Positions 1-34,362 of a stretch of 34,362 bases of DNA are shown here, piece by piece (the first letter of the stretch is position 1; each line of letters begins with the position of its first letter). The stretch is from an uncultured Eubacterium sp. (GTDB taxonomy: Bacteria; Bacillota; Clostridia; Lachnospirales; Lachnospiraceae). Where the stretch lies: contig CANDJR010000004.1 of NCBI GenBank assembly GCA_947385105.1, positions 1-34,362 of the forward strand, in the 5' to 3' direction. Under the pieces are notes generated by a model that had not been told where the DNA came from, searched no databases, and saw only the letters and a program-made list of their open reading frames with translations. The position numbers were made by a program, and so were the translations under genes.

Positions 1-830
1 AAACACTGCCTGACTTTCATAAGGATGCTACGGATCGTAACCGTACGTCGCCATTTGCTTTTACAGGCAATAAGTTTGAGTTTCGTATGGCAGGTTCGCA
101 GGCTTCAGCTGCACCGTCAAACGTTGTTTTAAATACAATTGTGGCAGAGGCATTTTGCGAAGCATGCGATATTTTAGAAAAAGCAGACGATTTGAATGAT
201 GCTGTACATGATTTGATTAAAGAATATGCAGTAGAACACCAGCGGATTATTTTTAATGGCGACGGTTATTCAGACGAATGGGTACACGAGGCAGAACGCC
301 GCGGCCTGCCAAATATTAAATCCATGGTAGATGCTGTTTTAGCTTATACAGCGCCAGAGTCCATCTCCGTTTTTGAAAAATTCAATGTTTTTACAAAAAC
401 GGAACTAGAATCACGCGTAGAAATCGAATATGAGACTTATGCAAAAACGATTAACATCGAGGCAAAAGCCATGATCGATATTGCCGGCAAGCAGATTATC
501 CCGGCAGTGATTAAATATACGACAGCATTGGCATCATCTATTAATGGAGTAAAGGCTGCATGCAGTGAAGCCAATATCAGCGCGCAGACAGAACTTTTGA
601 TCGAAGTATCTGCGCTGCTTGCAGAGACAAGAGAAGCGCTGAAAAGACTGATTGAGGTTGAAGCAAAAGGCTCATCGATCCCAGAAGGCCGTGAACAGGC
701 AGTTTATTATCGGGACAATGTAAAGACAGCAATGGATGCATTGCGCGGCCCAGTGGATCAGCTGGAGATGATCGTGGATAAAGAAATATGGCCAATGCCG
801 TCATATGGAGATTTAATTTTTGAAGTATAA
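1..830 (+). CDS. glnN: Glutamine synthetase type III (C-terminal part, cut by window edge)
   Basis: The reading frame is open from the window edge (first full codon at base 3) and runs through a DRNRTSPFAFTG segment followed by NKFEFR, the typical substrate/ATP-site block of class III glutamine synthetases, and on to the C-terminal helical region. The visible part is about 276 residues of a family usually near 700 residues, so the start lies upstream. The enzyme joins ammonia to glutamate with ATP to make glutamine in the cytoplasm. An apparent ATG at 87 lies inside the conserved block and is not the start. A stem-loop terminator follows at 871-916, so the gene appears to end its own transcript. 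Family assignment is confident; copy number and regulation cannot be judged here. Confidence 0.93.
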   Translation, partial: TLPDFHKDATDRNRTSPFAFTGNKFEFRMAGSQASAAPSNVVLNTIVAEAFCEACDILEKADDLNDAVHDLIKEYAVEHQRIIFNGDGYSDEWVHEAERRGLPNIKSMVDAVLAYTAPESISVFEKFNVFTKTELESRVEIEYETYAKTINIEAKAMIDIAGKQIIPAVIKYTTALASSINGVKAACSEANISAQTELLIEVSALLAETREALKRLIEVEAKGSSIPEGREQAVYYRDNVKTAMDALRGPVDQLEMIVDKEIWPMPSYGDLIFEV

Positions 831-870
831 TGCTTTTATAACAGGCATTTTGCAACAGGCATTTGTTTTC

Positions 871-916
871 AGGAAGATCCTTGTTTTACTTTGTAAGGCA
901 GGGGACTTCCTTTTTG
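871..916 (+). terminator. Probable rho-independent terminator of glnN
   Basis: AGGAAG (871-876) pairs with CTTCCT (906-911), with further inner pairing of TCCTTG against CAGGGGA and a run of five T at the 3' side. It lies 40 bases after the glnN stop codon. The loop is large, so efficiency is uncertain. Confidence 0.6.
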
Positions 917-934
917 CCTATTTTTGTATTTGAG

Positions 935-1077
935 GTTACTATTCACAGCCCAAAGGCTGCTCATAGCAACAATTCGAGGCGATATTTAAAATTTGCTTCG
1001 CAAAATCGCCCCTCACTCCTGAATCATGTTCTTACGAAATGCGCAGTTTATGCGCATTTCTGGCTGTGAATAGTAAC
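935..1077 (+). repeat. Dispersed structured repeat, copy 1 (diverged, 143 bp)
   Basis: The ends are a perfect 16-bp inverted repeat, GTTACTATTCACAGCC at 935-950 and GGCTGTGAATAGTAAC at 1062-1077. Inside are a hairpin with GGCGAT/ATCGCC arms and an inner TTTGC/GCAAA stem, a linker containing TGAATCATGTTCTTAC, and a perfect 10-bp hairpin GAAATGCGCA/TGCGCATTTC with a 5-base loop (1036-1060). The linker and the architecture match the copies at 22832-22964 and 25469-25602, while the stem sequences differ. The element sits between the glnN terminator and the fab promoter, ending 29 bases before the -35 box. No target-site duplication is obvious. Confidence 0.8.
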
Positions 1078-1106
1078 TATTTAAGATGCTGCTAGGAAAA
1101 AATGTC

Positions 1107-1135
1107 TTGACAAATTCTTCCATCCATACTATGAT
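1107..1135 (+). promoter_or_regulatory. Promoter of the fatty-acid synthesis operon
   Basis: TTGACA at 1107-1112 and TATGAT at 1130-1135 are separated by 17 bases, close to the sigma-A consensus. Transcription would start near 1142, leaving a leader of about 100 nt before acpP. The two FabT-type operators begin about ten bases past the expected start site. Confidence 0.85.
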
Positions 1136-1152
1136 ACTTTGCATATCAAATA

Positions 1153-1183
1153 ATTTGATATTCAAATAATTTGACACTCAAAT
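1153..1183 (+). promoter_or_regulatory. Two tandem FabT-type operators
   Basis: ATTTGATATTCAAAT (1153-1167) and ATTTGACACTCAAAT (1169-1183) are 15-base palindromes of the form TTTGA-N3-TCAAA, the layout known for FabT operators in Firmicutes. Their centres are 16 bases apart. A further inverted arrangement, ATCAAATAATTTGAT, overlaps at 1146-1160. A FabT-like MarR gene closes this same operon at 9008-9448, so feedback repression, probably acyl-ACP dependent, is the natural inference. Confidence 0.82.
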
Positions 1184-1244
1184 ATTTAAGCAAAATTAGC
1201 GATAGCATTACAAAAAAATCGGTATGTTTAAAAGGAGAAAAATT

Positions 1245-1475
1245 ATGTTAGAAAAAATCGCAGAAATTATACAGGAACAATTAAGCACAGATATGGAGAT
1301 TTCAGAGAATACGACATTTAAAGATGATCTGGGAGCAGATTCTTTGGACATTTTTGAGCTGGTGATGGCATTGGAAGAAGAATTCGGGATTGAAATACCA
1401 TCTGAGGATTTGGAAAATGTCAATACAGTAGGCGATGTGCTTAAGTATTTAAAAGAACAAGGTGTCAGCGAATAA
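1245..1475 (+). CDS. acpP: Acyl carrier protein
   Basis: A 76-residue acidic helical protein with the GADSLD motif; Ser33 is the expected 4'-phosphopantetheine attachment site. It carries growing acyl chains between the fatty-acid synthesis enzymes encoded downstream. The ATG at 1245 is chosen because AAAGGAG precedes it at good spacing and the product then has the usual ACP length; an in-frame ATG at 1224 would add seven basic residues with no ribosome binding site. It is the first gene of the fab operon, with a leader of about 100 nt containing the operators. The 116-base gap to fabK holds a small hairpin (AGCTGC/GCAGCT around 1495-1514). Confidence 0.96.
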
Positions 1476-1591
1476 GCAGCAGAACAAGGATGCAAAGCTG
1501 CCAAATGAGCAGCTGAAAAGTAGAACAAACTGCAGCGGGAACAGGGAACCGAAAGGATGAAAACCAGCTGCAGGATAAGGAGTGCTGTGAA

Positions 1592-2518
1592 ATGATGAGA
1601 ACCAGGATTACAGATTTATTAGGAATTACATACCCAATTATACAAGGCGGTATGGCATGGGTAGCGGAATATCACCTGGCAGCAGCGGTATCAAATGCCG
1701 GCGGGTTTGGGATAATAGGGGCTGCCAGTGCGCCGCCGGAGGTTGTGCGCGAACAGATTCGTGCAGCAAAAGAACTGACAGATCGGCCGTTTGGCGTCAA
1801 TGTAATGCTGATGAATCCAAATGCACCGCAGGTAGCTGAGGTCGTGATACAAGAAGGTGTAAAAGCAGTAACAACCGGAGCCGGCAATCCATCAAAATTT
1901 ATTCCTATGTGGAAAGAAGCCAGTATTCAGGTGATTCCAGTCGTTGCCAGCGTAGCTATGGCAAAAATGATGGAGCGTGCAGGTGCAGATGCGATTGTGG
2001 CTGAAGGGATGGAATCTGGCGGCCATATTGGAGAACTTAGCACAATGACATTAGTCCCGCAAGTAGTAGATGCTGTACAGATTCCTGTCATTGCAGCCGG
2101 CGGGATTGCGGATGCCAGAGGATTTGCAGCAGCAAGAATGCTGGGAGCAGAAGCCGTCCAGATGGGGACGAGATTTGTTACAGCAAAAGAATCGATTGCT
2201 CACGCAAACTATAAAGAACGAATCGTAAAAGCAAAAGATATTGATTCAGAAGTAACCGGGCGTTCGACAGGACATCCAATCCGTGTTTTGCGTAACCAAA
2301 TGAGCCGGGAATATCTCAAAATGGAGAAAAATGGTGCTACATTGGAAGAATTAGAAACATTAACGCTGGGCTCACTGCGAAAAGCAGTCATGGATGGAGA
2401 TGTAAAAGGCGGCAGCCTTATGGCAGGACAAATAGCAGGCCTTGTAAAACAGGAAAATACATGTAAAGAAATCATTGAAGAAATTATAACGGATGCACAA
2501 AAGCTGCTGAATTGTTAG
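1592..2518 (+). CDS. fabK: Enoyl-[acyl-carrier-protein] reductase II (FMN-dependent)
   Basis: A TIM-barrel flavoprotein of 308 residues, the usual FabK length. Visible signatures are YPIIQGGMAWV near the N-terminus, NAGGFGIIGA (35-44), GVNVMLMNP, and ESGGHIGE with the conserved His145, followed by PVIAAGGIAD and GTRF for FMN phosphate binding. It reduces trans-2-enoyl-ACP to acyl-ACP, the last step of each elongation cycle, and replaces FabI. The related 2-nitropropane dioxygenase family is the main alternative, but position between acpP and fabD makes FabK firm. AAGGAG precedes tandem ATGs at 1592 and 1595; either could be used. Confidence 0.94.
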   Translation: MMRTRITDLLGITYPIIQGGMAWVAEYHLAAAVSNAGGFGIIGAASAPPEVVREQIRAAKELTDRPFGVNVMLMNPNAPQVAEVVIQEGVKAVTTGAGNPSKFIPMWKEASIQVIPVVASVAMAKMMERAGADAIVAEGMESGGHIGELSTMTLVPQVVDAVQIPVIAAGGIADARGFAAARMLGAEAVQMGTRFVTAKESIAHANYKERIVKAKDIDSEVTGRSTGHPIRVLRNQMSREYLKMEKNGATLEELETLTLGSLRKAVMDGDVKGGSLMAGQIAGLVKQENTCKEIIEEIITDAQKLLNC

Positions 2519-2552
2519 AAAAAGCGAAAATAAAAGCAGAACAAGAATAAAA

Positions 2553-2646
2553 GTTACTGTTCGCACAGGGGCTGTCGCAAATTTCATTGCCGAAGGCGAT
2601 TTTAGATGAGTTTTTGCATGTTACTGAGAACGGAGTGAATAGTAAC
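2553..2646 (-). repeat. Dispersed structured repeat, copy 2 (94 bp, internally deleted)
   Basis: It begins GTTACTGTTCGCAC and ends GAGTGAATAGTAAC, with the inner hairpin CATTGCCGAAGGCGATTTTA and the TTTTTGCATGTTACTGAG arm nearly identical to the copy at 22832-22964. The 10-bp hairpin arm and linker found in full-length copies are missing, a loss of about 39 bases. It lies inside the fab operon between fabK and fabD, so it must be transcribed in the polycistronic mRNA. Orientation is opposite to the copies at 935 and 25469. Confidence 0.8.
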
Positions 2647-2672
2647 GAATAAAAGAGAAAAGGAAATCAAAA

Positions 2673-3587
2673 ATGGGAAAAACGGTCTTCATGTTCCCTG
2701 GCCAAGGGGCACAGTACGTTGGCATGGGGAAAGAATTTTATGATAATTATAACGTTTGCCAAGCAGTGTTTGAATTGGCATCTAAAGTAACAGGCATCGA
2801 TGTAGCAGCACTGTGCTTTGAAGAAAACGAACAGATCCATATGACAGAATATACGCAGATTGCAATGCTCACAGCAGAAACAGCGATTTTTATGGCAATG
2901 GAGCAGGGAAAGCAAAAGCCGGATTATACCGCAGGTCTTAGCTTGGGAGAATATGGCGCCTTAGTCGCATCCAAAGTGTTAGATCCAGCAGATGCATTTC
3001 ATCTGATACGCAAACGCGGCATTTATATGCAGGAGGCAGTTCCTTCGGGTGGGGCAATGAACGCTATTATGGGACTGGAACCAAAAGCCATTGAAGAAAT
3101 TTGTGAACAGACAGACGGTATCGTATCAGTTGCAAATTATAATTGCCCTGGGCAAATTGTAATAACAGGTGAACAGCAGGCAGTAGAGAAGGCTGCACAA
3201 GCATGTAAAGCAGCAGGTGCAAAAAGAATTGTACCTCTAAACGTAAGCGGCCCGTTCCATTCTGAAATGATGGAAAGCGCTGGACAAAAGCTGGCAGCTG
3301 AATTAGAGGATATTCAGATCCACCGGATTGCTATCCCATATGTATCAAATGTCACAGCAGACTTTGTAACGGATCATACGTTGGTTAAGGAGCTGTTACA
3401 AAGGCAAGTGTCATCCTCTGTACGCTGGCAGCAAAGCATTGAGCGTATGATAGAAGAAGGCGCAGACGAATTTGTAGAAATTGGGCCAGGGCGCAGTTTA
3501 AGTTCATTTGTTAAAAAAATCAGCCGCAATGTGGCTGTTTACCATATAGAAAAGCCGGAGGACATGGAAGCATATGTTAACAGGTAA
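2673..3587 (+). CDS. fabD: Malonyl-CoA:ACP transacylase
   Basis: A 304-residue acyltransferase with FPGQGAQYVGMG at the N-terminus, nucleophile Ser90 in GLSLGEYGA, and catalytic His196 in GPFHSEMM, all at FabD spacing. It moves malonyl groups from malonyl-CoA to AcpP, linking acetyl-CoA carboxylase to chain elongation. The residue before the nucleophile is Leu rather than the His of the classical GHSLGE; I believe this occurs in other clostridial FabDs, so it is noted rather than read as inactivation. A weak AAAGGAA site precedes the ATG. The last 14 bases overlap fabG in another frame, suggesting translational coupling. Confidence 0.95.
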   Translation: MGKTVFMFPGQGAQYVGMGKEFYDNYNVCQAVFELASKVTGIDVAALCFEENEQIHMTEYTQIAMLTAETAIFMAMEQGKQKPDYTAGLSLGEYGALVASKVLDPADAFHLIRKRGIYMQEAVPSGGAMNAIMGLEPKAIEEICEQTDGIVSVANYNCPGQIVITGEQQAVEKAAQACKAAGAKRIVPLNVSGPFHSEMMESAGQKLAAELEDIQIHRIAIPYVSNVTADFVTDHTLVKELLQRQVSSSVRWQQSIERMIEEGADEFVEIGPGRSLSSFVKKISRNVAVYHIEKPEDMEAYVNR

Positions 3588-4314
3588 AATTGCATTAGTC
3601 ACAGGTGCAGGCCGTGGAATTGGCCTTGCTGTAGCAAAAGAGCTGGCAGAGAATGGGGCTTTTGTTTATATCAATTATCGTGGTTCTAAGGAACAGGCTG
3701 AGGCAGCTGCAATGGAGCTTTCAAATACCAAAGGCGGTGCCCAGGCAATACAGTGTGATGTCGCAGATTTCCAGGCATGTAAGGAAATGATAGATGTCAT
3801 TATAAAAGAAAAAGGCAGAATTGATATTTTAGTAAATAATGCAGGTATTACAAAAGATAATCTTCTTATGAAAATGTCCGAGGAAGAATTTGATCAAGTG
3901 CTGGATACAAATTTAAAAGGAGCATTCCATACGATACGCCATGCATCACGTTATATGTTAAAGCAGCGCAGCGGAAAAATTATTAATATAGCATCTGTAT
4001 CCGGTGTGTTGGGCAATGCCGGGCAGGCAAATTACAGTGCATCAAAGGCAGGCGTGATTGGGCTGACCAAAAGTGTTGCAAGAGAGCTTGCCTCCCGCAG
4101 CATCCAGGTAAATGCAGTGGCGCCAGGATATGTGGAAACAGATATGACAAGCGCCTTGTCGGATAAAGTAAGGGAGCAGTTATTAGCACAGATTCCTTTG
4201 CGGCGGATTGGAGAGCCAAAGGAAATTGCACATGCGGTATTATTTTTAGCTTCAGAGGCATCTGCTTACATTACAGGGCAGGTATTGTGTGTAGACGGCG
4301 GAATGGCTATGTAG
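3574..4314 (+). CDS. fabG: 3-oxoacyl-ACP reductase
   Basis: A short-chain dehydrogenase of 246 residues. TGAGRGIG (10-17) is the NADPH-binding glycine motif, NNAG sits at 88-91, and the catalytic set includes Asn113, a Ser at 141 or 143, Tyr154 and Lys158 (YSASK). It reduces 3-oxoacyl-ACP to 3-hydroxyacyl-ACP. The start overlaps the end of fabD by 14 bases, with GGAGG about 12 bases upstream inside fabD. The C-terminal ITGQVLCVDGGMAM ending is typical of FabG. Confidence 0.96.
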   Translation: MLTGKIALVTGAGRGIGLAVAKELAENGAFVYINYRGSKEQAEAAAMELSNTKGGAQAIQCDVADFQACKEMIDVIIKEKGRIDILVNNAGITKDNLLMKMSEEEFDQVLDTNLKGAFHTIRHASRYMLKQRSGKIINIASVSGVLGNAGQANYSASKAGVIGLTKSVARELASRSIQVNAVAPGYVETDMTSALSDKVREQLLAQIPLRRIGEPKEIAHAVLFLASEASAYITGQVLCVDGGMAM

Positions 4315-4327
4315 TAGGAGGATATCA

Positions 4328-5566
4328 ATGAAACGCAGAGTAGTAGTAACGGGGCTGGGCGCAGTGACGCCAATTGGGTTAAACGTGAATGAATTTTGGG
4401 ATGCTGTGAAAAAGCAGACAATAGGATTTGCACCGATTACACGTTTTGATGCATCAGAATATAAATGCCATCTGGCAGCAGAAGTAAAAGGATTTGACGG
4501 CAAAAATTATATGGATGCAAAATCCGCAAGGCGGATGGAATTATTTAGCCAGTATGCTGTGGCAGCGTCCAAAGAAGCATTGACAGATGCAGGGCTTGAT
4601 ATGAATGCAGAAGACGCCTATCGTGTCGGATGCTCGATTGGTTCTGGCATTGGCAGTTTGCAGGCAATTGAACGTGAATATAAAAAGCTGTTAGAAAAAG
4701 GGCCTTCCAGGGTGAACCCTATTTTTGTGCCGCTTATGATTTCAAATATGGCAGCAGGCAATGTGTCGATTGCATTTGGCTTAAAAGGAAAGAGCATCAA
4801 TGTAGTGACAGCCTGTGCAACCGGGACAAACAGCATTGGAGAGGCATTCCGCACGATTCAGTACGGAGATGCGGATGTTATGGTAACTGGCGGCTGCGAA
4901 AGCTGTATTACGCCAGTGGGGATCGCAGGCTTTACGGCCCTAACCGCATTGTCTACCATAGACGATCCAACACGCTGTTCTCTGCCTTTTGATAAAGACC
5001 GCAGCGGGTTTGTCATGGGAGAAGGTGCGGCAATTGTAATTTTAGAAGAATTAGAACATGCGAAAAAGCGTGGTGCACATATCTATGCAGAAGTAACAGG
5101 ATACGGCTGTTCATCTGACGCTTATCATATTACTTCGCCGGCAGAAGACGGAGCAGGAGCAGCAAAAGCTATGGAAAATGCACTTGCAGATGCAAAACTG
5201 CAACCGCAGGATATTACATATATTAATGCGCACGGTACAGCAACGCACCATAACGATTTATTTGAAACAAGGGCAATTAAGCTTACATTTGGCAGCCATG
5301 CAGACAAGATCCATATCAATTCAACCAAATCTATGATTGGACATTTATTGGGCGCAGCTGGTGCAATTGAATTTGTAACCTGTGTCAAAGAAATCCAGGA
5401 GAGTTATATTCATGCGACAGTAGGCTATACGACACCTGACGAAGAAATAGATTTGGATTACTGCAAGGAGCCATATGAAGAAAAAGTATGCCATGCACTG
5501 AGCAATTCTCTTGGGTTTGGCGGTCATAATACAACACTCATTGTATCAGAATATACACAAGCTTAA
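4328..5566 (+). CDS. fabF: 3-oxoacyl-ACP synthase II (KASII)
   Basis: A 412-residue thiolase-fold condensing enzyme. The Cys-His-His triad is visible as Cys163 in TACATGTNS, His302 in HGTATHHND and His339 in KSMIGHLLGAAGA, with the glycine-rich NSLGFGGHN near the C-terminus. It condenses malonyl-ACP with acyl-ACP and sets chain length. AGGAGG lies 8 bases before the ATG, 13 bases after fabG. In many Firmicutes accB follows here; instead a 58-base gap leads straight to fabZ. Confidence 0.97.
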   Translation: MKRRVVVTGLGAVTPIGLNVNEFWDAVKKQTIGFAPITRFDASEYKCHLAAEVKGFDGKNYMDAKSARRMELFSQYAVAASKEALTDAGLDMNAEDAYRVGCSIGSGIGSLQAIEREYKKLLEKGPSRVNPIFVPLMISNMAAGNVSIAFGLKGKSINVVTACATGTNSIGEAFRTIQYGDADVMVTGGCESCITPVGIAGFTALTALSTIDDPTRCSLPFDKDRSGFVMGEGAAIVILEELEHAKKRGAHIYAEVTGYGCSSDAYHITSPAEDGAGAAKAMENALADAKLQPQDITYINAHGTATHHNDLFETRAIKLTFGSHADKIHINSTKSMIGHLLGAAGAIEFVTCVKEIQESYIHATVGYTTPDEEIDLDYCKEPYEEKVCHALSNSLGFGGHNTTLIVSEYTQA

Positions 5567-5624
5567 AGTCTGATTTTGATTGCAATTTTCAATCACGTTT
5601 TAACAATGAATGGGAGGAAAGTAA

Positions 5625-6062
5625 ATGTCTTTATTAAATGCAGCGCAGATTATGGAAATCATACCGCACAGACAGCCGTTTCTGCTGTTGGATACAATCG
5701 AAGAATTAGAGCCTGGCAAGCATGCGAAAGCACGTAAATGTGTCAGCTACAATGAACCGTATTTTGCAGGGCATTTCCCACAAGAGCCGGTGATGCCAGG
5801 CGTGCTGATTGTCGAAGCAATGGCGCAGGCAGGTGCGGTTGCAATGCTGTCATTGCCTGAAATGAAAGGAAAGACAGCCTATTTTGCCGGGATTCAGTCC
5901 GCAAAATTTAAGCAGAAAGTCATACCAGGGGATGTGTTGGAACTCGATGTGGAAATTGTCAAAGTCAAAGGCCCGATTGGGATCGGCAAGGGAACTGCAA
6001 CCATAGCAGGAAAGCTTGCGGCATCTGCAGAGATCATGTTTGCAATTGGGCAGGAGGCGTAA
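5625..6062 (+). CDS. fabZ: 3-hydroxyacyl-ACP dehydratase
   Basis: A 145-residue hot-dog-fold protein with IIPHRQPFLLLD and the catalytic helix GHFPQEPVMPGVLIVEAMAQ; His50 and Glu64 are the expected catalytic pair. It dehydrates 3-hydroxyacyl-ACP to the trans-2-enoyl form used by FabK. GGGAGG precedes the ATG at good spacing. FabZ is the only dehydratase seen and no fabN/fabM-type isomerase is present, so the route to unsaturated fatty acids, if any, is not visible here. Confidence 0.96.
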   Translation: MSLLNAAQIMEIIPHRQPFLLLDTIEELEPGKHAKARKCVSYNEPYFAGHFPQEPVMPGVLIVEAMAQAGAVAMLSLPEMKGKTAYFAGIQSAKFKQKVIPGDVLELDVEIVKVKGPIGIGKGTATIAGKLAASAEIMFAIGQEA

Positions 6063-6110
6063 AAAACACGTATGATTGCATATGTTTGAAAAAAGTGAGG
6101 CGGAGAAGTT

Positions 6111-7952
6111 ATGTGGGTTAAAAAAATGAGGCAAAAATGGAAAAAGCGCCGGTATATCCCTGTGCTGGCTCAAATAGACAATATGGATCAAGCGAATCAA
6201 ATGGATCCGCTCGATTATGTGTCTGCCGATTCTGCGGGATCAAGAAGCCATAAACGCCGGATGGAGATACACGAGGAGCAGACACCGCAGGAGAAACAGG
6301 CAGGCAGCAGTAAAACAGAAGAAGTTTTTATTCAATGTAAAAAATGCGGCGAAGCGCTATCCAAAGCAGAAACAATAGCCGGGAAGTATGTATGTAAAAA
6401 ATGTGGCTATTATTTCCGTGTCCGTACGAAAAACCGTATCAAAATGGTTGTGGATGCAGGGACATTTACGCCATGGTTTGACGATGTCAAAGAGACAAAT
6501 CCCTTACAGTTTCCGGGATATGAAGAAAAACTGGAGGCAGTGCAGGAAAAAACAAAGCTGAAAGAGGGCGTGACGATCGGTTATGCAAAAATCTGCGGCG
6601 AACCAGCTGTCGTAGGGGTATGTGATGCCCGTTTCCTCATGGGGAGCATGGGTCATGTGGTAGGAGAAAAAATAACGCGCGCAGTAGAAAAGGCGACGGA
6701 TATGCGCCTGCCAGTCATTTTGTTTTGCTGTTCTGGAGGTGCCAGAATGCAGGAAGGCATTATTTCCCTGATGCAAATGGCAAAGACATCAGCAGCATTA
6801 AAAAAACACAGCGATGCAGGCCTGTTATACGTCCCAATTCTGACAGATCCGACGACAGGCGGAGTGACGGCAAGTTTTGCCATGTTAGGAGATATTATTT
6901 TAGCAGAGCCGGGGGCGCTGATTGGATTTGCAGGCCCAAGGGTAATCGAACAGACAATCGGTGAAAAATTGCCGGAAGGGTTTCAGCGGGCAGAATTTCA
7001 GCTTTCCCATGGATTTGTAGATGCGATTGTAGAACGTAAAGATTTAAAGCAGACGCTTGCACATATTTTAAAACATCACCAAAACAGCAGCTTTCATGCA
7101 TTCCGTGAAGATGCGGTCGTAGATGCAAGACCGGATGAGCGCAGCCTGGAACGGATGGTCAAAGCCAAAAATAAGACTGCATGGGAAAAAGTAAAAGCAG
7201 CGCGCCAGTTTACGCGTCCGTCTGCAATGGATTATATTTCCTATATTTTTGATGATTTTATGGAACTGCATGGCGACAGGCAATACCGTGACGATCCGGC
7301 CGTAGTTGGCGGAATCGCCTATTTAGACGGCCAGCCGGTGACTGTGATTGGTATTCAAAAGGGGACGACAATCGAAGAATGCAAAGCGCGTAATTTTGGC
7401 ATGTCCTCTCCAGAAGGATATCGTAAGGCATTGCGTCTTATGAAGCAGGCTGAAAAATTTCAGCGTCCAGTAATTACGTTTGTCAATACATCGGGAGCGT
7501 TTTGCGGGATGGAGGCAGAAGAATTAGGGCAAGGAGAGGCGATTGCAAGAAATCTGTATGAAATGTCTGCATTAAAAGTCCCGATCATTTGTATGATGAT
7601 CGGTGAAGGAGGCAGCGGAGGTGCACTTGCTCTGGCAACAGGCAATCAAGTATGGATGATGGAGCATGCCACATACTCAGTGCTTTCACCAGAAGGCTTT
7701 TCTTCTATTTTATGGAAGGACAGCAAACGGGCAGAAGAAGCGGCAGAGGTAATGAAGATTACAGCGCAGGATTTGTATGAGTTACAGGTAATAGAACAGG
7801 TGATACCAGAATACGGCGGTGCGGATGAAGTGACAGTATGTTCCATCGCGATGTATATGAAACAGCATTTAAAGGAATATTTACTCTCCCAGGCAGGAAA
7901 AACCGGCGAAGAATTTGCACAGGAACGTTATGAGCGTTTCCGCAAATATTAA
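6111..7952 (+). CDS. accDA: Fused acetyl-CoA carboxylase carboxyltransferase, beta-alpha (AccD-AccA)
   Basis: One 613-residue ORF carries both carboxyltransferase subunits. After a basic, low-complexity extension of about 70 residues come the AccD zinc ribbon (Cys76, Cys79, Cys95, Cys98) and the beta crotonase fold with [10 protein letters not shown] (207-216). From about residue 346 it continues as AccA ([23 protein letters not shown]), with the oxyanion motif [12 protein letters not shown] at 498-509. The complex moves CO2 from carboxybiotin to acetyl-CoA, forming malonyl-CoA. No stop or strong internal ribosome binding site separates the halves; an in-frame ATG at 7155 lacks one. The AccA part (about 268 residues) is shorter than the 319 of E. 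coli and seems to lack part of its N-terminal helices. The partner genes accB and accC are not in the window. Confidence 0.93.
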
Positions 7953-7993
7953 TGGCGGACTGCGGACTTTATGTTGGAAAGGAAAGAGAAACT

Positions 7994-8992
7994 ATGCGAG
8001 CAAGAATATGCGGGACTGGGAGCAGCCTTCCAAATTTACGAGTAACAAACGACGATTTAAGCGCTATTATGGAAACCTCTGATGCATGGATACGCAGCAG
8101 GACTGGGATCGGCGCAAGACATTTAGCAGTAGAGGAGACGACGACAAGCATGGCGGCAGAGGCGTCCAGGCAGGCGCTTGCGCAGGCAGGGATGCAGCCG
8201 GATGATTTAGAATTAATTCTTGCAGCAACCGTGTCTGCAGATCATGTAATACCGCCGTTAGCCTGTGAAGTGCAGCATGCGTTAGGAGCGTCCCAGGCAG
8301 CAGCATACGATATATGCGCAGCTTGTGCAGGGTTTATTTTTGCCCTGCAAATGGCACAGGCATACATACAAAGCGGCATGTACCGCAAAATATTAATTAT
8401 CGGAGCAGAAACACTCTCTAAGCTGTTGGACTGGTCAGACCGTTCTACATGTGTATTGTTTGGTGATGGAGCTGGCGCGGCAGTTGTCTGTGCAGATGAG
8501 CAGGGGATGATTGCAGGTATACAAGGCTCTGACGGTTCAAAAGGAATGGCATTAGCTTGTATGGGAAGGCAGCCAAACCACCCATATCTAAAACAAGTGC
8601 CAGAAAGCAGCGGGCAAAACGCAAAAGCTTTGGAGCATGTCAGCGCATATGTACAGATGAATGGGCAGGAGGTTTATAAATTTGCAGTCCGCACTGTACC
8701 AAAATGCATTCAGCAGGTATTGGAAAAAGCAAACGTGCAGCCAGAAGAAATAGCAATGTTTCTATTACACCAGGCAAATGAACGTATTATTGAAGCTGTT
8801 GCAAAACGCCTGCAGCAGCCAATCGAAAAATTTCCGATCTGCTTAGAGGAATGCGGCAATATATCTGCTGCAAGCGTACCGATTTTGCTGGATCGCGTAA
8901 ACCAAGACGGGAAATTAAAAAAAGGTGATAAAATTATACTGGCAGGCTTTGGCGCCGGACTCACATGGGGAGCAGCAGTGCTGACTTGGTAG
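7994..8992 (+). CDS. fabH: 3-oxoacyl-ACP synthase III (KASIII)
   Basis: A 332-residue condensing enzyme that starts each chain from an acyl-CoA primer and malonyl-ACP. The Cys111-His259-Asn289 triad appears in ICAACAGF, LLHQANERI and CGNISAASVP. The ATG at 7994 is preferred: GGAAAGGAAAGAG precedes it and MRARICGTGSSLP is the usual N-terminus. An in-frame ATG at 7952, overlapping the accDA stop, would add 14 residues of no recognisable homology. fabH is often placed near the front of such operons; here it follows accDA and precedes fabT. Confidence 0.95.
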   Translation: MRARICGTGSSLPNLRVTNDDLSAIMETSDAWIRSRTGIGARHLAVEETTTSMAAEASRQALAQAGMQPDDLELILAATVSADHVIPPLACEVQHALGASQAAAYDICAACAGFIFALQMAQAYIQSGMYRKILIIGAETLSKLLDWSDRSTCVLFGDGAGAAVVCADEQGMIAGIQGSDGSKGMALACMGRQPNHPYLKQVPESSGQNAKALEHVSAYVQMNGQEVYKFAVRTVPKCIQQVLEKANVQPEEIAMFLLHQANERIIEAVAKRLQQPIEKFPICLEECGNISAASVPILLDRVNQDGKLKKGDKIILAGFGAGLTWGAAVLTW

Positions 8993-9007
8993 AAAGGAAG
9001 AGGCTGG

Positions 9008-9448
9008 ATGGGAACAGAACAGACATTGAATCGGTTCTTGGTGGATTTTTTTAAGTACATTATGGAGCTTGAAGAAAAGAAGCTGATTACAGACGAATTT
9101 GCAGATATTACGTATAACGATATGCACGTAATCGAAGCGATTGGTCTGGATAAGCCTCAGAAAATGTCTCAGATTGCAAAAAAGCTGTCAGTAACAACCG
9201 GAACACTTACAAAAGCAATGAATGCGTTAGAGAAAAAGCAATATGTATGCAGGGAACGCAGCAGCCAGGATAAGCGGGTTGTCAATATTACATTGACACA
9301 AAAAGGCATCTGTGCTTACCGTCATCATCAACGCTTTCATCAGGACATGATTGCTTTTATTTTAGATAGTGTCAGTGAAAATGAATGCAGGGTACTGCAA
9401 AGTACACTTGAAAAACTAATGATTTATTTTGTACAAAAATATTCTTAA
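9008..9448 (+). CDS. fabT: MarR-family repressor, FabT-like
   Basis: A 146-residue winged-helix protein. The recognition region MSQIAKKLSVTTGTLTKAMNALEKKQYV and the wing RSSQDKRVVNITLTQKG are classical MarR features. FabT proteins repress fatty-acid synthesis genes, with acyl-ACP as co-repressor. Two points support FabT over a generic MarR: it is the last gene of the fab operon (15 bases after fabH), and two FabT-type palindromes sit directly downstream of the operon promoter at 1153-1183. In streptococci fabT lies near the start of the fab cluster; here it is last. GGAAGAGG precedes the ATG. Confidence 0.85.
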   Translation: MGTEQTLNRFLVDFFKYIMELEEKKLITDEFADITYNDMHVIEAIGLDKPQKMSQIAKKLSVTTGTLTKAMNALEKKQYVCRERSSQDKRVVNITLTQKGICAYRHHQRFHQDMIAFILDSVSENECRVLQSTLEKLMIYFVQKYS

Positions 9449-9455
9449 CAGAGGA

Positions 9456-9485
9456 AAGGGGCTGTCCGCAGCCCCTTATTGTTTA
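9456..9485 (+). terminator. Terminator of the fab operon
   Basis: AAGGGGCT (9456-9463) pairs with AGCCCCTT, with a short GTCCGC loop, followed by a T-rich stretch (ATTGTTTATTT). It lies 8 bases after the fabT stop and faces the convergent hsp20 gene; the AAGGGG/CCCCTT symmetry could serve both strands. Confidence 0.85.
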
Positions 9486-9490
9486 TTTCA

Positions 9491-9934
9491 TTATCCTTCG
9501 ATTGCGATAAATTTCTTTTTCTCTATTTCTGGTTTGGCTTCTTTCTTAGGGAAACACAATTTTAATGTGCCGTCTTCAAATTTCGCCTTGATATCTTCCT
9601 GGGTAATTTGCTCACCAATATAAAAGCTTCTGCTGCAGGAACCATAGTATCTTTCTCGACGGATATATTTTCCATCAGAATCCTTTTGTGACTGATCTTT
9701 TTTGCTGGTCGCATTAATGGTCAGATAACCGTCTTTTAATTCTGCCTGCACATCTTCTTTTTTATAGCCAGGAAGATCAATATGCAGCTCATAACCATTT
9801 GGAAGTTCTTTGATGTCAGTACGCATGAGTTGATTTGCAGAGGTCGTGTATGGCATGATGGATCTTGACGGACGTGCAAAATCATTAAAAAAGTCATCAA
9901 ATAAATTTTCTCCAAAAATACTTGGCATTAACAT
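9491..9934 (-). CDS. Small heat-shock protein, Hsp20/alpha-crystallin family
   Basis: 147 residues with an alpha-crystallin domain spanning roughly residues 35-130: YELHIDLPGYKKEDVQAELK, the arginine-bearing strand YIRRERYYGSCSRSF, and FEDGTLKLCFPKKE (the conserved A-x-x-x-n-G-v-L strand). An N-terminal hydrophobic segment (IFGENLFDDFFNDF) fits oligomer assembly. It is an ATP-independent holdase that keeps unfolding proteins soluble. GGAGG is 8 bases before the ATG. Upstream are a good promoter and a perfect CIRCE operator (10019-10045), so HrcA repression released by heat is expected. The gene is transcribed toward the fab operon. Confidence 0.93.
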   Translation of the reverse strand: MLMPSIFGENLFDDFFNDFARPSRSIMPYTTSANQLMRTDIKELPNGYELHIDLPGYKKEDVQAELKDGYLTINATSKKDQSQKDSDGKYIRRERYYGSCSRSFYIGEQITQEDIKAKFEDGTLKLCFPKKEAKPEIEKKKFIAIEG

Positions 9935-10003
9935 AGGTCATTCCTCCATTCTTTCAATACATTCCTTGTGGTGTTTGTGCACCTGTTTTGTTGTGCTGAT
10001 TAT

Positions 10004-10032
10004 GTTATACCACATTTATTAGCACTCGTCAA
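10004..10032 (-). promoter_or_regulatory. Promoter of the small heat-shock gene
   Basis: On the minus strand TTGACG (10027-10032) and TATAAC (10004-10009) are separated by 17 bases. The -35 box lies inside the CIRCE element, so HrcA binding would exclude RNA polymerase. Confidence 0.8.
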
Positions 10033-10045
10033 TGGTGAGTGCTAA
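10019..10045. promoter_or_regulatory. CIRCE operator (HrcA binding site)
   Basis: TTAGCACTC (10019-10027), a 9-base spacer and GAGTGCTAA (10037-10045) match the CIRCE consensus exactly in both arms and spacing. It overlaps the -35 box of the hsp20 promoter. hrcA itself is not in the window. Confidence 0.97.
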
Positions 10046-10089
10046 TAATTTCTGTGAAATTTCTGTGAAGTCGTTATTATTCCAACCAG

Positions 10090-10144
10090 GGTTTTGCATG
10101 GACTGCATTCAGTTACTGAGAAAACCAAAGGTGTGAACGGTAAC
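10090..10144 (-). repeat. Possible degenerate relic of the dispersed repeat
   Basis: TTTTGCATG, GTTACTGAGAA and GTGTGAACGGTAAC occur in the same order as at the right end of the copy at 22832-22964, but with insertions between them. It may be an eroded copy; the match is too weak to be sure. The rest of 10046-10334 holds a tandem AATTTCTGTGA pair near 10048-10070 and no convincing gene or promoter. Confidence 0.35.
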
Positions 10145-10334
10145 GTTAAGTCTAGTTTATGTAGAAATAGTAAAATGATTCAGACAATAACTGGAGGATG
10201 GAACCAGCGTAATGGTAGACAAAAAGCAAACGTATTGTATAAAAGATTGCAATTTGATGCAAAACAGTATATGATGAAAAATAAAAAACATATCCATTGG
10301 GGTATACATTTATTACAATTTTGGAGAATGATCT

Positions 10335-11057
10335 ATGTATCTATTTGAAACAAGAGTTCGCTATAGTGAGTGTAATGACAAGGAACAGGCATGCCTTTCC
10401 CATGTATTAGATTATTTGCAGGATGCCTGTACGCTGCAGGCAGAGGACTTAGATATTGGAGTCGATTATTTGGAACTGCATCATGCAGCCTGGATTTTAA
10501 ACAGCTGGCAGGTTGACATACAGCGCTATCCTAGGCTGGGCGAAAAGATTAAAGTTATGACTTGGCCGTATGATTACCATGGATTTTATGGGCTGCGCAA
10601 TTTTAAAATCGAAGATTCGTCCGGCCATATACTTGTCCGGGCAAACTCAGTCTGGGTATTTATGGATATGCAAAAAGGCAGGCCCGTGAAAATTATGCCG
10701 CAACTGCAGGAGATCTATCAAAAAGAAGCAAGACTGGATATGGAATATTTAGACCGTAAAATATTGGATACGGAACAGCCGCAGGATTTTAAAAGCGAAG
10801 CCTGTGCATTTCGCGTGCCGCGCTATTTTATAGATACAAATAATCATATGAATAACGCCAGATATGTCCAGCTTGCGCAGGAATGGCTGCCAAAGGATTT
10901 TGTGGTAACGCGTATTCGTGCAGAATACAGAAAATCAGCTGTTTATGGCGATATGATATCGGTATGTGTGTATCGCAAGGAGAGCAGCTATATCGTGAAG
11001 CTAAATGATGAAAATGGAAAAACGTACGCAATTGTAGAATTTTGCGGCAACGGGTAA
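10335..11057 (+). CDS. Acyl-ACP thioesterase (FatA/FatB-like)
   Basis: 240 residues built as two hot-dog domains. The N-terminal half has TRVRYSECN and HAAWILNSWQVDIQRYP, and the second half holds the catalytic-region signature IDTNNHMNNARYVQLAQEWL (conserved Asn and His), as in bacterial acyl-ACP thioesterases. These enzymes release free fatty acids from acyl-ACP. The gene lies about 0.9 kb beyond the end of the fab operon, with the convergent hsp20 gene between, so it may use AcpP-bound chains while being regulated separately. GGAG precedes ATG 10335 at about 9 bases. The frame starting at 10094 that overlaps its start shows no protein features and is discounted. Confidence 0.88.
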   Translation: MYLFETRVRYSECNDKEQACLSHVLDYLQDACTLQAEDLDIGVDYLELHHAAWILNSWQVDIQRYPRLGEKIKVMTWPYDYHGFYGLRNFKIEDSSGHILVRANSVWVFMDMQKGRPVKIMPQLQEIYQKEARLDMEYLDRKILDTEQPQDFKSEACAFRVPRYFIDTNNHMNNARYVQLAQEWLPKDFVVTRIRAEYRKSAVYGDMISVCVYRKESSYIVKLNDENGKTYAIVEFCGNG

Positions 11058-11076
11058 AAGAGAGGAGTACGTTCAT

Positions 11077-11910
11077 ATGAAATTAGGAGAATATCAGACA
11101 TTGCAGGTAGTCAAACAAGTAGATTTTGGAATTTACTTGGCTGAGCAGCAGGATGATGAAACGCGTGTTTTGCTGCCAAAAAAGCAGGTCCCGCCAAAAA
11201 TTCAAATTGGGGATGAGCTGGAAGTATTTCTATATAAAGATTCCAAAGACCGTCTGATTGCGACGACAGCAAAACCAAAGCTAACATTAGGCAAGTGCTG
11301 TGCATTAAAAGTAATCTCGATTGGTAATATCGGTGCATTTTTGGACTGGGGCTTAGAAAAAGATCTGTTTCTTCCATATAAACAGATGACGCAGGACGTT
11401 CGGGCAGGAGACGAAATACTTGTGACACTTTATATCGATAAAAGCCATAGGCTTTGCGCAAGTATGAAGGATTTGTATGGATTGCTGCAGCAGGATGCCC
11501 CTTATCAAAAAGGCGACATTGTTACTGGCCGTGTCTATGAATTCAGTTCCAACTTTGGAACATTTATTGCTGTGGATGATCAATATTCAGCAATGATTCC
11601 ATTGCATGAGGACTGCTCGATGCTTCGCATCGGGGATGTTATAGAAGCAAAAATAACGAACGTAAAACCAGACGGCAAGCTGGATTTAACGAGAAGGGAA
11701 AAAGCATATATCCAAATGGATGCAGACGCAGCAGCTGTCATGCAGATGATAGTCAAATCCGGCGGCGAACTGCCTTTTAACGATAAAGCGCCTGCAGAAG
11801 TAATTAAGCAGGAGACGAAAATGAGTAAAAACGCATTTAAACGGGCAGTCGGACACTTATACAAAGAAAGGAAAATAGAAATCACAACGGATCGTATTCG
11901 AAAAATATAA
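11077..11910 (+). CDS. cvfB: S1-domain RNA-binding protein, CvfB/YitL family
   Basis: 277 residues with S1-like OB folds in series: residues 1-65 (GEYQTLQVVKQVDFGIYL), 70-140 (KVISIGNIGAFLDWGLEKDLFLP) and about 145-215 (GDIVTGRVYEFSSNFGTFIAV). A C-terminal winged helix follows (MSKNAFKRAVGHLYKERKIEI). This is the CvfB layout; family members bind RNA and affect virulence or stress gene expression in staphylococci, but the function here is unknown. GAGGAG precedes the ATG, 19 bases after the thioesterase stop, so both are probably co-transcribed. No clear terminator follows; 11911-12047 holds AT-rich non-coding sequence. Confidence 0.87.
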   Translation: MKLGEYQTLQVVKQVDFGIYLAEQQDDETRVLLPKKQVPPKIQIGDELEVFLYKDSKDRLIATTAKPKLTLGKCCALKVISIGNIGAFLDWGLEKDLFLPYKQMTQDVRAGDEILVTLYIDKSHRLCASMKDLYGLLQQDAPYQKGDIVTGRVYEFSSNFGTFIAVDDQYSAMIPLHEDCSMLRIGDVIEAKITNVKPDGKLDLTRREKAYIQMDADAAAVMQMIVKSGGELPFNDKAPAEVIKQETKMSKNAFKRAVGHLYKERKIEITTDRIRKI

Positions 11911-12047
11911 CATATTAAGGGAAAAAGAAATCACAATAAATTATATCGAAAAAAATGACGGATTTAGAAACGGGCAGTTTAGATCAGAGATTTGTGAATT
12001 TGTATAAAAAAAGAAGAAAAAACCCACATTTCTGTAATATCTGTCGG

Positions 12048-12076
12048 TTGACACGCGTGAATTGCTTTGATATAAT
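12048..12076 (+). promoter_or_regulatory. Promoter of the NlpC/P60 gene
   Basis: TTGACA (12048-12053) and TATAAT (12071-12076), both exact consensus, are separated by 17 bases. The leader is about 60 nt. The match predicts strong, constitutive transcription. Confidence 0.92.
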
Positions 12077-12143
12077 ATGTCTCGTAATAAATTTGTAATA
12101 AATGAGTTGGTATATAAATATTGGGAAAAAATAGGAGGATTTT

Positions 12144-13544
12144 ATGAAGAAGCAACCACTGAGAATCGTTACTTGTTGCCTTGCAGGAGCACTGCTGTTT
12201 GCTACACCGGTTTACTTAAATGCTGCACCAGTGGCAGGAATTACAGAATATACAAATAATATTATGGAAAACGAATTGAATACTTCGTCACCGGTTGCAG
12301 GCGTATCACTGACACTCAGCAGTTATTTAGAGCAAAATGTAACAGCACAGATGGCGGATGCAAGAAGTGTGGATTCTCCAGAGGACGATAAAGATACAAA
12401 AAGCGGCAAAACAGAAAAAGAAGGCAGCAACAAATCATCCAAGTATGAAAATATGGCGGTTGCAAATGTTAACGATTATGTAAATATTCGCAGAAAGCCA
12501 GATGAAGACAGCAAACTGCTTGGAAAATTATATAAAGATTCTGTAGCAACAGTGCTTGGGAAAAAAGACGGCTGGGTAAAAATCCAATCCGGTTCTGTTA
12601 CAGGTTATGTAAAAAAAGATTTTATTGTAATCGGCGATGAAGCATTAATTAAATCCGTAGGCACACCGATTGCAACAGTAAGCACAACGACATTAAAAGT
12701 AAGAAGCAAAGCTTCTGGAAAGTCCGATGTACTGACACTTGTACCAGGCGGTGAGGCACTGACTGTAGCAAGCATGAAGGACTATAAAGACGGCTGGGTA
12801 AAAGTAGCTGTTGAAGACAAGCATGGCTACGTTTCCGCAGATTACATAGAACTTACAAGAGAATATACTTACGCAGAATCAAAAGCAGAAGAAGATGCAA
12901 GAATTGCTTTAGAACAGGCTCGGATCGAAGAAGAACAAAGATTAGCGCAGGAAGCAATTGAGGCACAAAATAATGCAGCAGATACAGCATCCAATACTGC
13001 AAGCAATACACAGACAACTACAAATAGTACAAGCAGTACAACGACTACAACAAGCAACACGACATCTTCCACAAGTACAACATCAAATACAAGTACTTCG
13101 AATGGAACTACAAGCTCAAGCAGCACAAATACGTCTGCAAATTCTGGCAGCTCAAATTCATCTGCCGGATCAAGCAGCAGTTCTTCCACAAGCTCCAGCA
13201 AATCTGGACAAGCAGTTGTAAACTATGCAAGCCAATTTGAAGGTAATCCATATGTATGGGGTGGTTCCAGTCTGACAAATGGGACAGACTGTTCTGGTTT
13301 TGTAATGAGCGTATATGCACACTTTGGAGTATCCTTACCACATTATACAGGTGCATTGTGCAGTGTGGGATATGGTGTAAGCTATGAAGACAGACAGCCG
13401 GGTGACATTATTTGCTACGATGGACATGTAGGCATTTATGTAGGCAATAATACGATTATTCATGCAAGTAATCCAGCGACTGGCATCAAGTATACTTCTC
13501 CGGCAAATTACCGGCCTGTAGTAGCAGTACGCAGAATTTTTTAA
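12144..13544 (+). CDS. Secreted SH3b-SH3b-NlpC/P60 peptidoglycan hydrolase
   Basis: 466 residues. A signal peptide (KKQPLR, hydrophobic VTCCLAGALLFATPVYL, likely cut after LNAA) leads to an acidic/lysine segment. Two bacterial SH3 domains follow, about 105-168 (NDYVNIRRKPDEDSKLLG) and 175-245 (TTLKVRSKASGKSDVL). Next are a Glu/Ala-rich helix and a Ser/Thr/Asn-rich linker of about 80 residues (280-355). The NlpC/P60 domain at the C-terminus has Cys383 in DCSGFV, His428 in DGHVGIYVG and His440 in IIHASN as the catalytic set. It should cleave D-Glu-diaminoacid bonds in wall peptides outside the cell, with the SH3b domains anchoring it to the wall. AGGAGG precedes the ATG. It is monocistronic between a consensus promoter and a strong terminator. 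Confidence 0.95.
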   Translation: MKKQPLRIVTCCLAGALLFATPVYLNAAPVAGITEYTNNIMENELNTSSPVAGVSLTLSSYLEQNVTAQMADARSVDSPEDDKDTKSGKTEKEGSNKSSKYENMAVANVNDYVNIRRKPDEDSKLLGKLYKDSVATVLGKKDGWVKIQSGSVTGYVKKDFIVIGDEALIKSVGTPIATVSTTTLKVRSKASGKSDVLTLVPGGEALTVASMKDYKDGWVKVAVEDKHGYVSADYIELTREYTYAESKAEEDARIALEQARIEEEQRLAQEAIEAQNNAADTASNTASNTQTTTNSTSSTTTTTSNTTSSTSTTSNTSTSNGTTSSSSTNTSANSGSSNSSAGSSSSSSTSSSKSGQAVVNYASQFEGNPYVWGGSSLTNGTDCSGFVMSVYAHFGVSLPHYTGALCSVGYGVSYEDRQPGDIICYDGHVGIYVGNNTIIHASNPATGIKYTSPANYRPVVAVRRIF

Positions 13545-13607
13545 TCTAAAATACATTTTATCGAAGTATAAAAATTAAAGAAAGATATAATAATATAGTA
13601 TATTACC

Positions 13608-13641
13608 AAAAACTCTACACGAATTCGTGTAGAGTTTTTTT
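13608..13641 (+). terminator. Strong rho-independent terminator after the NlpC/P60 gene
   Basis: A perfect palindrome: AAAAACTCTACACG and its complement meet at an AATT centre, and the 3' side ends in a run of seven T. Because A- and T-runs flank both sides it could stop transcription in either direction, insulating the DnaA-box region that follows. Confidence 0.93.
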
Positions 13642-13723
13642 GTATGAAAGTAATAAATGTAAAATTGACGTAAAATTTTTATCCTGCATTTTGCCTGCAA
13701 AAAATAAAAAAAGGAAACTATAC

Positions 13724-13931
13724 AAAATAACCAAAAGTAACCAAAAGTTATACTCTTTTCGACAAGTTTCGCTAAAATAACCAAAAGATAACCGAAAGTT
13801 ATCCACATCGAAAAATGTCGATAAACCGAAAAAATTGAGTTATACACGGACTTATCCACGTTATCCACAAAATTTCGTGTGGAAAAGGGCGTGGATATCC
13901 ACGGGGAAGTCGGAACATCCGTTTTGTATAA
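13724..13931. promoter_or_regulatory. Cluster of DnaA boxes with direct repeats (origin-like or DnaA-titrating locus)
   Basis: Exact TTATCCACA boxes lie at 13799-13807 and 13861-13869 (+). One-mismatch boxes are TTATACACG (13840-13848, +), TTATCCACG (13852-13860, +, directly abutting the next box), TTTTCCACA (13878-13886, -) and TTATACAAA (13923-13931, -). A palindromic GTGGATATCCAC centre with ATATCCACG on both strands covers 13890-13903. Upstream, AAAATAACCAAAAG begins two related 30-base direct repeats at 13724 and 13774, exactly 50 bases apart, each ending in GTTAT. A Spo0A-type box (TTGTCGAA, minus strand, 13758-13765) and a weaker one (TGTCGAT, 13816-13822) lie among them. The rest of 13642-14095 has no credible gene. 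Confidence 0.7.
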
Positions 13932-14095
13932 CATTCATAAACTTAAGGTCTTACCAAAATAAATAGTAAAATCTATTGACATTTCAATAGTGAAATAAGT
14001 AAATACAAAGGGCCTAAGAAGTCGAATTTCTTTTACAATTTTGTAATAATTTGAATTCTAGCATGGCATAATTACAAAAGACATACGGTCTATGC

Positions 14096-14124
14096 TTGCC
14101 AAACGAAAAAGTTTTTGTTATACT
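14096..14124 (+). promoter_or_regulatory. Promoter of the WecG-like/YitT pair
   Basis: TTGCCA (14096-14101) and TATACT (14119-14124) are 17 bases apart; transcription would begin near 14131, about 28 bases before the chosen start codon. It lies about 165 bases past the last DnaA box. Confidence 0.7.
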
Positions 14125-14158
14125 ACTATCTTATCGTAGGTAGAAAGTGGGGCATTGT

Positions 14159-14836
14159 ATGGTGAAGAAAATCCGGCTGCTTGGAATGGAGCTTGATAAT
14201 TTTTCTTTGCGGGAAGAAGTCCTGCAAGGAGAAAGTTTTTATAAGAAAACAGAATTAAATGTAATTCGTACAATATCTATGAAAATGCTGAGTGATGCCG
14301 CAGATAACCAGCTTGTACGTGATGGACTTGCACAGGCGGATCTGTTAGTAGTATGCGACAAGGAAATATTAACAGAGGCAGGCATATATTCCAGCCAGCG
14401 GCTGCGTGAGGCAGCTGCACATGGATTTATGCAGGAATATTTTAAACGCATGAGCAGCAATCAGCGCCGTATCTTCCTGGTGGCGCCAACGAGCGAGGCA
14501 ATGCACAATCTGCAGGAATATTTAGTAACAACGTATGAAAATATGCAGCTTGTGGGAAACTATGTATTAGAAGCGTGCGATGGGGAATATGATATTATGG
14601 TCAATGAAATAAATGCAGCGCTGCCGGACGTTATTGTGTCAGTAGTGGAATCTCCGCAGGAAGACATTATTTTGCAGGAGGTCAAAGCTAAAATTGACGC
14701 AAGGGTATGGTATTCCTTGGGCAGCAGATACTTTGATCCAGACGGAAAGCTGTCATTTATCATGTGGTTTCAGCAGCTGATTCACAAAGGACGATTTAAA
14801 AACGTTGTCCACAATTATGACGATGAGAAAGAGTAG
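14159..14836 (+). CDS. Divergent WecG/TagA/CpsF-type glycosyltransferase-like protein
   Basis: 225 residues. The core resembles the WecG/TagA/CpsF family: RRIFLVAPTSEAMHNLQEYL followed by MQLVGNYVLE, then INAALPDVIVSVVESPQEDI and a VWYSLGSRYFDPDG segment, matching the family's order of nucleotide-sugar fold elements. The usual DGxG substrate loop near the N-terminus is replaced by LVVCDKEILTEAG, so activity is doubtful and it may be a non-enzymatic relative. A GTG at 14147 could also start the frame, but the ATG at 14159 is better placed after AGTGGGG. It lies 8 bases before the YitT-family gene. Role unknown. Confidence 0.65.
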   Translation: MVKKIRLLGMELDNFSLREEVLQGESFYKKTELNVIRTISMKMLSDAADNQLVRDGLAQADLLVVCDKEILTEAGIYSSQRLREAAAHGFMQEYFKRMSSNQRRIFLVAPTSEAMHNLQEYLVTTYENMQLVGNYVLEACDGEYDIMVNEINAALPDVIVSVVESPQEDIILQEVKAKIDARVWYSLGSRYFDPDGKLSFIMWFQQLIHKGRFKNVVHNYDDEKE

Positions 14837-14844
14837 GAAATAAC

Positions 14845-15708
14845 ATGCGCAAAAATATTCGCAGGCAGATATATACGTCTTTATTGATCATAGTTGGCAC
14901 AGGCATTATGGGCTTTGCAATTAAAAGCAGCTATGATCCCATTGGCCTGATTACCGGAGGCTTTTCCGGTATTGGCATTATGTTAAAAAGACTTACTGCC
15001 AATTATATTGACGGAGGGGTCCCAATTTGGGTTACGAATCTTGTACTAGATATACCACTGTTTTTCCTGGCATATAAATTAAAAGGAAAACGTTTTATTG
15101 GAAAGACAATGGCAGCATCCCTGCTGCTGACATTTTGGCTAGGGGTGATACCAGACTGCGATTTGGCCGGAGGAGACTTTTTGCTTGCATCTGTTTACGG
15201 CGGCGTACTAACCGGTGCGGGAATAGGACTTGTATTAAGCGCACAGGTAGCAACCGGAGGGACGGATTTGATTGCAACGCTTCTCCATATGAAATTTCAG
15301 TCGTACTCCATTGCACAAATTTTACAGATTATTGACGGTATCATCATTATCGCTGGTAGTTTTGTCTGTGGGATACATGCCTCACTTTATGCAATTTTTG
15401 CAGTGATTGTAACATCCCGTGTATCCGATTTGATTACAGAGGGCGGGAAGTTTTCGAAGGCTGTTTATATTATTTCAGAACAGCACGAGCAAATTGCAGA
15501 TGCTGTCATGAACCAAATGAGCAGAGGGACGACACTGCTTCCTGCAGTTGGCATGTATAAGAAAGAAGAACGCAGTATGTTGTTTTGTGTTGTTTCAAAA
15601 AAAGAGGTTGTGACATTAAAAGAACACATTAAAAACATTGACAGAAATGCATTTGTCATAGTGACAGATGCCAGAGAGGTGCTGGGAGAAGGATTTTTGG
15701 AATATTAG
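14845..15708 (+). CDS. YitT-family integral membrane protein (DUF161 + DUF2179)
   Basis: 287 residues. About five to six hydrophobic segments fill residues 10-200 (for example SLLIIVGTGIMGFAI and QILQIIDGIIIIAGSFVCGI), with the glycine-rich GLITGGFSGIGIMLKRL typical of the family. A soluble C-terminal domain from about residue 205 (AVYIISEQHEQIADAVMNQM, then LPAVGMYKKEERSML) matches DUF2179. Function in the family is unknown; a transport role is often supposed. TAGGAAATAAC precedes the ATG. After the stop an A-run and a T-run (15711-15740) could form a weak AT-only terminator. Confidence 0.85.
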   Translation: MRKNIRRQIYTSLLIIVGTGIMGFAIKSSYDPIGLITGGFSGIGIMLKRLTANYIDGGVPIWVTNLVLDIPLFFLAYKLKGKRFIGKTMAASLLLTFWLGVIPDCDLAGGDFLLASVYGGVLTGAGIGLVLSAQVATGGTDLIATLLHMKFQSYSIAQILQIIDGIIIIAGSFVCGIHASLYAIFAVIVTSRVSDLITEGGKFSKAVYIISEQHEQIADAVMNQMSRGTTLLPAVGMYKKEERSMLFCVVSKKEVVTLKEHIKNIDRNAFVIVTDAREVLGEGFLEY

Positions 15709-15803
15709 CACAAAAAAAGTGAGTTTCCCCTTTATTTTTTTTGCTATTTGTATTATGATATTAAAGAAATCTTGATTTTTGTAAATATTGTATAAAAACA
15801 GTC

Positions 15804-15848
15804 GTATCTGTGATACAGTAAGAGAAGGCAATCTGCTGGCACAGCCAG
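15804..15848 (+). promoter_or_regulatory. Two small palindromes in the leader of the CdaR-like gene
   Basis: GTATCTGTGATAC (15804-15816) and CTGGCACAGCCAG (15836-15848) are each perfect 5-bp-arm palindromes with 3-base centres, 20 and 30-60 bases before the gene. They could be operators or leader hairpins. I do not see a convincing promoter with correct spacing here; TATAAA at 15791 lacks a good -35. Confidence 0.4.
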
Positions 15849-15875
15849 TATGTTGCAGGAAAGAGGAGAAAATAT

Positions 15876-16967
15876 ATGATATCAAATCAAATACTTCAGA
15901 ATACGATCGATGGGTTAAAGGGGATAACTAGAACAGATTTGTGTGTGATTGATACAGAGGGGAAGGTTTTGGCCTCGACATTTGAAGGAAGTGAAAATTA
16001 TACGGAGTCTACCGTTGCGTTTGTAGAATCGCCGGCAGACAGTCAGGTTATGCAGGGATGTCAGTTTTTTAAAGTATTTGATGAGCACCAGTTGGAATAT
16101 GTACTGCTTGCAAATGGAGAAAGCGATGACGCATATATGATTGGCAAAATTGCCAGTTTCCAGATTCAAAACCTTTTAATCGCGTATAAGGAGCGCTTTG
16201 ATAAAGACAATTTTATCAAAAACCTCCTTTTAGACAATTTACTGCTTGTAGATATTTATAACCGTGCGAAAAAGCTGCATATTGATACAGATATCCGAAG
16301 GGCAGTCTATATTATCGAAACAAACCGGGAAAAGGACGGCAATGATTTGGAAAAAGTCAGAAGCCTTTTTGGAGGGAAATCCCGAGACTTTGTTACAGCG
16401 GTTGATGAAAAGAATATCATTGTAGTAAAAGAACTTGCTGAAACAGAAGGCTATGATGATTTAGAAAAAACCGCACAAGTTATTTGGAGTATGTTTGCAT
16501 CAGATCCAAACGGCGGCGGGGAGCATATTGCTTACGGCACCATTGTCAATGAGATTAAAGAAGTATCCCGCTCGTTTAAAGAAGCACGCATGGCATTAGA
16601 TGTGGGAAAGATTTTCTTTGAAGAAAAAGATATTATCGCATATTCACAGCTTGGGATTGGCCGTTTAATTTACCAATTGCCAATTCCGCTATGCAAGATG
16701 TTTATCAAAGAAATTTTTGATGGAAAATCCCCAGATGAATTTGATGAAGAAACACTGACAACAATCAATAAGTTTTTTGAAAACAGCTTAAACGTATCCG
16801 AAACTTCCAGGCAGCTTTATATTCACCGCAATACGCTTGTATACCGTCTGGATAAGCTGCAAAAAAGCACAGGGCTGGATTTACGTATTTTTGAAGATGC
16901 AATTACGTTTAAAATTGCGCTGATGGTTGTCAAATATATGAAATACATGGAGACAATGGATTATTAA
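15876..16967 (+). CDS. CdaR/PucR-family transcriptional regulator
   Basis: 363 residues. The N-terminal region (1-115) looks like a small sensory domain (LCVIDTEGKVLAST). A central part (about 135-290) resembles the GGDEF-like middle domain of CdaR proteins (HIAYGTIVNEIKEVSRSFKEA). The C-terminus has the PucR-type helix-turn-helix at 306-333 (NVSETSRQLYIHRNTLVYRL). Such regulators respond to small molecules, sugar diacids in the founding case, but the ligand is unknown here. GAGGAG precedes the ATG. It lies 33 bases before ftsE, so it may be co-transcribed with, or regulate, the division genes; that link is only positional. Confidence 0.85.
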   Translation: MISNQILQNTIDGLKGITRTDLCVIDTEGKVLASTFEGSENYTESTVAFVESPADSQVMQGCQFFKVFDEHQLEYVLLANGESDDAYMIGKIASFQIQNLLIAYKERFDKDNFIKNLLLDNLLLVDIYNRAKKLHIDTDIRRAVYIIETNREKDGNDLEKVRSLFGGKSRDFVTAVDEKNIIVVKELAETEGYDDLEKTAQVIWSMFASDPNGGGEHIAYGTIVNEIKEVSRSFKEARMALDVGKIFFEEKDIIAYSQLGIGRLIYQLPIPLCKMFIKEIFDGKSPDEFDEETLTTINKFFENSLNVSETSRQLYIHRNTLVYRLDKLQKSTGLDLRIFEDAITFKIALMVVKYMKYMETMDY

Positions 16968-17000
16968 CATCCAGATAAGATGAGGAGGTTATAAACTTAT

Positions 17001-17690
17001 ATGATTCGGCTTGAAAATGTAAGTAAAGCATACACAGAAGGCATTCCTGCACTGAATGACATCAGCATTCAGATTCAGGAGGGAGAGTTTGTGTTTGTGA
17101 TGGGGGACAGCGGTTCAGGAAAATCCACTCTGATCAAGCTATTGCTAAAGGAACTGGAGCCGACAGAAGGGACAATATACATAAACAGCCAGGATCTGAG
17201 CCATATCAGACATAAGCAGATTCCAAAATTCCGCAGGCATATTGGGGTTGTGTTTCAGGATTTCCGGCTGCTTAAGGATCGTAACGTGTACGATAATGTA
17301 GGCTTTGCTCTGCGTGTGGTGGGCGAATCGACAAGAACTATTCGCAAAAAAGTACCGCAGATGCTGTCTTTGGTAGGACTTGCTGCAAAATACCGCTCGT
17401 ATCCAAAGCAGCTTTCCGGCGGGGAGCAGCAGCGTGTGGCCATTGCCAGGGCATTGATTAATTCACCAAAAATACTGTTGGCGGATGAGCCTACAGGGAA
17501 TTTAGATAATAACAATGCATGGGAGATTATGAACTTATTAGAAGAAATTAATGACCGTGGGACAACGGTTGTTGTTGTCACACATAATCTGGAAATAGTA
17601 CGTACGATGAAAAAGCGTGTCATCACAATAGACAAAGGCAAGATAATTGGTGATGACAAGCAGGAGGATTACTTTCATGAGATTGAGTAG
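17001..17690 (+). CDS. ftsE: Cell-division ATP-binding protein FtsE
   Basis: A 229-residue ABC ATPase with Walker A GDSGSGKST (35-43), signature LSGGEQQRVAIARAL, Walker B ILLADEP and the switch His in VVVVTHN. FtsE pairs with FtsX at the membrane and, in characterised Gram-positives, switches on wall hydrolases during division. Its end overlaps ftsX by 14 bases. GAGGAGG lies about 12 bases before the ATG. The FVFVMGDSGSGKS context and the following FtsX remove doubt about other ABC families. Confidence 0.96.
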   Translation: MIRLENVSKAYTEGIPALNDISIQIQEGEFVFVMGDSGSGKSTLIKLLLKELEPTEGTIYINSQDLSHIRHKQIPKFRRHIGVVFQDFRLLKDRNVYDNVGFALRVVGESTRTIRKKVPQMLSLVGLAAKYRSYPKQLSGGEQQRVAIARALINSPKILLADEPTGNLDNNNAWEIMNLLEEINDRGTTVVVVTHNLEIVRTMKKRVITIDKGKIIGDDKQEDYFHEIE

Positions 17691-18585
17691 CTTCGTATAT
17701 TCCCTCAAACAGGGGATAATTAATATTTGGAGAAACAAGCTTTTTTCGATCGCATCGATTGCCACAATGACAGCCTGCATTTTTTTGTTTGGGCTATTTT
17801 ATGCAATTGTTACCAACTTTCAGTCAATGGTAAAGACGGTGGAAGAAGGCGTTGGTATTACTGTTTTTTTTGAGGAGGGTACGCCAGAGGAACAGATCCT
17901 GGCCATTGGCCAGGCGATTGCAATGCGCCCTGAAGTATTAGACCATCGCTATACATCAGCGGAAAAAGCATGGGAAGATTACAAAATGCAGTATTTTGAT
18001 GGGGACGAAAATGCAGCAAATGGATTTGGGGAAGATAACCCATTAGTAAATTCCGCCAGCTATGAGGTGTTTTTAAAGGATGTCTCCCAGCAGGAGACGC
18101 TTGTCAAATATTTGGAACAGCTTGATGGCGTAGGGCGGATTAACCAGTCTGAGACAGTAGCAAATATGCTGACAGAATTTAACCGCTTGATTGGATATGT
18201 TTCTATGGGAGTCATCTTAATCCTGTTTGCTGTAGCGACGTTTTTGATCAGCAATACAGTTACGATTGGCATTACAGTCCGTAAAGAAGAAATCGGCATT
18301 ATGAAGCTAATCGGCGCTACCGACTATTTTGTAAGAGCGCCATTTTATGTAGAAGGCATCTTGATTGGACTAATTGGTTCTGCTTTGCCGATGGTAATTT
18401 TGCGGGTGATGTATGGAAAGCTGATATTGTTTATTACAGAGCGTTTTGGCTTTTTATCCAACCTGATGAGTTTCCTCACAGTACACGAAGTTTTCCGCAC
18501 ATTAGTGCCAGTGGCATTAATACTAGGCGTTGGGATTGGATTTCTTGGCAGCGCGTTTACAATTCGCAGACATCTGAAAGTATAA
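17677..18585 (+). CDS. ftsX: Cell-division permease-like protein FtsX
   Basis: 302 residues. A basic N-terminus and first membrane helix (NKLFSIASIATMTACIFLFGLFYAIV) are followed by a large extracellular loop (about 55-165). Three C-terminal helices (VSMGVILILFAVATFLIS, APFYVEGILIGLIGSALPMVI, VALILGVGIGFLGSAF) complete the FtsX/MacB layout. The ATG at 17677 is chosen over one at 17647 because AGGAGG precedes it and RLSSFVYSLKQGIINIWRNK is the usual start. The extracellular loop is where partner hydrolases are normally contacted; no PcsB-like hydrolase is adjacent, but ctpA follows 42 bases downstream. Confidence 0.95.
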   Translation: MRLSSFVYSLKQGIINIWRNKLFSIASIATMTACIFLFGLFYAIVTNFQSMVKTVEEGVGITVFFEEGTPEEQILAIGQAIAMRPEVLDHRYTSAEKAWEDYKMQYFDGDENAANGFGEDNPLVNSASYEVFLKDVSQQETLVKYLEQLDGVGRINQSETVANMLTEFNRLIGYVSMGVILILFAVATFLISNTVTIGITVRKEEIGIMKLIGATDYFVRAPFYVEGILIGLIGSALPMVILRVMYGKLILFITERFGFLSNLMSFLTVHEVFRTLVPVALILGVGIGFLGSAFTIRRHLKV

Positions 18586-18627
18586 GTATTGATTTGTGAC
18601 TAGACTTTGATAATTAGGAATGGTGTG

Positions 18628-19905
18628 ATGAAAGAATATCATGAGCAAGTAGAAGAAGTTGTAGAAATCGTAGATCACAAAAGCCAGAATAAATTTGCAA
18701 AAGGAGTGATAACAGGCGTGTTGTCTACCGTTTGCATTTTTCTGGTTTTGGGCGCTGGTGCTATCTTCTGGCTGCAGGGACGCATTAGCATGGGTATTGG
18801 AATGGGCAGCCAGGGAGCGTCAACAAGCATTGTGACAAATACAGTACGTGCAAAAATAAACGAATTGTCAGCTGTGATTCAGAAAAATTATTACGAAGAT
18901 GTAGATACACAGGATTTAACTGACGGCCTGTATAAAGGGCTGTTTGCAAGCCTGGGTGATCCGTATTCTGCTTATTATACAGAAGAAGAATATCAGGAAA
19001 TGATGATTTCTGCCAGCGCGCAGTATTATGGAATTGGCGCAGTACTCCAGCAGGATGTAAAATCCATGCGGGTGCAGATCATAAGAATTTATGACGATAC
19101 GCCTGCAATGAAAGCAGGTTTAAAGGCAGGCGATAATGTGATTATGGTGGATGATATTGAAGCCAGGTCAATGGAGTTATCAGAACTTGTAACACATATC
19201 CGCGGAGAAGCAAACAGTACCGTACATCTGGTTATTTCCAGAGAAGGGGAAGACAGCTATCTGGACTTTGATGTGAAACGGGGCAAGGTAGACGTCCCTA
19301 CTGTAGACGGACGGATGTTTGAACAGGGGATTGGCTACATTAACATTGCAGAATTTGGAGATGCGACAGCAGATAACTTTATTGCAAAAGTCGAAGAACT
19401 AAAAGCGCAGGGAATGGAAAAGATGATTGTAGATCTGCGCAACAACCCTGGAGGCATGCTGGATTCTGTCAGTGAGATTTTAGACTATATTTTACCAGAA
19501 GGACTGATCACATATACAGAAGATAAATATGGCAACCGTCAGGAAGTCAATTCAGATGCAGAACATTACCTTGATTTGCCGTTGGTCGTGCTCATTAATG
19601 GAAACAGTGCAAGCTGTTCTGAGATTTTTGCCGGGGCTATCCGGGATTACGAATATGGGAAACTCATTGGCACAACAACTTTTGGCAAAGGGGTAGTGCA
19701 GACAGTTCGTCCGCTGACAGATAAAAGCGCGATTAAGCTGACCACAGCGAAGTATTTTACGCCAAAAGGAGAAAATATCCATGGAACAGGCATTCAGCCG
19801 GATATTAAGCTAAAATACCGCTATAAAGGTGACGAGGATGCGGATTACGACTATACAAAGGATAATCAAATCCGCAGGGCAGTCAAAGAGCTGCAAAAAC
19901 AATAA
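18628..19905 (+). CDS. ctpA: Carboxyl-terminal processing protease, S41 family
   Basis: 425 residues: short cytoplasmic N-terminus, one membrane anchor (ITGVLSTVCIFLVLGAGAIFWL, about 28-49), a PDZ domain (about 130-215, IRIYDDTPAMKAGLKAGD) and the S41 protease core. The probable Ser329-Lys354 dyad appears in NGNSASCSEI and TTFGKGVVQT. It degrades or trims extracytoplasmic proteins near their C-termini. The start at 18628 (AGGAATGG upstream) is preferred to a TTG at 18607. ftsEX next to ctpA is common in Clostridia and suggests a shared role in envelope remodelling. Confidence 0.94.
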   Translation: MKEYHEQVEEVVEIVDHKSQNKFAKGVITGVLSTVCIFLVLGAGAIFWLQGRISMGIGMGSQGASTSIVTNTVRAKINELSAVIQKNYYEDVDTQDLTDGLYKGLFASLGDPYSAYYTEEEYQEMMISASAQYYGIGAVLQQDVKSMRVQIIRIYDDTPAMKAGLKAGDNVIMVDDIEARSMELSELVTHIRGEANSTVHLVISREGEDSYLDFDVKRGKVDVPTVDGRMFEQGIGYINIAEFGDATADNFIAKVEELKAQGMEKMIVDLRNNPGGMLDSVSEILDYILPEGLITYTEDKYGNRQEVNSDAEHYLDLPLVVLINGNSASCSEIFAGAIRDYEYGKLIGTTTFGKGVVQTVRPLTDKSAIKLTTAKYFTPKGENIHGTGIQPDIKLKYRYKGDEDADYDYTKDNQIRRAVKELQKQ

Positions 19906-19962
19906 AATCATACCTTGCTTATGCAGGGAAAGAATATAAAAAATTAGAAAGCAGGTGAAAAA

Positions 19963-21091
19963 ATGGTTGAATTTGATCCATATCGTTATACGTTCCATAC
20001 TTTTACAAAACCATTGCAGGAATTGAGGGATTCACTTTGACCTCGCAAATAAAGGAAAGAGGGTAGAAGAATTAGAGCGTGAGATGGAGGCGCCGGATTT
20101 CTGGGATCATGCACAAGAATCCCAGAAAAAAATGAAAGAGTTAAAAAGCTTGAAAGATGATATCCAGGTCTATACAGATCTGGAAACTAAGTATGAAGAT
20201 ATCGAGACATTGCTTTTAATGGGCGAAGAAGAAGGCGATTTATCGTTAGTTCCAGAAATTGAAGATGCAATCGAATCATATCAAATACAGTTTGAAGGCA
20301 TCCGGATTAAAACGCTGTTAGCAGGGGAGTATGACCACGATAACGCCATCGTATCGCTGAATGCAGGTGCAGGCGGTACAGAGTCCTGCGACTGGGCTTC
20401 TATGCTGTATCGTATGTACACAAGATGGGCAGCAAGCAAGGGCTTTGAAGTGGAACTGCTTGATTATCATGAAGGAGATGAAGCAGGCATTAAGTCTGTC
20501 ACTTTCCAGGTGAACGGGGAAAACGCCTATGGCTATTTGAAGTCAGAAAAAGGTGTACACCGTCTGGTACGTATTTCACCGTTTAATGCAGCAGGAAAGC
20601 GCCAAACTTCCTTTGTATCCTGTGACGTCATGCCGGATATTGAGGAGGATGTAGACATTGAGATCAAAGATGAGGACATCCGGATTGATACTTACCGCTC
20701 AAGCGGTGCAGGCGGACAGCATATTAATAAGACATCTTCAGCAATCCGTATCACACATTTTCCAACAGGCATTGTAGTGACTTGCCAAAACGAGCGATCC
20801 CAGCATATGAATAAGGATAAGGCTATGCAGATGCTCAAATCCAAGCTTTATTTGTTAAAGCAGGAGGAGCAGGCGCAAAAGGAGGCAGGTATACGCGGCG
20901 AGGTTACTGAAATTGGATGGGGCAATCAAATCCGCTCCTATGTCATGCAGCCGTATACAATGGTAAAAGACCATCGGACAAATACAGAAACCGGTAATGT
21001 TGGCGCAGTCATGGATGGGGATTTAGACTTGTTTATTAATTCTTATCTGAAGTGGTCTTCGCTGGCAAAGCAGGCAGAAGGTGGATCATAG
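19963..21091 (+). CDS. prfB: Peptide chain release factor 2, expressed by +1 programmed frameshift
   Basis: The zero frame begins at ATG 19963 (AGGTG upstream), reads MVEFDPYRYTFHTFTKPLQE then LRDSL, and meets TGA at 20038-20040. Slipping one base on CTT-T continues as DLANKGKRVEELEREMEAP into the long frame; the coding join is 19963-20037 with 20039-21091. The long frame holds RF2 features: the SPF codon-recognition tripeptide in RISPFNAAGKR and the GGQ catalytic motif in SSGAGGQHINKTSSA. The product releases peptides at UGA and UAA. Because UGA is itself read by RF2, low RF2 favours the frameshift: autoregulation. An ATG at 20084 in the second frame is not the real start. Confidence 0.97.
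20024..20041 (+). promoter_or_regulatory. RF2 autoregulatory frameshift signal
   Basis: A Shine-Dalgarno-like GAGGGA sits just upstream of the slippery CTT TGA C (20035-20041). This is the arrangement known from E. coli prfB (purine-rich SD-like sequence, then CUU UGA C), with the internal SD a few bases before the shift codon. Confidence 0.95.
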
Positions 21092-21109
21092 CTTGGCGGA
21101 GGTGAATTT

Positions 21110-21553
21110 ATGGCAGAAAAGACAAAGTATTTCGTCCTAAAAGAAAAGGCTGTCCCGGAAGTGCTGCGCAAAGTAGTAGAAGCAAAGCGGCTGCTGGAAA
21201 CCGGACGGGTGGCATCGGTGCAGGAGGCAGTTGATCAGCTAAGCATCAGCCGCAGCTCTTTTTATAAATACAAGGATGATATTTTTCCATTCCAAGAAAA
21301 TATAAAGGGAAGGACTTTGACAGTGGCCGCCCAACTGGACGATGAGCCAGGGCTTCTTTCTGCCGTATTAAATATTGTCGCCAAGTATCATGCGAATATT
21401 TTAACGATTCATCAAAGTATACCAGTGAATGGCATTGCGTCTTTGACTATGAGTATCGAAGTGCTGGCGGAGACAGAAGACATTGCACAGATGACAGCAT
21501 GTATTGAAGGACAGGCAGGCATTCATTCTATGAAAATATTAGCAAGGGAGTAG
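21110..21553 (+). CDS. pheB: ACT domain-containing protein, UPF0735/PheB family
   Basis: 147 residues, the family length. The N-terminal half has a helix-turn-helix-like segment (VQEAVDQLSISRSSFYKYKDDI). The C-terminal half is an ACT domain (about 68-145; LTVAAQLDDEPGLLSAVLNIV and ILTIHQSIPVNG), which usually binds amino acids. It lies 8 bases before hom, within the prfB-pheB-hom run. The old name reflects an early link with phenylalanine synthesis; its actual ligand is unproven. A regulatory role for the neighbouring homoserine dehydrogenase is plausible but inferred only from adjacency. Confidence 0.88.
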   Translation: MAEKTKYFVLKEKAVPEVLRKVVEAKRLLETGRVASVQEAVDQLSISRSSFYKYKDDIFPFQENIKGRTLTVAAQLDDEPGLLSAVLNIVAKYHANILTIHQSIPVNGIASLTMSIEVLAETEDIAQMTACIEGQAGIHSMKILARE

Positions 21554-21561
21554 ATAACGAG

Positions 21562-22764
21562 ATGATAAAGATTGCAGTGATGGGTTATGGGACAATTGGT
21601 ACAGGTGTCGTACAGGTGATTGGCACCAACCAGGACAGTATATGCAAAAAAGTCGGTGAAGAAATTGAAGTAAAGTATATTCTGGACGTACGCGACTTTG
21701 AAGGCGACCCAATTCAAGAGAAAGTCGTACATGATTATCAGGTGATTGCAAATGATCCCGAAGTAGCAATTGTAGTGGAGACAATGGGCGGTGTAGAGCC
21801 GGCATATACATTTGTGAAAGCAATGCTTCTGGCAGGAAAAAGTGTAACGACCTCAAATAAAGCATTAGTTGCTGCCAAAGGAGCAGATTTGATTGCAACT
21901 GCGAAAGAAAAAAATGTCAATTTTATGTTTGAAGCAAGTGTGGGCGGCGGGATTCCAATTATCCGTGCGCTGAATTCTTGTTTAACGGCGGATCGCATTG
22001 AAGAAATCTGCGGTATTGTCAATGGAACGACAAACTATATGATGACAAAAATGACAGAAGATGGATGTGATTTTGATGAAGTGCTCAAAGAAGCGCAGGC
22101 AAAAGGATATGCAGAAAAAGATCCTACCGCAGATATTGAAGGACATGATGCAGGACGTAAGATTGCAATCTTAACTTCCTTGATTGCAGGACAGCAGGTA
22201 GATTTTGAAGACGTACATACAGAAGGCATTACAAAAATCAGTGCAACAGATATTTTGTATGCAAAAAAGATGGATCGTTCGATTAAACTGCTTGCAATCA
22301 GCAAACAAGTTGGCGAAACATATGCTGTAATGGTTGCCCCATTCCTGCTGCCAAAGGATCATCCGTTGTTTTCTGTGAACGGTGTATTTAACGCTATTTT
22401 TGTACGCGGCAATATGCTGGGTGATGCGATGTTTTATGGCAGTGGAGCAGGCAGTCTGCCAACAGCAAGCGCGGTTGTTGCAGATGTTGTAGAGCTGGCA
22501 AAGCACATTGGCAAGCATATTGAGCTGGAATGGAAATCACAAAAACTTACGATTGCAGACTACAGACAGCAGGCAATGCGGTTTTTTGTCCGCACAACCA
22601 AGGATCAGGCTGCGATTGAAAACGCGTTTGGCAATGTGGAATATATTGAAGTGCCACAGGCAGGGGACGAGATAGGATTTGTGACACAGGAAATGAAAGA
22701 AGCAGAGTATGAGGAAAAGGCAGCAAAATTAGGTGCGATTAGGCAGATGATCCGGTTCCATTAG
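21562..22764 (+). CDS. hom: Homoserine dehydrogenase
   Basis: 400 residues. The NAD(P)-binding start IAVMGYGTIGTGV, the conserved TSNKALVA and ASVGGGIPIIR, the GIVNGTTNYMMTKM loop and DIEGHDAGRKIAIL match the family. It converts aspartate semialdehyde to homoserine, the branch point to threonine and methionine. The C-terminal part after about residue 335 is only about 65 residues (RFFVRTTKDQAAIENAFG), shorter than the roughly 80-residue ACT domain of B. subtilis Hom, so feedback control may be altered or shared with the ACT protein upstream. A terminator follows at 22968. Confidence 0.95.
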   Translation: MIKIAVMGYGTIGTGVVQVIGTNQDSICKKVGEEIEVKYILDVRDFEGDPIQEKVVHDYQVIANDPEVAIVVETMGGVEPAYTFVKAMLLAGKSVTTSNKALVAAKGADLIATAKEKNVNFMFEASVGGGIPIIRALNSCLTADRIEEICGIVNGTTNYMMTKMTEDGCDFDEVLKEAQAKGYAEKDPTADIEGHDAGRKIAILTSLIAGQQVDFEDVHTEGITKISATDILYAKKMDRSIKLLAISKQVGETYAVMVAPFLLPKDHPLFSVNGVFNAIFVRGNMLGDAMFYGSGAGSLPTASAVVADVVELAKHIGKHIELEWKSQKLTIADYRQQAMRFFVRTTKDQAAIENAFGNVEYIEVPQAGDEIGFVTQEMKEAEYEEKAAKLGAIRQMIRFH

Positions 22765-22831
22765 ACAGATGCTTGAGACTGCGCCGTTTTACGCAGCCGG
22801 CTTTCTGCTTTTGTGAACAGTAACAACGCAG

Positions 22832-22964
22832 GTTACTGTTCACACAGGACTTTGCATTTACTGCAAAGTCCGTAAGAAAATGATTCAGGAGTGCAAAAAT
22901 TCCATTGCCGAAGGCGATTTTAGATGAATTTTTGCATGTTACTGAGAACGGAGTGAACAGTAAC
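22832..22964 (-). repeat. Dispersed structured repeat, copy 3 (133 bp)
   Basis: GTTACTGTTCAC (22832-22843) and GTGAACAGTAAC (22953-22964) are perfect terminal inverted repeats. Inside lie the perfect hairpin GGACTTTGCA-TTTAC-TGCAAAGTCC (22847-22871), the linker GTAAGAAAATGATTCAGGAG, and the larger hairpin GCAAAAATTC/GAATTTTTGC with an inner GCCGAAGGC turn. Its reverse complement is nearly identical to 25469-25602. An extra half-end, GTGAACAGTAAC plus AACGCAGG, stands at 22813-22832 and recurs after the right end, suggesting a second, eroded insertion or duplicated junction. Confidence 0.9.
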
Positions 22965-22967
22965 AAA

Positions 22968-23007
22968 CGCAGGACTGTAGTTTAGAGACACAGCCCTGCG
23001 TTTCTTT
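22968..23007 (+). terminator. Terminator after hom and copy 3 of the repeat
   Basis: CGCAGG-A-CTGT (22968-22978) pairs with ACAG-C-CCTGCG (22990-23000), followed by TTTCTTT. It separates the hom transcript from the convergent DUF975 gene and may act in both directions, more weakly on the minus strand. Confidence 0.8.
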
Positions 23008-23013
23008 CATCTG

Positions 23014-23778
23014 TTAGGATGGATCTGTGATAAAGGCATCAATATGCAGTCCTTTACTGTCAAACTGATCTGTGAGATCCAGGTAAAAATTGGCGGATGT
23101 CTGACGGATATAAGGGATAACCCAAAGCATTCCGATTCCGATGGAGAAAATCCCCAAAAGCTGCCAGCCGAAAAAGCTAAGCTGCAGCAAAAAGTATCGA
23201 AGTCTGTTTCCGCGCATGAAATGATAGGAGGCACGTAAGCACTCACGGATGGTAAGTTCCGGCCGTTCCATTAGCAATGGATAGATCAGGCTGAACGTAC
23301 AAACGATATATAATTCAGCAGCAATCAATACAACCAGTATCAGTGCAGTCATTCCTATCAAGGAATAAGAAATAAAATTCTTTTGTCCCCATAAGTAAAC
23401 GATACATGCGCAAGCTGGAATAGCTGGAAACAGGCAAATACCCCAAAGGGACAATGCACCTAATAAAAAGCGATCCGGCTGGTTGCGAAATGCCCAAAAA
23501 ATATCTAAAGCTGCTGCTTTTTGGCGTCTTGCTAACAGTAAATGAATCCGAACGATGCTTACAGAAAATAGCTGTGCAATAAGCTGAATGATGATGCTGG
23601 CGGCAACGCTAACAGCAGTTGCTGCATTCCAACCGATTGTGAAATTGTCTGTAAAAACAAGGATCAGTACTTCAGGCAATAAAATAGCAATGAGCATAGC
23701 CAGGATAGGAATCGTATAATGATCCATTAAAAACTCACGGGAAAGCCTTTTTAATTCACCAGATGTTCGTCTTGCCAT
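23014..23778 (-). CDS. DUF975-family membrane protein
   Basis: 254 residues with about five to six hydrophobic helices (IPILAMLIAILLPEVLILVF, AATAVSVAASIIIQLIAQLF, LGALSLWGICLFPAIPACAC, LIGMTALILVVLIAAELYIV, FFGWQLLGIFSIGIGMLWVI). The family hallmarks are a C-terminal ECLRASYHFMRGNRLRYFLL segment and an IRQTSANFYLDL ending. Members are common in Firmicutes and have no known function. AAAGGAAC precedes the ATG. It lies 19 bases downstream of the SprA-related gene and is probably co-transcribed with it. Confidence 0.83.
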   Translation of the reverse strand: MARRTSGELKRLSREFLMDHYTIPILAMLIAILLPEVLILVFTDNFTIGWNAATAVSVAASIIIQLIAQLFSVSIVRIHLLLARRQKAAALDIFWAFRNQPDRFLLGALSLWGICLFPAIPACACIVYLWGQKNFISYSLIGMTALILVVLIAAELYIVCTFSLIYPLLMERPELTIRECLRASYHFMRGNRLRYFLLQLSFFGWQLLGIFSIGIGMLWVIPYIRQTSANFYLDLTDQFDSKGLHIDAFITDPS

Positions 23779-23797
23779 GTAAGAAGTTCCTTTCGTA

Positions 23798-24388
23798 TTA
23801 CGCTACGTAATCGATGTTTGCACCAACAAAGCGGATAGCATCCTGCGCCTTTTGATTTTTCTGATAAGGGTTTGATTCATTTGGGTAGGAAATGGAAGTG
23901 CGCGTTGTCCCGCCAGATACATAGCTAGTCCCGCATTCCGGACATACTGATGTATGGAGAGAAACTGCAGCAGAGATCACTTTTCCATTTTTTTCCGCTG
24001 CCTTTTGGTGTGCATTAGCCACATGCTGCTGCTCGTGCGCCATAACGGTAGAAGCAGAAGCGCCAGGCGAAATATGCCCAGGCGATTTAAAAGAGACATC
24101 TGATTCATTCGAACCATCCTGGTATTTTCGTTCTTTGCAGGTTTTGCACTCCGCTGGAGAGGATTTATAGCCTGCCTTTACATTGCGGCGTTTATCTGCG
24201 CTCTGTCCGGTTTCGTCAGCTCTATTAGAAACACCTAAGACAGGCTGCACAGGCGCAACATTTCCGACAGCCCCAATGCCGGATACGCGTGCGTTTGGTT
24301 TTCCGATACCATAATTTGCAGCATACTCATTTCCCATGCCATATCGCATATATGGATGATAAGAAGTGGAAATACCGCCAATTGTCAT
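23798..24388 (-). CDS. SprA-related putative metalloprotease-like protein
   Basis: 196 residues from the ATG at 24388; a GTG at 24397 is part of the AGGTGA ribosome binding site and is rejected. The core has CKTCKERKYQDGS (Cys81, Cys84), HISPGASASTVMAHEQQHV with an HEQQH zinc-protease-type motif (118-122), and VCPECGTSYVSGG (Cys149, Cys152), which I recognise as the SprA-related family. There is no signal peptide; the N-terminus is Gly/Tyr/Met-rich. The pattern suggests a zinc protein, possibly a peptidase, but catalysis and substrate are unknown. It precedes the DUF975 gene in the same direction. Confidence 0.75.
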   Translation of the reverse strand: MTIGGISTSYHPYMRYGMGNEYAANYGIGKPNARVSGIGAVGNVAPVQPVLGVSNRADETGQSADKRRNVKAGYKSSPAECKTCKERKYQDGSNESDVSFKSPGHISPGASASTVMAHEQQHVANAHQKAAEKNGKVISAAVSLHTSVCPECGTSYVSGGTTRTSISYPNESNPYQKNQKAQDAIRFVGANIDYVA

Positions 24389-24438
24389 AAAAATCACCTC
24401 AATTCCAATCTCATTAAAGTAGGGTACAATTTCTTAAT

Positions 24439-24467
24439 ATTATAGCATAATCAGATGGAAATGGAAA
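24439..24467 (-). promoter_or_regulatory. Promoter for the SprA-related/DUF975 pair
   Basis: On the minus strand an extended -10, TGCTATAAT (TATAAT at 24439-24444), is preceded at 17 bases by TTTCCA (24462-24467), a weak -35. The extended TGn motif compensates for the poor -35. Confidence 0.65.
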
Positions 24468-24474
24468 TTACAAA

Positions 24475-24996
24475 ATGCAGAAAAAACAGAGAAAAAAATA
24501 TAGAAAAAGATATAGAAAAAAATGTATGGATAATCAAAATAAAAAGAATACAGAAAACTATGATGTGTCTGACACACAAAGAACAATAGAAACGACATTT
24601 TATTACATCGGAGCTGCTGTCTTTTTCGTTAGTTTGATCCTTGCAGCCATAGCAGCAACCTATCCGAACATTTGGCAAAGGATTCGACTTCCGCCATGCC
24701 TGTTCCATCTTATCACTGGCTATTTTTGTCCAGGATGCGGCGGAACGCGGGCTGTTCGGGCATTGTTGCACGGACATCTTTTGCAGAGTATCTATTATCA
24801 TCCGCTTGTTGTCTATGCAGCTGTCGTCTATCTTACGTTTATGCTGACGCAGACAGTGGAACGTTTGAGCCAGCACCGGGTTTCGATTGGCATGAAATAC
24901 CATAACCTTTATGTTTGGATTGCACTTGCTATTCTTGCTGTAAATTTTGCGCTTAAAAATATCCTTCATTTTACAGTTGGGTTCGTATTTTACTAA
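24475..24996 (+). CDS. DUF2752-family membrane protein
   Basis: 173 residues. A very basic start (KKQRKKYRKRYRKK) leads to three or four membrane helices (YYIGAAVFFVSLILAAIAA, PLVVYAAVVYLTFMLTQTV, YVWIALAILAVNFAL). Between them is the family hallmark FCPGCGGTRAVRALLHG (Cys85, Cys88). Function in the family is unknown. The ATG at 24475 has only a weak GGAAAT upstream; Met18 is an alternative without a better site. It is divergent from the SprA-related gene and convergent with the next small membrane gene; the gap at 24997-25067 shows no clear terminator. Confidence 0.8.
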   Translation: MQKKQRKKYRKRYRKKCMDNQNKKNTENYDVSDTQRTIETTFYYIGAAVFFVSLILAAIAATYPNIWQRIRLPPCLFHLITGYFCPGCGGTRAVRALLHGHLLQSIYYHPLVVYAAVVYLTFMLTQTVERLSQHRVSIGMKYHNLYVWIALAILAVNFALKNILHFTVGFVFY

Positions 24997-25067
24997 TTGA
25001 TAGTAGTATTAACTAGTACATCGTACACAAAATAACGCATAATAGGCAAGCATAACTGTGGGTTGTT

Positions 25068-25439
25068 TTAGGGACGTTGTACTAGTTCCATATAAGTTTT
25101 TAAAAAAGCATCCACACTGCCATATTCACGTATGACAGTTACAAAAGATCCAATCGTTAGCGTAATTGTTAAAAAAATTGCCAGAACACTTGTCCGCAGC
25201 GCCATTTTTGCGTTTGCAGACATGGTTTGCTCGCCACCTTTTGACAGCAGTGCAAAAATGATTGCTAAACTGCTACACACGATAGAAAGATAGAGACAGC
25301 AAGTCGTCGAGATAGCAGCAACACTTAAAACAATCGCAGCGGTAGTCATTTTAGGGGAGCGTTTGTCCCCTGGCATTTGTTCGTTTGTCATTTGACTTAT
25401 GTGCAGCGGATCACGGTATTGATTTTGCCCGTAATGCAT
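25068..25439 (-). CDS. Small two-helix membrane protein, DUF4190-like
   Basis: 123 residues with a polar, Gln/Pro-rich start, then two hydrophobic helices (TTAAIVLSVAAISTTCCLYLSIVCSSLAIIFALLS and ALRTSVLAIFLTITLTIGSFVTVI) flanking a loop with KGGEQTMSANAKMA, an arrangement seen in DUF4190-type proteins. Function unknown. GGAGG is 6 bases before the ATG. Its likely promoter is at 25603-25631, which places a whole copy of the dispersed repeat (25469-25602) in its 5' untranslated leader. Confidence 0.7.
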   Translation of the reverse strand: MHYGQNQYRDPLHISQMTNEQMPGDKRSPKMTTAAIVLSVAAISTTCCLYLSIVCSSLAIIFALLSKGGEQTMSANAKMALRTSVLAIFLTITLTIGSFVTVIREYGSVDAFLKTYMELVQRP

Positions 25440-25468
25440 AGCGTACCTCCAAAAATAAATAGTATCAT

Positions 25469-25602
25469 GTTACTGTTCACTCCCGTTCACAGTAACATGC
25501 AAAAATACATCTAAAATTGCCTTCGGCAATGGAATTTTTGCACTCTTGAATCATTTTCTTACGGACTTTGCAGGAAATGCAAAGTCCTGTGTGAACAGTA
25601 AC
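25469..25602 (+). repeat. Dispersed structured repeat, copy 4 (134 bp)
   Basis: GTTACTGTTCAC (25469-25480) and GTGAACAGTAAC (25591-25602) are perfect ends. The 10-bp hairpin GGACTTTGCA-GGAAA-TGCAAAGTCC occupies 25563-25587, and the larger hairpin with an ATTGCC/GGCAAT tip and GCAAAAAT/ATTTTTGC base lies at about 25498-25541. It is in reverse orientation to copy 3, and the two bracket the 2.5-kb group of four membrane/zinc-protein genes. The right end abuts the -10 box of the minus-strand promoter. Confidence 0.9.
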
Positions 25603-25631
25603 AGTATAACATGTCAGATGGAAAAAAACAA
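25603..25631 (-). promoter_or_regulatory. Minus-strand promoter for the DUF4190-like gene
   Basis: On the minus strand TTGTTT (25626-25631) and TATACT (25603-25608) are 17 bases apart. The -10 box ends exactly where the repeat copy begins, so RNA would start within the repeat. It is back to back with the tex promoter; the two -35 boxes are 11 bases apart. Confidence 0.65.
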
Positions 25632-25642
25632 TGCTGCCAGGC

Positions 25643-25671
25643 TTTACACTTCTGGATCTTTTCAGTATAAT
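25643..25671 (+). promoter_or_regulatory. tex: Promoter of tex
   Basis: TTTACA (25643-25648) and a consensus TATAAT (25666-25671) are 17 bases apart. Transcription should begin near 25678, giving a leader of about 255 nt that contains the whole 13-bp tandem array. Confidence 0.85.
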
Positions 25672-25686
25672 AAAAACAGTTTCTAT

Positions 25687-25853
25687 TAGAAGGTACGACT
25701 AGAAGGTACAACTAGAAAGTACGACTAGAAAATACGAATAGCAAGTACAACTAGAAAATACGATTAGCAAGTACAACTAGAAAGTACGACTAGAAGGTAC
25801 CACTAGAAAATACGATTAGAAAGTACGACTAGAAGCTCGATTAGCAAGTTTTC
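25687..25853 (+). repeat. 13-bp tandem repeat array in the tex leader
   Basis: Eleven consecutive 13-base units of the form TAGAARGTACGAC (25687-25829) are followed by two 12-base degenerate units (25830-25853). Variation is concentrated at a few positions: GAAG/GAAA/GCAA, GTAC/ATAC, and CGAC/CAAC/CGAT/CCAC. Most units contain the GTAC palindrome and all contain TAG. It begins about 10 bases after the expected transcription start and ends 81 bases before the tex start codon. Unit length is not a multiple of three, so no frame stays open. Confidence 0.92.
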
Positions 25854-25934
25854 TAATTTGGGAAATGAGATACCAAGACACATTCACAAAAAAGACACCA
25901 AGAATACGATATAGAAAGGCAATGGCAATCAACG

Positions 25935-28079
25935 ATGGATATCATACAAACTCTTGCACAAGAATTGCAGATTAGGTCTGGACAAGTAGAGGCAGCAGTA
26001 AAGTTAATTGATGAAGGCAATACAATTCCTTTTATTGCACGTTACCGTAAGGAGGCTACAGGCTCTTTAGACGATGAAGTACTGCGTAATCTTTATGAAC
26101 GGTTAAACTATTTACGAAATCTGGAAGAAAAGAAGCAGCAGGTGATCGCAAGCATTGAGGAACAGGGAAAATTAACAGAAGAATTAAAGGCACAGATTGA
26201 AAATGCCCAGACCTTAGTTGTTGTAGACGATTTATATCGCCCGTATCGTCCAAAACGAAGGACAAGGGCGACGATTGCAAAAGAAAAAGGCTTAGAGCCA
26301 CTGGCAAATTTGATTACGCTTCAAATGGCAGACAAGCCGTTAGAAGAAGAAGCAGCAGCATTCTTAAATCCGGAAAAAGAAGTCAACACAGTACAAGAAG
26401 CATTGGCTGGGGCTTCTGATATTCTTGCAGAGGCGGTATCAGACGAAGCAGATTATCGTATTCGGATTCGTGAGATGACTGTGAAAAAAGGATGGATCAC
26501 TTCTTGTGCAAAAGATCCGGAAACAGAGTCTGTCTATGAAATGTATTATGAATTTTCAGAAAGCGTAGCAAAGATCGCAGGACACCGTGTTCTGGCTTTA
26601 AACCGCGGAGAGGCGGAAAAAGTTCTGACCGTTAAAATTGAAGCGCCGCAGGAGGACATTATCCGTTATTTGGAAAAACAAGTCATCCGAAAAGATAATC
26701 CTTATACTACCCCAGTTTTGCAGGCAGTAATTGCAGACAGCTATCAGCGTTTAATTGCGCCAGCTATTGAACGTGAGATCCGAAGCAGTCTGACAGAAAA
26801 TGCAGAAGACGGCGCGATTCGGGTATTTGGAAAAAATTTAGAGCAGCTGTTGATGCAGCCGCCGATTATAAATCAGGTAGTTTTAGGATGGGACCCAGCG
26901 TTTCGGACAGGATGTAAATTATCGGTTGTAGATCCAACCGGAAAAGTACTGGATACAACGGTCATCTACCCAACAGCTCCCCAAAACAAAGTGGAAGAAG
27001 CAAAAGCAGTTGTAAAACAATTGATAGAAAAATATCATATAACTTTAATTTCTCTTGGAAATGGTACAGCATCCAGAGAATCAGAAATGGTAATTGTAGA
27101 GCTTCTAAAAGAAATCAGCCAGCCTGTGCAGTATGTGATTGTAAACGAAGCAGGAGCGTCCGTCTATTCGGCAAGCAAGCTTGCAACAGAAGAATTTCCA
27201 AATTTTGATGTTGGACAGCGCAGTGCGACATCAATGGCAAGACGGCTGCAAGATCCATTGGCGGAATTGGTAAAAATTGATCCAAAGTCGATTGGAGTAG
27301 GCCAGTACCAGCATGATATGAACCAGAAAAAATTGAGCGAAGCATTGTCTGGAGTTGTAGAAGACTGCGTGAATAAAGTTGGCGTAGATTTAAACACAGC
27401 TTCTGCCTCTTTGCTGGAATATATTTCCGGCATTAGCAAGACAGTTGCCAAAAATATTGTAGCGTACCGGGAAGAAAATGGACGCTTTATGTCTCGCAGC
27501 CAGCTGTTAAAGGTAGCGAAGCTGGGGCCAAAGGCTTATGAACAGTGTGCTGGCTTTACACGTATTACAGGCGGGAAAAATCCATTTGATGCAACAGCAG
27601 TCCATCCAGAAAGCTATGATGCAACAGAAAAACTACTTCAAAAGCTGGGCTATACGCCGCAGGATATTATTGAAAACAAGCTAAAAGGAATATCTAAGCG
27701 GATGACAGATTACAAGCACACAGCAGAGGAATTGGGCATTGGTGAAATTACGTTAAGGGACATTGTCAAAGAGCTGGAAAAGCCGGCAAGAGATCCGCGC
27801 GAGGATATGCCAAAACCAATTTTGCGAAGCGATGTCCTGGAAATGAAGGATTTGACACCAGGTATGATATTAAAAGGCACTGTCCGCAATGTAATCGATT
27901 TTGGCGCTTTCGTAGATATTGGCGTCCATCAGGATGGATTGGTTCATATTTCACAAATTTGCGACCGCTTTATTAAGCATCCGCTAGAAGCAGTCAGTGT
28001 CGGGGACATTGTAGATGTCAAAGTTATGAGTGTAGATTTGGCAAAAAAACGTATTCAGCTTACCATGCGGGATGTTTAA
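25935..28079 (+). CDS. tex: Tex-family RNA-binding transcription accessory protein
   Basis: 714 residues in the standard Tex order: an N-terminal helical region with RSGQVEAAVKLIDEGNTIPF and FIARYRKEATGSLDDE, a YqgF/RNase H-like domain (about 318-440, VVLGWDPAFRTGCKLSVVDP), tandem helix-hairpin-helix units (about 480-560, LNTASASLLEYISGISKTVA and LLKVAKLGPKAYEQCAGFTR), and a C-terminal S1 domain (643-714, ILKGTVRNVIDFGAFVDIG). Tex binds nucleic acids and affects transcription and RNA turnover; the exact role is unsettled. The ribosome binding site is weak (AAAGG about 16 bases before the ATG), so the long repeat-bearing leader may influence translation. Confidence 0.96.
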   Translation: MDIIQTLAQELQIRSGQVEAAVKLIDEGNTIPFIARYRKEATGSLDDEVLRNLYERLNYLRNLEEKKQQVIASIEEQGKLTEELKAQIENAQTLVVVDDLYRPYRPKRRTRATIAKEKGLEPLANLITLQMADKPLEEEAAAFLNPEKEVNTVQEALAGASDILAEAVSDEADYRIRIREMTVKKGWITSCAKDPETESVYEMYYEFSESVAKIAGHRVLALNRGEAEKVLTVKIEAPQEDIIRYLEKQVIRKDNPYTTPVLQAVIADSYQRLIAPAIEREIRSSLTENAEDGAIRVFGKNLEQLLMQPPIINQVVLGWDPAFRTGCKLSVVDPTGKVLDTTVIYPTAPQNKVEEAKAVVKQLIEKYHITLISLGNGTASRESEMVIVELLKEISQPVQYVIVNEAGASVYSASKLATEEFPNFDVGQRSATSMARRLQDPLAELVKIDPKSIGVGQYQHDMNQKKLSEALSGVVEDCVNKVGVDLNTASASLLEYISGISKTVAKNIVAYREENGRFMSRSQLLKVAKLGPKAYEQCAGFTRITGGKNPFDATAVHPESYDATEKLLQKLGYTPQDIIENKLKGISKRMTDYKHTAEELGIGEITLRDIVKELEKPARDPREDMPKPILRSDVLEMKDLTPGMILKGTVRNVIDFGAFVDIGVHQDGLVHISQICDRFIKHPLEAVSVGDIVDVKVMSVDLAKKRIQLTMRDV

Positions 28080-28139
28080 TCAGAGAATGATTTATCAGGT
28101 ATTCCTATAGCATACGATATCATTCAGAAAGGAATATTT

Positions 28140-28646
28140 ATGAAAACAGAATTTAATATACAACTTCGACCTTTGGATATGTACCGATTTAATTTGTATC
28201 ATACCTATACATCTGTGAGCGGTTACCTTTCGTTTTTTATTGCGATCATTGCTTTTGCAGGTGCAAAACGGACTTGGGGAGAAGTCAGCATGTCCTATTC
28301 TGTTATGTATGTAGGACTTGGGATTTTATTACTGTTTTATATGCCTGTGACCTTGTATCTGCGGTCAAAACAGCAGGTGCTTACATCACCTGTTTTAAAC
28401 AATGTACTACATTACCTCATTGATGATACCGGTGTTACAACCTCACAAGGAGAAGCTAGTACAACACTGAATTGGAACCAGGTTTACAGAGTTGTTACAA
28501 CTAGACATAATATTTTAATATGCAGCAGCCCGCGCAATGCATTCATCATACCAAAAGAGCAGGTAAAGCAGGAATATGATTTGATACGGCAAATTGCACA
28601 ATCACATTTAGAAACGTATCGGTTTAAAATGAAAGAGAACATTTAA
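28140..28646 (+). CDS. YcxB-like membrane protein
   Basis: 168 residues. Two membrane helices at about 27-45 (VSGYLSFFIAIIAFAGA) and 55-73 (YVGLGILLLFYMPVTLYL) are followed by a soluble C-terminal domain with LIDDTGVTTSQGEASTTLNW and AFIIPKEQV, the pattern of the YcxB family. Function unknown. AAAGGAA precedes the ATG at 28140, 60 bases after tex; it may be on the tex transcript. Confidence 0.72.
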   Translation: MKTEFNIQLRPLDMYRFNLYHTYTSVSGYLSFFIAIIAFAGAKRTWGEVSMSYSVMYVGLGILLLFYMPVTLYLRSKQQVLTSPVLNNVLHYLIDDTGVTTSQGEASTTLNWNQVYRVVTTRHNILICSSPRNAFIIPKEQVKQEYDLIRQIAQSHLETYRFKMKENI

Positions 28647-28674
28647 CGAAAGTAAGGAGCATAAGGAGCAGGTT

Positions 28675-29124
28675 ATGATATATGAATCCTATTCAGCGGA
28701 AGAAACCGCGCAGATAGGCACAGACATTGCTTTGCAGGCTAAGCCAGGCAGCGTCTATGCGCTTGTGGGGGAATTGGGGGCTGGTAAAACAGTATTGACA
28801 CAGGGCATTGCCAAGGGTCTTGGCATTACAGAACCGATCGTAAGCCCTACGTTTACCATTGTCCAGATCTATGAGGGCGGGCGAATGCCTTTTTATCATT
28901 TTGATGTTTACCGGATTGGCGATTTGGAAGAAATGGAAGAAATCGGCTATGAAGATTGTTTTTATGGCGAAGGCGTGACCTTGGTTGAATGGGCAAACTT
29001 AGTTGAGGAACTTTTGCCTTCGGATTATCAGCAGATTACGATCGAGAAAGATTTGGAAAAGGGCTTTGATTTTCGGCGCATTACAATAGAATGCAAAAAA
29101 TGCAGCAACGGAGAAAATGTATGA
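28675..29124 (+). CDS. tsaE: tRNA t6A biosynthesis ATPase TsaE
   Basis: 149 residues with Walker A GELGAGKT (32-39), PIVSPTFTIVQIYEG and the FYHFDVYRIGDLEEMEEIGYED block typical of TsaE. It drives the TsaB-TsaD-TsaE complex that adds threonylcarbamoyl to A37 of ANN-decoding tRNAs. AAGGAG precedes the ATG. Its stop codon overlaps the tsaB start (ATGA), implying coupled translation. tsaB is next and tsaD is 3.2 kb downstream, but tsaC, needed for the activated intermediate, is not in the window. Confidence 0.95.
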   Translation: MIYESYSAEETAQIGTDIALQAKPGSVYALVGELGAGKTVLTQGIAKGLGITEPIVSPTFTIVQIYEGGRMPFYHFDVYRIGDLEEMEEIGYEDCFYGEGVTLVEWANLVEELLPSDYQQITIEKDLEKGFDFRRITIECKKCSNGENV

Positions 29125-29837
29125 AAATATTGGCAATCGACAGCTCAGGCATGGTAGTCAGCGTAGCTGTCATAGAAGATGATAAACTTTTAGGAGAGTA
29201 TACCATTAACCATAAAAAGACACATTCACAGACACTTTTGCCAATGCTGGACGAAGTAGTCCGCATGCTTGCACTTGATCTTGCTACTGTCGATGCAATT
29301 GCGGTCAGCGGCGGGCCTGGGTCTTTTACCGGGCTTAGGATTGGTTCTGCAACAGCAAAAGGGCTTGGCATGGCATTGGATAAGCCCCTGATTTCAATTC
29401 CGACAGTCGATGGGCTTGCTTATAATTTGGCAGGCAGCAGTGCACTTGTCTGTCCATTAATGGATGCCAGGAGAAACCAAACGTATACAGGATTATACCG
29501 GTTTGAGGGATACCAGATGCACACGGTTTTAAAACAGTGTGCTGTTGGAATTGAGGAAATCCTTGCAAAAATTGAGGAAAGGGGAGAGTCCGTTACCTTT
29601 CTCGGTGATGGCGTACGGGTGTTTGCACCATACATTACAGAACACTGTGCAGTACCTTATACGTTTGCGCCCGCACATGTGAACGAGCAGCGTGCGTCTG
29701 CAGTTGCAGCGCTTGCAGCGCAATATTTTAAAGCGGGAAAGATACAGACACCGGCAGAGCACCGTCCGGAATATTTGCGGTTATCGCAGGCAGAAAGAGA
29801 ACGAGCAAAGCGGGAGCAGTATGAGCAAAAACAGTAA
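29121..29837 (+). CDS. tsaB: tRNA t6A biosynthesis protein TsaB
   Basis: 238 residues. KILAIDSSGMVVSVAV and SGGPGSFTGLRIGSATAKGLG are the signature ASKHA-fold segments of TsaB, a catalytically inactive TsaD paralogue that scaffolds the t6A complex. The ATG at 29121 overlaps the tsaE stop and gives the usual start; an upstream in-frame ATG at 29091 would lie inside tsaE. The 3' end overlaps rimI by 17 bases. Confidence 0.95.
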   Translation: MKILAIDSSGMVVSVAVIEDDKLLGEYTINHKKTHSQTLLPMLDEVVRMLALDLATVDAIAVSGGPGSFTGLRIGSATAKGLGMALDKPLISIPTVDGLAYNLAGSSALVCPLMDARRNQTYTGLYRFEGYQMHTVLKQCAVGIEEILAKIEERGESVTFLGDGVRVFAPYITEHCAVPYTFAPAHVNEQRASAVAALAAQYFKAGKIQTPAEHRPEYLRLSQAERERAKREQYEQKQ

Positions 29838-30288
29838 ATTAAATTATGAAATAATTAACATGAATCAGACGCATATTCATCAAATTGCAGCGATCGAAGC
29901 AGATGCATTCTCAGCGCCGTGGTCAGAAAAGGCGTTTGCAGATACCTTAGCTATGGAAAACGTTTTATTTCAGGTTGCGTTTGTAAAGGGACGCGTGGCT
30001 GGCTATTGCGGTATTTATCTTGCAGCAGACGAAGGGGAGATCACAAATGTAGCGGTAGCAGTGCCTTACCGCCGCAACAAAATAGCAGAAACGCTTTTGC
30101 AGGTCACATTAGAAAAAGCGCGGGAAAAAGGTGCAGTGCGTATTTTTTTAGAAGTGCGAGAGTCAAATATCCCGGCGATCCAATTATATCAAAAAGCAAA
30201 TTTTGTAATTGTTGGATACCGGGAACATTTTTATCAATGTCCAATAGAAAATGCACTAGTGATGATGTACGAATTTGCCGATACATGA
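29821..30288 (+). CDS. rimI: Ribosomal protein alanine N-acetyltransferase RimI
   Basis: 155 residues of GNAT fold: FSAPWSEKAFADTL near the N-terminus, GEITNVAVAVPYRRNKIAETLL (acetyl-CoA-binding loop) and FLEVRESNIPAIQLYQKANF in the C-terminal half are characteristic of RimI. It acetylates the N-terminus of a ribosomal protein (S18 in E. coli). ATG 29821 overlaps tsaB by 17 bases and is preceded by GGGAG; a frame entry at 29692 lies wholly inside tsaB and is rejected. The tsaE-tsaB-rimI order is widespread in Firmicutes. Confidence 0.93.
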   Translation: MSKNSKLNYEIINMNQTHIHQIAAIEADAFSAPWSEKAFADTLAMENVLFQVAFVKGRVAGYCGIYLAADEGEITNVAVAVPYRRNKIAETLLQVTLEKAREKGAVRIFLEVRESNIPAIQLYQKANFVIVGYREHFYQCPIENALVMMYEFADT

Positions 30289-30373
30289 AGTAAAAGATAA
30301 GAAAAATAGCCAGCAATTCCCGCTATATTCTTGCTGACCAGTCGATTATACTGTATGCAGAACAATTGATCAC

Positions 30374-30470
30374 ACGGCAAAGCTGTATGTAAAGCAGATG
30401 GCCGCACGGCACAACCGTATCACTGCAAAAACATTGTATGCAAAGCAGATGGCCAAACGGCAGAGCCGTA
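30374..30470 (+). repeat. Three small ACGGC hairpins, two in a 36-bp direct repeat
   Basis: ACGGCAAAGCTGT, ACGGCACAACCGT and ACGGCAGAGCCGT occur in order between rimI and the Cys4 gene; each can form a 4-5 bp stem. The last two are embedded in 36-base direct repeats (30384-30419 and 30435-30470) sharing TGTATG, AAAGCAGATGGCC and CGTA. Start-to-start distance of the repeats is 51 bases. There is no T-run, so they are not ordinary terminators. The last hairpin ends about 10 bases before the ribosome binding site of the next gene. Confidence 0.7.
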
Positions 30471-30491
30471 CCACCATGCGGGAGGTAAAAG

Positions 30492-30710
30492 ATGAAAGTA
30501 TATTGTAATTGCTGTGGAAAAGAAATTTTGATGAAAGAAAATACGCAAATTGCTTTGGAAGATTATGTTAGAATTGAAAAAAGCTGGGGATACTTTTCGA
30601 ATAAAGACGGCATCCGCCAGGAGATGAATGTTTGCGAATCTTGTTTTCATACTTGGCTCAACAGCTTTGCACTGGCTCCAAAGGAAGTGCAGGAGTTGGA
30701 ATTATTATAG
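30492..30710 (+). CDS. Small Cys4 (zinc-ribbon-like) hypothetical protein
   Basis: 72 residues with CNCCGK near the start and CESCF near the end; Cys5, Cys8, Cys48 and Cys51 have two CxxC knuckles about 40 residues apart, as in a treble-clef or zinc ribbon. The middle is acidic/aromatic (EDYVRIEKSWGYFSNKDG). I do not recognise a named family. GGGAGG precedes the ATG at 6 bases, a strong site, and the gene lies 15 bases before rnz, so it is probably co-translated with tRNA-processing genes. A structural or RNA-related role is a guess from context only. Confidence 0.8.
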   Translation: MKVYCNCCGKEILMKENTQIALEDYVRIEKSWGYFSNKDGIRQEMNVCESCFHTWLNSFALAPKEVQELELL

Positions 30711-30725
30711 AATGAAGGTGTAGAA

Positions 30726-31646
30726 ATGTTAGACATATGTTTGCTTGGGACAGCAGGTATGATGCCGCTGCCCTATCGTTACCTGACATCGATGATGGCA
30801 AGATATAATGGCAGCAGTCTGATGATAGACTGTGGAGAGGCAACCCAGATTGCAGTGAAAAAAGCAGGATGGAGCTTTCACCCTATTGATATCATTTGCT
30901 TTACGCACTATCATGCAGACCATATCAGTGGTTTGCCGGGAATGCTGCTTACAATGGGAAATGCAGAACGTACACAGCCTTTGACATTAATTGGGCCAAA
31001 AGGGCTTACACGAGTGGTATCGGCGCTGCGTGTGATAGCGCCGGAGCTGCCGTTTGAAGTCCAGTGTATCGAGATTGCAGGAACGACGCAGACATTTTCC
31101 CTACATGGATATGAGATAACAGCATTTCAAGTAAACCACAACGTATTATGTTATGGTTACACGGTAGAAATTAAACGGCAGGGGCGTTTTTGCGTTGAGC
31201 AGGCGCAAGCGCTTTCGATTCCGAAAAATTATTGGGGGATTTTGCAAAAAGGGGAGCAAGTACAGTACGAAGGACGTGTATATACACCAGATATGGTTAT
31301 GGGGCCGCAGCGTAAGGGGATTAAAGTAACTTACTGTACAGATACCAGGCCTACGGAGTCATTAATCCAAAATGCAGATAACTCTGATTTATTTATATGC
31401 GAAGGCATGTATGCAGAAAAGGAAAAGCTTGCAAAGGCAAAGCAGTATAAGCATATGACATTTTACGAAGCTGCCCAGGCAGCAAAAGAGGCAAATGTGC
31501 AGGAATTGTGGCTGACACATTTTTCACCTTCCTTAGTCCATGCAGAGGAATATATGCCGAAAGTACGTAAAATTTTTCCGCATGCACAGTTAGGTAAAGA
31601 TGGAAAAATGGTAGTTTTAAATTTTACAGAAGAAGCAAACGTCTAG
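30726..31646 (+). CDS. rnz: Ribonuclease Z (tRNA 3' endonuclease)
   Basis: 306 residues of metallo-beta-lactamase fold. The zinc motif is HYHADH (His61, His63, Asp65, His66), with DCGEATQIAV before it and TYCTDTRPTESL, EGMY and ELWLTHFSPSL after it, all family landmarks. It removes the 3' trailer of tRNA precursors lacking an encoded CCA. GAAGG lies 7 bases before the ATG. It sits 15 bases after the Cys4 gene. Confidence 0.95.
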   Translation: MLDICLLGTAGMMPLPYRYLTSMMARYNGSSLMIDCGEATQIAVKKAGWSFHPIDIICFTHYHADHISGLPGMLLTMGNAERTQPLTLIGPKGLTRVVSALRVIAPELPFEVQCIEIAGTTQTFSLHGYEITAFQVNHNVLCYGYTVEIKRQGRFCVEQAQALSIPKNYWGILQKGEQVQYEGRVYTPDMVMGPQRKGIKVTYCTDTRPTESLIQNADNSDLFICEGMYAEKEKLAKAKQYKHMTFYEAAQAAKEANVQELWLTHFSPSLVHAEEYMPKVRKIFPHAQLGKDGKMVVLNFTEEANV

Positions 31647-31669
31647 AGTCTAGAAAGGAGTGGGTATGT

Positions 31670-32254
31670 ATGAAAAGGGCATTGAAATCAATCATTGTGG
31701 CAGTTATTATGGTTGCCTTAATCGGCGGTTACTATTATTATCTGACACACCGGGAAGTGAATACTTCGGAGGATCATGTAGAAGTGACAGAGTTTGATAA
31801 GGTTTTGTCAAAAAAATTAGACACCGCTTATCCGCCAACTCCAAGAGAAGTCGTGAAATTTTATAACCGAATTATTGAATGTGCTTATGGTGAAAAATAC
31901 GATGATAAACAACTAGAGCAGCTGATGGGGCAGGCACGGACACTTTTAGATGAAGAACTGCTTGCAAATAATCCGATAGACACATATAAAACTAATCTGC
32001 TGGATGAAGTGACTTTCTATAAAGACAATAAGCAGAAAATTATTCAAACGCGTGTCTGCAACTCAGACGAAGTCACATTTGAAACAATTAACGGAAAAAA
32101 ATGTGCCTATGTAACAGCATCCTATTTTATTAAAGATGGAAAAGGTAAATTCGTACGTGCCAACGAAAAATATCTTTTGCGAAAAGATGACAACGATCAA
32201 TGGAAAATTTTGGCTTATCGCCTGATAAACAGTAAGGAAGTAGAAGAATCATAA
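31670..32254 (+). CDS. Hypothetical membrane-anchored protein
   Basis: 194 residues: short basic start, one hydrophobic helix (SIIVAVIMVALIGGYYYYL, about 7-26) and an otherwise soluble, charged domain placed outside the membrane. The ending YLLRKDDNDQWKILAYRLI looks like the beta-rich C-terminus of NTF2-like extracytoplasmic domains. No cysteine lipobox is seen, so it is an anchor rather than a lipoprotein. Function unrecognised. AAAGGAG precedes the ATG, and the gene continues the rnz-tsaD run. Confidence 0.8.
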   Translation: MKRALKSIIVAVIMVALIGGYYYYLTHREVNTSEDHVEVTEFDKVLSKKLDTAYPPTPREVVKFYNRIIECAYGEKYDDKQLEQLMGQARTLLDEELLANNPIDTYKTNLLDEVTFYKDNKQKIIQTRVCNSDEVTFETINGKKCAYVTASYFIKDGKGKFVRANEKYLLRKDDNDQWKILAYRLINSKEVEES

Positions 32255-32258
32255 GAAG

Positions 32259-32291
32259 GCTGGCGGATACAGCAATTTGTAGTCCGCCAGC
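32259..32291 (+). other. Stable hairpin between the anchored protein and tsaD
   Basis: GCTGGCGGA (32259-32267) pairs perfectly over nine bases with TCCGCCAGC (32283-32291), starting 5 bases after the preceding stop codon. No T-run follows, so it is more likely an mRNA-stability or processing hairpin than a terminator. Confidence 0.6.
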
Positions 32292-32321
32292 TGATTATGC
32301 AATGTTATGGAGGCAAAATAA

Positions 32322-33371
32322 TTGGACAGTATAGACCGTATAGAGAAAACGAATCGCGTAACAATACTTGCAATCGAAAGCTCTTGTGACGAGACAGCAG
32401 CAGCTGTGGTAGAAAATGGCAGAAACGTCCGTTCAAATATTATATCTTCACAGATCGATATCCATACTTTATATGGAGGTGTTGTGCCAGAAATTGCATC
32501 ACGCAAGCATATTGAGCGCATCAACCAAGTGATTGCACAGGCGCTGGACACAGCGGGAATGACACTGGACGATATGGATGCAATTGCAGTTACCTATGGG
32601 CCGGGACTTGTTGGCGCATTGTTAGTAGGCGTCGCACAAGCAAAAGCGCTTGCATATGCAAAAAAGCTGCCCTTAATAGGGGTGCACCATATCGAAGGGC
32701 ATATTAGCGCGAACTATATCGAAAATAAAGAGTTAGAACCGCCATATTTATGCCTGGTTGTATCTGGAGGACATACCCATTTGGTAAATGTACAGGATTA
32801 TGGCGTATATCAAGTGCTGGGCCGTACGCGTGACGATGCCGCAGGAGAAGCTTTCGACAAAGTGGCAAGGGCAATTGGTCTTGGCTATCCGGGCGGGCCT
32901 AAGATCGAACAGGCAGCACAAAAGGGCAATCCACAAGCAATGGTATTTCCGCGTGCAAAAGTGAGCGGGAGTGCCTTTGATTTTTCTTTTAGTGGATTAA
33001 AGTCAGCAGTTTTAAATTATTTGAATGGCTGCCAGATGAAAAACATACCAATCATAAAAGAAGATGTAGCAGCTTCGTTTCAAAAAGCTGTGATTGACGT
33101 ATTAGTAGATAATGCTATGCAAGCGGCAGAGCAATTTCATGCTGATAAGTTTGCAATTGCAGGCGGAGTGGCTGCAAATACTGCGCTGCGTACTTGTATG
33201 GCAGACGCTTGTGAGAAACGGGGGATACAGTTTTTTCATCCAACACCCATATTATGCACAGATAATGCTGCAATGATTGGAGCAGCAGCTTATTATGAAT
33301 ATCAGGCAGGCCGAAGGGATGGCTGGGATTTAAATGCAGTCGCAAACTTAAAATTAGGGGATACATGTTAA
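32322..33371 (+). CDS. tsaD: tRNA N6-adenosine threonylcarbamoyltransferase TsaD
   Basis: 349 residues. [16 protein letters not shown], the metal-binding His123 and His127 in [22 protein letters not shown] and the C-terminal [15 protein letters not shown] are TsaD signatures. It transfers the threonylcarbamoyl group to A37 of tRNA with TsaB and TsaE, both encoded 3 kb upstream. The start is a TTG at 32322, 8 bases after GGAGG; the in-frame alternatives inside the catalytic fold would lose the SSCDE motif. TTG use may keep levels modest. Confidence 0.95.
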
Positions 33372-33410
33372 AGGACATGCTTGTTTTGAGTCATAATAGG
33401 AGGGATACAT

Positions 33411-34109
33411 ATGAAATACACTGCGATTGTGCTGGCAGCAGGAAAAGGGAGCCGTATGAACAGCAGCGTGCCAAAGCAATATATGGATTTGGATGGCTAT
33501 CCTTTAATTTATCATGCATTACAAGTCTTTGAACATAGTTGTGTCGACGAGATTATATTAGTAACCGGGCCGGACGATACGGAGTACTGCCGTAAAAACT
33601 TCTTGGAACAGTATCATCTGAAAAAAGTAACCAAGGTGGTTCCAGGCGGAGCAGAACGTTATTTATCTGTATACCAAGGTCTTTTAGCAGCAAAAGATAC
33701 AGATATTGTCCTGATTCATGATGGTGCCAGGCCGTTTGTAACAGATGCAATCATAAAACGTACCATTGATGCGGCAAAGCAATATGGTTCAGGCGTAGCA
33801 GCGATGCCTGTAAAGGATACGATTAAAATAGTGGATGAGCAGCAGTTTTCTGTGGAAACGCCTTCACGTGACCATGTATGGATGATGCAGACGCCGCAAA
33901 CCTTTCCTTATGGCAGTATCCGAAGTGCTTATGAACAAATCATAAGCCGCAACATACAAAATATTACAGACGATGCAATGGCTATGGAACTGGCTTTTCA
34001 AAAACCAGTTAAGCTTGTAGCAGGCAGTTACCGGAATATTAAGGTTACAACTCCAGAAGATATGGAAATAGCATCGATCTTTATGAAACACTGTAAAAAT
34101 GAGGCATAA
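33411..34109 (+). CDS. ispD: 2-C-methyl-D-erythritol 4-phosphate cytidylyltransferase
   Basis: 232 residues with the nucleotide-binding start IVLAAGKGSRMNSSVPKQY, IHDGARPFV and QTPQTFPY, all diagnostic of IspD. It makes CDP-methylerythritol in the non-mevalonate isoprenoid pathway. Some close relatives serve as ribitol- or TarI-type cytidylyltransferases in teichoic acid synthesis; no tar genes are nearby, so IspD is favoured. TAGGAGG precedes the ATG, 39 bases after tsaD. Confidence 0.87.
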   Translation: MKYTAIVLAAGKGSRMNSSVPKQYMDLDGYPLIYHALQVFEHSCVDEIILVTGPDDTEYCRKNFLEQYHLKKVTKVVPGGAERYLSVYQGLLAAKDTDIVLIHDGARPFVTDAIIKRTIDAAKQYGSGVAAMPVKDTIKIVDEQQFSVETPSRDHVWMMQTPQTFPYGSIRSAYEQIISRNIQNITDDAMAMELAFQKPVKLVAGSYRNIKVTTPEDMEIASIFMKHCKNEA

Positions 34110-34145
34110 TAATAATTAGATATTTGGTAACTGATCACACTTCCC

Positions 34146-34214
34146 AAAAATTCCATTGCCGAAGGCAATTTAGATGAATTTTTGCATGTTACTGAGAACG
34201 GAGTGAACAGTAAC
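34146..34214 (-). repeat. Dispersed structured repeat, copy 5 (truncated, 69 bp)
   Basis: AAAAATTCCATTGCCGAAGG through ATGAATTTTTGCATG and GTTACTGAGAACGGAGTG to GAACAGTAAC matches the right half of copy 3 almost exactly; the left half with the 10-bp hairpin is missing. It lies between ispD and the tRNA-Ser promoter, ending 38 bases before the -35 box. Confidence 0.85.
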
Positions 34215-34252
34215 AATATTTGAAAAAAATTGAAAAAAATTTCAAAATTGTA

Positions 34253-34281
34253 TTGACAGCAAGTCCAAAAGGTGATATAGT
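34253..34281 (+). promoter_or_regulatory. Promoter of tRNA-Ser
   Basis: TTGACA (34253-34258) and TATAGT (34276-34281) are 17 bases apart, with A/T-tract DNA directly upstream (34219-34250) resembling an UP element. The tRNA begins 30 bases after the -10 box. Confidence 0.88.
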
Positions 34282-34310
34282 CTTAATTGTTCTGCTGAGC
34301 GCAGATGTTT

Positions 34311-34362
34311 GGAGAGGTATCGAAGTGGTCATAACGAGGCGGTCTTGAAAACCGTTTGTCCG
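34311..34362 (+). tRNA. tRNA-Ser (anticodon UGA), 5' part, cut by window edge
   Basis: GGAGAGGTATCGAAGTGG is a typical bacterial tRNA-Ser 5' end (acceptor and D-arm). The anticodon arm GCGGT-CTTGAAA-ACCGT gives anticodon TGA at 34346-34348, reading UCN serine codons. The variable arm and 3' half lie beyond the window. Confidence 0.93.

What the first reader, a model, noticed from the sequence alone, without database searches (positions are those of the whole stretch)
13724..13931. DnaA-box cluster with direct repeats far from dnaA
Two exact TTATCCACA boxes and four one-mismatch boxes lie within 133 bases. One pair is directly abutting (13852-13869), and there is a palindromic GTGGATATCCAC. 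The cluster follows two 30-base direct repeats spaced exactly 50 bases. It sits in a coding-free interval of about 500 bases insulated by a strong terminator, and no replication gene is near. It could be a DnaA-titrating or DnaA-reactivating locus, a DnaA-regulated promoter for the WecG-like gene, or an origin moved away from dnaA.
Basis: partly seen in the sequence, partly recalled or inferred. Interest (0 to 1): 0.72.

Follow-up and report, generated by a model that had tools for sequence, protein, structure and literature searches.

The report
Conserved DnaA-binding locus outside the origin
A short stretch of non-coding DNA in a Clostridia bacterium carries a precisely spaced row of binding sites for the replication-starter protein DnaA; the same layout is kept across most of its family and beyond, away from the real origin, so it is probably a conserved control site for the timing of chromosome replication.

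Summary
The DnaA-box cluster is real and far above chance. The genome's own oriC lies elsewhere, around dnaA on another contig, so this is not a moved origin. The cluster is a conserved element: a profile of it hits 350 of 396 family genomes (224 of 245 genera), and weaker relatives occur in other families and orders of the class. Its fixed layout, from 187 distinct copies, is: box1, 32 bp, box2, 3 bp, box3 directly abutting box4, then RAACRNNYGTTTTGT 49-52 bp on, then an inverted repeat TTGAC...GTCAA about 105 bp on. Neighbours vary: the next gene is most often hpf (ribosome hibernation factor), in the window's lineage wecG, and in several loci a convergent gene although the layout is intact. 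In 13 complete genomes where hpf is elsewhere, the element lies a median 2.1% of the genome from dnaA, hpf about 30%. Best explanation: a chromosomal DnaA-binding control locus acting in trans (titration or datA/DARS-like), probably ancestrally the hpf upstream region. The wecG-promoter and displaced-origin readings are not supported. DnaA binding and function are inferred, not shown.

The parts
13799..13807 (+). DnaA box 1, TTATCCACA (exact)
   Evidence: in 153 of 187 elements box 1 lies 41 (+-1) bp before box 2 start to start
13840..13848 (+). DnaA box 2, TTATACACG (fits TTATNCAC)
   Evidence: TTATACAC columns 89-100% conserved in 187 elements
13852..13860 (+). DnaA box 3, TTATCCACG, 3 bp after box 2
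13861..13869 (+). DnaA box 4, TTATCCACA, directly abutting box 3
   Evidence: most of its columns 98-100% conserved
13816..13824 (-). accessory one-mismatch box TTATCGACA, not part of the conserved layout
13878..13886 (-). accessory one-mismatch box TTTTCCACA, reverse orientation, position variable in relatives
13913..13926 (+). conserved motif GAACATCCGTTTTG (family RAACRNNYGTTTTGT; in other Clostridia the palindrome CACAAAACAnnTGTTTTGTG); binder unknown
   Evidence: 123 of 187 at 49-52 bp after box 4, against 3 and 12 of 187 with GTTTTG anywhere in control windows
13976..13995 (+). conserved inverted repeat TTGACATTTCAATAGTGAAA (family TTGACATTT..AA..GTCAAA); operator-like or a -35-like sequence
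   Evidence: TTGAC[A/T] in the 100-109 bp bin after box 4 in 107 of 187
13724..13802 (+). two imperfect direct repeats upstream of and running into box 1; species-specific
   Evidence: absent in the same-genus relative
13608..13639 (.). terminator-like perfect inverted repeat after the NlpC/P60 gene
12144..13544 (+). SH3-NlpC/P60 secreted-protein gene, the upstream neighbour most often kept in the family
14096..14124 (+). sigma-A-like promoter TTGCCA-17-TATACT (TG before the second hexamer), probably of wecG
   Evidence: 1 found, 2.8 expected in shuffles; position relative to the gene is the argument
14159..14836 (+). WecG/TagA-like gene (ATG start), downstream neighbour in this lineage only

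Best explanation
The stretch about 13799-13995 is a conserved chromosomal DnaA-binding control locus outside oriC. SHOWN: four co-directional boxes in fixed geometry (box1, 32 bp, box2, 3 bp, box3 abutting box4), followed at fixed distance by two operator-like motifs; kept in about 90% of family genomes and in recognisable form in other families and orders of the class, while genes on either side change. SHOWN: it lies in the origin-proximal part of the chromosome and normally reads with the leading strand. INFERRED: DnaA binds it cooperatively as a multimer on the box array, helped or controlled by one or two other DNA-binding proteins at the flanking motifs. INFERRED: because it is duplicated soon after initiation, the extra copy removes DnaA from oriC (titration, as for the oriC-proximal DnaA-box clusters of Bacillus subtilis) or changes the DnaA nucleotide state (as E. 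coli datA or DARS), which limits re-initiation. Ancestrally it sat just upstream of hpf, so a cis effect on hpf may exist in lineages that keep that order; in the window's lineage the element stayed behind NlpC/P60 and hpf is on another contig.
For: Chance excluded. Profile R1 hits 350/396 family genomes, 224/245 genera; pattern in at least 119 named contigs, nearly all Lachnospiraceae; same layout in other families/orders of the class. 187 distinct copies show the fixed geometry, equally with hpf, wecG, cdaR or other genes downstream. Convergent real genes next to intact elements (ATP synthase D, NlpC/P60, DUF1846). 24/26 family and 17/18 order/class copies lie within a quarter genome of dnaA; 23/26 and 17/18 on the leading strand. 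Where hpf is separated (13 genomes) the element lies a median 0.021 genome from dnaA, hpf 0.296; element closer in 11/13. Own hpf is on C37 without a box cluster. No conserved RNA structure. DnaA-box clusters outside oriC limit initiation in B. subtilis (PMC5295017), are noted as analogous to datA (PMC5742627), and DnaA prefers closely spaced box pairs in E. coli (PMC11317965).
Against: No binding or phenotype data. Adjacency to hpf is kept in about half of the family loci and in 10 of 14 class-level loci read, which a purely trans role does not need. Origin proximity is confounded by shared ancestry (several of the genomes belong to one genus pair) and by the position of hpf itself. B. subtilis clusters were reported to have a strong effect only when all six were deleted. 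Several class-level profile scores are weak (30-45 bits), and some could be other box clusters.
Confidence: 0.55

Rival explanations
1. It is a DnaA-controlled promoter region of hpf, linking replication state to ribosome hibernation; in the window's lineage a rearrangement put wecG in place of hpf and the element is now a leftover or rewired promoter.
For: hpf is the next gene in 59 of 99 named loci, in 104 of 223 loci tabulated and in 10 of 14 class-level loci, in several orders; downstream gene on the same strand in 87 of 92 hpf loci; fixed distance to a TTGAC sequence.
Against: Half of 26 complete family genomes have hpf 0.2-1.6 Mb away and still keep the element; own hpf has no box cluster upstream; the non-hpf copies keep the motifs at least as well (26/28 wecG and 13/13 other NlpC loci against 54/96 hpf loci have TTGAC at the site); some intact copies face a convergent gene; TTGAC lies in an inverted repeat without a conserved -10 hexamer.
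Confidence: 0.25
2. DnaA-regulated promoter of the WecG-like gene.
For: wecG is next, same strand, in the window and in about 30 relatives.
Against: Limited to one lineage; identical layout without wecG; a separate sigma-A-like promoter lies just before wecG.
Confidence: 0.05
3. Secondary or relocated replication origin, or a relic of one.
For: Tandem co-directional boxes as in origins; in one Clostridia MAG (L051) the same 30-bp pattern lies between dnaA and dnaN.
Against: dnaA with box clusters on both sides is on C48; genes and skew keep one sign across the window; in complete genome G407 skew flips at dnaA and not at the element 781 kb away; sequence right after box 4 is not conserved, so no conserved unwinding element or DnaA-trio.
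Confidence: 0.04
4. Conserved non-coding RNA or leader whose sequence only resembles DnaA boxes.
For: Conserved intergenic element near gene starts.
Against: No Rfam match over threshold, no consensus structure or covariation; conservation concentrates in four 9-mers matching the DnaA box.
Confidence: 0.03

Closest known systems
oriC-proximal DnaA-box clusters (DBCs) of Bacillus subtilis (Okumura et al. 2012; read through PMC5295017 and PMC5742627)
   Same: Clusters of DnaA boxes outside oriC, origin-proximal, in a Firmicute; proposed to hold DnaA away from oriC.
   Different: Here a single well-defined element with fixed geometry and extra motifs conserved over a family and recognisable in the class; sequence homology to any B. 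subtilis DBC was not tested, and the B. subtilis in vitro DnaA map does not mention yvyD (hpf) (PMC4447404).
E. coli datA
   Same: Intergenic DnaA-box cluster with a site for another protein at fixed spacing; closer to oriC than to the terminus.
   Different: datA uses an IHF site and a different box arrangement (boxes 7, 2, 3 minimal; PMC5742627); no IHF site was found or sought here, the auxiliary motifs are different.
E. coli DARS1/DARS2
   Same: Core of three DnaA boxes with fixed spacing plus, in DARS2, distal protein sites at conserved spacing.
   Different: DARS box I is opposite to boxes II and III (PMC5742627); here all four conserved boxes point the same way. DARS2 lies far from oriC, this element lies near it.
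Bipartite clostridial oriC (PMC7561715)
   Same: Runs of co-directional TTATCCACA boxes.
   Different: Not at dnaA, no DnaA-trio/unwinding element conserved, no skew switch.

Membership tests
non-oriC DnaA-box cluster (DBC / titration-type locus) | several high-affinity DnaA boxes clustered away from dnaA/oriC | tested here: met
   dnaA and oriC boxes on C48
non-oriC DnaA-box cluster (DBC / titration-type locus) | origin-proximal position | tested here: met
   in relatives: 24/26 and 17/18 within 0.25 genome of dnaA; own draft genome cannot be placed
non-oriC DnaA-box cluster (DBC / titration-type locus) | DnaA binds it in vivo and its removal advances initiation | not testable with these tools
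   needs ChIP/DAP-seq and deletion
datA | datA box arrangement with an IHF-binding site, stimulates hydrolysis of DnaA-ATP | tested here: inconclusive
   box arrangement differs from the description in PMC5742627; IHF site and ATP hydrolysis not tested
DARS | core boxes with box I opposite to boxes II and III | tested here: not met
   four conserved boxes co-directional in 187 copies against PMC5742627
chromosomal oriC | GC-skew minimum/sign switch at the locus | tested here: not met
chromosomal oriC | DnaA boxes next to a conserved unwinding element / DnaA-trio | tested here: not met
   columns after box 4 are not conserved (28-55% for the first ten)
DnaA-regulated promoter | constant downstream gene in the transcribed direction | tested here: not met
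   downstream gene varies and can be convergent; hpf in about half of loci

The most novel reading that the evidence does not exclude
A Clostridia-wide DnaA control element, distinct from datA, DARS and the B. subtilis clusters, built of four co-directional boxes plus two operator-like palindromes bound by unknown factors, which couples DnaA availability (or nucleotide state) to replication timing and, in the ancestral gene order, to ribosome hibernation through hpf.
Probability: 0.35. Interest if true: 0.85.

Novelty: new variant of a known kind. Interest (0 to 1): 0.7.

Why it matters
How Gram-positive anaerobes keep initiation to once per cycle is poorly known; the review read here states that DnaA-box clusters with a significant role had not been identified in B. 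subtilis, unlike E. coli (PMC5295017). A single, sharply defined element in most Lachnospiraceae, dominant gut bacteria, would give a directly deletable site, and its two constant companion motifs point to unknown partner proteins. The recurring link with hpf would connect replication control with ribosome hibernation.

Tried and rejected
Moved origin: rejected (dnaA with its own boxes on C48; skew). wecG promoter: rejected as the general role. Structured RNA: Rfam and RNAalifold negative. The direct repeats and GTGGATATCCAC as essential parts: not conserved. LexA site for RAACRNNYGTTTTGT: half-site GAAC partly fits the Gram-positive SOS box known to me, but the C is only 73% and the right half is GTTTTGT, so not accepted. 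TTGAC as a -35: no conserved -10, lies in an inverted repeat. Spo0A boxes (TGTCGAA): 25 of 187 upstream and 29 of 187 downstream, no stronger than that, not accepted. Literature searches for DnaA boxes in Lachnospiraceae, or DnaA with hpf, found nothing relevant in the open-access library; Okumura 2012 itself is not held.

Full report
OBSERVATION. Two are exact TTATCCACA; with 13852 they form the abutting pair 13852-13869. Five boxes with at most one mismatch lie in 90 bp, against a maximum of 2 in 60 Markov simulations of the whole window and in 3000 simulations of the intergenic stretch. The direct repeats exist but are imperfect, and neither they nor the palindrome GTGGATATCCAC is kept in the same-genus relative.

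NOT THE ORIGIN. The genome has one strong dnaA match, on contig C48, with exact boxes upstream (7729, 7757, 7769, 7838) and downstream (9507, 9532) of it, the bipartite layout described for clostridia (PMC7561715). In the window, skew and gene direction keep one sign on both sides of the cluster. In the complete relative G407 the skew changes sign at dnaA (2.017 Mb) and is about -0.2 on both sides of the element (1.236 Mb).

A CONSERVED ELEMENT. Nucleotide search with the intergenic stretch in 100 family genomes gave 45 hits, most of them at window positions around 13795-13872. A profile without structure (R1) matched 350 of 396 family genomes and 224 of 245 genera at E <= 0.001. A 30-base pattern found at least 119 contigs of named genomes, nearly all Lachnospiraceae such as Butyrivibrio, Roseburia, Acetatifactor, Agathobacter, Blautia, Anaerostipes and Eubacterium plexicaudatum. 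That the window is from Lachnospiraceae is an inference from these relatives. Weaker but well-aligned copies occur in other families and orders.

ANATOMY. In 187 distinct copies: box 2 TTATACAC, 3 bp, box 3 TTATCCACA, box 4 TTATCCACA abutting, with most columns 97-100% conserved; box 1 begins 40-42 bp before box 2 in 153 copies; RAACRNNYGTTTTGT 49-52 bp after box 4 in 123 copies; TTGAC[A/T] in the 100-109 bp bin in 107 copies, as the left arm of TTGACATTT..AA..GTCAAA. In other Clostridia the first motif is the longer palindrome CACAAAACAnnTGTTTTGTG. No RNA structure was found. The bases just after box 4 are not conserved, so there is no conserved unwinding element there.

NEIGHBOURS. The next gene is long-form hpf in 59 of 99 named loci, WecG/TagA in 12, the rest scattered. 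Upstream, an SH3-NlpC/P60 gene is commonest (35 of 81). Outside the family hpf is again next in 10 of 14 loci, in others Cas6, a peptidase, solute-binding proteins, histidinol dehydrogenase and so on. The motifs are as well kept without hpf as with it. In several loci with the intact layout the next gene is convergent and real by Pfam: ATP synthase D four times, NlpC/P60, DUF1846. The window's own hpf is on C37 without a box cluster. So the element does not depend on any one downstream gene.

POSITION. Among 26 complete family genomes, 24 elements lie within a quarter genome of dnaA and 23 read with the leading strand; among 18 order/class copies, 17 and 17. In 13 of the 26, hpf is next to the element; in the other 13 it is 0.2-1.6 Mb away. 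In these the element lies a median 0.021 genome lengths from dnaA and hpf 0.296; the element is closer in 11 of 13. The p-values (0.001 paired, 0.0006 between groups) ignore shared ancestry; two genus pairs are among the 13.

MECHANISM. Shown: conserved box array, constant companion motifs, changing neighbours, origin-proximal placement. Established elsewhere: box clusters outside oriC restrain initiation in B. subtilis (PMC5295017, PMC5742627); datA and DARS modulate the DnaA nucleotide state in E. coli with additional proteins at fixed spacing (PMC4585315, PMC5742627); E. coli DnaA boxes are enriched near oriC, and titration is supported (PMC12371093); E. coli DnaA prefers box pairs 2-3 bp apart (PMC11317965). 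Inferred: DnaA multimers form on boxes 1-4; early duplication of the locus lowers free or active DnaA after initiation. Whether this is passive titration or an active change of nucleotide state cannot be decided from sequence. The co-directional boxes speak against a DARS core, in which box I is opposite.

RIVALS. The most serious is a DnaA-controlled hpf promoter; it explains the class-wide adjacency but not retention, with full layout and closer to dnaA, after separation. Both could be true in lineages with the ancestral order. The wecG promoter has a better candidate at 14096-14124.

VERDICT. Real, conserved and to my knowledge undescribed in this form; the open-access literature searched has no mention. 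It is a new variant of a known kind, the non-origin DnaA-box locus, with function inferred.

Noticed in passing
own genome G000:C96:10414-10431 (L233 about 3915): A tandem TTATCCACATTATCCACA lies between murC and a two-gene operon that looks like dnaD and a dnaC/dnaI-type helicase loader (by eye from the translations), suggesting DnaA control of helicase-loader expression.
   Followed up: partly
own genome G000:C62:1023-1082 (L234): Three exact TTATCCACA on the minus strand within 60 bp, upstream of a small lipoprotein-like gene beside nad-type genes; a possible further DnaA site.
   Followed up: no
window 13913-13926 and relatives: RAACRNNYGTTTTGT at a fixed distance from the boxes, a full palindrome CACAAAACAnnTGTTTTGTG in other Clostridia; its binding protein is unknown.
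   Followed up: partly
upstream of box 1 in relatives: TGCACAAA occurs in the 200 bp upstream in 101 of 187 copies (3 downstream); the window has TATACAAAA at 13719 instead.
   Followed up: no
L051: A Clostridia MAG has the 30-bp box pattern between dnaA and dnaN, i.e. in its presumed oriC2.
   Followed up: no
L069, L076 (Paenibacillus), L104 (labelled Anaerolineaceae MAG): Pattern hits outside Lachnospirales; the L104 contig has NlpC, the element, then prfB as in Lachnospiraceae and is probably misbinned.
   Followed up: no
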